In this document: positions 1 through 64,000 of the stretch, in pieces
How the letters are laid out: every line of letters begins with the position of its first letter
How positions within the stretch are numbered: the first letter of the stretch is position 1
DNA from: Prosthecobacter algae
GTDB taxonomy: Bacteria > Verrucomicrobiota > Verrucomicrobiia > Verrucomicrobiales > Verrucomicrobiaceae
Direction of reading: 5' to 3'
Assembly: GCF_039542385.1 (NCBI RefSeq)
Contig: NZ_BAABIA010000006.1
Coordinates: 1-64,000 of the forward strand
Length of the DNA stretch: 64,000 bases
The notes under the pieces: generated by a model
Database searches by the model: none
Told to the model about the DNA's origin: nothing
What the model saw: the letters and a program-made list of their open reading frames with translations, nothing else
Translations under genes and position numbers: made by a program

Positions 1-539
1 GCATCGCCTCCAACGCTTTCATGACCACCACGCTGGCTGCGGCCATCGCCGGTTTTGTCTGGGCGGTGCTGGAGTGGATCACCCGTGGCAAGCCTTCCGT
101 GCTGGGCTTCTGCTCGGGCATTGTGGCCGGTCTGGTGGTGATCACCCCCGGTGCAGGTTTTGTGACAGCCAATGGCGCAGTCATCATGGGCGTGGCAGCC
201 GGTGTGGTGCCATTCATCGCAGTGGCCTACCTGAAGAAGATCCTGGGCTATGACGACGCGCTGGACACCTTTGGTGTGCACGGTGTGGGCGGAACGCTGG
301 GTGCCATCCTCACGGGTGTGTTTGCCGATGAGAAAGCCAATGCCATCGTGGCAGGTTTGAAAGAAGGCCTGCTGATGAACCAACTGAAGGCTGTGGCCCT
401 CACGATCGTGTGGAGCGTGACTGCCACGGTGGTCATCACGCTGATTGTGAAGCTGCTGGTGGGCCTTCGCCCAACCGAAGAGGTCGAGCAGATCGGTCTG
501 GATCTTGCCGAACATGGCGAGTCTGGCTACGAGCACTAA
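1..539 (+). CDS. amt: Ammonium transporter (Amt/MEP family), C-terminal part; 5' end lies outside the window
   Basis: The reading frame is open from base 3, so the gene enters the window already in progress and only about the last 179 residues are seen. Membrane-spanning stretches alternate with short loops. The segment around bases 262-330 reads DTFGVHGVGGTLGAILTGVF, the Amt signature that carries the second pore histidine. The soluble tail (EEVEQIGLDLAEHGE) matches the conserved cytoplasmic C-terminus that in this family couples the subunits and meets the PII protein GlnK. It moves ammonium across the inner membrane as a trimer. No PII gene is visible because the upstream side is cut off. 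A strong terminator follows 30 bases after the stop. Family assignment is secure; the symbol is generic. Confidence 0.95.
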   Translation, partial: IASNAFMTTTLAAAIAGFVWAVLEWITRGKPSVLGFCSGIVAGLVVITPGAGFVTANGAVIMGVAAGVVPFIAVAYLKKILGYDDALDTFGVHGVGGTLGAILTGVFADEKANAIVAGLKEGLLMNQLKAVALTIVWSVTATVVITLIVKLLVGLRPTEEVEQIGLDLAEHGESGYEH

Positions 540-569
540 GAATCCGCAGGCAATGCCTGCCTGAGAGAA

Positions 570-599
570 GCCGGAGCGTGAAAGCGCTCCGGCTTTTTT
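570..599 (+). terminator. Rho-independent terminator after amt
   Basis: A perfect 9-bp stem (GCCGGAGCG / CGCTCCGGC, 570-578 and 585-593) with a 6-base loop is followed by six T residues at 594-599. It lies 30 bases after the amt stop and separates amt from the next gene. Confidence 0.93.
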
Positions 600-680
600 G
601 TTTGCTGGTCACCTGCATCTTTCCGTCTGGCGAGACTTTGCACCTTGCAGCAAGCGCGCAGTCGGTTAAAAACAGGGAGC

Positions 681-1538
681 ATGGTTCGACTCACAGTTCT
701 CGGCAGCGGCAGCTCAGGCAATTGCGCTGTCGTCTCGACAGACCGCACCACGCTGCTCATTGACGCGGGACTCAGCGCCAAACAGATCTGTGTGCGGTTG
801 GAGGCTGCTGGTTACAGCCTGGATCAGCTCGATGGCATCCTGCTCACCCACGAACATCAGGACCATACCAACGGCTTGGAGGTGCTAAGCGGCAAGCGTC
901 CCCTGCCCCTCTATGCCACAGCGCTCACCCGCGAAACCCTCCAGGGTAGCCTCAAATTCCGCACCCCCCCTGCATGGCGGATGATGACCACCGGCAGCGC
1001 CTTTGATTTCCAAGATCTGCGCATCGAATGTTTCCCGGTTCCTCACGATGCCGTGGATCCCATCGGCTTTGTCATTGCCGATGAAGAATCCCGCCTGGGG
1101 GTGCTCAGCGACGTCGGTTTTGTCACCAACCTGATCAAGGACCGCCTCAAGGCTGCCGACAGCCTTTTTGTGGAAGCCAACTACGACACCCAGTTGCTGG
1201 AGGCCGACACCAAACGCCCCTGGGCAACAAAGCAGCGCATCAGCTCCCGTCACGGCCACCTTTCCAATGACCAGGCGGCAGAACTCATCGAAAGCGTGGC
1301 ACACCCCGGTCTGCATCATGTGGTGCTGGGGCATCTGAGCGACGACTGCAATGACCCCGACCGCGCCACCCAGCGCATTCAGGAATCTCTGCATCGCATC
1401 GGCATTCGGGATACCCGTGTGCAGTGCGCCCAGCGCCGCTGCCTGACTCCCACCATCGAAGTGGCCCGCCGCCGGGTGGTCATCAGCCTCAGCCCCCCCG
1501 CAGTCGCCCAACCGATGCAGCAACTGGCTCTGTTCTGA
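681..1538 (+). CDS. MBL-fold metallohydrolase, YycJ/WalJ-like
   Basis: 285 residues from ATG 681. This start was preferred over an in-frame start at 645 because the family begins directly with the first beta strand (LTVLGSGSSGN). The metallo-beta-lactamase motif HEHQDH is at residues 57-62, and further metal ligands are likely at the PVPHDA, LSDVG, SSRHGHLSN and VLGHLSDDCN stretches. The N-terminal GSGSSGN and the pattern of histidines resemble the YycJ/WalJ exonuclease-like subgroup of cytoplasmic MBL proteins. The exact substrate cannot be read from sequence. The gene ends 13 bases before the ABC ATPase gene, so the two are probably co-transcribed. A purine-rich AGGGAG sits almost against the start codon, too close for a textbook ribosome-binding site. 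Confidence 0.85.
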   Translation: MVRLTVLGSGSSGNCAVVSTDRTTLLIDAGLSAKQICVRLEAAGYSLDQLDGILLTHEHQDHTNGLEVLSGKRPLPLYATALTRETLQGSLKFRTPPAWRMMTTGSAFDFQDLRIECFPVPHDAVDPIGFVIADEESRLGVLSDVGFVTNLIKDRLKAADSLFVEANYDTQLLEADTKRPWATKQRISSRHGHLSNDQAAELIESVAHPGLHHVVLGHLSDDCNDPDRATQRIQESLHRIGIRDTRVQCAQRRCLTPTIEVARRRVVISLSPPAVAQPMQQLALF

Positions 1539-1551
1539 CCCTTTCCTCCCT

Positions 1552-2190
1552 ATGATTCAGCTTGAACACATCGCCTGGCAGGCCCCTGGCGGATTCTCGC
1601 TAAAAAACATCTCCTTGGTCATCCCCACAGGCACCTACGCCGTCCTCATGGGCAGCACTGGCTGCGGGAAGACCTCCCTGCTGGAAATTCTGTGTGGCCT
1701 GCGCCCTCCGACAGCAGGCCGCATCTTGCTGAATGACCGGGATGTCACTCACCTAGAGCCCCGGCATCGCCGCATTGGCTACCTGCCCCAGGACCTTGCC
1801 CTCTTCCTCAGCAAAAACGTGCGCGAGCAGATCGGTTTTGCCCCCTTCTTGCAGGCAGACCCCGAGGCTGCCTCCCTTGTCACCTCACTGGCCACAGAGC
1901 TTGGCATTCACCATCTGCTGGATCGACAGCCCGATTACCTTTCAGGCGGCGAAAAGCAACGAGTTGCCCTCGCCCGAGCCCTGGCTGCCCGCCCCAGTGT
2001 CCTCCTTCTGGATGAACCTCTTTCCGCCCTGGATGAAGCCACCCATGCCGAGGCCGCCGAGTTGCTGAAAAACCTCCAGACACGCCACCGTCTCACCGTT
2101 CTCCACGTCACCCACTCCCGTCGGGAAGCCGAATTGCTGGGCCAAATGAGACTGCGGCTAGAAAAAGGCCAGATCTGCCCTGAAAACTGA
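1552..2190 (+). CDS. ABC transporter ATP-binding protein (molybdate/sulfate-type subfamily, orphan)
   Basis: 212 residues. It has a Walker A GSTGCGKT (34-41), a Q-loop in GYLPQD, the signature LSGGEKQ, Walker B VLLLDEP, a D-loop SALDE and the switch histidine in LHVTHSRREAE. This is a complete but minimal nucleotide-binding domain, without the C-terminal regulatory domain of ModC or PotA. The sequence style (short linker, RHRRIGYLPQ) is closest to the importer ATPases of the molybdate/tungstate/sulfate group. No permease or binding protein is nearby, so the transported substrate is unknown. It lies 13 bases after the MBL gene and 63 bases before the glycan operon. Confidence 0.85.
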   Translation: MIQLEHIAWQAPGGFSLKNISLVIPTGTYAVLMGSTGCGKTSLLEILCGLRPPTAGRILLNDRDVTHLEPRHRRIGYLPQDLALFLSKNVREQIGFAPFLQADPEAASLVTSLATELGIHHLLDRQPDYLSGGEKQRVALARALAARPSVLLLDEPLSALDEATHAEAAELLKNLQTRHRLTVLHVTHSRREAELLGQMRLRLEKGQICPEN

Positions 2191-2253
2191 AGCCCGCAAT
2201 TCCAGCTTGCACCCTTTCGCAACGGGTCCTAGCTAGCAGTGCACCTTTCCCTC

Positions 2254-3321
2254 ATGACCCAGCCGTACTCCTACCCGGAACTGACCGCCGCCCGCGACGA
2301 TATGCGGACCCAGGACGAACTTTACCGCCCAAGCGTCTTCTGGGACGAAGCCTCCTCCCGTATCGTCAACGAACTTTGCGAGAACGGCATCGAAAACTTC
2401 CGCCGCCTGCCCAACACCCTCGGCTTTTTCGTCCCCACTTTCGGCACTCCAGGCAATAGCTTTACCCCTGCGCAAATCGAGGGCCTCACAGCCACGCTTC
2501 AACGTGCGCACCCCGACGCCAAAAAAGCCCACCTTGGCCTGGACCAATTCCTCACTGGCGAAGCCGCCGCTCTGGCCGATTACCGCGTCCTCCTGGCCGC
2601 CGACACCCCCAGTAAACTGCCCCACCTGCATACTTTCTCCGAGAGCAAGGTGGGCGAGCCTGTCGAGCACTTTGAATTCGACGGCCGCTGGTTCTCCCGC
2701 TCCGCCCTCAACTACCTGCTCGGCCTCGCCTTGCTGAAAAAGCACCTGGGCCCCAACGATGTACCCCGCACCGTTCTGGAAATCGGCGGCGGCTTCGGCA
2801 CCCTGGGCGAAGTCATGGCCAGCGCAGGCATCGAAGGCCTGCGTTATGTGGACATCGACATCCCGCCGACCAGCTACGTGGCCCAGCATTACCTCAGCGG
2901 AGCCGTCGGTGCAGACCAAGTCACCACCTACGCCCAGACACGCGACCAGGCCGAGATCGAGATCGAATCCCTCACTCCCATCTCCGTCCTCTGCGCCTGG
3001 CAGATCGAAAAATTGCGCGGCAACGTGGATCTCTTTGTGAACTTCATCTCCTTCCAGGAAATGGAGCCCCCCATCGTCCAAAATTACCTCAACCACGTCG
3101 CCCGGCTGAACACCCGTTGGATTCTTCTCCGCAACATGCGCGAAGGCAAGCAACTGCGCAAAGCCGGAGGCTGGGCCGGGGTGGACACCCCCATCCTCAG
3201 CGACGACTACCTCGCGATGTTGCCCGGCTACGAACTGGTCGAACGCAACGTCCATCCCTTCGGATACCGCACCGTAGACGGCTACCATTCCGAACTCCTG
3301 CTCCTACGCCGCAAAGCCTGA
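2254..3321 (+). CDS. Putative sugar O-methyltransferase (class I SAM-dependent)
   Basis: 355 residues from ATG 2254; a GTG at 2239 is an in-frame alternative. The SAM-binding motif I reads LEIGGGFGTLGE and is followed by an acidic YVDIDIPP strand. The N-terminal half holds helices typical of the long 'putative sugar O-methyltransferase' family often found in O-antigen and nonulosonate clusters. It is the first gene of the operon and ends two bases before pseF, so it is likely to methylate a hydroxyl on the sugar or on its acyl substituent; that role is inference. Codon use here is strongly C-ending, like the native flank and unlike the genes after pseF. Confidence 0.75.
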   Translation: MTQPYSYPELTAARDDMRTQDELYRPSVFWDEASSRIVNELCENGIENFRRLPNTLGFFVPTFGTPGNSFTPAQIEGLTATLQRAHPDAKKAHLGLDQFLTGEAAALADYRVLLAADTPSKLPHLHTFSESKVGEPVEHFEFDGRWFSRSALNYLLGLALLKKHLGPNDVPRTVLEIGGGFGTLGEVMASAGIEGLRYVDIDIPPTSYVAQHYLSGAVGADQVTTYAQTRDQAEIEIESLTPISVLCAWQIEKLRGNVDLFVNFISFQEMEPPIVQNYLNHVARLNTRWILLRNMREGKQLRKAGGWAGVDTPILSDDYLAMLPGYELVERNVHPFGYRTVDGYHSELLLLRRKA

Positions 3322-3323
3322 TC

Positions 3324-4037
3324 ATGAAAAGCCGCACCGTCGCCATCATCCCCGCCCGCGGCGGCAGCAAACGCATCCCCCGCAAAAACATCCGCGACTT
3401 CGGCGGCAAACCCATGATCGCCTGGTCCATCCAAGCCGCCTTGGAAAGTGGCATATTTGATGAGGTCATCGTTTCCACAGATGATCCTGAGATTGCCCAA
3501 GTTGCCCGCGAACATGGAGCCCAGGTTCCTTTTTTGCGTCCCCCTGAAATTTCGGGCGATCAGGTCGGTCTGAATCCCGTCTTAAAGCATGCTCTAAACT
3601 GGTTGGAAATGGATGGCGGCGGATGTCCAAGTTTATTAGGTTGCATCTATGCCACAGCTCCATTTTTGAGGGCCTCAGATCTACGTACGGCCTTTGAGCG
3701 CTTGAACGAAAAACCAGAAGCTGAGTATGTGCTTTCCGTGTGTACGTTTCCCTCGCCCGTGCAGAGAGCCATGACTACCAATGAGGCAGGAGAAATCCGT
3801 TTCATGTGGCCCGAACTGCGACTGACGCCTTCCCAGGCCTTGCAAGAGTGTTTCCATGATGCAGGGCAGTTTGTCATCGGCAGAGCGGCTTCCTTTTTGC
3901 AACAGGAATCCGCGCTCAGTGGCCACTGCCTGCCTTTTGTCCTTCCTCGCTACCGTTGTCAGGACATTGATACGCCCGAGGACTGGGAACAGGCACGCCA
4001 TCTCTTCTATGCCCTGCAATCAACTTCCGCCTCATGA
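3324..4037 (+). CDS. pseF: Pseudaminic acid cytidylyltransferase (CMP-activating)
   Basis: 237 residues. The start IIPARGGSKRIPRKNI is the nucleotide-binding signature of CMP-nonulosonate synthetases, and the DTPEDW near the end is typical of PseF. It would transfer CMP from CTP to the free nonulosonic acid in the cytoplasm, giving the donor for glycosyltransferases. The assignment to pseudaminic rather than sialic acid rests mainly on the adjoining pseG. The start is two bases after the methyltransferase stop, and its end overlaps pseG by four bases (ATGA). Codon use changes within the gene: up to about 3440 nearly every third base is C, and after that A and T are common. Confidence 0.88.
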   Translation: MKSRTVAIIPARGGSKRIPRKNIRDFGGKPMIAWSIQAALESGIFDEVIVSTDDPEIAQVAREHGAQVPFLRPPEISGDQVGLNPVLKHALNWLEMDGGGCPSLLGCIYATAPFLRASDLRTAFERLNEKPEAEYVLSVCTFPSPVQRAMTTNEAGEIRFMWPELRLTPSQALQECFHDAGQFVIGRAASFLQQESALSGHCLPFVLPRYRCQDIDTPEDWEQARHLFYALQSTSAS

Positions 4038-5032
4038 GCACCCAGCCAAGCTTGCTGCTCTTTTTAGTGGAAGCCTCCATCAAGGTCGGCACTGGGCACC
4101 TACGTCGGTGCGCCACACTGGCAAGACATCTCGAAACTTTAGGCTGGCAGACTGAATTTCAAATATTAGGCCATCCCTCTGAATTATTACCGCAAGCAGC
4201 GCTCACCGACATCTTGGGGGACCTGCCATGGCATGCTTGTAACTCACCCGTTTCACGTCCAGTTAAGGCGGTCATTATAGATCTCACCCCGGCACTTCAA
4301 AAAGAGGCTGTGGCATGGTGTCGAGACCAAAAGCTCCCCTGCTTGGCCCTCGACTATTTACAGCCAGATCTGCTACCGGATGAAGTCGTTACTCTACGTG
4401 ATCTCAACGGCCAGATGCAAGAGGCCTTTGCGCGGGCTAAACGCCCACAGGCTTATCATGAAGGCGTGGGTTACGCAATGATGCGTCCTAGCATCCTACA
4501 GCAGCAGGCCCTTGCCCCGCTTCCAGGACAAAACGGATTATTAGACGTCCTGGTGACCCTGGGTGGAGCAGATCCAAAGGGGTTAACGCTAGAAGCCATA
4601 GACCTGCTGCGCCCTTGGCGAAATAGACTGGATCAAGTCATGATCGTGCTCGGGCCTGGAGTCGGTAACGAATTGGAAACACAAGTCCGACACCAAGCGG
4701 CTCAACTCAATTTTAAAACCGTCAAAGCCCCCGCCAACTTTGACGAATTACTCAGCCACACGGACCTCGTTTTATGCAACGGAGGGGGGACAGTTCTGGA
4801 GGCTCTGTTCCTAGGACGCCTAGTTGCCGTGCTCCCACAGACCGATGCAGAAACTGCTTTTAGCGCTCCGTTTTGTGAGCAGCAAGCTTGCGTATGGGCT
4901 CGCGAAATCGGTCAAATCATTGAAACCACCGAGCAAGAGCGGCTTGAGTTCGCCCGCCGTGCTGCCAGTATCGTGGCTGGCAATGGACTGGCCCGCCTCA
5001 CTGGTGTGATTAGTAGTCTCGCCAACCTCTAA
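4034..5032 (+). CDS. pseG: UDP-2,4-diacetamido-2,4,6-trideoxy-L-altropyranose hydrolase
   Basis: 332 residues with a GT-B-like fold. The N-terminal glycine/histidine loop KVGTGHLRRC carries the catalytic histidine motif of PseG (G-x-GH-x-x-R). The C-terminal half has the nucleotide-binding loop VTLGGADPKG and the LVLCNGGGTVLEAL loop that binds the UDP part. The enzyme removes UDP from the sugar before condensation with phosphoenolpyruvate by PseI. It overlaps pseF by four bases, so translation is probably coupled. Length fits the family. PseG is the most specific marker in this cluster for a pseudaminic-type product. Confidence 0.87.
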   Translation: MSTQPSLLLFLVEASIKVGTGHLRRCATLARHLETLGWQTEFQILGHPSELLPQAALTDILGDLPWHACNSPVSRPVKAVIIDLTPALQKEAVAWCRDQKLPCLALDYLQPDLLPDEVVTLRDLNGQMQEAFARAKRPQAYHEGVGYAMMRPSILQQQALAPLPGQNGLLDVLVTLGGADPKGLTLEAIDLLRPWRNRLDQVMIVLGPGVGNELETQVRHQAAQLNFKTVKAPANFDELLSHTDLVLCNGGGTVLEALFLGRLVAVLPQTDAETAFSAPFCEQQACVWAREIGQIIETTEQERLEFARRAASIVAGNGLARLTGVISSLANL

Positions 5033-5046
5033 AACTGACTGCTTTA

Positions 5047-6237
5047 ATGAAAGAAAAGATTCTCTTTGTAGCCGCTGGCTTGGCCCAGGCCCCTGCCATC
5101 AGGGAGGCCCAGTTGATGGACTACGAAGTGGCGGCCATGGATGGAGATGCAACCGCACCAGGGCTGGCTGATGCACCGACCACCTACGTGGCCAATATTC
5201 TTGATGCCCAGGAAATTATTCGTGTGGCACGCGAGTTTGGCGCCCAAGCGATTGTCAGTGTCTGCTGCGACGTCGCGATGGAGGCCGTGGCGATCGCCTG
5301 CCAAGAGTTAAAACTCCCGGGTATTCCTTTGGAGGTGGTGCGTGTTTCGAGGAGCAAGCTTTTGCAGAGAGAGGCTATGCGCCGCGAAGGACTTTTGGTG
5401 CCGCAATTTGCTGCCGTTCAGACCGTCGAAGCCGCATTGGCCACCTGGGACACTTTTAAAACGGCAGCCGGCGTCATCAAACCCGTGGATGCTTCCGGCA
5501 GCCGGGGCGTCAGCTATGTCAATAACCGGGATCAAGTCAGCTCCGCCTTCGAATTGGCAAAGCAGAATTCTCGCTCAGGTCAGGTGATGGTGGAATCCTT
5601 CATGCCAGGCATTGAATACAGTGTAGAAGCATGGGTGATCGGCACCGAGGTACATGTCCTAGCCACCTCCATGAAGGTGCGCACCCAGCCCCCTTACCTT
5701 TTGGACCGTCAGGTACATTTCCCAGACGATTTGTCTCCCGAACATAGAGAGACCATGATCGCCCATGCAATTCGTGCCATTCAGGCTTGTGGCTTCCGTG
5801 ATTGCCCGGTGCATTTGGAGTGCATTTATTCCCCAGAGGGCCCTATGATTGTGGAACTCGCCGCACGCGGGGCGGGCTTCAAGGTTTTCACGGAGATGCT
5901 GCCACGTGTGACCGGCCTTTCCACCGCCAGGGCCAGCATCCAGGCAGCTTTGGGGGAAGTGCCTGAGCTGCCAGAGCAACACCAAGGCCAGAGTGCTTCA
6001 CTGGTTTTCATTGACCCGACTCCTGGTGAATTTGTCCAAGCGGAAGGTTTAGATGCAGCTCGTGCTGTGCCCGGTGTTTCTGAGGTAGTCATTTATCCAA
6101 AGCCAGGGCAAGCTCTCCACGAGTTGCGCTCTGGGTCTGACCGCGCGGGGCATATCCTCACCTACTCTACCGACCCGACAACCTGTCGTGCCGCAGCCCA
6201 GGCCGCATTGAATCACATCCGACTCATCATCCGCTGA
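5047..6237 (+). CDS. ATP-grasp domain ligase
   Basis: 396 residues. An N-terminal Rossmann-like domain (ILFVAAGLAQAPAIREA) leads into an ATP-grasp fold. Visible features are the lysine-containing strand VIKPVDASGSRGVSYV (the glycine loop over ATP), VESFMPGIEYSVEAWV and the metal-binding strand VELAARGAGF. The layout is that of PurK/carbamoyl-phosphate-synthase-like carboxylate-amine ligases. Such enzymes activate a carboxylate as acyl-phosphate and join it to an amine or thiol. Inside a nonulosonate operon the simplest role is to attach an acyl group to a sugar amine, but this is inference. The next gene starts on the last base of its stop codon. Confidence 0.82.
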   Translation: MKEKILFVAAGLAQAPAIREAQLMDYEVAAMDGDATAPGLADAPTTYVANILDAQEIIRVAREFGAQAIVSVCCDVAMEAVAIACQELKLPGIPLEVVRVSRSKLLQREAMRREGLLVPQFAAVQTVEAALATWDTFKTAAGVIKPVDASGSRGVSYVNNRDQVSSAFELAKQNSRSGQVMVESFMPGIEYSVEAWVIGTEVHVLATSMKVRTQPPYLLDRQVHFPDDLSPEHRETMIAHAIRAIQACGFRDCPVHLECIYSPEGPMIVELAARGAGFKVFTEMLPRVTGLSTARASIQAALGEVPELPEQHQGQSASLVFIDPTPGEFVQAEGLDAARAVPGVSEVVIYPKPGQALHELRSGSDRAGHILTYSTDPTTCRAAAQAALNHIRLIIR

Positions 6238-7022
6238 TGATTATTGACGCCCATACTCATATCCATCCAGACCCAAAAGGTTTCGGTACCCATAAAGACG
6301 CCAGTGCCGAAACTTTGGTGGCGAATCTTAAAGCCGCTGGAATCTCCAAAGCCGTTGTTTTGGCCATCGAGCCAGACATGGGCAATGCCTACGTCGCACA
6401 AAAGTGTGCAGAGCATCCCGAATTGATCGGGTTCGTCTCTCTCAATCCCCTCGAACCCGAATCCGTCACTGAAGGGCTAACCAATTATGTTCGCAGCGGC
6501 AAGATGCATGGGGTCAAACTGCATCCGCGTCGCCAAGGCTTCACCATTGAGCATACCCGGGAAGTGATCCAACTTGTAGAACAGGCGGCCGAACTGCGTG
6601 TGCCCATCCTCTTCGATGCCTTCCCCTACGGAGACACTTATTATAAAATCCAAGAAGTGCGGATGATCCATGAAGTCGCGCAAGCCGTGCCCCAGGCAAA
6701 CATCATCATGGCTCACACAGGTGGCATTCATGTGATGGATGCTCTGATGGTGGTGAAGGGTAATCGCAATGTGGTGGTGGATGTGTCGTTCACCCCTTTT
6801 TGGTTTGCAGGTTCCACCGTTTATTCCGATCTCATTTTTGTCCTGCGTAAGCTAGGGGCAAACCGTATCCTTCATGGATCCGACAGTCCTGAGGTACCAG
6901 TCGGGCGCTCCGTAGAAGACACCCTCGCACTTTGCGATCAATGTGGCTTCAACGACGGTGACCGCAGTCTCATCTTTGCTGGCAATGCTCAGCGTCTTCT
7001 TTCCAAAGCCTCCGCCCAATGA
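6237..7022 (+). CDS. Amidohydrolase-superfamily protein (Amidohydro_2 type TIM barrel)
   Basis: 261 residues. It opens with the metal-binding DAHTHIH (residues 4-10), then shows GVKLHPRRQ, the barrel strand IIMAHTGG and the terminal ILHGSDSPE with the catalytic aspartate. This set fits the PF04909-type metal-dependent hydrolases and decarboxylases, including lactonases. Substrate is unknown. In this operon it could open a lactone of a hydroxy acid or remove an N-acyl group; neither is shown. The ATG shares its A with the stop of the ATP-grasp gene (TGATG), and the end overlaps the next gene by four bases, so it is firmly part of the operon. Confidence 0.8.
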   Translation: MIIDAHTHIHPDPKGFGTHKDASAETLVANLKAAGISKAVVLAIEPDMGNAYVAQKCAEHPELIGFVSLNPLEPESVTEGLTNYVRSGKMHGVKLHPRRQGFTIEHTREVIQLVEQAAELRVPILFDAFPYGDTYYKIQEVRMIHEVAQAVPQANIIMAHTGGIHVMDALMVVKGNRNVVVDVSFTPFWFAGSTVYSDLIFVLRKLGANRILHGSDSPEVPVGRSVEDTLALCDQCGFNDGDRSLIFAGNAQRLLSKASAQ

Positions 7023-7648
7023 CACCTGACGAAAAGCAACGTATCATTCAGCGTTACAACGAACGCCTCAGCAACCTGGGTGAAACCGCCCAGGCCCTGG
7101 GCTGGCGGGATAGTTCGCAACAGCGACTTCGTTTTCGCATCCTCGCTGAAGTGGCAGATCTCAGTGGCTGTTCAGCCCTGGATATCGGCTGTGGTTTCGG
7201 AGACTTGCTTGACTACATGACTGAAGCTGGCGCCCAAAACGTGAATTACACAGGCACAGACTTAAATCCCGCGCTCATTGAAGTGGCCCAAAAACGTCAC
7301 CCCGGAGCGAGTTTTCTTGCGACGACAGATCTCAGTCAATTCCCTGACGCATCCCAAGATTACGTATTTCTCAGCGGCTTGTTCAATTTCAAAATTGAAG
7401 ACAATGAAGGCTTCATGCACGACACTGTGCGCGAAAGTTTTCGCATTTGCCGCAAGGCCGTTGCGTTTAACCTTCTCGGTAGTTACGTGGATTTTAAAGA
7501 AGAGCATCTGTTCTATCACGCCGAGCAGGAAATGTTTCACTTCGCTAAAAGTCTCTCACGCTTCGTGACTTTGCGGGCGGATTATCCGCTCTATGAGTTT
7601 ACCGTTTATCTCCACAAGCCTGAAGCTGTCAAAGCCCTGCACGCATGA
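7019..7648 (+). CDS. Class I SAM-dependent methyltransferase
   Basis: 209 residues. Motif I is ALDIGCGFGDLLDYM, followed by the acidic TGTDLNPALIEVA strand that binds the SAM ribose and the post-motif YVFLSGLFNFK. The single-domain layout is typical of small-molecule methyltransferases. The start overlaps the amidohydrolase stop by four bases, and the end overlaps the next methyltransferase gene by four bases. The substrate is not readable; its place between an amidohydrolase and the aldolase suggests the acyl precursor or the sugar. Codon use is mixed, in keeping with pseG to pseI and unlike the flanks. Confidence 0.82.
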   Translation: MTPDEKQRIIQRYNERLSNLGETAQALGWRDSSQQRLRFRILAEVADLSGCSALDIGCGFGDLLDYMTEAGAQNVNYTGTDLNPALIEVAQKRHPGASFLATTDLSQFPDASQDYVFLSGLFNFKIEDNEGFMHDTVRESFRICRKAVAFNLLGSYVDFKEEHLFYHAEQEMFHFAKSLSRFVTLRADYPLYEFTVYLHKPEAVKALHA

Positions 7649-8886
7649 GAAAGCTCATTGAGACTCTTTGGACCCCGGTGGCCTGCGATGTGTGTGGCGC
7701 TGAAGAGACGGCCCTAAGCACACTAGGCACTCGCATCGGACGCATCATTCAGAAGCATCATGACTACACCTGGCGTCATGAAGACGTGCAATGCACGCAG
7801 TGCGGATTCGTCTTTAATCGCCTGAGGCCAACGGCCGAGTTCCTTCACGACTACTACACGGACTGCTGGCCCATCGCATCCACCTCCATTGACATTGTCC
7901 CAGACTTCGACGTGGCCGTACGCTTAGAGCTCCTCCATCGCTGGCTCAAACCTAAAGCGCGCGTTTATGAGATCGGTGATAAGTTAGGTGAGTTCCACAC
8001 CGCCCTCCTCAAAGCTGGCTACGATGTCGCAGGTGATGACGTCATGGCCGAAAGCAGTGAGCGTGGTGAGTGGCTGGATGGGCTCTTTCGGCGGGGTTGC
8101 GTGGCAGTTCCCCCCGTCGCTATGAAGCAGGCCTTCGATGCAGTCCTGGCTTATTTCGTCGTCGAACACCTGGCCAATCCTCGGGATTGGTTACGCTCCA
8201 TGCGCGGGCTTTTGGCCCAAGACGGCGTGCTCGTGATTGAAGTCCCACATTTGGTTAGGCATCCCAAAGATGCCTTGATGCACGAACACTTCCTTTACCT
8301 GACGCCTGAGTCTCTCTCTGCCCTGGTGCAGGAAGCGGGGTATGAAGTGGTGGAAATCCGGGACACTGGTGCCAGTCGTGTTTTCGGTTTTTATCTTGTC
8401 GCTCGGCGAGTCGAGACATCTCCACTCATCGCCATTGAGCCATTGCAGGATCAAGCGGCTGAGTTGCAAGCCGCCTACCAGCGAGGGCGTGCACTTTTGA
8501 ATCATGCTCAAGATAACCTCGCCACTAGCGCGGACTTGATCACCCAAGCGGTAGAGGCAGCAGACACGCCCGTTCGCGTTTGCTTTTTTGGGGCCAATCA
8601 AACCGCCACCGAGATCGCAACCCACATTGGTGTGGAGCTTAAACAAAAGGCCATCAAGATCCTGCCCTATGATAACTCCGATGCGAAAACCGGCACTCAT
8701 TTAGAAGGCTTTGAGCTCAGTGTCAAAAAACCGGACCCATCCGAATTTCACCCTTCCGTCCTGCATGTTTGTGTGATTTGCTCTCGCGGCTGGACCCAGG
8801 CCATCGCGAGTCAGATCCGTCAGTTCGGTCTCCCTCGTTTCATTCTTGTGGATGGAGCTTCTGGTGAACTGCTCCCCAATCATTGA
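7645..8886 (+). CDS. Zinc-ribbon methyltransferase with C-terminal Rossmann-like domain (sugar C-methyltransferase layout)
   Basis: 413 residues in three parts. An N-terminal zinc site is formed by CDVCG (about 15-19) and CTQCG (about 51-55). A central methyltransferase domain follows. The C-terminal domain (about 310-410) begins VRVCFFGANQTATEIATHI, which looks like the dinucleotide-type fold found after TylC3/NovU-like sugar C-methyltransferases. Motif I is poor: EIGDKLGEF replaces the usual EIGCGxG, so cofactor binding may be altered. Conserved catalytic residues of that family cannot be confirmed by eye. It is translationally coupled to the preceding gene and is followed by a 42-base gap before the aldolase gene. 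Confidence 0.75.
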   Translation: MRKLIETLWTPVACDVCGAEETALSTLGTRIGRIIQKHHDYTWRHEDVQCTQCGFVFNRLRPTAEFLHDYYTDCWPIASTSIDIVPDFDVAVRLELLHRWLKPKARVYEIGDKLGEFHTALLKAGYDVAGDDVMAESSERGEWLDGLFRRGCVAVPPVAMKQAFDAVLAYFVVEHLANPRDWLRSMRGLLAQDGVLVIEVPHLVRHPKDALMHEHFLYLTPESLSALVQEAGYEVVEIRDTGASRVFGFYLVARRVETSPLIAIEPLQDQAAELQAAYQRGRALLNHAQDNLATSADLITQAVEAADTPVRVCFFGANQTATEIATHIGVELKQKAIKILPYDNSDAKTGTHLEGFELSVKKPDPSEFHPSVLHVCVICSRGWTQAIASQIRQFGLPRFILVDGASGELLPNH

Positions 8887-8928
8887 CCAGTATCTCACCC
8901 TCATCATTTTATAAAGTATCTTTGCTCC

Positions 8929-10860
8929 ATGGAAACACCCGCACAAATCCTCGACTGTACCATCCGTGATGGCAGTTATGTGGTGGACTACCAGTTCACC
9001 GTGGAGGACACCTTCATTGTCGCGCATGGAATTGCTGCGGCTGGCATCCGCCATATTGAAGTGGGTCACGGGCTTGGGCTGAACGCTCAAAATTGTGGCA
9101 AAGGCAATGCAGCCATCAGTGATATTGAATACATCACCGCGGCCAAAGCTGCCGTATCGGACAAAGCCCTCATTGGCAGCTTTTTCATTCCTGGAATTGG
9201 CACAGAAGATAGCCTGCGCGCCGCGGCAGATGCTGGACTTGGTTTCATCCGTCTCGGCATAGATGTGGATGACCACACGAAGCTGGAACCTTTCGTCAAA
9301 CTGGCCAAGTCTCTCAAACTGGAAGTCTGGGGGAATATGATGAAGTCCTATCTGCTTCCTCCAGATTCATTTGCCGAAGTCAGTCAGCAAGTGGGTGAAT
9401 TTGGGGTGGATGTCGTGGCCATTGTGGACTCTGCCGGCGGCATGACTCCCAATGACGTTGCCGCTTATACCCAAGCCACGCTGGCCCGCAGTTCACGGGT
9501 GCCTTTGGCCTTCCATGGCCACAATAACCTGACTCTCGCGGTGGCCAATTGCCTCCGTTTTGTCGAATGTGGGGGTGTTTATGTGGATGGCAGTCTGGCG
9601 GGTCTAGGGCGTAGTGGCGGCAATGCCGCAACAGAACTCCTCGCCGCCGTTCTCTCCCAGCGGAACAGCCTAGCTTGGCCAGTCGACTGGGAACGCTTGG
9701 TTGAATTTGCCGATTCGGTCATGCAGTTCTGCGTGCCCGACCACGCCCGTCCGCGTGCCTCGGAAATTGCGACCGGATTAAACTACTTCCATTCCAGCTT
9801 CAGCCCCGTGGTGGAAAAGGCCAACGCTGACGCCAAAGCTCCCCTCTACCGCACGATCTTACGTCTCCCCAAAGACTCGCGAAAAAAGGTCTCCCAAGAG
9901 GTCGCTATGGCTGCCGCCCAGCAGGCTGCTTCAGAACCACGCCATAGCAGTCAGATCTCAGATCTACCGAGCAATGGCGATTCACTGGAACGTTTGCAGC
10001 CGACATCACTTACGGCGCTTGCGGACCGTCTTCGTGTGCAAAAGGGTAAGAGCCCCCAAGCACGCGTGGTAACCATCGCCCACACCCCGGACCTCATTGG
10101 TGCCCGCATCGGTCCCGTACGCAGCAGCCGGATCAGCATTGTAGCTCATGTTGAAGTGAGCACCGCTGAATCCCTCACAGAAGTCCAAAACGCCCTCGCC
10201 GATTCTTGTGATTTCTGGCTCCTGGATAAGCGCCTGGAAAAGTTGAGCAGCCATCGTCTCTCTCAGCCTCAGTTCCTGTATGATGATGATGCAGTCATTG
10301 CCCAGGCGGTCGCAGATGCACTTCAAATGCTCCAAGCCACTCAGGTCTCCGTGATCGGCGATGATGCTGGGCAGCGAGCAGCCATCGGCCAGATCACTCA
10401 AGTGGTGGGAAATCATATTCCGGTGGATGCGCTGGTCACCAGTGATTCCAAATCTCCAGCTACCAGAGATGATTTGCAGCAGGTGCGCGACGGAGGAGCT
10501 GTCCTCATGGTGCGAGCCCGGGCGCTGACAGAAGAGGCATTTGCGGAAGCTCGTAGTCGAGGTATTCAATTGTGGCGGCTGGACTGTGGCCCAGCCCTCG
10601 TTGCTGAGGCTGAGCGTCTCATTCATACTTATGATCGTTTCCACCTCGCTGCCGGGCAGGTTAACTTGGATGCCCATACACACATCGTCGCCGGCGGAAC
10701 AGTCGGGCAGGCAGGAGACCTCGTGGTAGATCATCTCAAGTCTCCACGCTTCATCTTAGGGGAAGCCGATGGCCAAGGCGGCATCCGGCCATTGTCAGAA
10801 GCCACACGCTCACGCACGCTGGCAGCGCAACAATGGATCGTGGACCAATGGGGCCTGTAA
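8929..10860 (+). CDS. 4-hydroxy-2-oxovalerate-aldolase-like (HMGL/DmpG) protein fused to an unidentified C-terminal domain
   Basis: 643 residues, about twice the length of a free aldolase. Residues 1 to about 300 are a DmpG/HMGL-type TIM barrel. It starts ILDCTIRDGSY (catalytic aspartate/arginine strand), has VAIVDSAGGMTP, and FHGHNNLTLAVAN with the two metal-binding histidines, then DGSLAGLGRSGGNAATE. These enzymes make or split 2-oxo-4-hydroxy acids from pyruvate and an aldehyde. After a Ser/Gln-rich linker near residues 330-360 comes a domain of about 280 residues containing a strand-loop such as VSVIGDDAGQRAAIG; it may be Rossmann-like but I do not recognise it. It sits directly before pseI, with an 18-base gap from the stop. 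Confidence 0.8.
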   Translation: METPAQILDCTIRDGSYVVDYQFTVEDTFIVAHGIAAAGIRHIEVGHGLGLNAQNCGKGNAAISDIEYITAAKAAVSDKALIGSFFIPGIGTEDSLRAAADAGLGFIRLGIDVDDHTKLEPFVKLAKSLKLEVWGNMMKSYLLPPDSFAEVSQQVGEFGVDVVAIVDSAGGMTPNDVAAYTQATLARSSRVPLAFHGHNNLTLAVANCLRFVECGGVYVDGSLAGLGRSGGNAATELLAAVLSQRNSLAWPVDWERLVEFADSVMQFCVPDHARPRASEIATGLNYFHSSFSPVVEKANADAKAPLYRTILRLPKDSRKKVSQEVAMAAAQQAASEPRHSSQISDLPSNGDSLERLQPTSLTALADRLRVQKGKSPQARVVTIAHTPDLIGARIGPVRSSRISIVAHVEVSTAESLTEVQNALADSCDFWLLDKRLEKLSSHRLSQPQFLYDDDAVIAQAVADALQMLQATQVSVIGDDAGQRAAIGQITQVVGNHIPVDALVTSDSKSPATRDDLQQVRDGGAVLMVRARALTEEAFAEARSRGIQLWRLDCGPALVAEAERLIHTYDRFHLAAGQVNLDAHTHIVAGGTVGQAGDLVVDHLKSPRFILGEADGQGGIRPLSEATRSRTLAAQQWIVDQWGL

Positions 10861-10877
10861 ACTTTGAATCATAACTC

Positions 10878-11942
10878 ATGACAAACGCTGAATTTTTAGA
10901 CACCCTGAACCAGCCACCGGGCACACGCCCGCCACTCATCGTCGCAGAGCTTTCAGGCAATCATAATCAGTCTTTGGACCGGGCTCTGCAACTCATAGAT
11001 GCAGCCGCTGATTGTGGTGTGGATGCGATCAAACTTCAAACTTACACGGCAGACACCATCACCCTGGATGCGGATAGCGAAGAGTTCTTTGTTCGCAAAC
11101 CAGGCTCCGTGTGGGATGGTCGTAGCCTGCACAGTCTATATGCTGAAGCCCACACTCCCTGGGAATGGCATGCTGCGATGGTGGAACGAGCCACGGAAAG
11201 AGGCCTTGCTTGGTTCAGCAGTCCCTTTGATTTCAGCGCGGTGGATTTTCTAGAAACGTTGAATCCCCCTTGCTATAAAATTGCTTCGCCTGAGATCGTG
11301 GACCTGCCTTTGATTAAAAAGTGTGCACAAACAGGCAGACCTCTGATCATTTCCAGCGGCATGGCCACGGTGGCCGAAATTGAAGCCGCTGTAAAAACGG
11401 CTCGTGAGAATGGGGCTCCCCAAATCGTGCTGCTTAAATGCACCACGGACTACCCAGCCTGCCCAAAGACATCGAACCTCCGCACCATGGCACACCTGGG
11501 CCAGCTCTTTGGCTGCCTCACTGGCGCTTCGGATCATACCTTGGGTATTGGAGCTTCCGTGGCAGCCGCAGCCCTGGGCGCTTCTCTCATTGAAAAGCAC
11601 CTGACTTTAGCTCGTGCGGACGGTGGGCCAGATTCCCACTTCAGTCTGGAGCCGTCTGAGATGAAGGCCTTAGTCACAGAATGCCGCGCCGGTTGGGAAT
11701 CTGTGGGCTCCATCAGCTACGGTCCAGCCGAAACGGAGCGTGGCTATTTACGTGGCCGCCGCAGCCTCTACATCACACAGGATATAAAAGCTGGTGAAGT
11801 GCTCACAGCGCAAAATATGCGCAGCATTCGCCCTGGATTTGGATTATCGCCAAAACACTATGAATCCCTGCTCGGCAAAAAGACAGCCAGCGATGTCAAA
11901 CGTGGCACCGCCCTCTCCTGGAACTTGGTAAATCAGGACTAA
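10878..11942 (+). CDS. pseI: Pseudaminic acid synthase (NeuB family, with SAF domain)
   Basis: 354 residues. The NeuB-type barrel begins IVAELSGNHNQSLDRA and continues with DAIKLQTYTADTIT, YKIASPEIVDLPLI and LKCTTDYPA, all conserved in sialic, legionaminic and pseudaminic acid synthases. The C-terminal 60 residues (RRSLYITQDIKAGEVLTAQN) form the antifreeze-like SAF domain. The SGNHNQ motif and the presence of pseG favour PseI over NeuB or LegI. It condenses phosphoenolpyruvate with the 6-carbon sugar freed by PseG. It completes the three-gene late pathway (G, I, F) within this operon. Confidence 0.87.
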   Translation: MTNAEFLDTLNQPPGTRPPLIVAELSGNHNQSLDRALQLIDAAADCGVDAIKLQTYTADTITLDADSEEFFVRKPGSVWDGRSLHSLYAEAHTPWEWHAAMVERATERGLAWFSSPFDFSAVDFLETLNPPCYKIASPEIVDLPLIKKCAQTGRPLIISSGMATVAEIEAAVKTARENGAPQIVLLKCTTDYPACPKTSNLRTMAHLGQLFGCLTGASDHTLGIGASVAAAALGASLIEKHLTLARADGGPDSHFSLEPSEMKALVTECRAGWESVGSISYGPAETERGYLRGRRSLYITQDIKAGEVLTAQNMRSIRPGFGLSPKHYESLLGKKTASDVKRGTALSWNLVNQD

Positions 11943-11971
11943 AATCACCTTCTCTGAGCGGCTTTAAAATT

Positions 11972-13474
11972 ATGGCGAACATTTCGAGAACTGAAGTCCT
12001 AGGAAGAGCGACCATCACGGCGTTAGTCGCGTGTGCGGCCATCTGGGGAATGTTTCATCAGAGGCCCTTCGATTACATTGATCAGACTCGTTTGGACATC
12101 ATCGGGTTATTCCGTGTGACTTATGGGTTCATGATCGTGCTGCGCTTACTTCTCGTTCGCCCAGCCGCACCTATGGTCCTGGGATGGCGCCAGACATCCC
12201 ACGTGCTCCGCTGTATTTACCTTTGGATGATTCCTGCGGTCATGATGATGGTGGGCTTCCTTACCCCTGTGGCCATATTGGCTCACATCTTGTTTGGTTC
12301 CATCATTTGGCGGCGTTCGAAGGTTTACTCCCTTGAAGATGTCCTCATTCGTTCAGCAGGTTTTTGTCTCCTTTTCCTGAACTCACATTTGAGCTTTTCC
12401 GTGGATAAATGGCTCGGGCTCGATTTTGGCTTGAGCACCCCTTCTCTAATTGGGTTGAACTTCTATTGTTGGACGTTTGGCATCCTCATGCTTTCCGCTG
12501 GCTGGGAAAAGCTTTGTTCCCCCATGTGGCGACGCGGTTTGGGATTCTTTTATTTTATGTCTCTACGGCATTGGGTAAAACCCAGTTTTCATTGGGCCAA
12601 TAAAAGTCGTGCGGCTTCGGTTGTCATGAGTTGGGCCACCATTGCTACCCAGTTTTTCCTGGTCTTGGCTCTGTTAGTCCCCTCTATCCGCTGGGTGTCA
12701 TTCCCGATGTCGCTCGGCTTTGCCATCTCGCTTTGTTTGATGGTTTATCTCGCTTTCCTCAGCACACAGACGCTGCTCAGTTCCGCCTTTCTTTTCGTCA
12801 TCGAGTTCAGCCCGTATTTCAATGGTGGTCCTGATTTCGCATTGCCCTCAGGCCCCATCGGGACGCAGGCACCTTTGTTGTGGGTCGCCTGCTTTTTCCT
12901 TCTGCTGGCGGTCATAAGTTGCTCAGGTCTCGTTAAACTGCGCGGTGGTTTGATCACCACTTTGAGCGCCTGGACAATTGCCCTTCGTCCCATCATGATT
13001 TTCGTGGAAACCCACATCTACGGTATCTATATTTTCCGCCAAGTGGCCAAATTACCGGGGCGAGAAAAAGCTGTTCTTGAGAACTGGGACATCAATGGCA
13101 TCCCATGCGGGCTACAGGCTTGGCACCCACGCACGATCGCAGGCACCACTTATCGAGTGACGGATTATTGCATCGCTGTAAATGAAAATGTCCTTGATCG
13201 TGCGGCTGACCGTGCGGAATCCATCGTTGATCTCGGCTATGCAGCTTTTCTAGAGTTGTCTTCGTCTGAAAGAAAAGAAGTCACCGAAATTGACTTCCAA
13301 GTCCGCGTCTTCAATCCTGAAGAAACGTTTGTCCCAGATACCTCCCATTGGTTGTCCGCTCCCTGGCAGTCCATCGGCGTCATCACAGGATTTCCAGACC
13401 ATCCTCACTTTGTTCCTGGCGGTAAACCGCCCGATTACCGAAAAACTTTGCGCTGGCCTGTCACCTTCCAGTGA
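11972..13474 (+). CDS. Polytopic membrane protein, HTTM-like (vitamin-K-dependent carboxylase-related family)
   Basis: 500 residues. The first about 350 hold roughly eight to ten hydrophobic helices. The stretch LSAGWEKLCSPMWRRGLGFFYF resembles the conserved core of HTTM (horizontally transferred transmembrane) proteins. The last about 150 residues are soluble (EKAVLENWDINGIPCGLQAW and onward). The family is uncharacterised in most bacteria; its eukaryotic relative is gamma-glutamyl carboxylase. It begins 29 bases after pseI, keeps the same mixed codon use, and is the last gene of that composition. A role in transferring or modifying the surface glycan at the membrane is inference. Confidence 0.6.
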   Translation: MANISRTEVLGRATITALVACAAIWGMFHQRPFDYIDQTRLDIIGLFRVTYGFMIVLRLLLVRPAAPMVLGWRQTSHVLRCIYLWMIPAVMMMVGFLTPVAILAHILFGSIIWRRSKVYSLEDVLIRSAGFCLLFLNSHLSFSVDKWLGLDFGLSTPSLIGLNFYCWTFGILMLSAGWEKLCSPMWRRGLGFFYFMSLRHWVKPSFHWANKSRAASVVMSWATIATQFFLVLALLVPSIRWVSFPMSLGFAISLCLMVYLAFLSTQTLLSSAFLFVIEFSPYFNGGPDFALPSGPIGTQAPLLWVACFFLLLAVISCSGLVKLRGGLITTLSAWTIALRPIMIFVETHIYGIYIFRQVAKLPGREKAVLENWDINGIPCGLQAWHPRTIAGTTYRVTDYCIAVNENVLDRAADRAESIVDLGYAAFLELSSSERKEVTEIDFQVRVFNPEETFVPDTSHWLSAPWQSIGVITGFPDHPHFVPGGKPPDYRKTLRWPVTFQ

Positions 13475-13494
13475 CCCGAATTAGCGCCTTGATC

Positions 13495-15291
13495 ATGACA
13501 CGGACGCTTTTCATCTATGGCTCTCTTGCTCCGCGGGCTTGTCGGGCGGAAGTGGGTTTGAGCAGGGGGCTTGGGGAGCTTTTTGTGCTTGAGGCGGAGA
13601 CTTGGCTGCCTGTAGAGGAGAGGTTTGACGCGGGGGTATGGATCAATGCACTGGATATTTTTTCACCGGAGGATCAGGTGAAGGCGGACAGGCTGACCGA
13701 TGATGTTTTGGAAACTTACCTGCGGGATTTGCCTGTGGTGGAGGGTGTGCCTTTGCATCGGGCTTTCAGGGCGGCTTGTTTGGGGATGACTTGCCGGAAG
13801 TGGATCAATCCATATTTGGTTAATCTGGAGATGGCCCGGCGAGTTTTTGAGGGGGCAAGGTACGATCGCCTGGTGGTGGCTCCGGGAGCGGGAATCAGTT
13901 TTCGGGCTTGGCGACAGGTGGCGGAGCAACATGGGCTACCTGTTGTGTTTTTACCTCAAGAGCCGCGACCTTGGTCTTTGAAGCGTCGCTGGCAACGGCT
14001 GGTCAATCGATGGAAAAAGAAGCCTGCCCCGGTGGCGACAGCCTTGCAGGGGAAGCTTGGGGGACAGCGAGCTTCGGTGCTGTGCTGCAGCATTCGGCTT
14101 TCGCGGATGCTGCAGGGGCAGCCGGAGTCGTTGGACCTGGACTGGGCCTATGTTTCGGATGAGCTTCTGGGCAAGCCGGAAGGGGCGGAGTTTGAGCGGC
14201 TTAAATCTGGCTATGCTGAATGGTGGCGGAAATGTGCGGACGAACTGCGAGCTTTGCTGAAGGATAACCCGGGCGATCCGCGATCCATTTTGTTAGACCT
14301 GGGCGAGGGGCAGTCGCGCGAAACGTATCCGCGTTTCGCCTGGAAGTATTTGAGGGCCCGCGATCACCTTGCCCAGGCGCGGCCAAAGCTGCTGCTGTGC
14401 GATACCCAGGAAGGCAGTGATGAACGGGCCTGGAGTCTGGCGGCCAGTGAGCTGGGCATCCCCGTGGCGGCCTACACCTATGACCACATTCCTCAGCCGC
14501 GTTTCAGCTTTAGTCCGGACTGGCTGCTGTGTGACAGCGGACGCAATGCCCACATTGCCCAATTGCGAGGACATCAGGCGGATCGCATCGTGCCGGTGGC
14601 CTCCCATCGGCGGCCAGCGGCGGCGCTCAAGGAGCGCGATGGTGAGAGCAGCAAAATCCTTCTGTATGCGGACAGCTACTATTCAGGGACTTCGGCGACG
14701 GTGGAGCCGCAGCGCAGCTATCTGCATTATCGGCTGCTGGTGGAAACGGCCCGCCAAATGCCAGGGCATCAGTTCCATTTAAAGTTTCATCCCTTGAGGG
14801 ATCGTAAGAAGGTGGAGCAGTGCTTTATCGGCATGGATGAGGACGAACTGTATGTGCGCATGCGTTACATCGAGTCGCTGAATCCGCCGCCCAATGTGAA
14901 GATGATTCCGCCAGAGGAAGACATGCTGGTGCATCTTCAGAAGGCTGGCGTGCTGCTGAATTCAAACTCCACGGCCGGGCTGGAGGCCTTTGTGCTGGGG
15001 GTGCCGGTGATCTTTCTTTATGAGCCAAATACGGAGCTGGGCTTTCCGCTGATTCATGAGCATGGGGCCTGCCTGGTGGCGACGACTTCGGACTCACTCG
15101 CGGCTGAGGTGGCCAGATTGGAAAACGATCCCGCCCATGCGGCGGCCCAGATCCGCAACCAGCGCCGGTATGTGGATGAATTTTACTGGTCGTCTGGTCG
15201 CCAGAGTCTAACCGAAGGTATTCAAGCCATCTTGAGGGAGCAAACGGCCGCCCACATCGCCTCCACAGGAACTGCAGAGGCGGATCCGTAG
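13495..15291 (+). CDS. Capsule/surface-polysaccharide GT-B-like protein
   Basis: 598 residues from ATG 13495 (an in-frame GTG at 13471 would overlap the preceding stop). No signal peptide or membrane segment is evident. The C-terminal half shows a GT-B style acceptor/donor fold: HFHLKFHPLRDRKK, then a VLLNSNSTAGLEAFVLGVPVIFL loop and YEPNTEL, as in capsule polysaccharide synthases and lipid-A-disaccharide-like transferases. A role in making or exporting a surface glycan fits the neighbours. Codon use switches here to many G-ending codons, unlike the Pse operon. Its last 70 bases overlap the end of the convergent heptosyltransferase-like gene. Confidence 0.65.
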   Translation: MTRTLFIYGSLAPRACRAEVGLSRGLGELFVLEAETWLPVEERFDAGVWINALDIFSPEDQVKADRLTDDVLETYLRDLPVVEGVPLHRAFRAACLGMTCRKWINPYLVNLEMARRVFEGARYDRLVVAPGAGISFRAWRQVAEQHGLPVVFLPQEPRPWSLKRRWQRLVNRWKKKPAPVATALQGKLGGQRASVLCCSIRLSRMLQGQPESLDLDWAYVSDELLGKPEGAEFERLKSGYAEWWRKCADELRALLKDNPGDPRSILLDLGEGQSRETYPRFAWKYLRARDHLAQARPKLLLCDTQEGSDERAWSLAASELGIPVAAYTYDHIPQPRFSFSPDWLLCDSGRNAHIAQLRGHQADRIVPVASHRRPAAALKERDGESSKILLYADSYYSGTSATVEPQRSYLHYRLLVETARQMPGHQFHLKFHPLRDRKKVEQCFIGMDEDELYVRMRYIESLNPPPNVKMIPPEEDMLVHLQKAGVLLNSNSTAGLEAFVLGVPVIFLYEPNTELGFPLIHEHGACLVATTSDSLAAEVARLENDPAHAAAQIRNQRRYVDEFYWSSGRQSLTEGIQAILREQTAAHIASTGTAEADP

Positions 15292-16151
15292 GCTCCGGCT
15301 TCGTTAAACTGACGTGCCGCCAGGGCAACGTTATGCGGGGTGGGCCAATGCCATTTGCCCTCATGGGTGGGTCCGAAAACGGTGACCGTGGGGATGCCAA
15401 AAGCCTGCGCAAGGTGGGAGGCGGCACCATCAATGCAAAGCACGCTTTGGGCTGCGGACACAAGATGCAGGTACTCTTTCAGGGAGGTCTTGCCAGCTAG
15501 GTTGAGCACAGGAAGGCTGCAGAGGTCAGCGATGGACTGGCAATGGGCGACTTCCCTTTCGGAGCCGCCTCCGGCAATGACCACGGGCATGGAAGGATGC
15601 TGTTTTACCAGCCGTTGAATGATTTCGGCCCATTGATCTTCTCCCCAAAATTTTCGTTTCCAGGCGGCGGTTGGGTTGATCAAAATGAAGGGACCCACAG
15701 GAAGCGCGGGATGCTTCCAGTCAGCAGGCGGCTGCTTGAGCTGTGGAGCAATAAATTCCGTCTCTTCCTTGCCGCTGACCACCCGCCAAAAGTAGCGGGC
15801 CCAATATTCGGCAGACGGCGGTTCCAGACGAATGTCATGAAAAACAAACCGGTACCACCAGCGGATGTGGCGCGGTTTGTTCACGATGAGCCGCCGCTTC
15901 CGAGTGCGCAAACGAAAGGCCTGCCAGACAGCGCGGGAACTCCAGCTCGTGGTCCACACCTCGCTAAATCGCTGACGATTTTCAGGTCCCCAGACGCAGC
16001 CAGGCATCAGCTCGACCAAAGGACGAAAAGCATCCCTAACAAAAAGTGCAGTCGAATTTCCAGCCACCTGTGCGAGATGATGGGCGCTGGGTTGCAGGAG
16101 GAGTACGTCCCCGAGCTGCTTGTCACTGACGATGGCGGCGGCCTCACTCAT
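15222..16151 (-). CDS. Glycosyltransferase family 9 (heptosyltransferase-like)
   Basis: 309 residues. It has the GT9 N-terminal SDKQLGDVLLLQP and the C-terminal donor-site signatures FILINPTAAWKRKFWGEDQW and CIDGAASHLAQAFGIPTVTVFGPTHEGKW. The last is the ADP-heptose-binding loop of WaaC/WaaF-type enzymes. Length and layout match the family. It transfers heptose or a related sugar to LPS core or another surface glycan on the cytoplasmic side of the inner membrane. The start overlaps the stop of the GT4 gene (16148) by four bases, so it is downstream in the same minus-strand operon. Its 3' end overlaps the convergent gene by 70 bases. Confidence 0.85.
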   Translation of the reverse strand: MSEAAAIVSDKQLGDVLLLQPSAHHLAQVAGNSTALFVRDAFRPLVELMPGCVWGPENRQRFSEVWTTSWSSRAVWQAFRLRTRKRRLIVNKPRHIRWWYRFVFHDIRLEPPSAEYWARYFWRVVSGKEETEFIAPQLKQPPADWKHPALPVGPFILINPTAAWKRKFWGEDQWAEIIQRLVKQHPSMPVVIAGGGSEREVAHCQSIADLCSLPVLNLAGKTSLKEYLHLVSAAQSVLCIDGAASHLAQAFGIPTVTVFGPTHEGKWHWPTPHNVALAARQFNEAGAYGSASAVPVEAMWAAVCSLKMA

Positions 16152-17266
16152 GCACGGGCGGGCAAAAGCCCTGCGTAGATGTTTCTGATCTTGCGCACGG
16201 TGCCGGGCGTGGAGAAGCGTTCGCGAACGATGGCATGGGCATCTTCAAAACGAAAGTCTGCCGCGATGGCGGGCATCGTCTGTTGGAGGAGGGCTTCCAG
16301 GCACAAGGCCAGTGTTTCCGGCTGCTGTGGTGGAAAGAGGAATGAACCCTCGTGGATGAATTCCGGGATGAGGCCTGTGGCCGCTGCCAGCAAGGGCACG
16401 CCCGCTGCCACGCATTCCAGGGCCGCCATGCCAAAGCTCTCGCTGCGGGAAGGATGGATGGCCAGCGCGTATTGCCGCAGGCAGGTACGATAGTCTTCGC
16501 GGACTCCAAGAAAGGTGACTTCGAAGCGTTTGAGACGGCTGGTTTCCAGGACTGCCGCAGGTTCTGAATCCAGCAGATCGCCCAAAAAATCGATCTTCGG
16601 CAGGGGGCCCGCCGGTAGCCTGGACTCCAGCAGCAGCAGTGCTTCCACGAGGTCCTGCCAGCCTTTGCGAGGGATGATGGAGCCGAGCACCAAAATGCGT
16701 GCAGGCGGGTCCGCAGCCCAGGGGATGGGCGGGAGGATTTCTTCTTCCTTCACGCCATTGTGCACCAGCGTCAAAGGGCGCTGCCCGGAGATCCAAGGAC
16801 GCACTTTGTTAAACAGGTCATCCCCCACGGCGATGAGGTGGGCGTGGTCCCCACAGCGGTATTTTTCAAAGTCGCGCTGGCTCATGCCGGGGGTGCGAAG
16901 CGTCAGCACCGGCACGGCTTTCAATGCCTGTGCCAAGGCCAGACCGAGAAGGCTATCCGGGTGGTCATTGGTATGAATGATCACGGGACGCCCCGGCTGC
17001 AAAAATTCCTTCAGATGGCTGGCGGCCCGGCGGGCAAACAGGCGGTTTCCCCAAAGCCTTGCGGGCAGGCTACGAGAGGCAGGAAAAGGCAGCCGCGCCC
17101 ATTTGACCTGATGCTCCTCGCAGTGGCCTGTGAGCCAGCCTTTTTGCCCAGTCAGCAAGATGGGATCATGCTGCTGCATGGCGGGGGCCGTGAGAAGCCG
17201 GGACAGGGACTTCTGGGCTCCAGCGAGGTGCACGGAGTTTTGGACAAAGACGACTTGGGGAAGCAT
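16148..17266 (-). CDS. Glycosyltransferase family 4 (GT-B)
   Basis: 372 residues. The N-terminal domain opens VVFVQNSVHLAGAQKSL, the typical glycine-rich acceptor loop. The C-terminal domain starts VLVLGSIIPRKGWQDLVEAL and has the retaining GT4 motif SRSESFGMAALECVAAGVPLLA, with the two glutamates that bind the nucleotide-sugar. Acceptor and sugar are unknown. It overlaps the GT9 gene by four bases and starts 18 bases after the FkbM gene ends, giving a three-gene run for glycan assembly. Confidence 0.87.
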   Translation of the reverse strand: MLPQVVFVQNSVHLAGAQKSLSRLLTAPAMQQHDPILLTGQKGWLTGHCEEHQVKWARLPFPASRSLPARLWGNRLFARRAASHLKEFLQPGRPVIIHTNDHPDSLLGLALAQALKAVPVLTLRTPGMSQRDFEKYRCGDHAHLIAVGDDLFNKVRPWISGQRPLTLVHNGVKEEEILPPIPWAADPPARILVLGSIIPRKGWQDLVEALLLLESRLPAGPLPKIDFLGDLLDSEPAAVLETSRLKRFEVTFLGVREDYRTCLRQYALAIHPSRSESFGMAALECVAAGVPLLAAATGLIPEFIHEGSFLFPPQQPETLALCLEALLQQTMPAIAADFRFEDAHAIVRERFSTPGTVRKIRNIYAGLLPARA

Positions 17267-17284
17267 GGACAGCCCCTCTTTGGC

Positions 17285-18235
17285 TCACGCAAAGCGGTTC
17301 TGCAAGGCACGCATCAGCCTCCAGCCCAATCGGCGGCCCAGAGTGACCTCTGCCTGGGACATGCGCTCGACGGCCTGTTCGGCATCCAGCTTCAGTTCCC
17401 CCTGGCAAAAACTACGGACCGCAGGAATGGAAAAAGCGGCCAAAGCGTGGTCGTAATGCTGATAGCAGGCAGCGACCAACCCCAGCCGCACCAGGCGGCG
17501 CAGGGCTTTGGGAGAGTCCGTCTTCAGCCCTTCGGGATGCTGCAGATAGAGTACATCCGCATGCATGAGTTGGCCACGTGAGAAGGGCAGCGCGCCATCG
17601 GCCATGGAGTAGGGCTTCTTTTTCGTGGCCCTTCGCCACTCATGATTTTCCAGCCAGCGCATGGGGACAAAACCATCCCGGCGCACCCGCTGATCAATCT
17701 CAGCAAACAGAGGCTGCTCCTCATACATGGGGAAAAATGAAACCTCGGTGCGGATACCGACGAGGTCCTCTTGCAGGGTCTTCACGGCTCCGTCGAAGAC
17801 TTCGACCTCCATGCTCTGCACATCAATTTTCATGAAGGCAGGCTCCTCAATGCTTTCGCTCTGCAGCACATCGTCGAGGCGCTGGCAGGGGACCTTCACG
17901 ACTTTATCGAGATTGTAAAAGTCGCCGCGGGCAAAAAGTTTTCCCAGGTCCTGACGGGCCGTGTACTTTGAAGAACAGCCGCGTTTGGAGTAAAGATTCA
18001 AGGCAAATTCTCCGGCCTCGGCAGCAAGGGCAACTGGAACAAACTTCACGTTCTTCCAGCCCCCACCAATCCCCGTGCGACTGAGCCGGGCGCATTCTTC
18101 AGGATCAGGCTCAAAACCCACGTAGTTTGTTGCTGCAGCCAAAGGGCCAAGGTCCGTGTTTACGCCACCACGTGCGCCTACATCCAGTGCTGTCAGTCCA
18201 ATTTTTTGTGCCAGGGAGAGCAGAATTTGATCCAT
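17285..18235 (-). CDS. FkbM-family SAM-dependent methyltransferase
   Basis: 316 residues. It has LTALDVGARGGVNTDLG (motif I), YVGFEPDPEECARL and the FkbM hallmark FMKIDVQSMEVEVFDGA, where the lysine-x-aspartate strand marks the active site. FkbM-type enzymes O-methylate sugars and polyketides. The gene stands upstream of two glycosyltransferase genes in the same direction, so a methylated surface sugar is the likely product. An 88-base gap separates it from the bactofilin gene further upstream, which may therefore belong to the same transcript. Confidence 0.83.
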   Translation of the reverse strand: MDQILLSLAQKIGLTALDVGARGGVNTDLGPLAAATNYVGFEPDPEECARLSRTGIGGGWKNVKFVPVALAAEAGEFALNLYSKRGCSSKYTARQDLGKLFARGDFYNLDKVVKVPCQRLDDVLQSESIEEPAFMKIDVQSMEVEVFDGAVKTLQEDLVGIRTEVSFFPMYEEQPLFAEIDQRVRRDGFVPMRWLENHEWRRATKKKPYSMADGALPFSRGQLMHADVLYLQHPEGLKTDSPKALRRLVRLGLVAACYQHYDHALAAFSIPAVRSFCQGELKLDAEQAVERMSQAEVTLGRRLGWRLMRALQNRFA

Positions 18236-18323
18236 TGTGAAAAAGGCTAAATGAGAATAACCTTTACCGCAAGCTACGCCTCTAAACCCAGTGGCTTTTT
18301 AGCCAGAGAGTGGGCATCACCTC

Positions 18324-19484
18324 TCACTCTTCCGTTATTGGAGGTGGTGGAGGAGTTGCTGCCTTGGTCCGAACAATGTTCATGGCACCATTGAGTTCGC
18401 CGCCTGGTTCAATGGAGACTGACCTCGCGGTCAAATCACCGTTAACTGAACCCTGTGTCCCGATGACAAAGGGGCCACTGGAAAAGAGCGTGGCAGTGAT
18501 CCTGGACTGGATATCGATCTCTTCGGCGTGAATTTCGTTGAGAAAGACCACATCGGACCCTTTTTCCACAATAAACCGACGGCAGCGCACTTCACCAATC
18601 ATGGTGCCGGAGGCACGAATGATGACATCCCCAGTGGCCATGACATTGGCCTCCAAAATGCCCTGGCAGCGAAGATCTTTGCACTGAATGGTTTCGGCAG
18701 AAACCTGACCGCGCTTGCGAATGAGCACATCACCGCGCGTTTTGATGGACTGGCCAGAATGCATGTTCACTTCCACGTCCTCGAGCGAAATGGTACCACC
18801 ACAGTTTGGGCACTGGGTGGAGCGTGTGGAGCGGCTGACCTTAAATTTATGACCGCAGTCAAAGCAGTCTGCATCCTTGAAGTACTGGTTGCGATACATC
18901 CCCTCGTTCTTCATTTTCTGAAGGGTGCTGGCGCTCATGAGCGCCGGAGCGGGAGTGGGGGGCGGAGAAAAGGACTGGGGCCTTTTGGCGACGGATGGTT
19001 CTTCCCGAACTTCGGGTTCGGGGCGAAAAGGAGGTATCGCAGATTCAGCCGCCACAGGGGTGGAAACAGGCGGGACAGAGGGAATGTGCGCGGGTGCCGG
19101 GCTGGCCTGCTGCTTTAAAAAGACGCCAAAACCGCCTTCAGCCGCCTCTTCTTCAGACACAGGCTGGGCCATCTCTGCGGCGACAGAATCGGCCGCTGGT
19201 TCGAGCGCTTCAGCTTCTGGTGCAGGCGGGGCTGCAGGAGCCGGGGCGGGCTTTGGGGCAGCATCTGCCCAGGGATCTGGCATGCCCATGCCAGAGCGCG
19301 TGACGCTGGAAGCCGCGACTTTTTTGCGATGGATGCTCAGATGCACCCCGCATTTTTTGCAAAAAGTGGAGACAACAAGGCGCGGCTCATACTGAGCCGC
19401 GCCACATACCGGGCACACCACCTCGATTTGATTCTTGGGTGGACCCGGACGGTCGCTTTTAGAGCCGAAAAGACTCCGAAACAC
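18324..19484 (-). CDS. Bactofilin-like polymer-forming protein with two zinc ribbons
   Basis: 386 residues from a GTG start. It has a zinc ribbon with C24, C27, C42 and C45, a disordered Pro/Ala/Glu-rich linker (about 60-185), a second zinc ribbon with C207, C210, C225 and C228, and then a bactofilin beta-helix (about 245-365) of repeating strands such as GDVIIRASGTMIGEVRC and GSVNGDLTARSVSIEPGG. Usual bactofilins are 120-200 residues and lack metal sites. The protein should polymerise through the helix, while the ribbons give binding surfaces of unknown target. It lies 27 bases after the second bactofilin gene, so the two are surely one operon. Confidence 0.8.
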   Translation of the reverse strand: MFRSLFGSKSDRPGPPKNQIEVVCPVCGAAQYEPRLVVSTFCKKCGVHLSIHRKKVAASSVTRSGMGMPDPWADAAPKPAPAPAAPPAPEAEALEPAADSVAAEMAQPVSEEEAAEGGFGVFLKQQASPAPAHIPSVPPVSTPVAAESAIPPFRPEPEVREEPSVAKRPQSFSPPPTPAPALMSASTLQKMKNEGMYRNQYFKDADCFDCGHKFKVSRSTRSTQCPNCGGTISLEDVEVNMHSGQSIKTRGDVLIRKRGQVSAETIQCKDLRCQGILEANVMATGDVIIRASGTMIGEVRCRRFIVEKGSDVVFLNEIHAEEIDIQSRITATLFSSGPFVIGTQGSVNGDLTARSVSIEPGGELNGAMNIVRTKAATPPPPPITEE

Positions 19485-19511
19485 TCGAAGGTGATTCTAT
19501 AATTTGAGGGT

Positions 19512-20039
19512 TTATGCGGAGGCGGGGCGATTGCCACCCAGCGGTGCAGGCTTGGAGGCCTCAGGCTTACGGCCCACTTTGGAGGCACCCATGAAGGTTG
19601 CACCTTCTTCGATTGAGAGCGTGCCAGCGTCGATATCGCCGACGAGGATGGCGTTGCTCTTCAGTTCGCAACGCTCGACAACCGTGATGTTGCCTTCGAC
19701 TTTGCCAAAAATGATGACGGAGCGGGTTTTGATTTCACCCTTGATCAGAGCGTTCTCACCCACGGTCAGGCTGCCGTCGGACTGGACTTCACCTTCGATT
19801 TTCCCATCAATGATGAGGTCGTGGGAAAATTTGATGGAGCCTTTGATTTCGACGTCGTTAGAGAGAACGTTTTTACTGGAATTCATGTTATAAGAATTGG
19901 ATGCGCGTTGGGGTTGTGCAGCAGGAGCGGGTGCGGAGTAGCTGGTTCCACGATCAGCCGATGAGGCCGGTGCGGGGGCCTCAGCGCGGCCTGTTTCCTT
20001 TTGCCCTTCTGTGGGTTGTCCGATGATTTGCCTGAGCAT
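19512..20039 (-). CDS. Bactofilin (polymer-forming cytoskeletal protein)
   Basis: 175 residues from ATG at 20039; a longer frame upstream lacks support, and a start at MNSSKN (about residue 52) is possible. A Pro/Ala/Ser-rich N-terminal tail leads into the bactofilin core. The core starts LSNDVEIKGSIKFSHDLIID and runs through repeated six-residue rungs such as GKIEGEVQSDGSLTVGENA and GKVEGNITVVERCELKS. The short C-terminal tail is proline-rich. Bactofilins assemble without nucleotides and place cell-wall or envelope enzymes. This is the first gene of the minus-strand run that continues through the zinc-ribbon bactofilin to the glycosyltransferases. No Shine-Dalgarno sequence is seen. Confidence 0.87.
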   Translation of the reverse strand: MLRQIIGQPTEGQKETGRAEAPAPASSADRGTSYSAPAPAAQPQRASNSYNMNSSKNVLSNDVEIKGSIKFSHDLIIDGKIEGEVQSDGSLTVGENALIKGEIKTRSVIIFGKVEGNITVVERCELKSNAILVGDIDAGTLSIEEGATFMGASKVGRKPEASKPAPLGGNRPASA

Positions 20040-20207
20040 GGCTGATAAGTATAAGGGGCCTGCGACTTGAGTGTCAATGTCGCGCTGTGTTTTTTTATTG
20101 ACCTGACGAATTTCAAAAAATGGGAAACTGCGCTGCGTGTGGTGCAGGATCCAACGAACTGTGCAAAAGCCATGCCAGTGGGAACGTTTTTTTCCAAAGA
20201 TCTTCCT

Positions 20208-20806
20208 ATGCACCCCGTCGAGCACCAGATTCTACAAACTCGCCGTGAATTTCTCGCCACATCGCCACATCGGCCAATGGCATCGGAGCGCTAGCTCTGG
20301 GGGCCCTGCTGACTCAGGAAGGTTTCATTTCACCCGCAACCGCAGCCACTTCCGGGGCCTTGGCGAATCCGCTAGCTCCTTGGGCACCGAATGTCCCGGC
20401 CCGGGCAAAAACTGCATCTTCATTTTCATGGAGGGAGCGCCGTCCCAGATGGATCTCTTCGACCCGAAGCCGAAGCTGAATGAGCTTCATGGACAGCCGC
20501 TCCCGGATAGCATGACGAAAACGTCCGGTTCGCCTTCATCAAAAAGGAGAAGGCACGCCCGATGGGCAGCCCGCGCAAGTTTGCCAAACATGGGCAATGC
20601 GGCATGAATTTCAGCGATCTGCTGCCGTAACTGGCGGCACCAAAGGCGGTCAGATCTAGGGCGAGACAGGCGACATTGGCCGGAGCATCTTACGCGACTC
20701 GGTGGACCGGCATGACTCCCTCCCTTTTTCAACCAATTTTGGGTTTGATCACCTCCGCCTCACGGATGTAGCCGGGCGGCTGATCAAGGAATGGATCGCC
20801 CAATAG
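20208..20806 (+). pseudogene. Decayed DUF1501-family gene with duplication, frameshifts and large internal deletion
   Basis: Read with corrections, the stretch encodes the two ends of a DUF1501 protein. The start is [19 protein letters not shown], a Tat-type leader. An 8-bp tandem duplication (GCCACATC twice, about 20258-20273) then shifts frame, and the text resumes as [17 protein letters not shown]. One A missing from an A-run near 20411 shifts again before [21 protein letters not shown] second missing A near 20519 shifts before [19 protein letters not shown]. After LLP and a stop, the C-terminal end follows at 20636-20806 (GTKGGQI, stop, GETGDIG ... RLTDVAGRLIKEW), so most of the middle is gone. 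The family is a secreted protein common in Planctomycetes and Verrucomicrobia. Confidence 0.82.
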
Positions 20807-20832
20807 CTCCCCTGCCCTGGTGAAATGCACCT

Positions 20833-21615
20833 TTACTCAGTGGGGGCACGCATCAGGTTCAGCAGTTCCTTGCGGTCCACCTGAGGGGCAGGTTTGGCAG
20901 CCGGCTTGGCAACCACTTTAGGAGCCGGCGCTGGCCGTGGTTTGGGCTTGGCCGCAACAGGCTTAGATACGGCGGCAGCGGCTGGAGCCGATGGCTTGAC
21001 TGCGGCCGGAGGGACTGGTCTAACCACAGGTTTTTCAGCGGTCTTGGGTGCGGCTTTTGCCACATCTGCCAAAGTAGCGGCGACAGGTTCCTGCGGTGCC
21101 TCAGCAGTAGGTGCGGTGGCACCGCCCATCAGGGTCGTTTTGCCAGAGGCCAGATCGCGGATGATGTGCGGGCCATCCACTTTCACCTGGGTGCCATCAA
21201 TGGTGATTTTTGTAGAGTCTCCTTCGGAGGTGATGAGTCGTCCGTTGTGTTTCACCATGGCCTGGCTGCCCTGGAGAATGGCTGCCTCAGGCGTCACCAG
21301 AATCTCCGGAGCCTGGGCGAGAATGGGAGACTCCACTTTTTTGACCAACATGGCCCCGCCAGTGGCGAGGTACTCCAGATCCGCAGCCCCTGAACTGGCG
21401 GGACGAGATTTGATCTTGGCCCCGGAGATTTCCACCACACCGATGTTTTGGACCTTCGGGAAACGGGCGCGCATCTGCGCTTCACTGAGCTGGAAAACTT
21501 CCGCGTCAGGCCCGGAAGAAGCCTGCGGTGCCGTGCAGGCAACCACGACGGAAGCAGCCGCAGCAGCAAGGACAGCCCGGGAAAGAGCCACAACATCAAC
21601 AGAAGAGAAATTCAT
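20833..21615 (-). CDS. Putative lipoprotein with Ala/Lys/Pro-rich tail
   Basis: 260 residues. The N-terminal hydrophobic segment ends at a lipobox-like VVAC with C27 as the probable lipidated residue. Residues about 40-160 are a compact domain with a FecR/LysM-free beta pattern (GVVEISGAKIKSRP, EILVTPEAAILQGSQAM, KITIDGTQVKVDGPHI), reminiscent of LptA/OstA-like or FecR-like repeats but not clearly either. Residues about 165-250 are low complexity (AKAAPKTAEKPVV, PKPRPAPAPK), like periplasm-spanning or peptidoglycan-binding linkers. Function unknown. It is followed at its 5' side by the HerA-like ATPase gene, 177 bases away and in the same direction. Confidence 0.65.
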   Translation of the reverse strand: MNFSSVDVVALSRAVLAAAAASVVVACTAPQASSGPDAEVFQLSEAQMRARFPKVQNIGVVEISGAKIKSRPASSGAADLEYLATGGAMLVKKVESPILAQAPEILVTPEAAILQGSQAMVKHNGRLITSEGDSTKITIDGTQVKVDGPHIIRDLASGKTTLMGGATAPTAEAPQEPVAATLADVAKAAPKTAEKPVVRPVPPAAVKPSAPAAAAVSKPVAAKPKPRPAPAPKVVAKPAAKPAPQVDRKELLNLMRAPTE

Positions 21616-21792
21616 GGGGGGAACTGAACATAGCGGATCGGGAAGATCCTTTCTAGCAAGAAAGCGACAGGGATGCGTGCCTTTATACTCCCCAGAACTG
21701 GGAAAGTCACACAGCCCTACAGGGGGGCAAAAAAACCGCCCACTCGGCTTCCTTATCCAACAGGAAAACAGGTGGGGCAGTCCTTCATCATC

Positions 21793-24246
21793 TCAAGACC
21801 AGGCTTTGCGCAATTCCCCGCCTGCACGCTCATGCGGCAGCCAAAGGATGCCAATGGCAGTGGGCTGGATCTTGGTCTTCGTGGGGGTGAGTTTGGTCGT
21901 TTCCAGAACCAGCGCGGTGGGATCGTATTGGTCGCGGATTTTTTGGGTGTCATCGGCGAGCTGCTTTTCCAATTCAGCGATGTCGGCCTGGAGGCGTTCC
22001 AGTTCAGCTTCTGCTGCTGCGGCTTCCTGATGCTCGCGCATGACGCGGGCGGCGCTGGTGACGGTGCTCGCTTTGGCCACCGAGGCGATGCCCTTTTTGC
22101 GGCCAAAGAAGGCTCCCAGCAAACTGGTGCCGATGGAGACGGCGGTGGAAAGCTTGGCGCTGGTGGCCTGGGACTTTTGCGTATCCACTTTCGTCTGCGC
22201 GCGGATGGCTTTTTCTTCCATCGCCTTGAGCGCCTTGGCGGTCTTCTCACAAAGTTCTTCAATGGCGGCATCGCGCATCTCACGTGCCGTCTGGGTGATG
22301 CGGGCTTTGAATTCATCCACCTTTTCACCGGGATTGGAAAATGCCTCCAGCAATGGGCTGAAGCTCACCTCCAGGTTGTGGTTGGCATACACCCAGTCCA
22401 CATAGTCTTTCTTGATGCTGCTGTAGGTGCTGGACTTCATGGCTGCTCCGGGAAGGTCAGTGTACTCGGCACCCTCGGTGGCCTCAGACTCCCAGGTGCC
22501 GAGATCCACGGCCCGTGGAATTTCGACAAACTTGTCCCAGAGCACCCGCTGGTTTTCCACATCAATGGGATTGACCAGGGTCACGGTGCTGCGCCCGCTG
22601 ATCTTGCGGCGTGGATCGTCAAAATTCACCTCAGCGCTGCGGAGGATGGCCGGGACATAACAAAGAGTGTCGGAAGAAACTTCCGAGCGAAGAAAGTACT
22701 CCGCCGTGCCTTCGGGCAGCTTGGGCTTGATCGTGTTGCGGTCTGCCGCAGGGGCGGCGGTGGCTCCTGGGGGCAGGAAGCCGTCGTCCTCGCCTGCCGT
22801 TGCGGCGCTGCCCTTGGCCGGGCGCAGCGGGTCCATGAGGCGCTTCACCTGGTCGCGCGCCAGCGGGCCGCTGAGGTAGCTCATGATCCAGCGCACGTGG
22901 AAGATGGCCGGGCCGTCTTCATGGACGTTGTTCATGAGGAAGACGCGGTTGCCCAGGCCGGAAATGGAGGTCTCCAGAGTCTTGCGGTCGAACTGGCCGC
23001 CGCTGCTGCTGATGGCCCCTTCCAGGCCGTCGAGCAGGCGGGCTTTGTCACGCTCCGTCTGCAGGCGACCGATCCACCAGGTGCCGATGTTCGCCAGGGC
23101 CTTGTAGTCGAGGTCCACCGGGTTCTGTGTGGCGAGCAGGATGCCGAGACCGAAGGCGCGGGCCTGCTTCAGCAGGATCATCATCGGCTTCTTTGAAGGC
23201 GGCATCGCCGTGGGCGGCAGATAACCGTAGATCTCATCCATGTAAAACAGGGCGCGGAGGGATGTGGTGCCCTGCTGGCTGCGCATCCAGCCTAACAATT
23301 GATTCAACAGCAAGGAGACAAAGAACATGCGCTCACTGTCTCCCAGATGGGCAATGTTAAAGATGGTGATGCGCGGCTTCCCTTCAGGCGTGTAATACAT
23401 GCGCTGAATGTCCAGCGGCTCCCCCTCCAGCCAGGTGGCAAAGCCGGGCGAGGCGATGAGGTTGTTCAGCTTCATGGCCAGTGCGGTGCGTTTGGCCTCG
23501 GGGCAGAAGGTGTCGATATCCACCACGCCGATCTTGCGCAGCGGCGGCTGCTGGATGTGACGCACGAGGTTTTCCAGCGAGACATTCTGCCCCTTTTTCC
23601 AGGCGTAGGCGATGATGTTCGAAAGCAGGATGTGCTCCGGAGACTGCACGGGATCCGCCTCGATGCCCATGAGGCCGAGCAAGGATGAAACGGTGCTCTC
23701 GATGCGGTCCCCCAGCGTCTCGGCATCCTCCATCACGGCGGCAGGTGGGCAATCGAGCGAGCTGAGGATGGAGACTGGCAGGCCGGAATTGCTGCCGGGG
23801 GTGTAGATGGCCATGTCCACCGTCTCGCGCAGCTTGCGGATGCGCTCGCCACTCTGTCCCCAGTCGGCCAGGCCCTTGGTCCAGAGCTGGGATTGCTGGG
23901 TGGCAAATTCATCCACACTAATGCCCTTACGGCGGGCATCGTCTGCATTGACCCAGGGTTTGAACTCCTCGGCGCTCAGATTTGGAAACGTCAGGAGCGC
24001 ATTGCCGATGTCGCCTTTGGGATCAATGGCGATGAGGGGCACCCCATCCATGGCAGCCTCCTCGAGCAGGGCCAGACAAAGGCCCGTTTTGCCGGAACCT
24101 GTCATGCCGAGAACCACGCCGTGAGTGACGAGGTCCTTCGAATCATACATGATAAGGTCATCCTGAAGCTGCTTGGTCTCGAGGTCATAACCGCGTCCAA
24201 GATAAAAGGCACCGAGCTTCTCGTATTGATCAGGAGAGATGGTCAT
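21793..24246 (-). CDS. HerA/FtsK-like ATPase (DUF87-type) with C-terminal coiled coil
   Basis: 817 residues. Walker A is GMTGSGKT (47-54), then IAIDPKGDIGN, the Walker-B-like ALFYMDEIYGYLPP, and the sensor stretch GLGILLATQNPVDLDYKALANIGTWWIGRLQ typical of HerA/VirB4-type motors. After about residue 480 there is a linker, a domain with two hydrophobic patches, a long charged helix (about 640-690), a glycine-rich patch near the GAFFGRKKG sequence, and a coiled coil with many Ala/Glu/Leu before the final beta segment. Such proteins couple ATP to DNA or protein movement, but no nuclease (NurA) is nearby. A secretion or DNA role cannot be chosen. Confidence 0.75.
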   Translation of the reverse strand: MTISPDQYEKLGAFYLGRGYDLETKQLQDDLIMYDSKDLVTHGVVLGMTGSGKTGLCLALLEEAAMDGVPLIAIDPKGDIGNALLTFPNLSAEEFKPWVNADDARRKGISVDEFATQQSQLWTKGLADWGQSGERIRKLRETVDMAIYTPGSNSGLPVSILSSLDCPPAAVMEDAETLGDRIESTVSSLLGLMGIEADPVQSPEHILLSNIIAYAWKKGQNVSLENLVRHIQQPPLRKIGVVDIDTFCPEAKRTALAMKLNNLIASPGFATWLEGEPLDIQRMYYTPEGKPRITIFNIAHLGDSERMFFVSLLLNQLLGWMRSQQGTTSLRALFYMDEIYGYLPPTAMPPSKKPMMILLKQARAFGLGILLATQNPVDLDYKALANIGTWWIGRLQTERDKARLLDGLEGAISSSGGQFDRKTLETSISGLGNRVFLMNNVHEDGPAIFHVRWIMSYLSGPLARDQVKRLMDPLRPAKGSAATAGEDDGFLPPGATAAPAADRNTIKPKLPEGTAEYFLRSEVSSDTLCYVPAILRSAEVNFDDPRRKISGRSTVTLVNPIDVENQRVLWDKFVEIPRAVDLGTWESEATEGAEYTDLPGAAMKSSTYSSIKKDYVDWVYANHNLEVSFSPLLEAFSNPGEKVDEFKARITQTAREMRDAAIEELCEKTAKALKAMEEKAIRAQTKVDTQKSQATSAKLSTAVSIGTSLLGAFFGRKKGIASVAKASTVTSAARVMREHQEAAAAEAELERLQADIAELEKQLADDTQKIRDQYDPTALVLETTKLTPTKTKIQPTAIGILWLPHERAGGELRKAWS

Positions 24247-24320
24247 GGGATGAAAGAATGGAGTGGATGATAGAGTGCGGAAGGAAAAGGCGACAGCAAA
24301 ATAGCAGGACGGTCTATGTT

Positions 24321-25187
24321 CTAACCTGTGGCCCGCCTGCGTGCCTCGCTGGGCGTGATGCCATAGGTCCGGCGGAACTGGCGGTTGAAATTGGAAAGGT
24401 CCTCAAACCCGCAGGCAAAGGCCACGGCGGCAATCGTTTCCGGACTTTCCGCCAGCAGGGCCAGGGCGCTTGCCAGGCGGATCTGGATCAGGGTCTCGAT
24501 GAAAGTGTGCCCCGTGACACGGCGAAAAAATCGGCTGAAGGATTCCGGCCCCAGCCCTGCCACCTTGGCGACTTCTGGCAGGGTGAGGGCACGCTGATGA
24601 TTCGCATGGATGTAGCGCAGCACCTCGTCCAGCCGCTTTCGGTCCATCAGCGAGACAGTCTCTTCGGGGGCCCGGGCATTCAGGCTGCGGCAGCTTCCGC
24701 TGGTGGCCACCTTTTCCAGCAGCTCCACCAGCAGCGTGAGCCGCAGCAACGGAGAGAGCTGGCCGAGTGTCGCCAGGCGCTGCTGCATCTCACGGGCGAG
24801 ATCTCCCTGGATGATCAGACCTGCCGCCGCCTGCTGCAGCAGGGTCCGCACATTAGCCAACTCCTGCGCTTTTAGGAGGCCGCCGCCAAATGTTTCCGGG
24901 TGGAACTGTACGACAATGGCGGCCGATTTACGGCAGCTCGCCTCACTGAACCAGGCGTGCGGAAGCTGCGGGCCGAGCAACGCCACATCCCCAGGCTGAA
25001 AGGGCTCCACCGTATCCCCCACGAACCGCTGCCCATGGCCCGCCGTGATGAGCGTTAGTTCCACCTCGGGATGATGATGAAAGGGGGCCGTGAAATGACG
25101 ACCGGTGATTTCCTTCCACGCAAAGGAGGAATCTCCAGGCATTTCAATGCGCTCAAACTGGGATCGGGTTCGTGACTGGGTCACCAT
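24321..25187 (-). CDS. AraC-family transcriptional regulator with cupin sensor domain
   Basis: 288 residues. The N-terminal cupin shows HFTAPFHHHPEVELTLITAG and FQPGDVALLGPQLPHAW, the metal/ligand-binding barrel. The C-terminal pair of helix-turn-helix motifs runs LTLPEVAKVAGLGPESFSR to AVAFACGFEDLSNFNRQFRR, followed by GITPSEARR, the classic AraC end. The likely inducer is a sugar or its derivative, as for most cupin AraC members, but it is not known here. The gene is divergent from the CDP-alcohol transferase gene, with 71 bases between the starts, so a shared control region is plausible. Confidence 0.9.
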   Translation of the reverse strand: MVTQSRTRSQFERIEMPGDSSFAWKEITGRHFTAPFHHHPEVELTLITAGHGQRFVGDTVEPFQPGDVALLGPQLPHAWFSEASCRKSAAIVVQFHPETFGGGLLKAQELANVRTLLQQAAAGLIIQGDLAREMQQRLATLGQLSPLLRLTLLVELLEKVATSGSCRSLNARAPEETVSLMDRKRLDEVLRYIHANHQRALTLPEVAKVAGLGPESFSRFFRRVTGHTFIETLIQIRLASALALLAESPETIAAVAFACGFEDLSNFNRQFRRTYGITPSEARRRATG

Positions 25188-25258
25188 GCAAAGTCAGTGT
25201 AATGGGGCAGAGCACAGAAGGTCTAGAAGTTTACGCCGGGGTGTGATAGATCGTCGCC

Positions 25259-25945
25259 ATGTCCGCCTCCCAAGACCACGGCCCGCGCCGCGAACTGAAG
25301 TCACGAAACACAGGCTGGGCCCGTCTGTTGGCTCGTTGGGCCTGTGCCTCCAATCTTTCCCCCAATGCCATTTCAGTGCTGAGCATTGTCTTTGCTGCGG
25401 GCTCGATGACCTGCTTCCTGCTGGTGCCGGAACAGACAACACCGCTGGCCTCGGCCCTGATGTGGTTCGGCGCAGCGGCGGGCATCCAGTTCCGGCTTCT
25501 ATGCAATCTTATGGATGGTATGGTCGCCGTGGAAGGCGGGCGGGCCACCGCCACCGGGCCCATTTTTAACGAAGTGCCAGATCGGGTGGCCGATGTGCTC
25601 ATCCTGGTGGGTGCGGGCTACAGCACGCGGGTGGATCCCGGGGTGATCAAGCTGTTTGACCTGCTGCCGCTGGGCTGGGCCTGCGCCGTGCTGGCCATGG
25701 GCACGGCCTATGTACGTCTGCTGCAGGGCACCCTCACGGGACAGCAGAGCTTCATGGGCCCCATGGCCAAACAACACCGCATGGCCGTGCTGACACTGGG
25801 TGCCCTGACGGCCCTGGTGGAAAGCTTCTGCGGGCGCGAGCCTGTGGCCATTCATTGGGCACTGGTGATCATTTTCACCGGGGCCGCCTTCACCTTTTGC
25901 CGGAGGCTGAATCTCATTGTCCGCAGCCTGAAGGCGAAAGCTTAA
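25259..25945 (+). CDS. CDP-alcohol phosphotransferase family membrane protein with variant motif
   Basis: 228 residues, with about five hydrophobic helices. The family motif is normally D-x2-DG-x2-AR-x8-G-x3-D-x3-D. Here the stretch around residues 82-113 reads CNLMDGMVAVEGGRATATG and then FNEVPDRVAD. The first aspartate is N and the third is replaced by a N-E pair, while DG, the arginine and the last PDR-x2-D remain. The family joins an alcohol to a CDP-linked lipid or sugar at the membrane. The altered residues mean the substrate cannot be named. Divergent to the AraC gene, and followed by a bidirectional terminator. Confidence 0.75.
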   Translation: MSASQDHGPRRELKSRNTGWARLLARWACASNLSPNAISVLSIVFAAGSMTCFLLVPEQTTPLASALMWFGAAAGIQFRLLCNLMDGMVAVEGGRATATGPIFNEVPDRVADVLILVGAGYSTRVDPGVIKLFDLLPLGWACAVLAMGTAYVRLLQGTLTGQQSFMGPMAKQHRMAVLTLGALTALVESFCGREPVAIHWALVIIFTGAAFTFCRRLNLIVRSLKAKA

Positions 25946-25969
25946 TCCTCGACACCGACGCCTAAGCAT

Positions 25970-26006
25970 AAAAAATCCGCTCACGATGAAGGGAGCGGAT
26001 TTTTTT
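25970..26006. terminator. Bidirectional terminator between convergent genes
   Basis: ATCCGCTC (25975-25982) pairs with GAGCGGAT (25993-26000), with six A residues before and six T residues after. The A-run on one side and T-run on the other let it stop transcription in both directions: from the CDP-alcohol transferase and from the cyclic-nucleotide-binding gene. Confidence 0.92.
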
Positions 26007-26037
26007 GAAAACAGGAGAGCCAGGGTTTGGCCGCTGA

Positions 26038-26496
26038 TCAACCACCGTAGAAGCTGGCGATCTTCTCATTCACGGAGCGAAGTCGACGGGCGATGGTCTT
26101 GCCCACGCCGATGAGCAGCCAGGCCGCCGGGCGAGGATACTCATTGATGTAGGCCTCCAGGCTTTTGGAATCAATGTGCCACACTTGGCTGAAATCCACC
26201 GCCGTCACCGTGGCGCTGGCCGCAGAGGGATCGAGCAGGTTGATCTCGCCCACGGTTTCACCGGATTGCACGCTGCCCAGCAGCACCTTGTGCCCGCCGC
26301 GCATGGCGGTGGCGTGAAGCTTGCCTGAAATGATGTAGTAAAGACCCGTCTGGGCCATGCCTTCCTCGATCAGATGCTGGCCTGGCTGGACCGGGCGAAA
26401 AACGCCGTAGCCGCTGAGGATGTCACGATCATCGTCACCAAGAGGTTCAAGAATTCCGACAGGAGGAAGTTGGGGGGAAGAGAAATCAGCGCTCAT
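26038..26496 (-). CDS. Cyclic-nucleotide-binding-domain protein (no DNA-binding domain)
   Basis: 152 residues, a single CRP-type beta barrel. It shows VQPGQHLIEEGMAQTGLYYIISGKL and LLGSVQSGETVGEINLLDPSAASATVTAV, the phosphate-binding cassette region (GEINLLDPSAASATV in place of the GE-x6-RAA cassette). There is no helix-turn-helix after the C-terminal helix, so this is a sensor or docking protein rather than a CRP regulator. The cassette arginine of true cAMP binders is not obvious, so ligand binding is uncertain. Its 3' end faces the terminator at 25970. Confidence 0.8.
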   Translation of the reverse strand: MSADFSSPQLPPVGILEPLGDDDRDILSGYGVFRPVQPGQHLIEEGMAQTGLYYIISGKLHATAMRGGHKVLLGSVQSGETVGEINLLDPSAASATVTAVDFSQVWHIDSKSLEAYINEYPRPAAWLLIGVGKTIARRLRSVNEKIASFYGG

Positions 26497-26734
26497 TTTT
26501 CAGGAGAATTTGATTTTTTAGGGGGTGAAATCCCGAATGGCAAGCCTGCGGAATCAGAAAGCATGAATTCGACGACAGAAAGTGACGATAGGACTGCAAA
26601 TGGCAGGCGTAGAATTACCACTGGCGCGCTTACTTCGATTCTCTGGCCCCTCGCATCTAAATTTTGCTGGATTTCCCAGGTGACTCGTTCAGAATCGCCC
26701 CTCCTTACCCATACGCCAACTCAGTACAACCAAC

Positions 26735-27250
26735 ATGTCCGATCAAAACTCCTCCTGCTGCCGCCGCCTCGACCTCGCTTTCGCCAACCTGATCACACGT
26801 CTCTGGGTGGCGCTTCGCCTGTTCATGGCCGGTGTGGACAAGTTCCGTTCCGGTGATGGTGCTGCGGCAACCTTCAATGCAGGCAACTATCAGACCAAGA
26901 CGGACCAGATCGCCAAGCTGATGACGGACAACAGCATGCTGCCTTCTTTCCTTCCTGCCTCCGCCATTGAAGCCTACGCTCACAGCGTCGGTTACATGCT
27001 CCTCGCCGTCGGCGTCTGGGTGGCCATCGGCCTGTTCAGCGAATTCGCCCTCGTTGCTGCTGGTTTTGCCTTCCTGTCCCTTGGCTTCGGCCTTGCTGCC
27101 CTGCCGGACGACATGGAACTGACCGCCAACATCGGCGTCGGCATCCTGCTCACCGCTTTCGCCCTCTACACCAATAAGAGTGGCTACCTGTCCCTTGATG
27201 GCATCTTCGGCCGTGGCCGTGCTAAAAAGGCTGCCAGCACCGAAGGCTGA
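26735..27250 (+). CDS. DoxX-like small membrane protein
   Basis: 171 residues with four hydrophobic stretches: LITRLWVALRLFMAGVDKF, YMLLAVGVWVAIGLFSEF, a third in LVAAGFAFLSLGFGLAAL, and a fourth in IGVGILLTAFALYT. The start follows a Cys pair (NSSCCRR). The first helix with R-x3-G-x2-K-F is typical of the DoxX group of membrane proteins, some of which act in sulfur or redox chemistry; function here is unknown. It is followed 32 bases later by the exported oxidoreductase gene on the same strand. Confidence 0.65.
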   Translation: MSDQNSSCCRRLDLAFANLITRLWVALRLFMAGVDKFRSGDGAAATFNAGNYQTKTDQIAKLMTDNSMLPSFLPASAIEAYAHSVGYMLLAVGVWVAIGLFSEFALVAAGFAFLSLGFGLAALPDDMELTANIGVGILLTAFALYTNKSGYLSLDGIFGRGRAKKAASTEG

Positions 27251-27282
27251 TTGCCGCTGCGCAACGTAAATTACGTGAAGCT

Positions 27283-28770
27283 ATGAGCACGACTCCTTCC
27301 CCTACCCCCAAGCCCAGCGGGCTGTCCAAGTTCATTGACCGCCGCTCCTTCCTGCGCACCAGCGCCGTCAGCGGCGCTGGGTTGTACCTCGCCACCAGCA
27401 AAGGTGCCATCGCCCAGGGCACTGAAACCGGGCGCAAAATCAAGTGTGCCCTCGTCGGTTGCGGTGCCCAGGGCGACCGCCTTCGCGCGGCCGCTTCCCA
27501 GCTCCCCACCGGCATCCAGTGGGTGGCCGTCTCCGACATTCGTGAGGACAAGCGCCGCGTCATGGCCCGCTACATGGAGCTTCAAAACAAGCACCAGGTG
27601 GACGGCCCAGTCGCCCAGTTTGAAACCATCGAGGAGATGCTCGACAAGCAGGCCGATATCGAAGCGGTCTTCATCGCGACCCCCGACTTCCTGCACGCAC
27701 CGTTTTCCCGCCTGGCACTGTCCAAAGGCAAGTCGGTGTATTGCGAAAAGATGATGTCCAACACCATCGAAGGTGCTCGCGACATGGTGAAGGCTGGCCG
27801 TGAATTCAACGGCATCTTCCAGATCGGTCACCAGCGCCATTCCAATCCCCGCTACGTCCACCTTCGCGAAAAGATCATCAAGAATGACCTGCTCGGTCGC
27901 GTGACCCATTGCTATGGCCAGTGGAACCGTGGCGTGTCCGCCAGCACCCCGCTGGGCGCACCCAAAAAGAATCCTGTCTCTCCAGAACTGCTGGCCCGCT
28001 ACGGCTACGGCAGCATGGAGGAGTTCCTGAACTGGCGCTGGTTTGCCAAATACGGCGGCGGTCCCATCTCCGATCTCGGTGCCCACCAGATTGACATGTT
28101 CAACTGGATGTATGAGACCACCCCGGTCTCCCTCTACGCCGCTGGTGGTGTTGATTATTATGATGGCACCCCCGGCCCGGACGGTGCCGCAAAGGCGAAG
28201 TTCGAGCTGCCGGATAACGTCATGTGTCTTTATGAGTACAAGCTGCCTTCCGGCACGATGCGCGCCTACTATCAGGTGCTCACCACCACTGGCAGCCAGG
28301 GCTACTATGAGAAGCACATGGGCGTGGCAGGCTCCGCCATCATCTCCGAAAGCCCCACCTCCAACCAGGTCTATGCCGAACCCGGCCAGGACTGGACGAA
28401 GTGGACCACCGGTGACAACCCCATCCTGGTCAAAGCCCCGGACAACATCAAAAACAAGTTCTGGGAGCACAACCGCTCCTGGACTAAGCCTGCACCGAAG
28501 TCCTACGCCGTCTCCGGCGTAGCCAAGGCCGTGGCCGATGCCCGTGAATCCAAGGCTCTCGACCCCTGGGAAATTCCGGTCACCCTCAGCGTTTACCCGC
28601 ACACTCCTCACGTCGCCAACTTCATCGAAGCGGTGCAGATGAAGAAGCCAGAGCATCTCACCTGCAATGTCATGGATGCCTTCAAGTCCTGCGTGACAGT
28701 GCTGAAAGCCTACGACTGCTTGCAGACCGGCCAGAAGTACACCTTCACCCCCGCCGACTTCGAAGTCTGA
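27283..28770 (+). CDS. Tat-exported Gfo/Idh/MocA-family oxidoreductase
   Basis: 495 residues. The leader has the twin-arginine motif RRSFLRT (20-26), followed by a hydrophobic patch and an AQG-type cleavage region, so the folded enzyme is sent to the periplasm. The mature part opens with a Rossmann strand CALVGCGAQGDRLRAAA, then VFIATPDFLHAPF, the SVYCEKMMSNTIEGARDMV lysine loop, and QIGHQRHSNPRYVHLREKI. Family members use NAD(P) on sugars, inositols or glycosides. Planctomycetes and Verrucomicrobia carry many such exported copies, usually near polysaccharide-degradation genes. The substrate is unknown. No codon oddity. Confidence 0.88.
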   Translation: MSTTPSPTPKPSGLSKFIDRRSFLRTSAVSGAGLYLATSKGAIAQGTETGRKIKCALVGCGAQGDRLRAAASQLPTGIQWVAVSDIREDKRRVMARYMELQNKHQVDGPVAQFETIEEMLDKQADIEAVFIATPDFLHAPFSRLALSKGKSVYCEKMMSNTIEGARDMVKAGREFNGIFQIGHQRHSNPRYVHLREKIIKNDLLGRVTHCYGQWNRGVSASTPLGAPKKNPVSPELLARYGYGSMEEFLNWRWFAKYGGGPISDLGAHQIDMFNWMYETTPVSLYAAGGVDYYDGTPGPDGAAKAKFELPDNVMCLYEYKLPSGTMRAYYQVLTTTGSQGYYEKHMGVAGSAIISESPTSNQVYAEPGQDWTKWTTGDNPILVKAPDNIKNKFWEHNRSWTKPAPKSYAVSGVAKAVADARESKALDPWEIPVTLSVYPHTPHVANFIEAVQMKKPEHLTCNVMDAFKSCVTVLKAYDCLQTGQKYTFTPADFEV

Positions 28771-28784
28771 TCATCGAATTGAAC

Positions 28785-28864
28785 GAGGGAACGGAATCCA
28801 GTGCCTAAAAGACTCAAGCCATCACCCGCTTGCTTCCATTTGCACTTTTCTGTTCCCTCTTTTT
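28785..28864 (+). terminator. Possible large-loop terminator after the Gfo/Idh gene
   Basis: GAGGGAACGGAA (28785-28796) pairs, with one G-U wobble, with TTCTGTTCCCTC (28848-28859), and five T residues follow. The loop of 51 bases is long for a terminator, so this is tentative. It lies between the exported oxidoreductase and the small discoidin-like gene. Confidence 0.4.
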
Positions 28865-28935
28865 AATATTCCGCCGTTCTTACCGTCTAAGACGACAGGC
28901 CAAACCGAGGCCGATCCAACCAACGATTCCCCCAC

Positions 28936-29598
28936 ATGAAACACACGACCCTCGCCCTCGCTGCCATCGCAGCCCTCAGCACTTCTGTCTCCGCTCAGGA
29001 AATGGAAGAGATCAAAATCGAATTCCCAAAACCGATGTTCATCGGCACTCCGGTCCCGGCCAAACTGCCGAACCTCGAGCAGCCTGATCCATCCAAGATC
29101 ATCAAGTCCTTCCAGGCCCCTAAAGGCACGGTCAATCTGGCCAAGGACAAGGAAGTGACTTCCAGCGATCCGGCCCCGATCATCGGTGAGCTCACCCTCG
29201 TGACCGATGGCGATGCCGACGGTTCCGACGGCTGCTTCGTCGAACTCGCCCCTGGTCCTCAGTGGGTGCAGATCGACCTCGGTGCTCCGACCTCGATCAA
29301 CAAGATCGCCACCTGGCACTACCATAAGCAGGCTCAGGCCTATGTGGACGTGGTCATTCAGGTTTCCGACGACAAAGAGTTCAAGACCGGTGTCACCACC
29401 CTCTTCAACTCTGACCATGACGACACCCTGAAGATGGGCGCCGGTGCAGATCCTGCTTACATCGAAACCAACCATGGTCGCGTGATCGATGGCAAAAACA
29501 CCAAGGCCCAGTACGTCCGCCTTTACAGCAATGGCAACACCTCCAACGAGATGAACCACTACTGCGAAGTCGCCGTGTATGGCGTTCCTGGGAAGTAA
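28936..29598 (+). CDS. Secreted discoidin-like (F5/8 type C) protein
   Basis: 220 residues. A Sec signal (KHTTLALAAIAALSTSVSAQ) ends near residue 21. The rest looks like a single galactose-binding beta-sandwich: VNLAKDKEVTSSDPAP, VTDGDADGSDGCFVELAPGPQWVQIDLG, INKIATWHYHKQAQAYVDVVIQVSDD and YVRLYSNGNTSNEMNHYCEVAVYG follow the order of discoidin-domain strands. Ligand unknown; a carbohydrate is the usual guess. A strong terminator stands 25 bases after the stop. It is downstream of the exported oxidoreductase but may have its own promoter because of the gap. Confidence 0.72.
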   Translation: MKHTTLALAAIAALSTSVSAQEMEEIKIEFPKPMFIGTPVPAKLPNLEQPDPSKIIKSFQAPKGTVNLAKDKEVTSSDPAPIIGELTLVTDGDADGSDGCFVELAPGPQWVQIDLGAPTSINKIATWHYHKQAQAYVDVVIQVSDDKEFKTGVTTLFNSDHDDTLKMGAGADPAYIETNHGRVIDGKNTKAQYVRLYSNGNTSNEMNHYCEVAVYGVPGK

Positions 29599-29623
29599 GC
29601 CAGTCCGACAGCTTTAATGAAAG

Positions 29624-29654
29624 CCGCCGCCAGAGTGATCTGGCGGCGGTTTTT
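29624..29654 (+). terminator. Rho-independent terminator
   Basis: Perfect 10-bp stem CCGCCGCCAG / CTGGCGGCGG (29624-29633, 29640-29649), a 6-base loop and a run of five T. It ends the discoidin-like gene's transcript. Confidence 0.94.
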
Positions 29655-29731
29655 ATTTTGGCGGGATCTGCCTCATGAAAAATGAGTCCCTTTGCCCTGC
29701 CATTCCGTCTTGCTTTTGCCTGCCCCATGCC

Positions 29732-29912
29732 CGCTTATTAGACTGGTTTCCAAAAAGATTGTCCGATTGAAAAGGCGGGCGCGGTGGGATGAGTGGCAAG
29801 GCAGGAGCGCAGGCTGCTATCTTCATGATAACAGCCAAGCGAATAACGCCGCCAATCGTCCCACCCCGCCGCCGCTTTTCGGACAAGATTTTTGGAAACC
29901 GGTCTAAAAGCG
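29732..29912. repeat. 181-bp imperfect inverted repeat, MITE-like
   Basis: The left arm from 29732 (CGCTTATTAGACTGGTTTCC) and the reverse complement of the right arm ending at 29912 (CGCTTTTAGACCGGTTTCC) run alongside each other for about 60 bases with small gaps and mismatches. The rest of the arms share CAAAAA, TTGTCCGA, AAAAGGCGG/AAAAGCGGC and GTGGGA. A second small inverted repeat sits near the centre (GCTGCTATC / GATAACAGC, about 29814-29835). No coding frame is convincing. The 417-base gap 29599-30015 holds this element, the terminator before it and about 100 featureless bases before the next start. Target-site duplications are not clear. Confidence 0.72.
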
Positions 29913-30015
29913 TGGCCAGCCGTCGGCCATTCAGGAAAAGATCGTCATCAGGTATTGGACAGTGCCTTGACGTACTTGATCCAGCTTCCATCTTGCAGCC
30001 TGCTTTTCTTCCCTC

Positions 30016-31248
30016 ATGCCGACCATTCCAATCCTGATGCCCCAGTTGGGCGAGTCCATTGCCGAGGCCACCATCGTTCGCATTTTGATCGAACCAGGCC
30101 AGCAGATCGATGCCGGCACGGACATCTTTGAGGTGGAAACGAACAAGGCCACCATGGCTGTCAGCAGCCCCTGTGCAGGCCATGTTTCGGCCATCACTGC
30201 CCAGGTGCAGAAAAGCTACGCCGTGGGCTCCAATCTTGCCTCCTTCGATGTTTCGGATGAAGACGCCCTTTCCATGGGGTTCACCGAATCCCCAGCCCCT
30301 GCACAATCGGCCCCGCCCAACAGCATGCCGAGCGCAGATTCGCTGCACTTCCAGTTCAACGAAGAGGACAACATCACCGGTTATCAGCCAAAGGTCGAGC
30401 CCGTCGTCGGGGGTGCCCTGCCCGTGCCCGCCGGGGCCACAGGGGCCAGCTACATCTCGCCACGGATGCGCGCCCGCATGAATGAACTGGGCCTGAATGC
30501 CTCCGACCTCGCAGGCATCGCCGGTACGGGTGCTGGTGGCCGCGTCACCGTCGAAGACTTTGAAAACTTCCTGCGCGGCCTGGAGCAGCACCGCCTCACT
30601 CCGGCTTCGCCCATGCGCATCGCAGTGGCGGATTCCATGCGCCGCAGTTGGAGCCGCCCCCTAGCCACGGTGGGCAGCCCAGTGATTCTCGACGCCATCC
30701 TCTCTCACCGCAAACGCACCAACCCAAAGCCGGGTCCCGCGCTGTACATCATCCGTGCCCTGGCGCTCGCCCTGGCGGAAAACACGGCCGTCGCCGGCCG
30801 TCTCATCGGCAGCCGCATCGTGCACCCGCGTGCCATTGACATCGGCTTTGCTGTGGAGGTGGATGATGGGGTGCTTGTCCCCGTTCTGCGCGAGGTGGAA
30901 AAGACCCCGCTGGTGCAATTGGTGCCCACATATAATAAGCTGGTGGAGCAGGCCCGCGCCCGCCGCCTGCCCATGGATGTCAACCGTCCTGGCATCGCCA
31001 CCGTGACGAACTTCGGCACCTTCGGCATCGTCTGGGCCACCCCCATTCCCCTGCCCGAACAGAATCTCGTACTCGGCCTCGGTGCTGGCAGCAAGGTGCC
31101 ACGCTGGAGCGAGGAGGTGAAGCAGTTCATCCCCGTCACTGAGGCGGAGCTGACCCTCAGCTTTGACCACCGCATCCTCGATGGTGGCGGTGCAGGCCGC
31201 CTGCTGGCACGCGTGGCCCAGCTCCTCCAGGAACCTGAGAAGCTGTGA
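30016..31248 (+). CDS. Lipoyl-dependent 2-oxo-acid dehydrogenase E2 acyltransferase (orphan)
   Basis: 410 residues with the three E2 parts in order. The lipoyl domain has PILMPQLGESIAEATIVR and the lipoyl lysine in EVETNKATM (K44). The E3-binding peripheral domain is YISPRMRARMNELGLNA and GTGAGGRVTVEDF near 150-190. The catalytic core ends in SFDHRILDGGGAGRLLARV with the DHR-x2-DG active-site histidine and aspartate. E2 passes an acyl group from lipoyl to CoA. The core is fairly complete, but no E1 or E3 gene is in the neighbourhood. Either the partners are elsewhere or the protein serves another acyl transfer. Confidence 0.85.
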   Translation: MPTIPILMPQLGESIAEATIVRILIEPGQQIDAGTDIFEVETNKATMAVSSPCAGHVSAITAQVQKSYAVGSNLASFDVSDEDALSMGFTESPAPAQSAPPNSMPSADSLHFQFNEEDNITGYQPKVEPVVGGALPVPAGATGASYISPRMRARMNELGLNASDLAGIAGTGAGGRVTVEDFENFLRGLEQHRLTPASPMRIAVADSMRRSWSRPLATVGSPVILDAILSHRKRTNPKPGPALYIIRALALALAENTAVAGRLIGSRIVHPRAIDIGFAVEVDDGVLVPVLREVEKTPLVQLVPTYNKLVEQARARRLPMDVNRPGIATVTNFGTFGIVWATPIPLPEQNLVLGLGAGSKVPRWSEEVKQFIPVTEAELTLSFDHRILDGGGAGRLLARVAQLLQEPEKL

Positions 31249-31284
31249 GTTGCATCCGCCGCAAGCCATCCTATTCTGCCCTTC

Positions 31285-31902
31285 ATGAAGTCTGATTCCC
31301 GTGCTCCTGCCCCCCTTCTTTGGGTGCCCCTGCTGCTTGTCCTGCTCGCCCTCGGCCTGAAATGGATGAAGCTGAATTCGGACGGCATGAGCCTGCTGCC
31401 AAATTTCTCCCCCTGGATGGCCCTCGCCTTCACCGGCACGCTGGTCTTCCCGCGCGGCACCATCCCCTGGTGGGCTTGGCCGCTGATGCTGGTGGGCATC
31501 GACTTCGCCGCCATGGGCGGACAGTTCCTGGCCATGGGTGCAGGCCATCCTGAAGTTTACCTCATGTATGTCCTTTACGGAGTGGCGGCCTGGGCTGCCA
31601 ACCAGATGCGGGGTCAGGCCGGTATCCTCCAGACCTTGCTGGGTGCCACCGCCTGCAGCCTGGTCTTTTACGTCGTCACCAATGTCCTGTCCTGGTGGAC
31701 GATGCATGAGTACAGCAAGAGCCTTGAGGGCCTTGTCCAGGCACTGACGACCGGCCTTCCTGGTTTCCCGCCCACCTGGGTCTTTCTGCGCAATTCCCTG
31801 CTGAGTGATCTGGGCTTCAGCGCCCTGCTCCTGATCGCCTTCAATGCCGAGGCCAAGGTGCGCTCGGCCCCGACCCTTCGCTGGGCCACAGTTGCTGCCT
31901 AA
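31285..31902 (+). CDS. Integral membrane protein, DUF6580-like
   Basis: 205 residues with five or six membrane helices. The stretch LLPNFSPWMALAFTGTLVFP resembles the N-F-S-P-x2-A-L-A signature of the DUF6580 family of small membrane proteins, whose role is not known. It begins 37 bases after the E2 gene on the same strand and ends 10 bases before the convergent ABC gene. No signal peptide beyond the first helix is seen. Confidence 0.65.
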   Translation: MKSDSRAPAPLLWVPLLLVLLALGLKWMKLNSDGMSLLPNFSPWMALAFTGTLVFPRGTIPWWAWPLMLVGIDFAAMGGQFLAMGAGHPEVYLMYVLYGVAAWAANQMRGQAGILQTLLGATACSLVFYVVTNVLSWWTMHEYSKSLEGLVQALTTGLPGFPPTWVFLRNSLLSDLGFSALLLIAFNAEAKVRSAPTLRWATVAA

Positions 31903-31911
31903 CGCACAGCT

Positions 31912-32667
31912 TTACTGGTGAAACCCATGCCGGAGATTTTCCGGCAGCGGATGACTGGCATCAATGTCGTGAACTTCCACGATCCGCCCATCGTCCATGG
32001 AGGCGATGCGGTTAGCGTGAGGAAAAATGCGGTTGTCGTGCGTGACGATCAGGACCGCACGCTCCGGGCTGCGCGCCACGTTTTCGAACAGCTCCATCAC
32101 GAGCTGCCCGTTCTTCGCATCCAGCGCGGCCGTCGGCTCATCGCAGATGATCAGGCGCGGCTCATGCACCAGGGCGCGGGCGATGGCCACACGCTGCTGC
32201 TGACCACCTGAAAGTTGGTTAGGCCGGCTCTTGGCCCGATCTCCCAGGCCGACCAGCGCCAGCACCTCACGCGCCCTTTTTTCCGCCACGCCGGATCGCA
32301 CGCCCCGGATGAGCAAAGGCACGCTGACGTTTTCTGCCAGGCTGAGCGTGGGGATGAGATTGAAGGCCTGGAAAATGAAGCCGATGTTTTGGGCGCGGAA
32401 GCGGGTGATGGAACCGCTGGTCATCTTTTGCAGATCCTGCCCTAGCACGTTCAGTTCCTGAGTCGTGGCATCGGGCTTCAATGTGCCGGCAAGGATGCTG
32501 ATGAGGGTCGTTTTGCCACAGCCTGAGGGACCTATGAGCATGGTGATGTCCCCTTGCCTCACGTCCATGTCTACATCCTTCAGCACGTGCAGGCGCGAGG
32601 CCCCGTCGCCAAAGGACTTGTTCAATCCGCGCACCCGGGCGGCATATGGGGCAACAACTTCAGACAT
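31912..32667 (-). CDS. ABC transporter ATP-binding protein, LolD/MacB type
   Basis: 251 residues from ATG 32667; an earlier in-frame start at 32715 would overlap the permease gene and was rejected. Walker A is GPSGCGKTT, the signature LSGGQQQRVAIARAL, Walker B LIICDEPTAALD, and the switch histidine lies in VLIVTHDNRIFP. The T-A-A-L-D and the insertion-free layout match the LolD/MacB/FtsE ATPases that work with FtsX-type permeases in mechanotransmission rather than ordinary import. It begins two bases after the permease stop, so the pair is one unit. Confidence 0.88.
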   Translation of the reverse strand: MSEVVAPYAARVRGLNKSFGDGASRLHVLKDVDMDVRQGDITMLIGPSGCGKTTLISILAGTLKPDATTQELNVLGQDLQKMTSGSITRFRAQNIGFIFQAFNLIPTLSLAENVSVPLLIRGVRSGVAEKRAREVLALVGLGDRAKSRPNQLSGGQQQRVAIARALVHEPRLIICDEPTAALDAKNGQLVMELFENVARSPERAVLIVTHDNRIFPHANRIASMDDGRIVEVHDIDASHPLPENLRHGFHQ

Positions 32668-32669
32668 GA

Positions 32670-33857
32670 TCAGCCACGGAAAACCATTGCCGGTTCCAGC
32701 CTCGCGACACGCCAAATGCCGAGGAGCGCGGACAGCATGCAGATGACGACAATGACTCCCAGCACGACAGGTGGCACGGCCTCAGGCATGTAGAAAGGTG
32801 GCTGTTCATTGGCCAGGGCTCCTTTGGCAAACCCGGCCGTGAAGAACATCCCAATGCCGTAACCGATGAGGCCCACCGTGATTGCCTGCGTGAGCAGCAT
32901 CATGCACAAAGTCCAGGTGGAGGCCCCCATGGCTTTCAGCGCGCCCAAATGCTTCATGTTCTCCAGAACGAAGGAGTAAAAGGTCTGGCAGGAAATGGCG
33001 GTTCCCACGATGAATCCCACCACCACCGTAATGCCAAAGCTAATGGGGATACCGGTATTGCGAATGTACCAGGCCACCGTTGTCGTATTGAAATCCTGAA
33101 TGGCAGGCGGCTTTTCAGCGGTGAAGTCGTTCCAGTTAAAACCTTTGTTCAGGTACCCCTTCAGCCCTGTTTCACGCTCAATGTCAGCCACGCACTGAGC
33201 TTCGCTGATGCCTTCACGCGGGGCGGCAATCACGGCAGAGAGCATCTTGCGCTGAGGTGGCGTGTATTGCAGCGCGCGCTCGTAGGTCGTCCACACATAC
33301 GGGCCGCCGGAGAAGTTTTGCATGGTATCCGCAATGCCCACCACGCGGGCCTCCTGGTCATTGATCTCAAAAATGTCGCCCAGCTTCACCTTGCCCCCCT
33401 TCTCTTTCGAGAGCCGGTTCACCCCGAGGTCATCAATAATCACAGCATGAGGCAGGCGAAGGTCTTCTAGCCGACCTTCCAGCAACTTCACCGGTGCCCC
33501 CGCCAGTGTGGTGGCATCGATGCCAATGAGTTGGATGATCTTAAAATTGCCGTTCTCCAGGCGCACGCGCTGGATGCCGGAATAGAGCGGTGAAGCCCAC
33601 GCCACGCTATCCACACTGCGCACCCGGGCCACATCGGTATCCAGCAGGGGGTTGGTTTCATTCACCTGCTCCACCCTGCCCTCCACCACCCAGATGGGTG
33701 CGGGCACGTTTTTCAGGGTCGCTGTGGTCCAGCTCATCAGGCCGCAAAAAACCGCCGTCTGCTGCGCCATCAGAAAGGTGGCAAACACCAGGCCAGCCAC
33801 CAGCATGAGGTACTTGCCAGTGTCACCAAACAGCATTTTGAGGGCGAGACGCAGCAT
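32670..33857 (-). CDS. ABC transporter permease, FtsX/MacB family
   Basis: 395 residues. One N-terminal helix (YLMLVAGLVFATFLMAQQ) is followed by a periplasmic domain of about 240 residues, then three C-terminal helices (GITVVVGFIVGTAISCQTFY, LLTQAITVGLIGYGIGM, VVLGVIVVICMLSALLG), the FtsX four-helix layout with MacB-type ending RLEPAMVFRG. It pairs with the LolD/MacB-like ATPase. The periplasmic domain's partner is not known. This resembles DevC/MacB more than LolC/E, since only one permease is present and no adaptor gene lies beside it. Confidence 0.85.
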   Translation of the reverse strand: MLRLALKMLFGDTGKYLMLVAGLVFATFLMAQQTAVFCGLMSWTTATLKNVPAPIWVVEGRVEQVNETNPLLDTDVARVRSVDSVAWASPLYSGIQRVRLENGNFKIIQLIGIDATTLAGAPVKLLEGRLEDLRLPHAVIIDDLGVNRLSKEKGGKVKLGDIFEINDQEARVVGIADTMQNFSGGPYVWTTYERALQYTPPQRKMLSAVIAAPREGISEAQCVADIERETGLKGYLNKGFNWNDFTAEKPPAIQDFNTTTVAWYIRNTGIPISFGITVVVGFIVGTAISCQTFYSFVLENMKHLGALKAMGASTWTLCMMLLTQAITVGLIGYGIGMFFTAGFAKGALANEQPPFYMPEAVPPVVLGVIVVICMLSALLGIWRVARLEPAMVFRG

Positions 33858-33979
33858 CGGGGGATGACGTGAACGGAATGGACTTCAAGACGGACGGGAG
33901 CGCCCAGAGGAAAGTCCCATCACTTACGTCTCTACGGCAACGGAAGAACAGAGAAACCTGCGGCTGCGCGTGCGGTGGA

Positions 33980-34411
33980 TCAGGAACGACCGCCGAACAG
34001 GCCGCCCAGACCGCTTTTCATCACGCCGGTCAGGACATCCTGCAGCTTTTCAGCGGAGGGATGCGTGTCCTCAATGCTGCCATTCGGGGTCAGCCGATCA
34101 ATGATCTGCGGGAGGAACTGCGAGAGCAGCGGCAGCACCATCTTCGCATCAAAGCCCAGCTTGCCAGCGAGATCCTTGATCGCATCGCTGCCCAGGGCCG
34201 CCTCCAGTTGGGCAGGCTGCACGGGTTGGTTCTCGTCTTTGGAGACCCAGGAAGCAAAGGTATCCCCCAGGCCAGCCTGCTGAAATTGCTGCATCAGCCC
34301 GCCCAGACCACCGGCCTGGTTAAGCAACCCGGTGAGCATGTCGCCCTGCTTGCTGCTGCCTCCGAAAATACCGCCCAATGCCTGCTTGGCCAAAGAATCA
34401 AAAAGTCCCAT
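33980..34411 (-). CDS. YidB-like (DUF937-type) protein
   Basis: 143 residues from ATG 34411; a GTG six bases upstream is also in frame. A short amphipathic start MGLFDSLAKQALGGIFGG is typical of YidB. The core has QLEAALGSDAIKDLAGKLGFDAKMVLPLLSQFLPQIIDRLTPNG, followed by a glycine-rich tail GLGGLFGGRS. This matches the YidB/DUF937 family of soluble proteins with unknown function, predicted to be alpha-helical and possibly self-assembling. It stands 121 bases before the permease gene, with no strong terminator between, so co-transcription is possible. Confidence 0.75.
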   Translation of the reverse strand: MGLFDSLAKQALGGIFGGSSKQGDMLTGLLNQAGGLGGLMQQFQQAGLGDTFASWVSKDENQPVQPAQLEAALGSDAIKDLAGKLGFDAKMVLPLLSQFLPQIIDRLTPNGSIEDTHPSAEKLQDVLTGVMKSGLGGLFGGRS

Positions 34412-34609
34412 AGGCACTCAGAATGACGGGGAGAATGCGGTAAGTCAAACAGGAGTCACTGGAGGAGTTAAGCTGGGATCTCAACCCCAGAGAAACGAAT
34501 CGGCCAGGACCTTGCCGAACAAGAATGAATCTCCATTCGCAACATTGGATCCAACGAAAAATAACCTTCTGGAGGTCTTTTGAAAAATGCCCGCTCACGG
34601 AATGAAACA

Positions 34610-34641
34610 GGTGCACCAAGCTTGTTTAGCTTTGGTGCACC
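34610..34641 (-). repeat. Hairpin overlapping the 3' end of tRNA-Arg
   Basis: GGTGCACCAAGC (34610-34621) and GCTTTGGTGCACC (34629-34641) form an inverted repeat with a 7-base loop, one base bulged. The right arm contains the acceptor-strand and CCA end of the tRNA. Because GGTGCACC is self-complementary, the tRNA 3' end appears twice, as direct and as inverted repeat. It may act as a terminator or processing signal of the tRNA transcript; a T-run is weak (TGTTTCATT). Confidence 0.55.
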
Positions 34642-34709
34642 CCAGTGGATTCGAACCACTAACCTTCTGATCCGTAGTCAGATGCTCTAATCCGTTGAGC
34701 TAGGGGTGC
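34633..34709 (-). tRNA. tRNA-Arg (anticodon ACG)
   Basis: A 77-base cloverleaf is read on the minus strand. The acceptor stem is GCACCCC/GGGGTGC, the anticodon stem TCTGA/TCAGA with loop CTACGGA (anticodon ACG), the T-arm GTGG-TTCGAAT-CCAC, and the CCA end is encoded (34633-34635). The A34 would be edited to inosine to read CGU, CGC and CGA. Promoter elements stand upstream on the same strand. Confidence 0.96.
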
Positions 34710-34748
34710 ATTGGCTTTGACGCCCCGCAGTGTTGGCTGCGGATTGAG

Positions 34749-34776
34749 ATACTAGATGAAGGTTTAGTATTGTCAA
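34749..34776 (-). promoter_or_regulatory. Sigma-70-type promoter for tRNA-Arg
   Basis: Minus-strand TTGACA (34771-34776), a 16-base spacer and TAGTAT (34749-34754) lie about 40 bases before the tRNA's first base. The -35 is consensus and the -10 matches four of six positions. Confidence 0.65.
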
Positions 34777-34839
34777 ACAGTGTGAATAAAAAAGTTCGAA
34801 AAAGTTTACCAAGCTTGTCGAATCAGCCTCCCACAATGG

Positions 34840-37293
34840 CTAGCGGCTCACTCCCCTCGCCTTCTCGATGAGCTGGAGGAACTCGCCACGGTAACCCAAA
34901 GCATCCGTCCCTTTCCCCTCCAGGGCAAGCTGGCGCACCTGGTCCCAGGTGAGCTGGCCCGCATAGGAAGACTGGCGCAGCAGCAGGCCAAACCCGGCCA
35001 CGGCCGTGGTGAACTTGAACTCGCCGCTGGCCGTTTCCATCGCCCGTGAATCATCCTTCACTGGTACTTCGATGAGGCTGCTGGTGCTGCCTTCGGGTTC
35101 CTTGTAGCGCAGCTTCACCGTGAGGGCTTCGTCTGTCGTTCCAGCAGCGGCGATGGGTTCTGCCGCAGGTGCGGCAGCAGCAGTAGCAGGCGGCTGCTGA
35201 TACTTCAGCGCATCCACCCGAGGAAGAGGCTCCGCACCTGGAGGCAGGTTCGCAGGCACCAGTTCATACAGCGCGGTGACACTGTGCCCAGCGCCGATCT
35301 CCCCGGCATCCTTGGTGTCGTCATTGAAGTCTTCCTTGGCTAACAAACGATTCTCATAACCAATGAGGCGGTAGCTGCGGATGACCGCCGGATTGAACTC
35401 CACCTGGATCTTCACATCCTTGGCGATGGTGACCAGCGTGCCGTTCATCTGCTCCAACAGCACCTTGCGGGCCTCGCCCAGGCTGTCGATATAGGCGTAG
35501 TTGCCATTGCCCTTGTCAGCCAGGGTTTCCATGGTGCGATCCTTCAGGTTGCCGGAGCCATAGCCCAGCACGCTGAGAAAGACACCGCTGCGAGCTTTCT
35601 CCGTGATGAAGGATTCCAACTCTGTCGGGCTGCTGATGCCCACGTTGAAGTCGCCATCGGTGCACAGCAACACTCGATTCACGCCGCCTTTGATGAAGCC
35701 TGCCACGGCCTGCTCATACGCGAGGCGTAAGCCGCCACTGCCATGGGTGCCACCGCCAGCCTGGAGCCGGTCAATCGCAGATACAATCTCGCCCTTGCTC
35801 TGGCCTGTTGTCGAAGACAGGACCACTTGCGAGCCATTGGCATAGGTCACCATCGAGACGCGGTCATTTTCACCCAGTTGCCCGGCCAGCATGCGCAGGC
35901 TTTGCTGCACCAGCGGCAGTTTGTTAGGCTCCGCCATGGAGCCGGACACATCCACCAGAAAGACCAAATTACTGGGCTGGCGATCCTGGCCGATCTGCTT
36001 ACCCTTGATGGCGATGCGGGCCAGCCGATGCTGGGGCTGCCACGGGCAGGCGGCCATCTCCACCTTCACGGCAAAGGGTTCCTTCGCTCCTGCCACCGGA
36101 CCCGTTTCATCCGTGGGGAAGTAATTGATCAACTCCTCAATGCGGACCGCATCGCGTGGTGGGGCACTGTTCTGATTGAGAAAGCGCCTCACGTTCGCAT
36201 ACGAGGCCGTATCCACATCAATAGAGAAGGTGGAAAGAGGCTCGTTCATCACACTCTTGAGCGCATTTTCGATGATCTGCGTGTAGGACTCTTGGCTGCG
36301 ACGGGTTTGAGTTTCGCCGTCTAAAACGTCGGCGTTTCCAGCCATCTCAGATCCTGCGATGAATGTCACCGAACTTGGAGCGGACAACACAACGCCCCCT
36401 GTGTAGGTGGTGCTGCCTTGAAGGGTAAGGGCCCCTGCACCGGTGATGGCCAAGCTACCACCATTGACCGTCATGTTACCTGTTACCACGGGAGCCGCAG
36501 GTTTAGGGGCTGCAGCATCGGCGGGGGTGGCTGCGGCCTGCCCAGGTGCCACACTGGCGGTTGTCGGTGCGGTGGATTCCCAGGCCTCATTCACTTGGTT
36601 CAGCATGCGGGCACGCTGGTGGTCCCGCGCCGTGTCAAAGTACTCCGCCCGATTCTGCTCCACCTTTTCCAGGCCCTGACGGGCGGCACTGTTCACAGGG
36701 TCCGCCTTCAAGGCATCCATGTAAGCCTGGGAAGCACCATCATAATCGCCCATTTCATGCTTGCCTCGGCCTTCGTTAAGCAAGCGTCCAACCTGCGCGT
36801 CTTTGCCGACCGCCGCTGGGGCCGCAGCCACCACCGGGGCTGGTTCCTCGGGCACAGGACTCGCCTTTGTGATGGGGGTTTGATGATCGCCTAGGTTCCC
36901 ACGAATGGTCGGCGTGATCTCGGCCATCTGGCCTTCGCTCTCCATCTGCTTGCGGATGAGCAGGGTCGTGCCCATCACCACGGCGGCAGCGGCAGCCAGA
37001 TTCATGAAGACATGGCGTCTCCAAAACGTCGGCTGTTTCGGTGATGCGGGCTGGGTCGCTTCACTGGGAAACGAAGCAGCAGGAGCATCGGCACGGCTCA
37101 GCCGCTCGCGTTGTTCTGGGGTGAAGGCGAGTGAGTCGTCGCCGAGTTCAGCCGTGAGGAAGTCGCAGAAGCCCTTGGTCTGGGTGGCCTGTGTGCTGGC
37201 CTCGGCATCTTCCTGGATCAGTGCCTCGATCTGGGCGCGCTCTTCGGCGCTGAGTTCGTTCAGGGCCCAGGCGGTGATTTGTTCCGGTTTCAT
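34840..37293 (-). CDS. Von Willebrand factor A protein (YfbK-type) with TPR-like region and beta-repeat insertion
   Basis: 817 residues. The N-terminal 60 residues look like a short anti-sigma-like head. One membrane helix is at about 94-113. A TPR-like part follows (about 165-215, GDYDGASQAYMDALKADP). At about 272-312 is an inserted NGGSLAITGAGALTLQG...YTGGVVL segment that looks like one autotransporter-associated beta repeat. Then come the YfbK N-domain (PLSTFSIDVDTASYANVRRF), the VWA domain with MIDAS DVSGS (448-452) and CTDGDFNVG, and the DUF3520-like end. The gene lies 37 bases after the sigma-factor gene. It could be a sigma-regulated envelope protein; that is inference. Confidence 0.85.
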   Translation of the reverse strand: MKPEQITAWALNELSAEERAQIEALIQEDAEASTQATQTKGFCDFLTAELGDDSLAFTPEQRERLSRADAPAASFPSEATQPASPKQPTFWRRHVFMNLAAAAAVVMGTTLLIRKQMESEGQMAEITPTIRGNLGDHQTPITKASPVPEEPAPVVAAAPAAVGKDAQVGRLLNEGRGKHEMGDYDGASQAYMDALKADPVNSAARQGLEKVEQNRAEYFDTARDHQRARMLNQVNEAWESTAPTTASVAPGQAAATPADAAAPKPAAPVVTGNMTVNGGSLAITGAGALTLQGSTTYTGGVVLSAPSSVTFIAGSEMAGNADVLDGETQTRRSQESYTQIIENALKSVMNEPLSTFSIDVDTASYANVRRFLNQNSAPPRDAVRIEELINYFPTDETGPVAGAKEPFAVKVEMAACPWQPQHRLARIAIKGKQIGQDRQPSNLVFLVDVSGSMAEPNKLPLVQQSLRMLAGQLGENDRVSMVTYANGSQVVLSSTTGQSKGEIVSAIDRLQAGGGTHGSGGLRLAYEQAVAGFIKGGVNRVLLCTDGDFNVGISSPTELESFITEKARSGVFLSVLGYGSGNLKDRTMETLADKGNGNYAYIDSLGEARKVLLEQMNGTLVTIAKDVKIQVEFNPAVIRSYRLIGYENRLLAKEDFNDDTKDAGEIGAGHSVTALYELVPANLPPGAEPLPRVDALKYQQPPATAAAAPAAEPIAAAGTTDEALTVKLRYKEPEGSTSSLIEVPVKDDSRAMETASGEFKFTTAVAGFGLLLRQSSYAGQLTWDQVRQLALEGKGTDALGYRGEFLQLIEKARGVSR

Positions 37294-37330
37294 GGGAAAA
37301 GTGAATTAAAAAGTTTAAACAAAGGTTTAG

Positions 37331-37870
37331 TTAGGCCAGGGCGGATTTCGGTTTGCCCGGTGTGGCGTCTTCCTGGGCCTGCCATTTCAGGCGCAGGGCC
37401 AGCACGCCATGATGAATGAGGTAGCCGACATTGCCGATGCTGGTTTGCATGGCGTCGCTGATCTGTTTGTAGTCGAGACCGGCGATGAATTTGAGGCGGA
37501 TGGCCTCGCGCTGGCGAAGGGGGAGTTCTTCGATGAAGCCACGCAGAGCGGCGGCGGTCTCCCGGCTTTCCATTTCCGCTCCGGGCTGGGGGACCTCGGA
37601 GGCTTCCAGGTCTAAAGTTTGCGTTTCCATGACGATGAGGCGTTGGTGTTTGCGCTGGTGATCCAGGGCGCGGTTTTTGCAGACGGTGAAGAGCCAGGGC
37701 GCCAGCCGGTCCGGATCCAGCGTGGCGAGGTTTTGGCTCAGTTTGATAAACACGTCCTGCACGACATCGCGTGCCTCTTCAGCGTCGTTGGTAAAGCTGT
37801 GGGCATACCGCAGCAGCGGCCTCTCATAGCGGCTCAACGTATCCAGAAACAGGCGGTGGGTGTCGTTCAT
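37331..37870 (-). CDS. ECF-type RNA polymerase sigma factor
   Basis: 179 residues from ATG 37870; other in-frame starts are at 37891 and farther upstream, and no ribosome-binding site decides between them. Region 2 reads RYAHSFTNDAEEARDVVQDVFIKLSQNL, followed by LAPWLFTVCKNRALDHQRKH. Region 4 is LPLRQREAIRLKFIAGLDYKQISDAMQTSIGNVGYLIHHGVLALR, a recognisable -35-binding helix-turn-helix. ECF factors answer envelope or other external stress. The adjacent downstream VWA gene starts 37 bases after the stop and may be its target or its partner. Confidence 0.88.
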   Translation of the reverse strand: MNDTHRLFLDTLSRYERPLLRYAHSFTNDAEEARDVVQDVFIKLSQNLATLDPDRLAPWLFTVCKNRALDHQRKHQRLIVMETQTLDLEASEVPQPGAEMESRETAAALRGFIEELPLRQREAIRLKFIAGLDYKQISDAMQTSIGNVGYLIHHGVLALRLKWQAQEDATPGKPKSALA

Positions 37871-38038
37871 GGGGTCGTGTTCGCCAGGCATCACGGCAGT
37901 GTGCGAGGTTTCTTGGGGCAGAGTGAATCTTTTTTTGGCGATTCTCCTCAGACGTCTGGGCATGCCTGAGAGTTAAGCTTTCTGAAAACGAGGAAGTAAT
38001 ACCGAATCTCCCTTTCCCAGGTGGCGCTTTCTCGCTAA

Positions 38039-40057
<2,019 letters not shown>

Positions 40058-40145
40058 AGGAATAGTGCTTACTCAACTTGAATACCCTACAATCACCTTC
40101 ATCCTTCAGAAAATTGACAGAAAAGGTTCTTAAAATTACTTCATT

Positions 40146-40976
40146 ATGTCGAACTCGAAAGCCCCGAAAACGCTGTATCACTACTGCCCTGCACAAAGCT
40201 TTATGGCAATAGCTGAAAGCGGTGTGCTAAGAATGAGTCATTCATCTGGTATGAACGATTCGCATGAACTACGGCATGTCGAACTAATTATTGAACACCT
40301 TCTGAAGGAAAAACCTGAATGGATAGCTAGTGAGTATATAAAAAACGTCTTGGAAATATTCCAAGGTCACGGAAGGGATCTTTATATGGTTTCTTTCTCA
40401 GAAGAACCAGATTCCCTTAGCCAGTGGCGAGGATATGCTGACGACGGTTCTGGATACAACATAGGATTCAATATCGAATGCCTCCCTATTCAAGGAATTC
40501 TACAACCCAACCTTGGCTCCCTTATTGAGAAATGTCTCTTTAAGATTGACTACAACCAGGGAAAAATTTCCAAACAAATTTTCAATCTTTTTGAAGAACA
40601 CAAATCGGTTCCAAATGAAGAATTAATTTTCAGCTCCATTTTAGTTTCATCCATCCTAACTCAGTGGGCATTTCAACATAAAAATGCTGCCTTCAAAGAG
40701 GAACGCGAATGGAGAGCTGTTTATTGGCCCAGGTCACTTGGCTCTCAGTTATCCACACCAACAGTTATAGACCCAATGACTGCCGGGTATCGTAACTCCA
40801 AGTATGGTTTAATCCCGTTCTACGATTATACATTCAGGACCAGCACCAAAACATCGATCAGTCACGTTTTGCTTGGACCTCGGAATCCGAGCGAGCCAGC
40901 ATTTGTTAAAGCCTATCTAAAAAAGACAGGGTACGGTGATGTTGAAGTCCAGAGATCGGAGGCGTCATATCGCTAA
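40146..40976 (+). CDS. DUF2971-family protein, AT-rich
   Basis: 276 residues. It has the DUF2971 pattern: LYHYCPAQSFMAIAESGVLRMSHSSGMNDSHEL near the start, LYMVSFSEEPDSLSQWRGYADDGSGYNIGF in the middle, and FKEEREWRAVY later. Members are often found in phage-defence or mobile regions, but their function is not established. The gene is strikingly richer in A and T than ligA before it and the MoxR pair after it, which suggests transfer. No mobility gene is in view. Flanking gaps (89 and 123 bases) show nothing else. Confidence 0.78.
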   Translation: MSNSKAPKTLYHYCPAQSFMAIAESGVLRMSHSSGMNDSHELRHVELIIEHLLKEKPEWIASEYIKNVLEIFQGHGRDLYMVSFSEEPDSLSQWRGYADDGSGYNIGFNIECLPIQGILQPNLGSLIEKCLFKIDYNQGKISKQIFNLFEEHKSVPNEELIFSSILVSSILTQWAFQHKNAAFKEEREWRAVYWPRSLGSQLSTPTVIDPMTAGYRNSKYGLIPFYDYTFRTSTKTSISHVLLGPRNPSEPAFVKAYLKKTGYGDVEVQRSEASYR

Positions 40977-41099
40977 GTGAAGAAGATAATCTTACATGGA
41001 TCAAAATCTATGAGAGGTTGATTCAGCACTTTCTTTGCACTTGCCTCAATTCTTGCTGGAGGTTGAGGGCACTGAGTCGTTATCTAGGACAGAGAACCC

Positions 41100-42980
41100 A
41101 TGACCTCCACCCCTCAATCCCCCACCACCTTCGCGCCTGTTGCGCAGCAGGTGCGGCGTCGGGTGTGGTTGCGGCGCTGGCTGGGCTGGCTGGGGCGCAC
41201 GGTGTGGACGGTCAGCGGTCTGCTGATCATCGTGATTGCCACCCTGCTCACGCTGGGTGGCTCAAGTGCCGCCATCTGGGGCAGCCTCTTTTTTGGCCTC
41301 TGGATTTTCGGCAGTGCCGCCCTGGCCACCTGGAGAATGCCGGGGCCATACAGCGCCCTCGCTTTTTGGGATTCCCAGACGGGCCGCCGCGAAGCTTTTG
41401 CCAGCGCGTGGTGGTTTGAGCAGCAGCAGACCCGCACCGCCACCGAAGAGGGGCATTTGCAGCAGCAGCGTGAGGTTTTGCCCCAGGCCCGAAAGAGCCT
41501 CGCCAAGGACCTGCCGCTGCCGCTTTTCAAACGCTGGCTGGAGCTTCCCCTGGTCCTGCTTCTCCTCCTCCACAGCATCCCCCTGGTGCAAAGCCGCAGC
41601 GACGAAATCCCCCTCGACCCCTCCATGCAGGCCGCTGCGAAAGCCGAGGCTGACAAGCTGGCAAAAACAGATTGGGACAAGAAAAACCTCGCCGGACTGG
41701 AAGAGAGTGAAAAGGCCGACCTGGAGAAGCTGAAGGAAAACCTGAAAGCCACCGCGGCCAGCCTGGAGAATGCCAAGGGCCAGGATGCCCGCCAGGTGAT
41801 GTCCGACCTGGAGCGCCGTGCCCGCGAGGCGGAGAAACTGGCGGAACGGCTGGCCAACGACAAAGAGGCCTGGGCCTCCGACAAGCTCGTCGAAGCCCTG
41901 CGCACCCATGCCGATACCGCCGATCTGGGCGATGCCGTCGCCGCCAAAAACGCCTCCCAAGCCGCCAAGTCCGCCGATGCCTTGGCGGATCAGCTCAAGT
42001 CCCCACAATTGCCCGAAGCCGCCCGTGAACGCCTGAAGGAGACGCTGGATGACATCGAAAAGACCTCTGACAAGGAAGACCGCACGCGCACCGTGGGCCA
42101 GCATGTCCTGCAGGCAGGCGACGAGATGAACCAGGGCAAGCCCGCTGCGGCCGGCGGCGAGTTTGAAAAACTGGCTAACCAAATGCGTGACATGGCCCTG
42201 CGTGAGAAATCCCGCGAGGAACTGGAAAAGCTGGCCCAGCAGCTCCGCGATGCCGGCAGCAACATCGCCGGGCAGAATGAAGCTGGCGGCATGCAGCAGA
42301 TGAATGCCGCTGCGGGCGACACCCCACAGTCAAAGTCTGGACAGACACCGCAGGTCGGCCAAACTCCCGCCGGACAGCAAGGCCAGCAACAGGCCCTGCA
42401 GCCTCCCGGCTTGGGCCAGCCCAATCAGGGCCAGTCCATGCAGCCGCAGCAAAACCCTGGCCAGCAGGGCCAAGGCCAGCCCCAGCAAATGCAGGTGGGC
42501 CAGATGGGGCAGCCTGGACAACAAGGTCAACCCGGCCAGCAGGGCGAACAAGGAACGCCCATGCTCATGGCACCGGTCCCAGGACAAAAGCCGGGCGACA
42601 AACCGCCCGACATGCTCATTCTCGGCGGCCCTCCAGGCGATCCCAGCGATGGCACCCCCAACATCACCCTCTCCATTCCCGGTGGGCGCGATCCCGGCGT
42701 GGGCAAGGCCGATCTGAAAGCCGACCCCACCGCCAAGCAGGACACGACCAACAGCACCGTCGTCAATGCCCAGCAAAACAGCGAGGGCCAGTCTAGCACC
42801 CGCGCTGTGGAAGGTGGCACGCGCCAGGAATCCACCACTCGCAACGCCATCCAGACCGCCGTCGAATTTCTCCAGGCTGAAGAAGAGGCCTTGGACGACT
42901 CCGCCCTGCCTCCCAGCCGACGCGAGCAGGTGCGCCGTTACTTCAACGAACTCCGCCGCCGTTTCGAAAAACAGCCCTAA
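41100..42980 (+). CDS. Membrane protein with coiled coil and Gln/Gly/Pro-rich tail (DUF4175-like)
   Basis: 626 residues. Two adjacent helices (VWTVSGLLIIVIATLLTL and IWGSLFFGLWIFGSAALAT) and a third (LPLVLLLLLHSIPLV, about 160-175) are followed by a long charged coiled coil (about 185-420) with many Lys/Glu/Ala. The tail from about 420 to 530 is rich in Gln, Gly and Pro (GQQGQQQALQPPGLGQ), and the end is a short helical segment. This looks like the DUF4175 membrane proteins of MoxR loci. It precedes the MoxR gene by 45 bases, so they probably work together; the mechanism is unknown. Confidence 0.65.
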   Translation: MTSTPQSPTTFAPVAQQVRRRVWLRRWLGWLGRTVWTVSGLLIIVIATLLTLGGSSAAIWGSLFFGLWIFGSAALATWRMPGPYSALAFWDSQTGRREAFASAWWFEQQQTRTATEEGHLQQQREVLPQARKSLAKDLPLPLFKRWLELPLVLLLLLHSIPLVQSRSDEIPLDPSMQAAAKAEADKLAKTDWDKKNLAGLEESEKADLEKLKENLKATAASLENAKGQDARQVMSDLERRAREAEKLAERLANDKEAWASDKLVEALRTHADTADLGDAVAAKNASQAAKSADALADQLKSPQLPEAARERLKETLDDIEKTSDKEDRTRTVGQHVLQAGDEMNQGKPAAAGGEFEKLANQMRDMALREKSREELEKLAQQLRDAGSNIAGQNEAGGMQQMNAAAGDTPQSKSGQTPQVGQTPAGQQGQQQALQPPGLGQPNQGQSMQPQQNPGQQGQGQPQQMQVGQMGQPGQQGQPGQQGEQGTPMLMAPVPGQKPGDKPPDMLILGGPPGDPSDGTPNITLSIPGGRDPGVGKADLKADPTAKQDTTNSTVVNAQQNSEGQSSTRAVEGGTRQESTTRNAIQTAVEFLQAEEEALDDSALPPSRREQVRRYFNELRRRFEKQP

Positions 42981-43025
42981 CCGCGAAGACTGCCCACTGA
43001 ATCTTGTTTACCGATTTCCCTCCCC

Positions 43026-44006
43026 ATGCCCGCCTTTCCCAAACTCTTCCAAAACCTCAAGACCGAGCTGCAAAAGTCCATCGTCGGTTACGATGCCCTG
43101 CTGACCGATGTCCTCGTGGCCATCTTCTCCGGCGGCCACGTCCTGCTCGAGGGCGTGCCTGGCCTGGGCAAGACCTTCCTCGTCCGCACCCTATCCCAGG
43201 TCATCGGCCTGGAGCCCGGACGTGTGCAATGCACGCCCGACCTCATGCCAGCGGATATCCTGGGCACCCACATCGTCAATGAAAACGACCAGGGCCGCCG
43301 CATGATGTTTTTTGAAAAAGGCCCCGTCTTCAAGAACCTGCTGCTGGTGGATGAAATCAACCGCGCCACCCCCAAAACCCAGGCCGCCCTCCTGGAAGTC
43401 ATGCAGGAACGCTGCGTCACCACTGGTGGCGAGCGCCACATGCTGCCGGAGCCTTTCTTTGTCCTCGCCACCCAGAACCCCATGGAGATGGAAGGCACCT
43501 ACCCCCTGCCTGAGGCGCAGCTCGACCGTTTCATGTTTAAGATCAAGGTCCCCTTCCCCGATCTCGATTCCCTGGTGGAAATCTCCCGCCGCACCACCGG
43601 CTTCACCGAGCCCACGCTGAAATCCATCCTCACCGGCACCGACCTCATGAAAATGCAGCGCGAGCTGGCCGAGATGCCCGTGGCCGAGCCCGTGGCCCGC
43701 TACGCCTCCCAGCTCATCCTCGGCACCCACCCGGAGACTCCCGGCGTGCTGCCGGAGATCCAGCGTTTTGTCTCCTACGGAGCCAGCCCCCGTGGCCTGC
43801 AGAGCCTCATCAAAGGCGCCCGTGTCTGGGCCGCCCTGCATGGCAGCACCGCCGTCTCTACCGACGACATCCGCGCCATCGCCCACGTCTCCCTCCGCCA
43901 CCGTATCATCCTGAATTTCGAAGGCGAAGCCCAGCAGATCAAAGTGGACGACATCATCACCAAAGTCCTGGATCAGGTGAAAACGCCCGCGCAGAAGGCG
44001 GAGTGA
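43026..44006 (+). CDS. MoxR-family AAA+ ATPase
   Basis: 326 residues. Walker A is GVPGLGKTF, Walker B LLLVDEINRATPKTQAALLEVMQER, and the sensor-1 stretch FFVLATQNPMEMEGTYPLPEAQLDRFMFKIKV, a text typical of MoxR. The second domain has the GASPRGLQSLIKGARVWAAL lid helix. MoxR ATPases act as chaperones that mature partner proteins, often VWA or membrane proteins. The partner here is plausibly the DUF4175-like membrane protein at 41100. No DUF58 or VWA gene stands directly beside it, though the VWA gene at 34840 is within 10 kb. Confidence 0.93.
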   Translation: MPAFPKLFQNLKTELQKSIVGYDALLTDVLVAIFSGGHVLLEGVPGLGKTFLVRTLSQVIGLEPGRVQCTPDLMPADILGTHIVNENDQGRRMMFFEKGPVFKNLLLVDEINRATPKTQAALLEVMQERCVTTGGERHMLPEPFFVLATQNPMEMEGTYPLPEAQLDRFMFKIKVPFPDLDSLVEISRRTTGFTEPTLKSILTGTDLMKMQRELAEMPVAEPVARYASQLILGTHPETPGVLPEIQRFVSYGASPRGLQSLIKGARVWAALHGSTAVSTDDIRAIAHVSLRHRIILNFEGEAQQIKVDDIITKVLDQVKTPAQKAE

Positions 44007-44012
44007 AGTTTC

Positions 44013-44094
44013 AGTTTCCAGTGTCAAGTTTCCAGTGTTCATTACAGGCCCGGTCTTCTCTTGAAAACTGAAGACTGAATACCGCAGACTGAAT
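44013..44094. repeat. Short word-like repeats between moxR and hisB
   Basis: AGTTTCCAGTGT occurs at 44013-44024 and again at 44027-44038. AGACTGAAT occurs at 44072-44080 and 44086-44094. They lie in the 98-base gap before hisB. They do not look like promoter elements. Confidence 0.6.
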
Positions 44095-44104
44095 CCTCCC
44101 CTCC

Positions 44105-44704
44105 ATGCCTCGCACCGCCAAACAGCACCGCAAGACCGCCGAAACGGACATCCAGATCGAACTCAATGTGGACGGCTCCGGCCAGTCCACCATTGACACC
44201 GGAGTGCCGTTTTTCGACCACATGCTCACGCTGTTCACCAAGCACGGTCTCTTTGACCTGAACGTCAAGGTCGTCGGCGATGTGGATGTGGACTATCACC
44301 ACACCGTCGAGGATACCGGCATCGTCCTGGGCCAGTGCTTCCGCGAAGCCCTGGGCAACAAGGCAGGCATCGTGCGTTATGGCTTTTTCCTCCTGCCCAT
44401 GGATGAGACCCTTGCCGAAGTGGCCATGGACCTCAGCGGTCGGCCCTTTCTCAGCTACCACGCTCCGGAAAAGATGGAGGCCATCGGCGGTCGCGCCGGG
44501 GTCTTTAGCTATCAGCTCGTGGAGGAGTTCCTGCGCGCCTTTTCGAGCGCCCTTCTGTGTACCCTGCATGTCGAAATCAAACGTGGCCGCGATTCCCACC
44601 ACATGGCCGAGGCCATCTTCAAGGGCCTCGCCCGCGCGCTCGACGCCGCCACCCTGCATGACCCAAGAGTCGTCGGCATTCCCAGCACCAAGGACGTATT
44701 GTAA
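44105..44704 (+). CDS. hisB: Imidazoleglycerol-phosphate dehydratase
   Basis: 199 residues, the length of the monofunctional enzyme. The metal-binding patterns are [15 protein letters not shown] near residue 64-78 and the C-terminal [17 protein letters not shown], with the [25 protein letters not shown] core between. The N-terminal lead [26 protein letters not shown] is conserved. It performs the sixth step of histidine synthesis, in the cytoplasm. It is followed three bases later by hisH. The rest of the his genes are not in this window. Confidence 0.96.
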
Positions 44705-44707
44705 TCC

Positions 44708-45325
44708 ATGAATCTCGGTGTGCTCGACTACGGCGCTGGCAATCTGCGCAGTGTATTGAATGCTTTCAAGGCCATCGGCCATGAGGCCCAACTTGTCACG
44801 GAGCCGAAAGGTTTCGAAGGGCTGGACGTGCTCGTTTTCCCAGGCCAGGGGGCCTTTGGCGACAGCGTCCGCATCATCAAGGAGCGGCTGCTTTGGGATC
44901 CCCTGAAGCAGTGGCTCAAGGATGAGCGGCCCTACCTGGGCTTCTGCCTGGGTTACCAGCTCCTCTTTGAAGCCAGCGAAGAATCCCCCGGCGTCGAAGG
45001 CCTGGGCGTGGCCCCCGGCATTGTCCGCAAGTTCCTGCCGGATCATGGGCTCAAAATCCCGCACATGGGCTGGAACCAGGTCCACTGGGAAGAACGTGGT
45101 GCCAAGTGGTGGAAAGGGCTGCCCAATCCCTCCTACCTCTACTACGTGCACAGCTACTACCCTGACGTGGCGGATAAATCCCTGGCCCTCTGCACCACCA
45201 CCTACGGCAACGAATTCACCGCCGGCATCTGCAAGGACAACCTCATGGCCGTGCAGTTCCACCCCGAGAAGAGCCAGGACACGGGCCTGACCCTGCTGCG
45301 GAATGCAGTGGGAGTTTTTGCGTAA
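44708..45325 (+). CDS. hisH: Imidazole glycerol phosphate synthase glutaminase subunit
   Basis: 205 residues. GVLDYGAGNLRSVLNAFKAIG is the HisH start. The catalytic cysteine lies in YLGFCLGYQLLFEASEES. The catalytic histidine and glutamate are in VQFHPEKS. The glutaminase releases ammonia that HisF, encoded elsewhere, uses to make imidazole glycerol phosphate. The start follows the hisB stop by three bases, so the two are co-translated. The gene ends 13 bases before a convergent gene. Confidence 0.95.
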   Translation: MNLGVLDYGAGNLRSVLNAFKAIGHEAQLVTEPKGFEGLDVLVFPGQGAFGDSVRIIKERLLWDPLKQWLKDERPYLGFCLGYQLLFEASEESPGVEGLGVAPGIVRKFLPDHGLKIPHMGWNQVHWEERGAKWWKGLPNPSYLYYVHSYYPDVADKSLALCTTTYGNEFTAGICKDNLMAVQFHPEKSQDTGLTLLRNAVGVFA

Positions 45326-45338
45326 GCATCACTTTCCT

Positions 45339-46013
45339 TCACTTGGTCTCGATATCCAGGACCGAACGGTCGTTCTGGTATCCCTCTGGATAAGAAACGA
45401 TGACCGCCGCAGGCAACGTGAGCTTGCCCCCCCTTTCTTCAAGGGTCACCAATTGGACAGAAAGGTCGGTCAAGCAGACCCCTATCTTGCCATCGGGCCA
45501 AGCGCGTCCACGTCTTGGCTCATCCTCTCCTTTTCGCCACCAGAGAGGCCAAGCAGCATTCACACTGTTTTCAAATAACAGTATTTCATTGGGCGATGAG
45601 GTATTAGACAGCCCGCCAAACATCATCCAGTGATTCTCATTCGGCCCAACGGCCTGTGCGTAGTGGGGAGCTAAACCCACCTCCCCATCCGGTTTGTAGG
45701 GCGAACGAACAGCCCCGAAGAGTTTCTCGTCATCCAAGAGCTCATCCTTAAATAGCTGACGAAAGACCAAGTTGGCAGTCTTGCGCTCATCATAGTGAAT
45801 GGCATCCGGAAAAATACCGCCATTATCTGACGCCCAAGCATGAAACTGGCCTCCAATGGATCTCACGTTCTTGATGCTCGCAGCTTGTTCACCCGCCGTT
45901 TTAACCAACTGCCAGGAGGCCATCGAAATGAGGCCTACCAGACCGGTCACGCCCAGCACGCTTCCCCATTGAAGCCATCCCCACTTTTTTGTCGGTTTAT
46001 CCGCCTGATCCAT
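45339..46013 (-). CDS. Hypothetical membrane-anchored protein with pseudopilin-like region
   Basis: 224 residues. One N-terminal helix (WGSVLGVTGLVGLISMASW) anchors the protein; the rest is outside. The stretch IKNVRSIGGQFHAWASDNGGIFPDAI resembles the N-terminal beta part of the H-X9-DG pseudopilin-like proteins common in Planctomycetes and Verrucomicrobia, and SPNEILLFENS resembles their later strands. The prepilin processing motif itself is not present. Function unknown. It converges on hisH with 13 bases between the ends. Confidence 0.6.
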   Translation of the reverse strand: MDQADKPTKKWGWLQWGSVLGVTGLVGLISMASWQLVKTAGEQAASIKNVRSIGGQFHAWASDNGGIFPDAIHYDERKTANLVFRQLFKDELLDDEKLFGAVRSPYKPDGEVGLAPHYAQAVGPNENHWMMFGGLSNTSSPNEILLFENSVNAAWPLWWRKGEDEPRRGRAWPDGKIGVCLTDLSVQLVTLEERGGKLTLPAAVIVSYPEGYQNDRSVLDIETK

Positions 46014-46297
46014 GCATGATTTCAGCAGGCCGCAGCCAACTAGGCAAGGCTGAATAATTCCTATGATCTAACGGATCATCAAGAGCACCAAATATTCAGT
46101 CTAACAAACATTGTAAAAAATATCTGTTTGGTCATTGCCTGCAAATCGGCATCCGTGGTAAAACAAAAAATCCGGAAAATCCGTCCCGATGATTCACCTC
46201 ATCCGCAGCGGAGGATCTGGGCATCTGCTCTCCCGAGCCAGCCGGTCACTTCCATCGAAAAGTCTCACTGCGAACTGTTCATGGAAAGGTCCCACGT

Positions 46298-46540
46298 ATG
46301 CCCGAACCCATAGCCAATGACCCCTGCCACCTGCACTGCAAGTGGAACGGGAAAGACATGTGCCTCCGCTGCCTGCTGTCGCCCGAGGCCATCGCTGAGC
46401 ACCATCTCAGCCTGGGGGTCGCCTGCGGCCTCCGTCACATTTACTTCCCCAGCGAGCTGCCTCCCTGCGTCCACCTCAATGGCGAGGTGGACTGGCACTA
46501 CTCGGAGGAAGAAGAGGAGCATGAGGCCATGCTCGTTTGA
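46298..46540 (+). CDS. Small Cys/His-rich hypothetical protein
   Basis: 80 residues. Cysteines cluster as CHLHC near residue 10 and CLRC near residue 22, and there is another pair later, so a metal site is possible. The C-terminal end is acidic (SEEEEEHE). A purine-rich GGAAAGG lies about eight bases before the ATG. No relative is recognised. It stands alone in a 600-base gap between a minus-strand gene and glgP, and its 3' end faces a terminator. The 284 bases before it (46014-46297) show nothing else. Confidence 0.45.
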   Translation: MPEPIANDPCHLHCKWNGKDMCLRCLLSPEAIAEHHLSLGVACGLRHIYFPSELPPCVHLNGEVDWHYSEEEEEHEAMLV

Positions 46541-46562
46541 CCTCCCCACCCTCAGACAAAGA

Positions 46563-46590
46563 AGCCGCCTGTGAGTGAACACAGGCGGCT
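46563..46590. terminator. Convergent terminator hairpin
   Basis: AGCCGCCTGTG (46563-46573) and CACAGGCGGCT (46580-46590) form an 11-bp perfect stem with a 6-base loop, between the small plus-strand gene and the minus-strand glgP. On the glgP side, a TTCTTTG stretch follows the stem, which favours glgP termination. Confidence 0.85.
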
Positions 46591-46615
46591 GGTAGAGCTT
46601 GGCTGTTAACGCGGA

Positions 46616-49081
46616 TTACTCGCCGATGGGCACCTGGGGCAGGTTCCAGACTTTCTCCGCGTATTGCAGGATGGTGCGGTCACTGCTGAATTTGCCCACG
46701 CGGGCAGTGTTCAGAATGGCCATCTTCACCCACTTGTCCTGATCCTTGTAGGTGGCGTCCACTTGGGCCTGCGCATCCACATAGGACTGGTAGTCCGCCA
46801 GGCAAAGGTAGGGATCACCATGGTCCAGGAGACTGCGGCGCAGCGGCTGGAATTCCTCGGCATTGCCCGTGAAGTAGTCGCTGCTGATCCAGTCGATCGT
46901 GTTGCGCAACTTCTCGTTAGCCCAGTAGTAGTCCCAGGGATTGTAGCCCTTGGCGCGCAGCTCCGTCACCTCTTCCACGGTGAGACCAAAGATGAAGATG
47001 TTTTCCGAACCGACTTCTTCCTCGATCTCCACATTGGCTCCGTCCAGGGTGCCGATGGTGAGGGAGCCATTCAGGGCCAGCTTCATATTGCCCGTGCCGG
47101 AGGCTTCTTTGCCTGCAGTGGAAATCTGCTCCGAAAGGTCCGAAGCAGGGATGATCTTCTCTGCCAGGGAAACCCGGTAGTTCGGCATGAAGACGACCTT
47201 CAGCTTGTCACCCACACGAGGGTCATTGTTCACCTTCGCAGCTACGGCGTTGATGGCATGGATGATGTTCTTGGCCAGGAAGTAACCTGGGGCCGCCTTG
47301 GCACCAAAGATGAAGACACGGGGATGGAAATCCGCGTTCGGATTGTCCAGTATCTCGCGATACAGCGTGACGATGTTCAGCAGGTTCAGGTGCTGGCGTT
47401 TGTATTCGTGGAGACGCTTGATTTGCACATCAAAAAGCGCATCCGGACTGACGGTCACGCCGCATTCATCCAGGATGATCTTGGCCAGCACCACCTTGTG
47501 GTCGCGTTTGATTTTGGCATAGCGCGCCCGGAAGATCGGATCATCTGCATACGGATCCAGATTGCGCAGGAGGTCGGCGTTTTTCTTCCAGCTTTCGCCG
47601 ATGGTCTCGGTGATGAGCGCGGAGAGCTGCGGATTGCAGACATCCAGCCAGCGGCGGAAGGTGATGCCGTTGGTCAGGTTCAGGAAACGGTCAGGATACA
47701 GCGCGTAGAAATCCGCAAACAGGCGCTCGCAAAGCAGGCGTGTGTGCAGCGCGGCCACACCATTGGTGGCGTGACTGCCCAGCACGGAAAGATTGGCCAT
47801 GCGAACGTACTTGCCACCGCGCTCCTCGATGAGGGAAAGGCTGCGCTTTTTCTCGCTGTCGCCGGGCCACTTCGTCTCGACATCACCTTCCAGGAAGAGC
47901 TGGTTGATCTGGTAGATGATCTGGAGATGACGTGGAAGCACACGCTCAAACAGACCGACGGACCACATTTCCAGGGCCTCAGGCAGAAGGGTATGGTTTG
48001 TGTAGGCGAAGGTTTCTTGGCAGATCTTCCACGCATCGTTCCATGGCAGCCCTTCCAGGTCCACCAGGATGCGCATCAGCTCGGGGATGGCAACGGCAGG
48101 ATGAGTGTCATTGAGCTGGATGGCGGCCTTGGAGGGGAACTCGCTCCATGGCAGGGTATAACCAACTTTAAAACGACGAACAATGTCTGCCAGGGAGCAG
48201 GCGACAAAGAAGTACTGCTGCACCAGGCGGAGCTCCTTGCCGCTTTCGGTCGAGTCATTCGGGTAAAGTACTTTGGAGACCGTCTCGGCGATGGCCTTGT
48301 CGCGCAGGGCCTCGACATAGCTGCCTTCATTGAAGACCTGGAAGTTAAAGTCTTCATCCGCCTGGGCCTGCCAGAGGCGCAGCACGTTCACCGTGTGGCT
48401 GTCATAACCGACGATAGGGATGTCCCATGGCAGGCCCAGCAGGGCTTTAGTCTCCACCCACTCCGAGCGCGGGTGCCCGCAGTCATCAAACTTCTGCACC
48501 ACGCGGCCATAAAGCTGCACCGTCTGACGGTAGCTGGGGCGGGCGATTTTCCAGGGGCTGCCATCGCGCATCCAGGCATCCGGATGTTCCACCTGCTTAC
48601 CATTCACAAACTCCTGGCGGAACAGGCCGAACTCATAATGAATGCCGTAACCGATGGCCGGCAGATTCACGGTGCTGAGGCTGTCCATGAAACAGGCGGC
48701 GAGGCGGCCCAGACCACCGTTGCCCAGGCCCATGTCAGGCTCACAATCCAGCAGGGCATCCAGGTCCTTGCCCATCTCGCCGAGAGCGGCCTTGGTGGAC
48801 TCATAGAGACCTGAGTTGCGCAGATTGTTTTCCAGCAGCCGCCCCATGAGATACTCCAGGGAAAGATAGTGCACACGACGCACGCCGGACTGGCGATGCA
48901 GGGTGCGGGACTTCGTCGCGTGATCCATCACCCGGTCCCGGATGGCCAGGCAGGTGGCCACCCACCAATCGTTCTTGCTGGCGGATTCCACATAGGCGCC
49001 CAGGGTAAAGCGCAGATGATTGATGATGGAGTTTTTGAGACTGTCCTTGGAATTGCCGAGGTCGCAGGGGGCGGGTATCAT
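46616..49081 (-). CDS. glgP: Glycogen/starch phosphorylase
   Basis: 821 residues. [23 protein letters not shown] and [18 protein letters not shown] are conserved in the N-terminal domain. LPGD-type loops, [20 protein letters not shown] and [11 protein letters not shown] follow. The pyridoxal-phosphate lysine is in [29 protein letters not shown]. Length is standard. It splits alpha-1,4 glucan with phosphate to glucose-1-phosphate in the cytoplasm. The gene stands alone on the minus strand, without other glg genes in the window. The 165 bases upstream hold no clear promoter. Confidence 0.96.
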
Positions 49082-49246
49082 AAGAGGAAGGGGTGGCGTA
49101 GAAAAGCAGTTCTGATCATCACGAAAGGGCCGATGTCAAAACGCCAAGAGGCTGAGCAAAAAAGATGGCAGGCAAAGCACCGCACATCATTCGGCTAGGC
49201 CGGGGCGTTCGGATTTCGTCATTCGTCATGGGAACCAGGTTGGAGG

Positions 49247-50104
49247 TCACCAGGTCACCCATTTCGGAAGTTCACGCGGGGCAATGACCAGGGTGATTTC
49301 GCCTTTGGGTGTCTTGGATTGGTAATGAGAAAGCACGTTCCGGGCCGGACCGCGCTGGAATTCCTCAAACTTCTTCGTCAACTCCCGTGCGACCACCACC
49401 CGATGCTCCGGAGCCTGCTCCGCAATCATCGCCAAGGTATCCACAATGCGGTAGGGGCTCTCGAAATACACACTGGTGCAGTCTCGGCCCACGGCGGCTG
49501 TCAGCTCAGTGTTTCGCTGGCCTTTTTTGTGTGGCAAAAAGCCGCCAAAATAAAACGGAGTGGTCGGCAGGCCAGAGGCGGCAAGGGCTGTCAGCACGGC
49601 ACTCGGGCCAGGAATTCCCTCCACTCTCAACCCCGCAGCCACGACACTCTGCACAAGCCGCTGCCCCGGATCTGAAACCGTGGGCATACCTGCATCTGAA
49701 ATGAGCGCCACGCTGCTGCCCTGCTGAAGCTGGGCGACAATTTCCGGAATGCGCCGCGCTTCATTGTGCTCATTCAGGCTGATGAGTCGTGAACGAATGC
49801 CATGATGCGAAAGCAGGCGGCCCGAATGGCGCGTGTCTTCACACGCAATGGCGCTGACGGACTTGAGAATATGCAATCCGCGCAGCGTGATGTCTGCCAA
49901 ATTGCCAATGGGCGTGCCCACCAAATAAAGGGCAGGCTGCAGACTGCTGGGCAGAAAATCAGCCAAGGCCTCATCTTCCTCCGCCGTCCCTTCGGCAGGC
50001 AGGTGGTCTTCCGCCACCCGCGTGGAGTCTTCATCCGTGCGCCAGGGATCCTCAATGGGACTTTCCGGCGCCGGACTCGGGGACTGGTCGTTTTCGTTCA
50101 TCAC
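49247..50104 (-). CDS. rsmI: 16S rRNA (cytidine-1402-2'-O)-methyltransferase with acidic N-terminal extension
   Basis: 285 residues. The RsmI core starts at about residue 57, ALYLVGTPIGNLADITLRGLHIL, and includes CEDTRHSGRLLSHHGI and SDAGMPTVSDPGQRLV, then GIPGPSAVLTALAASGLPTTPFYFGGFLP. The first 56 residues (PSPAPESPIEDPW, then EDEALADFLPSS) are acidic and proline-rich, beyond the usual start, and a shorter version is possible. The enzyme modifies 16S rRNA C1402. Its start overlaps the LptE-like gene stop by four bases, so both are read from one message. Confidence 0.9.
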   Translation of the reverse strand: MMNENDQSPSPAPESPIEDPWRTDEDSTRVAEDHLPAEGTAEEDEALADFLPSSLQPALYLVGTPIGNLADITLRGLHILKSVSAIACEDTRHSGRLLSHHGIRSRLISLNEHNEARRIPEIVAQLQQGSSVALISDAGMPTVSDPGQRLVQSVVAAGLRVEGIPGPSAVLTALAASGLPTTPFYFGGFLPHKKGQRNTELTAAVGRDCTSVYFESPYRIVDTLAMIAEQAPEHRVVVARELTKKFEEFQRGPARNVLSHYQSKTPKGEITLVIAPRELPKWVTW

Positions 50105-50613
50105 CAGCCTTCGGTGATGTCAGCCGCGACGTTGGCGGCAAGACGCTGGGCCGCGTCTTCAAGCGCCTGCGCTTCGGAGTTCTGAACGTTGGAATCCAGG
50201 ATCGTGTAGGAATCGGCCGAGCTGCGGCCGCGATGGATGGTGCTGCCACTGCCGGCATCCTTGATGACGTATTCCGTGCGCAGCGTCATGAGGAGCTGCG
50301 AAGTGCGGAGCACGTTGCGACGGTCTGAACGGAACTGAGAGCGGTCCACATTGATGACCTTACCATCCAGCACCGCTTCCGCATCTTCCATGGAGACGAT
50401 TTCATAACCGCCGCTGTTCTGGATCTGTTTGATGATGGCATTGGTCACCAGCGAGCCCAGGCGGGGTTCCAGCGTCTGGTTTTCAAACGTCGGGATGGCC
50501 AGCTTCGTCACGTTCGTGAGGTGGGCAGGCTTCTGACCGCCGAGCTGGTAGCCCGCGCAGCCCGTGAGAGACACCACCAAACCAAAGGCACAGGCGAGGA
50601 GAGAAATTTTCAT
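50101..50613 (-). CDS. LptE-like LPS-assembly lipoprotein
   Basis: 170 residues. A signal peptide with lipobox LTGC (C19) shows a lipoprotein. The mature part matches the LptE fold in order: YQLGGQKPAHLTNVTKLAIPTFENQTLEPRLGSLVTNAII, then EIVSMEDAEAVLDGKVINV, and a helix at the end (QALEDAAQRLAANVAADI). LptE sits inside the LptD barrel in the outer membrane and helps place LPS. It is smaller than most full LptE proteins. It ends four bases into rsmI and is 42 bases from the BamD-like gene upstream. Confidence 0.75.
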   Translation of the reverse strand: MKISLLACAFGLVVSLTGCAGYQLGGQKPAHLTNVTKLAIPTFENQTLEPRLGSLVTNAIIKQIQNSGGYEIVSMEDAEAVLDGKVINVDRSQFRSDRRNVLRTSQLLMTLRTEYVIKDAGSGSTIHRGRSSADSYTILDSNVQNSEAQALEDAAQRLAANVAADITEGW

Positions 50614-50655
50614 CCGGGAGAGAAAGAAGATCAGGCTGGAAAGAGAAACGGCAGA

Positions 50656-51984
50656 TCAGTTGGCCGGGGCAGCAGGCTTCGGCGGCACAGGCAGGCTCGT
50701 AGGCGGCTGTGGCGGGATGCCGGGGGCCACAGGCGCGGCAGGCACTGGCAACAGGGCGGGTTTCTCTTCCGTCACAGGAGGCAGCAGGCTGCCACCGACA
50801 GGAGCCATGCCGGGGGTCAATGGCAGGGTGGGCTCCTGAATCGGGATTGGGAGGAAGTTGTCGTCGCCAGCACGCATCTTCGGCTTCTGGCCCAGGCGGG
50901 TCAGTTCCGGGGAAAGCGGGCCGATGTAGTCATCACGCGTCTTCAGGTTGCGAGCACCTGGGATGGTGTAGTCCTGGTCGGGCTGGCCTTTTTTGGCATC
51001 TGCCACCGCTTCAGGGTCCGCAGCGGCCAGTTCGGCCAAAAGTTCACGGGCTTCATTCGAGGCTTCAGGAGAACCGTATTTCAGGGCTTCGTTGAAGTAG
51101 ATGGCAGCAGCCTTGGTCTTGCCCATGCGTTGGTAGAATTTACCGACGGCCAGGGACTGCGTGGCTTCAGCGGCATTCACCTGCTGGAGGATCATCTCAG
51201 CTTCATTGGCGCGGTCCCCCTTAGGGTTGGTGGACATGTAGGTGGTCAGCGCATCGCGGGTGGCCACGAGGTTCGACTTGTCCTCACTGCGGCTGGCGGC
51301 CACGCTGCTGATGGAGCCGATTCGGAACTGGGCTTCGCTGGCCTGCTTGGTGTTCGGGTAATTTTCCACCACGTTCTGGTAGGCAAGCACGGACTTATCT
51401 TTCTCACCCAGATCCTGATAGATTTCTGCGATGCTGAACTGGGCCAAAGGTGCCAGTTTGCCGAAGGGCGCGTTCTTGATGATCTGCTGATAAAGCTTGA
51501 TCACTTCTTCGCCGCCCATCTTCACCGGAAGGATGAGCATGGCGCGCTGGCGGCGGCCCCCACGGGCTTCTTCCGCCAGTTCATACTGCTGCTGGAGGGC
51601 ATCATTGAAACGGGCGCTGGAGCGGTGATCGTCAATGAACTTCTGAAAGGCATCGAAAGAGTTCGTCACGTCGCTATTGGCGCGGGTGATCAGGGCGCTG
51701 GCGTAAGCAGCTTCCGAGGCGGCAATCGTGAACGGATACTGCTTCACGATGGCGTTATACTGGCTCTGGGCGCGGCCGGTCTTGCCTGCATTCTGCGCTT
51801 CGCGGGCAGACATCAGCAGGGCAGTCGCCTGGGCTTCCTGGGCCTGGCGCTCATCGGCACCGGGGGCTTGTTTGCCCTTCTTTTCGAACAGTCCCAGGAA
51901 AGCTGGGGAACTGGTGGGCAGAAGAAACAATGATGCTGCCGCAAGGGCGCAAGCGGACAGTCTGGGAAGAACAGGTTCTCTCAT
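50656..51984 (-). CDS. BamD-like tetratricopeptide protein (YfiO type)
   Basis: 442 residues. The signal peptide SACALAAASLFLLPTSSPAF ends near residue 28. TPR-like helices run from about residue 50 to 330, for example AREAQNAGKTGRAQSQYNAIVKQYPF and LGEKDKSVLAYQNVVENYPNTKQASEAQFRIG. The rhythm matches BamD/YfiO outer-membrane assembly lipoproteins, although no lipobox cysteine is seen. A Pro/Ala/Val-rich tail follows from about 390. The gene lies upstream of the LptE-like gene in the same direction. Role in outer-membrane assembly is inference. Confidence 0.7.
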   Translation of the reverse strand: MREPVLPRLSACALAAASLFLLPTSSPAFLGLFEKKGKQAPGADERQAQEAQATALLMSAREAQNAGKTGRAQSQYNAIVKQYPFTIAASEAAYASALITRANSDVTNSFDAFQKFIDDHRSSARFNDALQQQYELAEEARGGRRQRAMLILPVKMGGEEVIKLYQQIIKNAPFGKLAPLAQFSIAEIYQDLGEKDKSVLAYQNVVENYPNTKQASEAQFRIGSISSVAASRSEDKSNLVATRDALTTYMSTNPKGDRANEAEMILQQVNAAEATQSLAVGKFYQRMGKTKAAAIYFNEALKYGSPEASNEARELLAELAAADPEAVADAKKGQPDQDYTIPGARNLKTRDDYIGPLSPELTRLGQKPKMRAGDDNFLPIPIQEPTLPLTPGMAPVGGSLLPPVTEEKPALLPVPAAPVAPGIPPQPPTSLPVPPKPAAPAN

Positions 51985-52047
51985 CGGAACAAGATACTAA
52001 AGGCGTGTAAAGGGAACGTCAAGCTGCCGGAACGGCGGGTTTCATTC

Positions 52048-53025
52048 TCACACTCCGCCGCTGGTGGAAACTGGAATTCGCACTTCCAGCCAGCAAGCAT
52101 CGGCACTCAGGCCCGTGATTTGCCGCTCTGCCGCCGTCATCTGTGCCGGAATGAGGGCAAAATCCCCCTTCCCCAGGGGGCAGCCATTGACACTCAGCCC
52201 CCCATCCACCACGGCCACCGTCAGGTGCTCCCCTTCCCGGCCCAGCAGACTGGAAGCAGGGTCGCCCTGGCGAACCTCAAAAAACGGACAGGTGGCCAAG
52301 GTGCCATCTGCTTGCGCCAGTTGCATGGCCGGCTCGTGGTCGTCGAAATTCATGCTGCGCAGCGAGGGGCCGATGTGCAGCTCCCGCGGCTGGCCATCCA
52401 GGCCGACGCGGTTCCAGTCAAATACCCGGTAGGTGGTATCGCTGTTTTGCTGAACCTCAAAAATCACCAGCCCCGCACCGATGGCATGCAGGCGGCCACT
52501 CGGCAGAAACAAGCTGTCGCCCGCCGCAGGCCGGATGGCGTGCATCAGATCGGCCACACTGCCATCCTGAAGCGCTGCTTCAAACTGAGTCCGAGTGACC
52601 CCGGCCCGCAGCCCGGCATAAAAACACGCACCCGGCTGGGCCTGGGCCACATACCACATCTCCGTCTTCGGCTCCCCCCCCAGTTCCTCCGCCACGGCCG
52701 CAGGCGGATGCACCTGGATGGAAAGATCGTCGCACGCATCCAGGATCTTCATCAGCAGCGGATACCGCGCCGAAGGATGACTGGCCAAAGCCTCGCCGAA
52801 AACCGCCACTCGATGCTGAGTCCACAGCTCATGCAGCGTCATTCCCGCAGCCTCCTCCCCGCGCACCTCATTCACCGCTTCGGCCCGGTCACAGATCTCC
52901 CAGGACTCCCCATACGGCAGCCGGGGATCCGGCAAAGAGCGGCCAAACTGAGACTCCAGATTTCGGCCTCCCCAAACGCGGGTTTGGTAAATGGGCAGAA
53001 AGCGCAATGGCTGATTCCAGTTCAT
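52048..53025 (-). CDS. manA: Class I mannose-6-phosphate isomerase (short form)
   Basis: 325 residues. The N-terminal FLPIYQTRVWGGRNLESQFG and PYGESWEICDRAEAVN are conserved. The zinc ligands are at LSIQVHPPAAVAEELG and in KTEMWYV, and the second histidine lies in GRLHAIGAGLVIFEVQQNSDTTYRVFDWNR. It interconverts mannose-6-phosphate and fructose-6-phosphate, feeding sugars for surface glycans. The enzyme is the shorter type common outside enterics. It stands alone, with 179 bases to the divergent gene. Confidence 0.9.
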   Translation of the reverse strand: MNWNQPLRFLPIYQTRVWGGRNLESQFGRSLPDPRLPYGESWEICDRAEAVNEVRGEEAAGMTLHELWTQHRVAVFGEALASHPSARYPLLMKILDACDDLSIQVHPPAAVAEELGGEPKTEMWYVAQAQPGACFYAGLRAGVTRTQFEAALQDGSVADLMHAIRPAAGDSLFLPSGRLHAIGAGLVIFEVQQNSDTTYRVFDWNRVGLDGQPRELHIGPSLRSMNFDDHEPAMQLAQADGTLATCPFFEVRQGDPASSLLGREGEHLTVAVVDGGLSVNGCPLGKGDFALIPAQMTAAERQITGLSADACWLEVRIPVSTSGGV

Positions 53026-53204
53026 GGAAAGATGCTAATGCGCAGGCTTGCCTCCCGGCGCAAGACCCCATTGCAGATAAAGAAATGTGACCAGTGTAAA
53101 ATTCGTTCAATGAAACTTCTCATCGTGCACGTTGTTGCAAGCACAGGCCGTTAAATGCCACCACCCGGCATCTAGCGCTCTTCTCCCACTCCCAGCCACC
53201 CACC

Positions 53205-54197
53205 ATGAAGTCCCTGCTCCTCACCTCCGCACTTTTGGCCGTCGGTCTCGCCCCTGCCGCCCACGCCCAGGCACCGGCCACCCCGACAGTGCCCCAGCCA
53301 GGCACGACCCTGACGGAGGCCCAGGTGAACTCCGTGATGACGCAGCTCAAGGAACTGGAAACCCAGATCCTGCAAATGCGCGGCAGCAACCTCTCCGGCA
53401 TCCTGGCCAAACTTCGTGAAGGCACCGCCAGCGACCAGGCCGCCATGAGCCTTTACCTGGACTGCGACAACATCGTGAACAGCGAGCGCAAGGAAGTGGA
53501 CAAATCCGATGCCCGCAAGCGCATGGACAGCATGCAGCGCAATGCCAAGGGCGGTAACAACGATGACAACGGCGATGCCGCTTTCGCCATACGTCTGGGC
53601 ATTCAGTACCTCATTCTCACCCTTGAGGCTCATGAGGCCAAAGACGATGAATTTAAAAAGATGGTGCCCAAGCTGCAGGAATACATCAACTCCGTCGTCG
53701 CCGCCGCGCCCAAGCTCAAAGGGGTGGCCTATAATAGGCTCAACAATGCCCTGAATAACAACAACCCGATCGTCGAGGCATTCAATCTCAACCGCTACCT
53801 GAACCGCAAAGAATGGAGCCCCCGCGCGGCAGACGTCGGCAGCATGTACATGCAGACTCTGCTGCCACTGGCAGCGGTGGATAGCAAAGACAGCCTCCCT
53901 GCCCTATGGGATGCCCGCATCAATGCCGAGGGCATCTTCCGCAAGGAGCAGATGTTTGCCCCAGAATTTGAGCTCTGGACCAAAAATGAACTGCCCGCCC
54001 TTCGCTGGCAGCGCGCCCTCTTTCTCTATGAAAAAGGCCCCTCCACCATCAATGCCCTGGCTGACATGCTGAAGGTGATCAAGGAAAACCCAAGCCATCC
54101 CGACGCCCCGATGTGGGTCAAAACCATGCGGCAGATGGTGAACCAATCTGCCCCTGAGCAAAAGAGCGCCAACCTGGAACCCACCGCAGGCTCTTAG
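53205..54197 (+). CDS. Hypothetical secreted alpha-helical protein
   Basis: 330 residues. Sec signal SLLLTSALLAVGLAPAAHAQ ends near residue 22. The mature part is mostly helical with charged segments, with EAQVNSVMTQLKELETQILQM near the start and a terminal domain with EFELWTKNELPALRWQRALFLYEKG. No family is recognised. Genes with this style are common in Verrucomicrobia. It is followed three bases later by the kinase gene, so the pair is probably one message. The promoter would be in the 179 bases shared with manA. Confidence 0.65.
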   Translation: MKSLLLTSALLAVGLAPAAHAQAPATPTVPQPGTTLTEAQVNSVMTQLKELETQILQMRGSNLSGILAKLREGTASDQAAMSLYLDCDNIVNSERKEVDKSDARKRMDSMQRNAKGGNNDDNGDAAFAIRLGIQYLILTLEAHEAKDDEFKKMVPKLQEYINSVVAAAPKLKGVAYNRLNNALNNNNPIVEAFNLNRYLNRKEWSPRAADVGSMYMQTLLPLAAVDSKDSLPALWDARINAEGIFRKEQMFAPEFELWTKNELPALRWQRALFLYEKGPSTINALADMLKVIKENPSHPDAPMWVKTMRQMVNQSAPEQKSANLEPTAGS

Positions 54198-54200
54198 GGC

Positions 54201-54548
54201 ATGGTCACCTGGCTGGCCAGAGTCCTGCGCAGTTTTGGGCCAGCTTTGACAGGCATCGGCACCGCTCTGCGCAGCCAGCCGAATCTTCAGATCCACCTCG
54301 CAGCCACCCTGGCGGTGACGACCCTCGGGCTAATTCAAAATTTGCCCACCTGGAAATGGGGCTGCCTGGGTCTCTGCATCGGCCTCGTTTGGGTGGCCGA
54401 GCTTCTGAATACGGCCCTGGAGAAACTGTGCGACCGGATCACCCTGGAGCGGGATGAGCAGATCCGTCAGGTCAAAGACATGGCCGCGGGTGCCGTGCTG
54501 ATTGCCTGTGCCGTGGCAGTTTTTATGGCATTCATGATTTTCCTCTAA
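54201..54548 (+). CDS. Diacylglycerol/undecaprenol kinase family membrane protein
   Basis: 115 residues, with three helices. The active-site pattern E-x2-N-T-A-x-E is ELLNTALEKL with E67, N70 and E74. The layout (amphipathic start, three helices) is that of DgkA-type small kinases. The Gram-positive type phosphorylates undecaprenol and the Gram-negative type diacylglycerol; which applies cannot be told by eye. The start follows the upstream stop by three bases. The 190 bases after it hold only a weak inverted repeat (54549-54555 with 54585-54591). Confidence 0.82.
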   Translation: MVTWLARVLRSFGPALTGIGTALRSQPNLQIHLAATLAVTTLGLIQNLPTWKWGCLGLCIGLVWVAELLNTALEKLCDRITLERDEQIRQVKDMAAGAVLIACAVAVFMAFMIFL

Positions 54549-54738
54549 TCTTCCAAAGTCACTAACCTCCATCGAGGCTCTCTATGGAAGAAATTTGGGA
54601 CATTTTGGCTTATTTTCAGTGGTTTTGTAGACTTTTTGTAGGAAATCCCACACAAAACCGTGCATTCCGTAGGACAATCGGAAGAATTCTAGCTTTGATG
54701 AAAAATAATTAAGATGGTATTAGTGCGATTAACAAATA

Positions 54739-55650
54739 ATGAACCAACCTGCACCATCTTACACCCACAGACCCGACAAGTCTGTGGATGAGCGATGGGA
54801 ACTGGTGACCTTCAAATCTCTGGGGGTGGACATTCACGGCTGCTTTGTCCCCAGTGAAACTGCCCGTTCCGGCCCCACCCTGATCGTCTCTCACGGCGCA
54901 GGCGAGTTTAAGGAAAACTACTTTGAGATGGCGCGCAGCCTCTCCCGCCAGGGCATTTCCTGCCTGCTCCTGGACATGCACGGCCATGGTGCCAGCGGCG
55001 GGCATGCCTACCACGTTTCCATCCGCGAATGGGTGGCAGATCTGCTAGCAGCGCTGGATTATCTGGAGACCCGGCCCGATGTGGACCCGAAAAAAATCGG
55101 TGCCTTTGGCCTTTCCTCAGGCGGTACCGCCATCCTGGAAGTCGCCGCCATTGATCCCCGCCTCCGCGCACTGGTGGCTTTGGATGCCACCGTGATGAAC
55201 ACCCTTCCCTGGTCCATCACGCTGACAATGGGCACCCTCTGTGGTGTCGGTTACCTCAAACGCCTGCTGACGGGCAAAGACCTGCGCATCTCCATCGTGA
55301 AACTTCTCGAAGAGGTCCAACTCGCCGCAGATCCCGAGATCAATGAACGCCTGAAGGTGGACCCAGGCAAACGGCGCGCCTTTGCCAATTTCCCCCTGCC
55401 TGGCGCGGGTCACGCCTTCTTTGTGAACACCATCAAGCGGGTTTCCAAAATCAAAGCTGCCACACTCGTCATCTGGGGAGAGCAAGATAATCTAGACCCC
55501 GTCAGCACCGCCTACCGACTTCACGATGCCCTCACTTGCGTCAAGCAAGTCGAAGTCGTCGCTGGCAATGGTCACGCTGGGCACCTAGACCGCAACAGAC
55601 AGCGCGTTTTTGATCTCACAGGAGATTGGCTTCTCGAACATCTGGCCTAG
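54739..55650 (+). CDS. Alpha/beta hydrolase
   Basis: 303 residues. The strand pattern is PTLIVSHGAGEFKENYFEMARSL, then CLLLDMHGHGASGG. The nucleophile elbow GLSSG has S126, the acid lies in WGEQDNLDP and the histidine in NGHAGHLD. This is a complete hydrolase with a cap. Substrate is unknown; esters or lipids are typical. No signal is seen, so it is cytoplasmic. The start is not preceded by a ribosome-binding site. The DUF2156 gene starts 44 bases after the stop. Confidence 0.83.
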   Translation: MNQPAPSYTHRPDKSVDERWELVTFKSLGVDIHGCFVPSETARSGPTLIVSHGAGEFKENYFEMARSLSRQGISCLLLDMHGHGASGGHAYHVSIREWVADLLAALDYLETRPDVDPKKIGAFGLSSGGTAILEVAAIDPRLRALVALDATVMNTLPWSITLTMGTLCGVGYLKRLLTGKDLRISIVKLLEEVQLAADPEINERLKVDPGKRRAFANFPLPGAGHAFFVNTIKRVSKIKAATLVIWGEQDNLDPVSTAYRLHDALTCVKQVEVVAGNGHAGHLDRNRQRVFDLTGDWLLEHLA

Positions 55651-55693
55651 CGTCTTCGCAGAAAAGGTGTACACCTATCAGCCTTCCCCCATC

Positions 55694-56827
55694 ATGCGCT
55701 CAATCTTAGGTAAAGAGTCTGAAAATTTCAATCATGAGGAGAAATGGTCTTTACTATCAGGCCATATCAAAAAGCATGGTTGTGAGGCGCTTTCATATGC
55801 GACGCTCCAGCATGGCATGGAATACTTTGTCCATGAGCTTGGCTACATCGCCTTTATCACGGCCACTCACCCTGTCTTTGCCCGCAAGCCCAAACGCATC
55901 GCCCTGACAGATCCCGTCTGCGCCCCTGAAGATCTGCAGCCCCTCATCGCTGCCTTTCTCAAAGAGTTCCCTGCAGCCGTCTTTGGCGTCGTTTCAGAAC
56001 GATGCGCCACAGTCCTCCGCCAGATGGGCTTCAAGGTGAACTGCGTGGGGTATGAGCCTGAACTTCCCGTGCAGACCTACAATACCCAGGGCAACTGGAA
56101 GGAACTCGACATGATCAAACGCGCCCGCAACGAAGCGAAGCGCGAAGGCATCCGGATTGAGGAAGTTGACATCGCCAAGGTGCCGCTAGAGCAATTGAAC
56201 GCCCTTTCCTCCAAATGGCTTCAAGGCAAAAAGGTCAATGACCGTGAGATCTGGATTTATGCCCGCCGCCCAGTCTACCAGCAGGAGCACGACGTCCGCA
56301 AATTTGTCGCCTATGACAAGGAAGGCATCGCCATCGGCTACGTGTTCTACGATCCCATGTACCGCGACGGCAAGGTCTTTGGCTACTCAGCAAACACCGT
56401 CCGCTGTGATGAAGCCCGCTATGGACGTCTGGCCACCGCCGTCCACATGGTGGCCATGGAAACCTTTAAAACTGAGGGCGTGGAAGTACTAAACCTTTTG
56501 TTATGCCCGTTCACGAACCTGGAGCGCGGCATCTATTCGGACGACCTGATGACACGCTGGTTTTTCCAGGTCAGCCAGCGGTTCGGCGGCGAGATCTACA
56601 ACTTCAAAGGGCTGGCCTTTCACAAGTCCAAGTACCGAGGTTTTGAGAAGCCCGTGTACTATGCCTCCAACAGCACCCTGCCCTCCAACGATGTTTACCT
56701 CGCCTTCCTCACGGCAGACATCGCACGCAGCTACTTCGACACCATGAAGCTGCTGGGCATCGGCATTGTTAAAGAGCTGTTCAAGGGCACGCCAAAGAAG
56801 GCTGCTCCGGTAGAAAAATCCGCCTGA
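55694..56827 (+). CDS. DUF2156-family protein (lysyl-phosphatidylglycerol-synthase-like fold)
   Basis: 377 residues from ATG 55694, since an earlier in-frame start would overlap the hydrolase. The two GNAT-like halves are visible: CEALSYATLQHGMEYFVHELGYIAFI in the first, and FVAYDKEGIAIGYVFYDPMYRDGKVFGYSANTVRCDEARYGRLATAVHMVAMETF in the second. DUF2156 is the C-terminal domain of MprF-type enzymes that aminoacylate lipids. Here it stands free, without the membrane part. The substrate is unknown. A hairpin region after the stop (about 56837-56890, CACGGC...GCCGTG) could be the terminator. Confidence 0.78.
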   Translation: MRSILGKESENFNHEEKWSLLSGHIKKHGCEALSYATLQHGMEYFVHELGYIAFITATHPVFARKPKRIALTDPVCAPEDLQPLIAAFLKEFPAAVFGVVSERCATVLRQMGFKVNCVGYEPELPVQTYNTQGNWKELDMIKRARNEAKREGIRIEEVDIAKVPLEQLNALSSKWLQGKKVNDREIWIYARRPVYQQEHDVRKFVAYDKEGIAIGYVFYDPMYRDGKVFGYSANTVRCDEARYGRLATAVHMVAMETFKTEGVEVLNLLLCPFTNLERGIYSDDLMTRWFFQVSQRFGGEIYNFKGLAFHKSKYRGFEKPVYYASNSTLPSNDVYLAFLTADIARSYFDTMKLLGIGIVKELFKGTPKKAAPVEKSA

Positions 56828-56945
56828 GCGGGTTTGTCACGGCTTCCACAAATGGCCTTCAGATTGGCCATGGAATTGCGTGGCCGTGAAAGGTGGCTTT
56901 CATCTTTTAGCAAGACAGCAACAGGCCACTTTTTTGTACATTCAA

Positions 56946-56991
56946 AGCCGAATCAGAGGTCGTTAAATTCAAATTTGAAACCAATTCGGCT
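56946..56991. promoter_or_regulatory. Possible operator: nested palindromes in an AT-rich gap
   Basis: AGCCGAAT (56946-56953) and ATTCGGCT (56984-56991) flank a perfect 12-bp palindrome, TTCAAATTTGAA (56968-56979). They lie in the AT-rich gap just before the small gene at 57055. They could bind a regulator, or act as a transcription stop after the DUF2156 gene. Confidence 0.45.
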
Positions 56992-57054
56992 GTGAAAAGT
57001 TAATTTTTTAAAATAATACACACAAATTAACATTCATGTGCGATAGTCTGCCGT

Positions 57055-57312
57055 ATGAGCACATCACTTGACCCGACGAGGCTGCGCTTTTTGCTGCAAA
57101 ATCTGCACAATGAATTCCCAGGGGTTGATTATGCAACCCTCGTGAGAACTGTCATGGAGGTCGAATCTCACATCGAACCCGATGAATCGTGGGACGACTA
57201 CTGTGGTCGCATTCGTGACTCCATCGAGAGCGAACATGCGGCCACTGCCCACATCTCCATCCGCCGCATCGGGAAGATCACCCGCGCCCGCAGTCTGGTA
57301 GAAGTGCCTTGA
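57055..57312 (+). CDS. Small hypothetical protein
   Basis: 85 residues. The ATG at 57055 follows an AT-rich, promoter-like stretch. The helix-rich composition (PTRLRFLLQNLHNEFPGVDYATLVRTVMEVESHIE) is natural, with a basic end. No family is recognised, and there is no signal peptide. It faces the giant gene with 108 bases between the ends; that gap has no strong terminator. Codon use does not stand out. Supported only by composition and the AT-rich upstream gap. Confidence 0.5.
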   Translation: MSTSLDPTRLRFLLQNLHNEFPGVDYATLVRTVMEVESHIEPDESWDDYCGRIRDSIESEHAATAHISIRRIGKITRARSLVEVP

Positions 57313-57420
57313 ACTGACTTTCCGAAAAAGGCTAAACCGCATCAGGTGCCGACTAAAGCACCGCGCCATCCGTAGATGACGTGGTGCCAAGAATGTGATT
57401 CATCCAGGCTGGTACCCAGA

Positions 57421-60400
57421 TCAAGGCTTCTGGAATTCAATCGGCCACGATACCTGCTCATTGGTCGGGGCCGTGGACAAGGCTGGCAGGAGCAGATGCC
57501 CGCCACCGAGGATGCCTTCCGTTTCATTCACAGGCTGGCGCAGAATGCCCACAAATGGGACCGTGCGTGGCACAGCTCTGCCTGCCACTATGTCCGACAG
57601 GACAAAGCTGCCACTGAACAGGCCCGTCGTAGCCGTGAACGTGACTTTCCACTTGGTCGCATTGACCGGCACTGTCACAGGCGACGCCACGGCGACCTTG
57701 CCTGCGGCATCCACCGTGACCGATACGGGTAAATCGTCATACGAGTCGCTGGTGAAGGCCCCGTGAGCCACGGTGAGCTGCCCGGTCGGGTTCAGCCCCA
57801 GGCGATTCGCCAAGGTGATGGCGGCCACGGTCTTGGTGGCCTTCGTGGGCGGCAGCCAGGGATCCAGCATGATCCGGCAGGCCAGAGGGCCAAATCCTGC
57901 ACGGTAGGACTTGTCCTTGGTCTCGGGCGCTTTCTGCCAAACGAGGTCCGCTTCAGCGTCGAAGCCCACATACTTGCGGCCAGCCAGGTTCGGGTGATTT
58001 TGCAGCGGGATGTTGCCCGCGATGTAGCTGTTCAACCTCTTGTAAGGGAGGAGGAAGAGACGATAACCAGCCTCAGAGTCTGCCGCCAAGGAAGCCGTGA
58101 GAAGCGTGCCATCGCCCAGTTTGCCAGCCAGCTTCAGGGTGCCCTTGGCATCCACCGTGGCCGTGGCATAACCCACGCCCTCTGGCACTGGCATAACGGA
58201 AGTGTCGATCACCAGCCCGGAGCCCAGCAGAAGCGTGTGGGCACCCACGTGAGTCAGCGTCTGCCCTTTCGCCAGCACCAGCAGCTTTTGCCCGTCCAGG
58301 GTGGCGGCAACCACGGTATCATTGAGCTTCAGTGTGGTTTCAAACTCACCCTGCAAGGGCAGGACAAAATCCAGCACATAACTGTTGGTGCCTTTGCTGA
58401 AGGTGGCCTGACCCGTGACGGTTTCTTCTTCCACATCCGTGGTTAGGTTGCCCTTAAACGGCAGTGCCGCCAGTTCACCCGCTGTGGTCAGCTTGCCTGT
58501 GAAGGTTTTGCCCGTGGCTGCCACCGTGATCTCCGCCTTCGCCGCCGGGAGTGCATTGCCTCCGGTGCTGGCTAGCAGGGCCTCATACTGGCCGGCAAAG
58601 GTATCCACCGTGAGCGTGCCATTCACATAGATGAAGAGATAGTTGACCGCCACCGCTCCGGCAGGCTTGATCGGGTAGAGCCCACCCGCGCTGGTCTCTT
58701 TGGCTGTGGTGGTCAGCACCGGTGGCTTCACGGCCGGCTTGGCCGTCGGATCATCAAAAATGGTCAGTTCACTGTCACCTGCCAGGAAGCCCGAGTAGCT
58801 TAAGGTCAGGGGTGGATTTGGCTGGCCCACCAGTTTGCGCTGGTTGTCTGCCGTCACCGTCAGCGGCGCTTTGTTGATGACGAGGCTGCCAGTTTTCTTC
58901 ACAGCCCCCGCAGTGGCCACCACTGCATATTTACCAGCTTGGGTCGGCGGCGTTTCGCTGCCCGCATAGGTGATGGTGACCTCCACCGATTCATCCACCC
59001 CGACATAGCCGACTTCGATGGGCGATCCTGTATAGGTCTGCGTCAAATTGGTCAGCGTCAGACCTGTGGGATCGGCCAGCACCTTGAAGCTACGGATCAC
59101 CGGCGCAGCGGCCTTGACGGCGGCACTGCCAGCCTGCACCGCGCGGACACTGACGGTGCCCACTCCGGTCAAGGTCAGCATCCCAGGTGCGGAAAGATCC
59201 GCAGGGCCGGAGACCACCTCAAAGCTCACTGCCAATCCGGAACTTGAGTAGGCACTCAGGGCCACGGTGCCCTCGCTGAGATAACGCGTCGGCGGCAGAG
59301 TGAAGGTGATCGTCTGTGCCACTGGCACCACCGGGGTGTTTCCAGTGATGAAGAAGCTGCGCGAAACTGCTGGAGCTTCCAGCCAAGTCCCATTGCCCGG
59401 CTGGGTGGCGCGGATGGTGACGGTCCCACTGGGCCCTGTAGGAGTGACGGTATTGCCGACCAACATGGCAGGGCCGGAGACGAGCTCAAAAGCCACCGTA
59501 AGCCCCGATGAGGCCGTGGCATTGAGTGTGAATGGACCTGCTGTGGCGAGACGGTCTGCCAACGGGGCAAAGGTGATCGTCTGCGGTTCAGGCGAGGGCG
59601 GCGTGTCCAGGGAGATAAAGCTGTGCTCCACCGCCTGGGCGGCTTCGTAGTTTGCATTTCCAGCCTGGGTGGCGCGCACAGTCACTACACCTTCGGTTCC
59701 ATCCAGGGTCACCGTGGCACCGCTCACAGTGGCCGGGCCAGACACCCGCTCAAAACTCACCGGAAGCCCGGAACTGGCGGTGGCGCTGAGGGTGAAAGGA
59801 ACGCTAAACATCGAACGATCCGACAGGGCTGCGAAGTTGATCGTCTGCGTCGCCTTGGCCACCGTGAAGGTGCGCACCACCGGTGTGGCGGCGGAGAAGT
59901 TTTCATTGCCCGCCTGGGTGGCCGTCAGCGTCACCTCCCCTGCCCCAGTGATGGTCAGGGTGCTGCCATTGAGCGTGGCTGGACCGCTGGTCACCTCGAT
60001 GGAGACTGGCAGGCTGGAGCTGGATGTGGCGCTCACCTGGAGGCTGTTCGCCGCCGGATTGAAGGTTCGATTCGCAGGCTGCACAAAGGTGATCGTCTGA
60101 GGCGGCAGCAGGCCGTTGCGGGAATCAAACTCGCCGCCATTCAGAATGGCGAAACGATTTTGTGTCACCTGATTGAGAGAGGTGAAACTGCCTCCCACAT
60201 AAATACGCCCCTGGGCGTCCACAGCGATGTCGTTCACCCGGCTATCCAAGGACACTGACATTCCTGTGTCACGGACGAAGCTTTCGTCCATGCGAATGAA
60301 GGTTGCATTAGCCCCCGAGAGCAGCTTGCCATCAGGCTGCCGCGCCACCGTGTTCACCACGCTGCTGTGGCTTGTGATGGAGAATCCCAGATCAGCCCCG

Positions 60401-63400
60401 GTCGCCGCGTTCAGCCTTTTCAGATATGGCTGGCCAGCAACATTGCCACCGACGAACAAAGAGCCGTTGGGCAGTTGCAAAACGTCATGCACAATCGTGA
60501 AAATATCAGGTGAGACAAAGTTGCCATCACGCGCTCCGGTGGCGGAAAGCTTGACTAGCCGCGCCATGGCATTGCTTCCCCAGGTGTTGCTAATACCTCC
60601 GACATACAGCGTGCCATTCGCCAGCCGATGAATGCAGTTGACGTCATTGACCGCACCGGAAGTGAAACTGGCCATAACGGCCCCATTCGCGCCCAGGCGT
60701 GCCATCCGGTTCACAGCGGCCGAATTATTCGTGCCGATCTGCGTGAATTTCCCACCGATGTAAACCGAGCCATCTCCCACTGCGGCTAGGGCATACACCC
60801 CCTGATTAGGGCCAGCCGTCACTGTATCAAAGGCCGTATCCAGTGCGCGGGCTGAGGTGAAACGAGCCACGCGGGTGACGTTCGTCACGGTGCCCCCAAT
60901 ATTCACGCTGGTAAAGTCACCGCCCACAAAGATGCGCCCTTCCGAATCCACGGCAATCGCACGGATGGTGTTGTTGAAGCTCGGGGAAAAGTTGGGATCC
61001 AGCGTGCCATCCGAGAGGAACCTCGCCAAGCGCCCACGGTTGACGGAGGTGGCTCCGTTCACCGATACGCTGGTGAAAGCACCTCCCACCAAGTACGAAC
61101 CATCATCATACAAATGAATGGCCAAGACTTCGTTGTTGAAAGTCGGCTGAGGGCGGTCACCCGCAAGCGCATCCGGCCTGCGCTGCACTGTCAGGTTGGC
61201 CGTTCCCGAGGTCGCCGTGGAAATGGTATTTGTGACGCGTAGGCGATAGTTGCCTGCATCGGCAAAGTCCACGCCCGTGAGCGTGAGGGTGGGCGTGGTG
61301 GCTCCGCTGACTCCGTTGCCATTGCTCAGTGCGACATCTCCCAAGAGCCACTGGTAGCTGAGTGTCCCAGCCCCACGAGCTGTGCCATTAAAGGTCACCG
61401 TGGTGCCTGTATCCACGATCCGGCTCACCGGAGAGCTGAGAATTTCAGGTGCAGAAAGCACCGTCAGCAAGGCGCTGTTGCTCGTCACTTCATCATCCGG
61501 GCTGGTGACGGTCACAGTATAATTGGCTGCATCACCGATGATGATATTGGAGATTGTCAGAGTCGGCGTTGTCACCCCCGAGACACGACCACCATCATTC
61601 AGCGGCATGCCGTTTCTCTTCCACCGGTAGGCAAAGCCATTGTTGCCTGTCGCGCTGGCGCTGAACTGGAGAGAAGCCGTGCCCACATCCACCACTTGGC
61701 TGGCTGGATGCGTGATGAAACGGAGCACCGGCCCATCTCCCTGGAGAATGACCATGCGGTTCGCCGCCACCCCCTTGTAGGTGGTGAAGCTAAAACCTGA
61801 GATCCAGAGGCGACCCTGAAAGTCCACCTCAATGGCGGTGATACTGCCGTTGTTGAAACCTGTGCCAACATTGAAGCCGTCATCCAAGCTGCCGTCTTGA
61901 TTCAGACGGAACAAACGGTTCCTCGGGCTCGTGAAGCCGCCACCCACTAGCACCTTGCCGTCTGGCAAGGCCGTCATCACCGAAGGCGCATTGGTCAACG
62001 TTTCCGTGAAGCTGAACGAGGCATCAGCCGCACCATCGGGCAGCAGACGCAGCAGCCCGAAAGGAGATGCATTGCGAGCAACAAGAATGCGGCCCAAAGC
62101 ATCCACCGCCGTGGTAGCGATCGGGCCAGCTGGCAAGGCCGGAGCAAAGGTATTGTCAAGCGTGCCATCAGCATTCAGACGAATGAGGCTCGGGATCGTC
62201 GTGGTCGCACCGGATGGACCGTAGCTGTTGAAGTTGCCCGCCACCAGAATCTTCCCATTCGGCAGCAACTGCATCGCATTCACATCGTCGCTCAATTCGA
62301 GTTTGAACGTGGTGTCCAGACTGCCGTCCGGATTCAGGCGGACGAGGTAGTTGTAGCCGAAGTTGCCGCCGTACCCCCCGAAACTACCCGCCACATAGAT
62401 ACGACCCAGGCCATCGGCAATCACCGCCACAGGCGCGCTGGAAGGTCCAACCGGCAAGAAAGAGGTATCCAGAGAGAGATCTGCATTTAGACGGGACAGG
62501 CGCGTGCGCCCAGCGCCCTCGACGGTGGCGACACTGGTGAAATTGCCAAACACCAGAATCTTGCCATCGGGCTGGCGGAAGAATCCGTTCACGCTGGAAT
62601 TGCTGCCGCTGAAATTGCCTGCAGCAGGTCCTGTGGCACGACCCTCCGCATCAATCACGACCAATTGATTCCCAACATTTGTGGGGCCGCCATTGAGAGG
62701 ATTCCCGGCGATGCTACCTCGGGCACCGATGAGCGTGCGCCCATCGGGAAGATGCAGAAAGGCATTCACATAATTGCTCGAGTTTGTACTCGTCGTGCCC
62801 AGTGCCACCAGTGCAGGATCGCGGTCGGCTGCCACCTGGTTCACCGCCACAGAGGTGGGGGTGGTGCTGGCCGTGCCTTGGCTATTTGTCACGGTAAGTG
62901 TGTAAAGGCCATCGTCGGCATTGTTCACCCCAGCGATCACCAGGGTGGCCGTATTGGCTCCCGAATAACGTCCGCCATTCTGGATCAAGACGCCATCGCG
63001 CCGCCATTCATAGGAAGCCGGAGTCGCTGCCAAAACCTCAGCGGACAACGTCAGCGTTGCCCCTCGTTCTGGCGTTGCATTGGCGGGGCTGCTGACCACC
63101 ACAGGAGCATAAAGCACATTCAGCTTTGCGGGAGTGCTAGTGACGGTGTTCGTCGGTGTCCCGCCAGTCACCTCCACGGTGTAAAAGTCATCATCTGCCA
63201 CACCGGCGTTGGTGATGGTGAGGATGGCCGTCGTAACGCCCGAGATGCGTCCACCATCCGCCAGCGGCACTCCGTTCTTCAACCACTGGTAGGTGAGACT
63301 GGTCCCTATCGCACCCACACTCATCTGGGCCGTGGTGCCGCCGTTGACACCCACCTTGGCGGGTTGATTGACAATAGCAGGATCTGTAGGATCTCCCTCC

Positions 63401-64000
63401 AGTCGCACCACACCGCCCGTCGTCACGCCATTGAAAGCCGTGAATTCTCCGGCGATCCAGATGGAGCCATCTGGGCCATGTGTCACCACCCTCACATCTG
63501 CATTCGGCCCCGTGCCTACAGTGAAGGAGGCATCGCCATCATTGGACCCCGGCGAAGGCAGCGGATTGCTGGCCTTGATCCGGTAAACCGAGCCGCTGCC
63601 ACCGATGCTGGCTCGAATCACCATCACCTTGCCATTCGGTGCCTGAGAGAGTTCATAAACCTGGTTACCAGAACCGAGGTTGGACACCACAGCGCCCGTG
63701 TTACTGATCTCAGCAAACACCAGGCTTCCCAAGGAACCCGCCGCGAAGATTCGGCCATCTTTCAGCACCAGCAGATCATTGTAAGTGGAGCTACCGGAGG
63801 CCCCGGAAAGGGTAAAGGTGGTGTCCAGTGTTCCATTCGTGTTAAGCCGCCCAAAACGGCTGACCGTAGAACCCGCAAGCTGGCTAAACAACCCACTAAC
63901 CAAAAGCTTATCATCATTCTGCACGGCAATGTTGGTCACCTGCTGGTTCACTGCCGGTGCAAAAGCGGCATCCAGCACCCCGGCTGAACTGAAGCGGGAA
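57421..64000 (-). CDS. Giant surface/secreted repeat protein: delta-60, Ig-like and MBG modules; N-terminus outside the window
   Basis: At least 2190 residues are in view; the frame is open to base 64000, so the start and any signal lie beyond. Order from the visible N-terminus: delta-60 repeats (SSAGVLDAAFAP, LNTNGTLDTTFTL), two Ig-like domains (TYQWLKNGVPLADGGRISG type; 62830-63380), a second delta-60 block (61740-62830), two more Ig-like domains (61160-61740), a third delta-60 block (60100-61160), four repeats of an ASSGLPVSFE-type domain (59068-60096), an MBG domain and an MBG_2 domain (58615-59070), and a C-terminal region of about 400 residues. Such proteins are displayed at the cell surface or released; their ligands are unknown. 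No anchor is recognised at the C-terminus. Confidence 0.88.
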   Translation of the reverse strand, partial: SRFSSAGVLDAAFAPAVNQQVTNIAVQNDDKLLVSGLFSQLAGSTVSRFGRLNTNGTLDTTFTLSGASGSSTYNDLLVLKDGRIFAAGSLGSLVFAEISNTGAVVSNLGSGNQVYELSQAPNGKVMVIRASIGGSGSVYRIKASNPLPSPGSNDGDASFTVGTGPNADVRVVTHGPDGSIWIAGEFTAFNGVTTGGVVRLEGDPTDPAIVNQPAKVGVNGGTTAQMSVGAIGTSLTYQWLKNGVPLADGGRISGVTTAILTITNAGVADDDFYTVEVTGGTPTNTVTSTPAKLNVLYAPVVVSSPANATPERGATLTLSAEVLAATPASYEWRRDGVLIQNGGRYSGANTATLVIAGVNNADDGLYTLTVTNSQGTASTTPTSVAVNQVAADRDPALVALGTTSTNSSNYVNAFLHLPDGRTLIGARGSIAGNPLNGGPTNVGNQLVVIDAEGRATGPAAGNFSGSNSSVNGFFRQPDGKILVFGNFTSVATVEGAGRTRLSRLNADLSLDTSFLPVGPSSAPVAVIADGLGRIYVAGSFGGYGGNFGYNYLVRLNPDGSLDTTFKLELSDDVNAMQLLPNGKILVAGNFNSYGPSGATTTIPSLIRLNADGTLDNTFAPALPAGPIATTAVDALGRILVARNASPFGLLRLLPDGAADASFSFTETLTNAPSVMTALPDGKVLVGGGFTSPRNRLFRLNQDGSLDDGFNVGTGFNNGSITAIEVDFQGRLWISGFSFTTYKGVAANRMVILQGDGPVLRFITHPASQVVDVGTASLQFSASATGNNGFAYRWKRNGMPLNDGGRVSGVTTPTLTISNIIIGDAANYTVTVTSPDDEVTSNSALLTVLSAPEILSSPVSRIVDTGTTVTFNGTARGAGTLSYQWLLGDVALSNGNGVSGATTPTLTLTGVDFADAGNYRLRVTNTISTATSGTANLTVQRRPDALAGDRPQPTFNNEVLAIHLYDDGSYLVGGAFTSVSVNGATSVNRGRLARFLSDGTLDPNFSPSFNNTIRAIAVDSEGRIFVGGDFTSVNIGGTVTNVTRVARFTSARALDTAFDTVTAGPNQGVYALAAVGDGSVYIGGKFTQIGTNNSAAVNRMARLGANGAVMASFTSGAVNDVNCIHRLANGTLYVGGISNTWGSNAMARLVKLSATGARDGNFVSPDIFTIVHDVLQLPNGSLFVGGNVAGQPYLKRLNAATGADLGFSITSHSSVVNTVARQPDGKLLSGANATFIRMDESFVRDTGMSVSLDSRVNDIAVDAQGRIYVGGSFTSLNQVTQNRFAILNGGEFDSRNGLLPPQTITFVQPANRTFNPAANSLQVSATSSSSLPVSIEVTSGPATLNGSTLTITGAGEVTLTATQAGNENFSAATPVVRTFTVAKATQTINFAALSDRSMFSVPFTLSATASSGLPVSFERVSGPATVSGATVTLDGTEGVVTVRATQAGNANYEAAQAVEHSFISLDTPPSPEPQTITFAPLADRLATAGPFTLNATASSGLTVAFELVSGPAMLVGNTVTPTGPSGTVTIRATQPGNGTWLEAPAVSRSFFITGNTPVVPVAQTITFTLPPTRYLSEGTVALSAYSSSGLAVSFEVVSGPADLSAPGMLTLTGVGTVSVRAVQAGSAAVKAAAPVIRSFKVLADPTGLTLTNLTQTYTGSPIEVGYVGVDESVEVTITYAGSETPPTQAGKYAVVATAGAVKKTGSLVINKAPLTVTADNQRKLVGQPNPPLTLSYSGFLAGDSELTIFDDPTAKPAVKPPVLTTTAKETSAGGLYPIKPAGAVAVNYLFIYVNGTLTVDTFAGQYEALLASTGGNALPAAKAEITVAATGKTFTGKLTTAGELAALPFKGNLTTDVEEETVTGQATFSKGTNSYVLDFVLPLQGEFETTLKLNDTVVAATLDGQKLLVLAKGQTLTHVGAHTLLLGSGLVIDTSVMPVPEGVGYATATVDAKGTLKLAGKLGDGTLLTASLAADSEAGYRLFLLPYKRLNSYIAGNIPLQNHPNLAGRKYVGFDAEADLVWQKAPETKDKSYRAGFGPLACRIMLDPWLPPTKATKTVAAITLANRLGLNPTGQLTVAHGAFTSDSYDDLPVSVTVDAAGKVAVASPVTVPVNATKWKVTFTATTGLFSGSFVLSDIVAGRAVPRTVPFVGILRQPVNETEGILGGGHLLLPALSTAPTNEQVSWPIEFQKP
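59068..60096 (-). repeat. Four-fold tandem domain repeat within the giant gene
   Basis: Four units of about 250-270 bases each begin with a TITF/TINF strand (codons starting at 60096, about 59845, 59585 and 59317). Each carries SGLxVxFExVSGPA and a T-x-R-A-x-Q-A-G-N-like end. They differ at many positions, so duplication is old. The fourth is the most divergent. DNA-level identity is partial. Confidence 0.8.

Follow-up and report, generated by a model that had tools for sequence, protein, structure and literature searches.

Organization of the operon

The window, by which we mean the whole 64-kb stretch of DNA analysed here, carries a co-directional run on the + strand, with ten genes within positions 2254-13474 and an extension to 15291 according to an open-frame check:

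2254-3321, +, NanM-type putative sugar O-methyltransferase (TIGR04371, 283 bits, cut-off 44)
3324-4037, +, PseF, CMP-pseudaminic acid synthetase (TIGR03584, 276 bits, cut-off 206)
4034-5032, +, divergent PseG-like UDP-sugar hydrolase (TIGR03590, 68 bits, cut-off 153.6)
5047-6237, +, ATP-grasp carboxylate-amine ligase with LAL_C2 (PF18603, PF13535)
6237-7022, +, amidohydrolase-superfamily enzyme (Amidohydro_2, PF04909, 89 bits)
7019-7648, +, SAM methyltransferase MT1 (Methyltransf_11)
7645-8886, +, SAM methyltransferase MT2 with a Cys-rich N-terminus (Methyltransf_23, 50 bits)
8929-10860, +, DmpG-like pyruvate aldolase fused to a dehydrogenase-like region (HMGL-like, 102 bits)
10878-11942, +, PseI, pseudaminic acid synthase (TIGR03586, 470 bits, cut-off 340)
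11972-13474, +, open frame of 500 aa
13471-15291, +, open frame of 606 aa, end of the co-directional run

An earlier note on this DNA had described pseF, pseG and pseI as interleaved with an ATP-grasp ligase, an amidohydrolase, three methyltransferases and an aldolase fusion. All these frames are indeed open, and the three four-base overlaps that it listed (pseF/pseG, amidohydrolase/MT1 and MT1/MT2) are present. The ATP-grasp and amidohydrolase genes overlap by one base, and the last two frames by four. A Pfam search at E 0.01 gave no match for either of these two frames; read from sequence, the 500-aa product is probably membrane-bound, and the 606-aa product, judged by eye, is a putative capsule-type glycosyltransferase.

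Pseudaminic acid genes in the genome

The canonical pseudaminic acid pathway is PseB-C-H-G-I-F, of which B, C and H had been reported as absent. For PseB and PseC this does not hold, as family profiles place both on the same contig (C6:99552-100520, 515 bits, cut-off 408; C6:101507-102649, 522 bits, cut-off 424), about 84 kb from the operon and outside the window. In a Prosthecobacter relative (L050), pseB and pseC adjoin the operon, and the run reads pseB-MT-pseC-nanMT-pseF-pseG-ATPg-AH-MT1-MT2-ALD-pseI. For PseH the absence stands in the genome profile search, where the best TIGR03585 match scored 28.5 bits against a cut-off of 93.1, a cut-off that is insensitive here, being passed by none of the 22 genomes with PseC over cut-off among 96 genomes. 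With a PseH-like GNAT profile built from relatives' sequences and a threshold of E 1e-6, the window's genome (G000) again had no match.

We propose that the ATP-grasp protein is an N-acyl ligase working in PseH's place. Its domains are LAL_C2 (PF18603, 70.4 bits, cut-off 29.4) and ATP-grasp_4 (PF13535, 55.1 bits, cut-off 27), and K104, K145, E183 and R274 are identical in 20 of 20 aligned relatives, with E270 in 19 of them. Since this LAL_C2 protein has an L-amino acid ligase, 3vot, as its best solved relative (E 4e-18), and two loci of relatives, L055 and L076, have class I/II aminotransferases close to the aldolase, its substrate might be an amino acid; the 4-hydroxy-2-oxo acid from the aldolase would then be transaminated, giving an aminoacyl-pseudaminic acid. 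We consider this unlikely, if the best placed of the alternatives: Pfam and NCBIfam scans of the operon proteins gave no class I/II aminotransferase, and the methyltransferases, together with the nitrogen-free Shewanella moiety C9H16O7 (PMC3765264), point to hydroxy acids.

Replacement of PseH by the ligase is consistent with the distribution of GNAT genes among relatives. Six same-family genomes from four lineages (G000, G010, G019, G042, G046, G050) carry ATP-grasp in a Pse locus that is free of PIG-L deacetylase, PIG-L being scored within loci and not genome-wide, and none of the six has a PseH-like GNAT match at the same threshold. A PseG-GNAT fusion occurs in 8 of the 11 informative ATP-grasp-free Pse loci of relatives (p 0.026), and PseG is above its cut-off in 8/8 fusion loci vs 0/12 ATP-grasp/module loci (p 8e-6), both comparisons being drawn among relatives that are not mutually independent. 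The window's PseG, at 68 bits, falls outside the equivalog family. The score is no marker of ATP-grasp itself, because, among loci that lack both ATP-grasp and GNAT, three (L107, L114, L117) are also under the cut-off and one (L061, 190 bits) is over it.

GNAT is kept in all four genomes that combine the aldolase module with PIG-L (G020 and G054, and G107 and G109, which had themselves supplied seeds for the profile), as expected if an acetyl group is removed and then replaced. Two further genomes have a GNAT match despite ATP-grasp: G101 (134 bits, on a contig other than that of its locus L055) and G108 (180 bits), whose locus L065 ends before PIG-L could appear. PIG-L and GNAT occur together without ATP-grasp in L110, L118 and L122. 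The acyl change might take place elsewhere on the sugar or at a different step, for instance at N5 or once pseudaminic acid is free or CMP-activated, as the pairing of PIG-L with GNAT in the four module genomes suggests an exchange that could be late. We rank this second and hold it improbable: in the window type the C4 amine should remain free because neither PIG-L in the locus nor GNAT is seen, and PseG, which acts ahead of PseI, is under its cut-off in these loci.

Candidate enzymes for the acid

If the ligase acts in PseH's place, as we prefer, its acid may come from the fusion protein, in which residues 1 to about 313 form the aldolase part and residues about 355-643 a dehydrogenase-like two-domain region. 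The aldolase part passes the PRK08195 subfamily (235 bits over 229), reaches 200 bits under the 4-hydroxy-2-oxovalerate aldolase equivalog TIGR03217 (cut-off 286) and is kin to 1nvm and 4lrs. D14 and the HxH residues H196 and H198, which we take to bind the metal, are unchanged in 4/4 aligned sequences. Tyr17 is found in the window's aldolase and in 4/4 aligned sequences where 1nvm has, after RDGS, a His that is presumably the catalytic base. Most members of the aldolase clade have RDGSY or RDGNY and a few gave no motif match, in a scan where one of the two patterns itself required the Tyr.

The fused C-terminal region reads VIGDDAG in place of the GxGxxG Rossmann loop. Standalone kin of this domain in L127 and L128 keep a GAGNLG loop, and such kin with the loop intact adjoin NeuB-family synthases in two Omnitrophota. 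A structure model of the region (pLDDT 82) matches the fold of glutamate dehydrogenase (Z 10.4, rmsd 4.7, 216 aligned) and dipicolinate synthase A (Z 9.5, rmsd 2.3 over 101), with carbamoyltransferases scoring equally (9.5-9.8). Because the dinucleotide loop is missing in the window, a reductase role of the domain is not established.

The amidohydrolase carries HxH, HTGG and GSD motifs and is proposed to be a lactonase or hydratase; its homologue in L054 forms a single fusion protein with an MT1-type methyltransferase. MT2 has an architecture that we take to resemble sugar C-methyltransferases. The NanM-type enzyme perhaps acts on the sugar and not on the acyl chain, since its homologues adjoin pse genes in L113 (a neighbourhood incomplete at a contig end) and in L117 (here a piece of 158 aa), and an aldolase search of relatives found no clade aldolase in the genomes concerned (G041 and G037).

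Recurrence of the gene set

Among 30 aldolase-clade loci, an ATP-grasp gene is found in 13, the amidohydrolase in 14, MT1, which often travels with ATP-grasp and aldolase, in 9 and NeuB/PseI in 10, vs none of the four in 14 control loci of distant HMGL paralogues. The earlier note had held that its reading would fail if such homologues lay mainly away from nonulosonate genes, and here the picture is divided. In 7 of the 13 ATP-grasp-plus-aldolase loci (five phyla), NeuB, PseF, PseG or PseB lies within the covered stretch; the other six (L051, L052, L054, L059, L075, L076), two of them on contigs of about 5 kb, have none of these. Ten of the 17 clade loci without an ATP-grasp match, some of which are on short contigs, are from Acidobacteriota, with aldolases that have another C-terminal region. 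Chryseolinea (L064) and Thiobius (L074) have in common most of the run pseB-C-F..NeuB-ATPg-ALD-MT1-AH-PseG..PIGL.

The set is not tied to nonulosonates, because in L144 it is found beside other aminotransferases without NeuB. Together with similar cases in L059, L075 and L076, and with weak GNAT matches in the window's genome (best 28.5 bits), this would suit an ordinary diacetylated pseudaminic acid made by an unrecognised acetyltransferase, with the ligase, aldolase and methyltransferases working on a different surface sugar. We regard this as the least probable alternative, given that three Prosthecobacter genomes interleave these genes with pse genes in a single operon, and given the low PseG scores and the 0/6 GNAT matches at E 1e-6.

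Proposed pathway

Our main reading, to which we give a probability of about 0.5, is that the operon makes a pseudaminic acid with a custom carboxylic acid, and not acetyl, at N7, the ligase replacing PseH and the acid being aldolase-derived and methylated. The core of this idea, an aldolase acid that is methylated and that ATP-grasp couples to an amine of a nonulosonic acid sugar, was that of the earlier note, and it gains support from the set lying around clade aldolases and not the 14 controls, from the GNAT undetected in 6/6 genomes and from PseG under cut-off in 12/12 loci.

According to this model, PseB and PseC would provide the UDP-4-amino sugar. The aldolase would condense pyruvate and a hydroxyaldehyde to a 4-hydroxy-2-oxo acid. 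Its C2 would then undergo reduction, for which the fused dehydrogenase-like domain is one possibility and a separate enzyme the other. The amidohydrolase may keep this acid open or process it, and MT1 and/or MT2 would methylate it at a site, and with a chain length, that we can only suggest. The ATP-grasp ligase would then join the acid to the 4-amine (later N7) before a PseG with changed specificity takes off UDP; PseI would condense the product with PEP and PseF activate it with CMP. The finished sugar may go to a surface polysaccharide. One may guess at a glyceraldehyde-derived chain (KDG skeleton), for which the predicted nonulosonate residue masses are 436.17 + n x 14.016 Da.

More tentatively, pyruvate aldolase, amidohydrolase, methyltransferase and ATP-grasp may form a mobile cross-phylum cassette that replaces PseH or, with PIG-L, exchanges acetyl, so that hydroxy-acyl groups of aldol origin would be placed on nonulosonic acids as well as on further amino sugars. 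Such a cassette might then be the missing kind of pathway for acyls like the 2-methoxy-4,5,6-trihydroxyhexanoyl group reported for Treponema denticola.

Many N-acyl groups are found on the nonulosonic acids of bacterial surfaces, and to our knowledge little is known of how they are made. Our results suggest a modular logic, in which an ATP-grasp ligase fills the position of PseH and the acid suppliers are exchangeable: an aldolase here, a TPP enzyme and reductase in Shewanella-type clusters and perhaps an opine-dehydrogenase-type enzyme in G042. The set yields marker genes for such sugars, exact mass predictions and a testable route to an orphan glycan. It also calls for caution, as annotated pseI and pseF alone do not imply Pse5Ac7Ac (residue mass 316.127 Da).

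Comparison with known systems

The window's genome resembles the canonical pathway in its PseB, PseC, PseI and PseF, all above family cut-offs. It differs in having no detected PseH and a PseG far under cut-off, and in adding ligase, aldolase, amidohydrolase and methyltransferases. The aldolase is kin by sequence to the DmpG/BphI 4-hydroxy-2-oxovalerate aldolases across the whole barrel, with RDG and HxH motifs, but differs in Tyr for His, in failing TIGR03217, in its C-terminal fusion and in lying in a sugar-synthesis operon.

The closest experimental precedent is sfmABCDE of Shewanella oneidensis, a flagellin modification operon with an ATP-grasp ligase, a methyltransferase and one protein that is PseI-like in its N-terminal domain (PMC3765264). 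In that study, PseB and PseC homologues were detected and clear orthologues of PseH, PseG, PseI and PseF were not found; the product is likely a mono-N-acetyl nonulosonate of 274 Da that bears a moiety of 236-264 Da open to methylation, and deletion of the ATP-grasp gene gave a pronounced flagellin mass shift, slightly smaller than that of the other sfm deletions (PMC3765264). The window shares with sfm the ligase in the locus and the PseH not found. By that same account, however, sfm acts on flagellin and encodes, in place of aldolase and amidohydrolase, a TPP enzyme along with a reductase of the 3-oxoacyl-ACP type, neither of which Pfam and NCBIfam scans detected among ten proteins of the operon. 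The earlier note's remark that no pathway with this set had been described thus needs a caveat, since sfm pairs ATP-grasp and methyltransferase with a modified nonulosonate, albeit without aldolase or amidohydrolase (PMC3765264). A Solidesulfovibrio plasmid (L145) carries a cluster that looks sfm-like; its ATP-grasp is 27% identical to the window's, and its 415-aa methyltransferase shows no similarity to MT2.

The flagellin glycan of T. denticola is said, in work by Kurniyati in 2017, to be of pseudaminic type with 2-methoxy-4,5,6-trihydroxyhexanoyl at N7. The carbon chain of this acyl group is that of a pyruvate and glyceraldehyde aldol after reduction and methylation, and we know of no genes behind it. 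The T. denticola sugar is on flagellin, whereas a search of the window's genome gave no flagellin match. The mass of the glycan is 450.2 Da (cited in PMC9481697), and 274.116 + C7H12O5 computes to 450.185, so that it fits the acid proposed here.

The operon and the PseH step

The gene set that the earlier note had described is real, and the 4-base overlaps that it named were confirmed; the run counts eleven genes:

2254-15291, forward strand: eleven co-directional genes, with late pseudaminic acid (Pse) genes, an ATP-grasp ligase, an amidohydrolase, methyltransferases and an aldolase fusion

Overlaps of four bases join pseF to pseG, the amidohydrolase gene to that of the first SAM methyltransferase (MT1), MT1 to the second (MT2), and the two last ORFs; the ATP-grasp and amidohydrolase genes overlap by one base, and the remaining gaps are of 2-42 bases. 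Scans for promoters and terminators gave counts near chance. The first gene belongs to the sugar O-methyltransferase family TIGR04371, the ligase carries ATP-grasp_4 and LAL_C2 domains, the amidohydrolase is an Amidohydro_2 protein, and the aldolase is HMGL-like, with DmpG-type aldolases as its nearest solved structures. The scores of PseF and PseI lie far above the NCBIfam equivalog cut-offs, and PseG remains under its own (68 of 153.6 bits).

It had also been claimed that pseB, pseC and pseH are missing. No PseH was found in the genome (best TIGR03585 score 28.5 bits, under the cut-off), but PseB and PseC are encoded farther along the contig, between 99.6 and 102.6 kb: ~84 kb separate them from the last gene of the run, and a methyltransferase gene lies between the two. 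In a Prosthecobacter MAG (L050) the genes form a single run, pseB-MT-pseC-nanMT-pseF-pseG-ATPg-AH-MT1-MT2-ALD-pseI (nanMT, the TIGR04371 protein; ATPg, ligase; AH, amidohydrolase; ALD, aldolase fusion). We therefore read the operon as the second half of a Pse pathway that is complete but for PseH. With these corrections we favour the central interpretation of the note, at even odds (about 0.5), in the form that the ligase replaces PseH and puts an aldolase-derived, methylated hydroxy acid on the future N7 amine.

The TIGR03585 cut-off was passed in none of 18 genomes (G019 and 17 with aldolase-clade loci, some of these without ATP-grasp). Taking this miss alone as proof of PseH absence was rejected, since among 96 relatives the 22 with PseC over cut-off include none with PseH over cut-off. 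The cut-off is blunt among relatives because in eight of the 19 PseC loci inspected a GNAT is fused to PseG. These loci of Prosthecobacter relatives (L110, L111, L115, L118, L120, L121, L122 and L124) encode PseG and a PseH-like GNAT as a single ORF of ~470-570 aa, the GNAT half of which is missed by TIGR03585 at cut-off.

A replacement profile, made of six GNATs from PseG-GNAT fusions and those of loci L064 and L074, was searched in 25 genomes, of which eight (G005, G025, G044, G055, G035, G033, G107 and G109) are seed genomes and match by construction. At E 1e-6 it found no match in the window's genome (G000) or in G010, G019, G042, G046 and G050, genomes whose Pse loci all contain ATP-grasp and lack a PIG-L match, nor in G056, a genome without ATP-grasp; G010, like G020, is of the window's genus. 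Best scores were only 30-34 bits in G018, G034, G037 and G041, and 78-282 bits in the other 14 genomes, the eight seed genomes among them. Among relatives, GNAT is present in 0/4 ATP-grasp lineages versus 8/11 other loci (p 0.026), in a table that excludes L108, L112, L113, L116 and L125 (incomplete, or early genes only; L112 has a GNAT piece).

A strict exclusivity of ATP-grasp and GNAT was nevertheless rejected as a general rule. Four genomes (G107, G109, G020 and G054) have both a GNAT and the aldolase module (aldolase, ligase, amidohydrolase and methyltransferases), and two ATP-grasp genomes provide counter-evidence: G101, with a GNAT of 134 bits on another contig and no PIG-L seen in the locus, and G108, with one of 180 bits and no PIG-L seen in a locus (L065) that ends early. 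Module and PIG-L deacetylase occur together in four loci (L047, L048, L064 and L074; the L048 contig does not capture the ATP-grasp gene itself), and those same four GNAT-bearing genomes are theirs, with the GNAT inside the cluster in L064 and L074, both profile seeds. Deacetylation followed by re-acylation would explain PIG-L and GNAT in module genomes. PIG-L and GNAT also occur without ATP-grasp, in L110, L118 and L122, so the link between PIG-L and the module is not exclusive.

PseG and the acyl group

Because the substrate of PseG is the N4-acylated UDP sugar, the sequence of PseG may track the acyl group.

Scores of full-length PseG proteins against TIGR03590 (cut-off 153.6 bits)
PseG-GNAT loci: L110, 236 bits; L121, 222; L122, 220; L120, 213; L118, 211; L111, 211; L124, 187; L115, 172
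ATP-grasp/module loci: window, 68 bits; L045, 63; L046, 62; L109, 61; L055, 38; L047, 92; L048, 91; L074, 91; L145, 100; L064, 115; L123, 126; L119, 127
Neither ATP-grasp nor GNAT match in locus: L117, 91 bits; L107, 113; L114, 133; L061, 190

The cut-off is exceeded in 8/8 PseG-GNAT loci versus 0/12 ATP-grasp/module loci (p 8e-6) and, over all full-length PseG, in 8/8 fusion loci versus 1/16 others (p 1.2e-5), both values being nominal because three of the loci (window, L045, L046) belong to a single lineage; partial proteins were left out (L065, 58 bits; L066, 99 bits). Of the four loci with neither ATP-grasp nor GNAT one, L061, is over the cut-off at 190 bits, and the idea that a low score marks all non-GNAT loci was rejected for this reason. 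The WbqC gene of L107 and L117 and the ketoacyl-synthase-III-type gene of L114 perhaps represent other acylation routes.

Recurrence of the module

A scan of genome contigs, short ones included, with the aldolase domain yielded 29 loci (L050-L078), or 30 with the window. Family HMMs found ATP-grasp in 13 of these, amidohydrolase in 14, MT1 in 9, NeuB/PseI in 10 and any of NeuB, PseF, PseG or PseB in 13, versus 0/14 in each case in control loci, which surround distant HMGL paralogues of the genome that holds the window and of its relatives; p-values for this comparison are nominal, as the controls are mostly same-genus orthologues (one on a 10 kb contig) and the HMMs were seeded from clade loci. 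The neighbourhoods bear out the proposed tie to nonulosonates in part: seven of the 13 ATP-grasp loci have a nonulosonate gene and six have none.

Loci with ATP-grasp (some phyla are our assumption from organism names)
Window, L050, L056: nonulosonate gene, Verrucomicrobiota
L055: nonulosonate gene, Omnitrophota
L064: nonulosonate gene, Bacteroidota
L065: nonulosonate gene, Planctomycetes
L074: nonulosonate gene, Gammaproteobacteria
L051, L052: no nonulosonate gene, Hydrogenedentota
L054: no nonulosonate gene, Omnitrophota
L059: no nonulosonate gene, Acidobacteriota
L075, L076: no nonulosonate gene, Bacteroidota

The contigs of L052 and L054 are only ~5 kb long, and L059, L075 and L076 contain PseC-like aminotransferases. 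On a Pseudoroseomonas plasmid (L144), aldolase, amidohydrolase and ATP-grasp genes adjoin a transaminase, and NeuB is absent. Given this plasmid and the ATP-grasp loci that lack nonulosonate genes, it is probable that the cassette acts on amino sugars of various kinds, nonulosonates included. Those ATP-grasp loci, the PseG score of L061 and the GNAT match in G108 reduce the weight of our reading that the ligase replaces PseH, and slightly increase that of two rival readings.

Chryseolinea L064 and Thiobius L074 have a common gene order over about eleven kilobases, and differ around the gene preceding NeuB and in GNAT position; directly after pseF, both conserve a 358-aa protein with no Pfam match (L064, 5887-6963; L074, 5866-6942). 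In L054 the amidohydrolase and an MT1-type methyltransferase are a single 479-aa ORF, a fusion which suggests that the two may catalyse neighbouring steps. RraA-like aldolase/oxaloacetate decarboxylase genes (PF03737) lie near ATP-grasp in two Omnitrophota clusters (L054, 1071-1748; L055, 6746-7426). In the Acidobacteriota loci L061, L066, L067 and L069, a same-clade aldolase whose C-terminal region is of another type is encoded ~4-8 kb away from a PseI-like gene, and there is no ATP-grasp match within the locus stretch examined. On a Parabacteroides distasonis plasmid (L143, 7964-10965) two ATP-grasp genes adjoin those of a sugar transferase and a DegT-type aminotransferase. By E-value, the first of these two ATP-grasp genes is the top plasmid match to the window's ligase among those listed (32%, 1e-53).

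Proposed chemistry and destination

DmpG-type aldolases condense pyruvate with aldehydes, and ATP-grasp ligases of this type couple carboxylates to amines. The window's aldolase retains D14, H196 and H198, with Tyr at the position of the 1nvm His. Ligation of its product to a free C4 amine would give an N7-acyl Pse, and with glyceraldehyde as the aldehyde the chain would have the 2-keto-3-deoxygluconate skeleton. A 2017 study reportedly placed an N7 2-methoxy-4,5,6-trihydroxyhexanoyl group on the Treponema denticola glycan. A mono-N-acetyl Pse residue (274.116) plus C7H12O5 has a computed mass of 450.185, and excerpts of PMC9481697 give the T. denticola flagellin glycan as 450.2 Da. This agreement in mass and skeleton is suggestive, though not proof, of a link between the proposed acyl group and that glycan.

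The C-terminal 313 residues of the fusion are matched closely in L045/L046 and weakly, at 42-63 bits, in L051, L052, L053 and L055, and a search with this domain matched 3/145 genomes. Two standalone Omnitrophota proteins are also its kin:

L127, 1477-2619: NAD(P)-binding protein, directly adjoining a NeuB-family synthase
L128, 386-1498: NAD(P)-binding protein, directly adjoining a NeuB-family synthase

Several Pfam families of NAD(P)-binding proteins match both of them, and both retain GAGNLG, in place of which the window's domain, with no Pfam match, has VIGDDAG. Structural matches to its AlphaFold2 model (pLDDT 82) include dehydrogenases as well as carbamoyltransferases, with Z about 9-10, a common arrangement, and with the whole fusion the best 50 Foldseek matches listed are barrel enzymes aligned to the aldolase part. 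As the dinucleotide loop is missing, its reading as a proven reductase was rejected; we read the domain as dehydrogenase-derived, of uncertain activity.

Flagellin was rejected as the sugar's target in this genome, which has no match to the flagellin N-domain. Heptosyltransferase-type and group-1 glycosyltransferase-type genes follow the operon on the opposite strand, and a surface polysaccharide is the likely destination.

Comparison with known systems

Among the matches listed from open-licence PMC literature (titles and abstract openings), none describes a route to nonulosonates that combines an aldolase with ATP-grasp, and neither the aldolase-amidohydrolase route nor its spread across phyla is described in them; "ATP-grasp" and "aldolase" have zero occurrences in PMC7371886 and PMC13317340. 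A nonulosonate modified through ATP-grasp is of a known kind, with one experimental precedent found there, the sfm operon of Shewanella oneidensis. According to excerpts of PMC3765264, this operon encodes an ATP-grasp protein (SO_3265) as well as a methyltransferase, homologues of PseB and PseC were found and clear orthologues of PseH, PseG, PseI and PseF were not, and the flagellin sugar is of 274 Da plus 236, 250 or 264 Da. A sfm-like cluster on a Solidesulfovibrio plasmid (L145) combines transketolase halves, FabG, a methyltransferase, ATP-grasp, pseF, pseB and pseC, its ligase being 27% identical to that of the window over 386 columns; kinship of MT2 with the 415-aa methyltransferase of this cluster was rejected, as they have no similarity. 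In the Pse locus of G042 (L109, 1453-3827), the neighbour of ATP-grasp is a gene of the octopine-dehydrogenase type (PF02317, 136 bits), possibly a different acid supplier. From the suppliers of S. oneidensis, L145 and G042, it seems that the ligase slot is constant and the acid supply varies.
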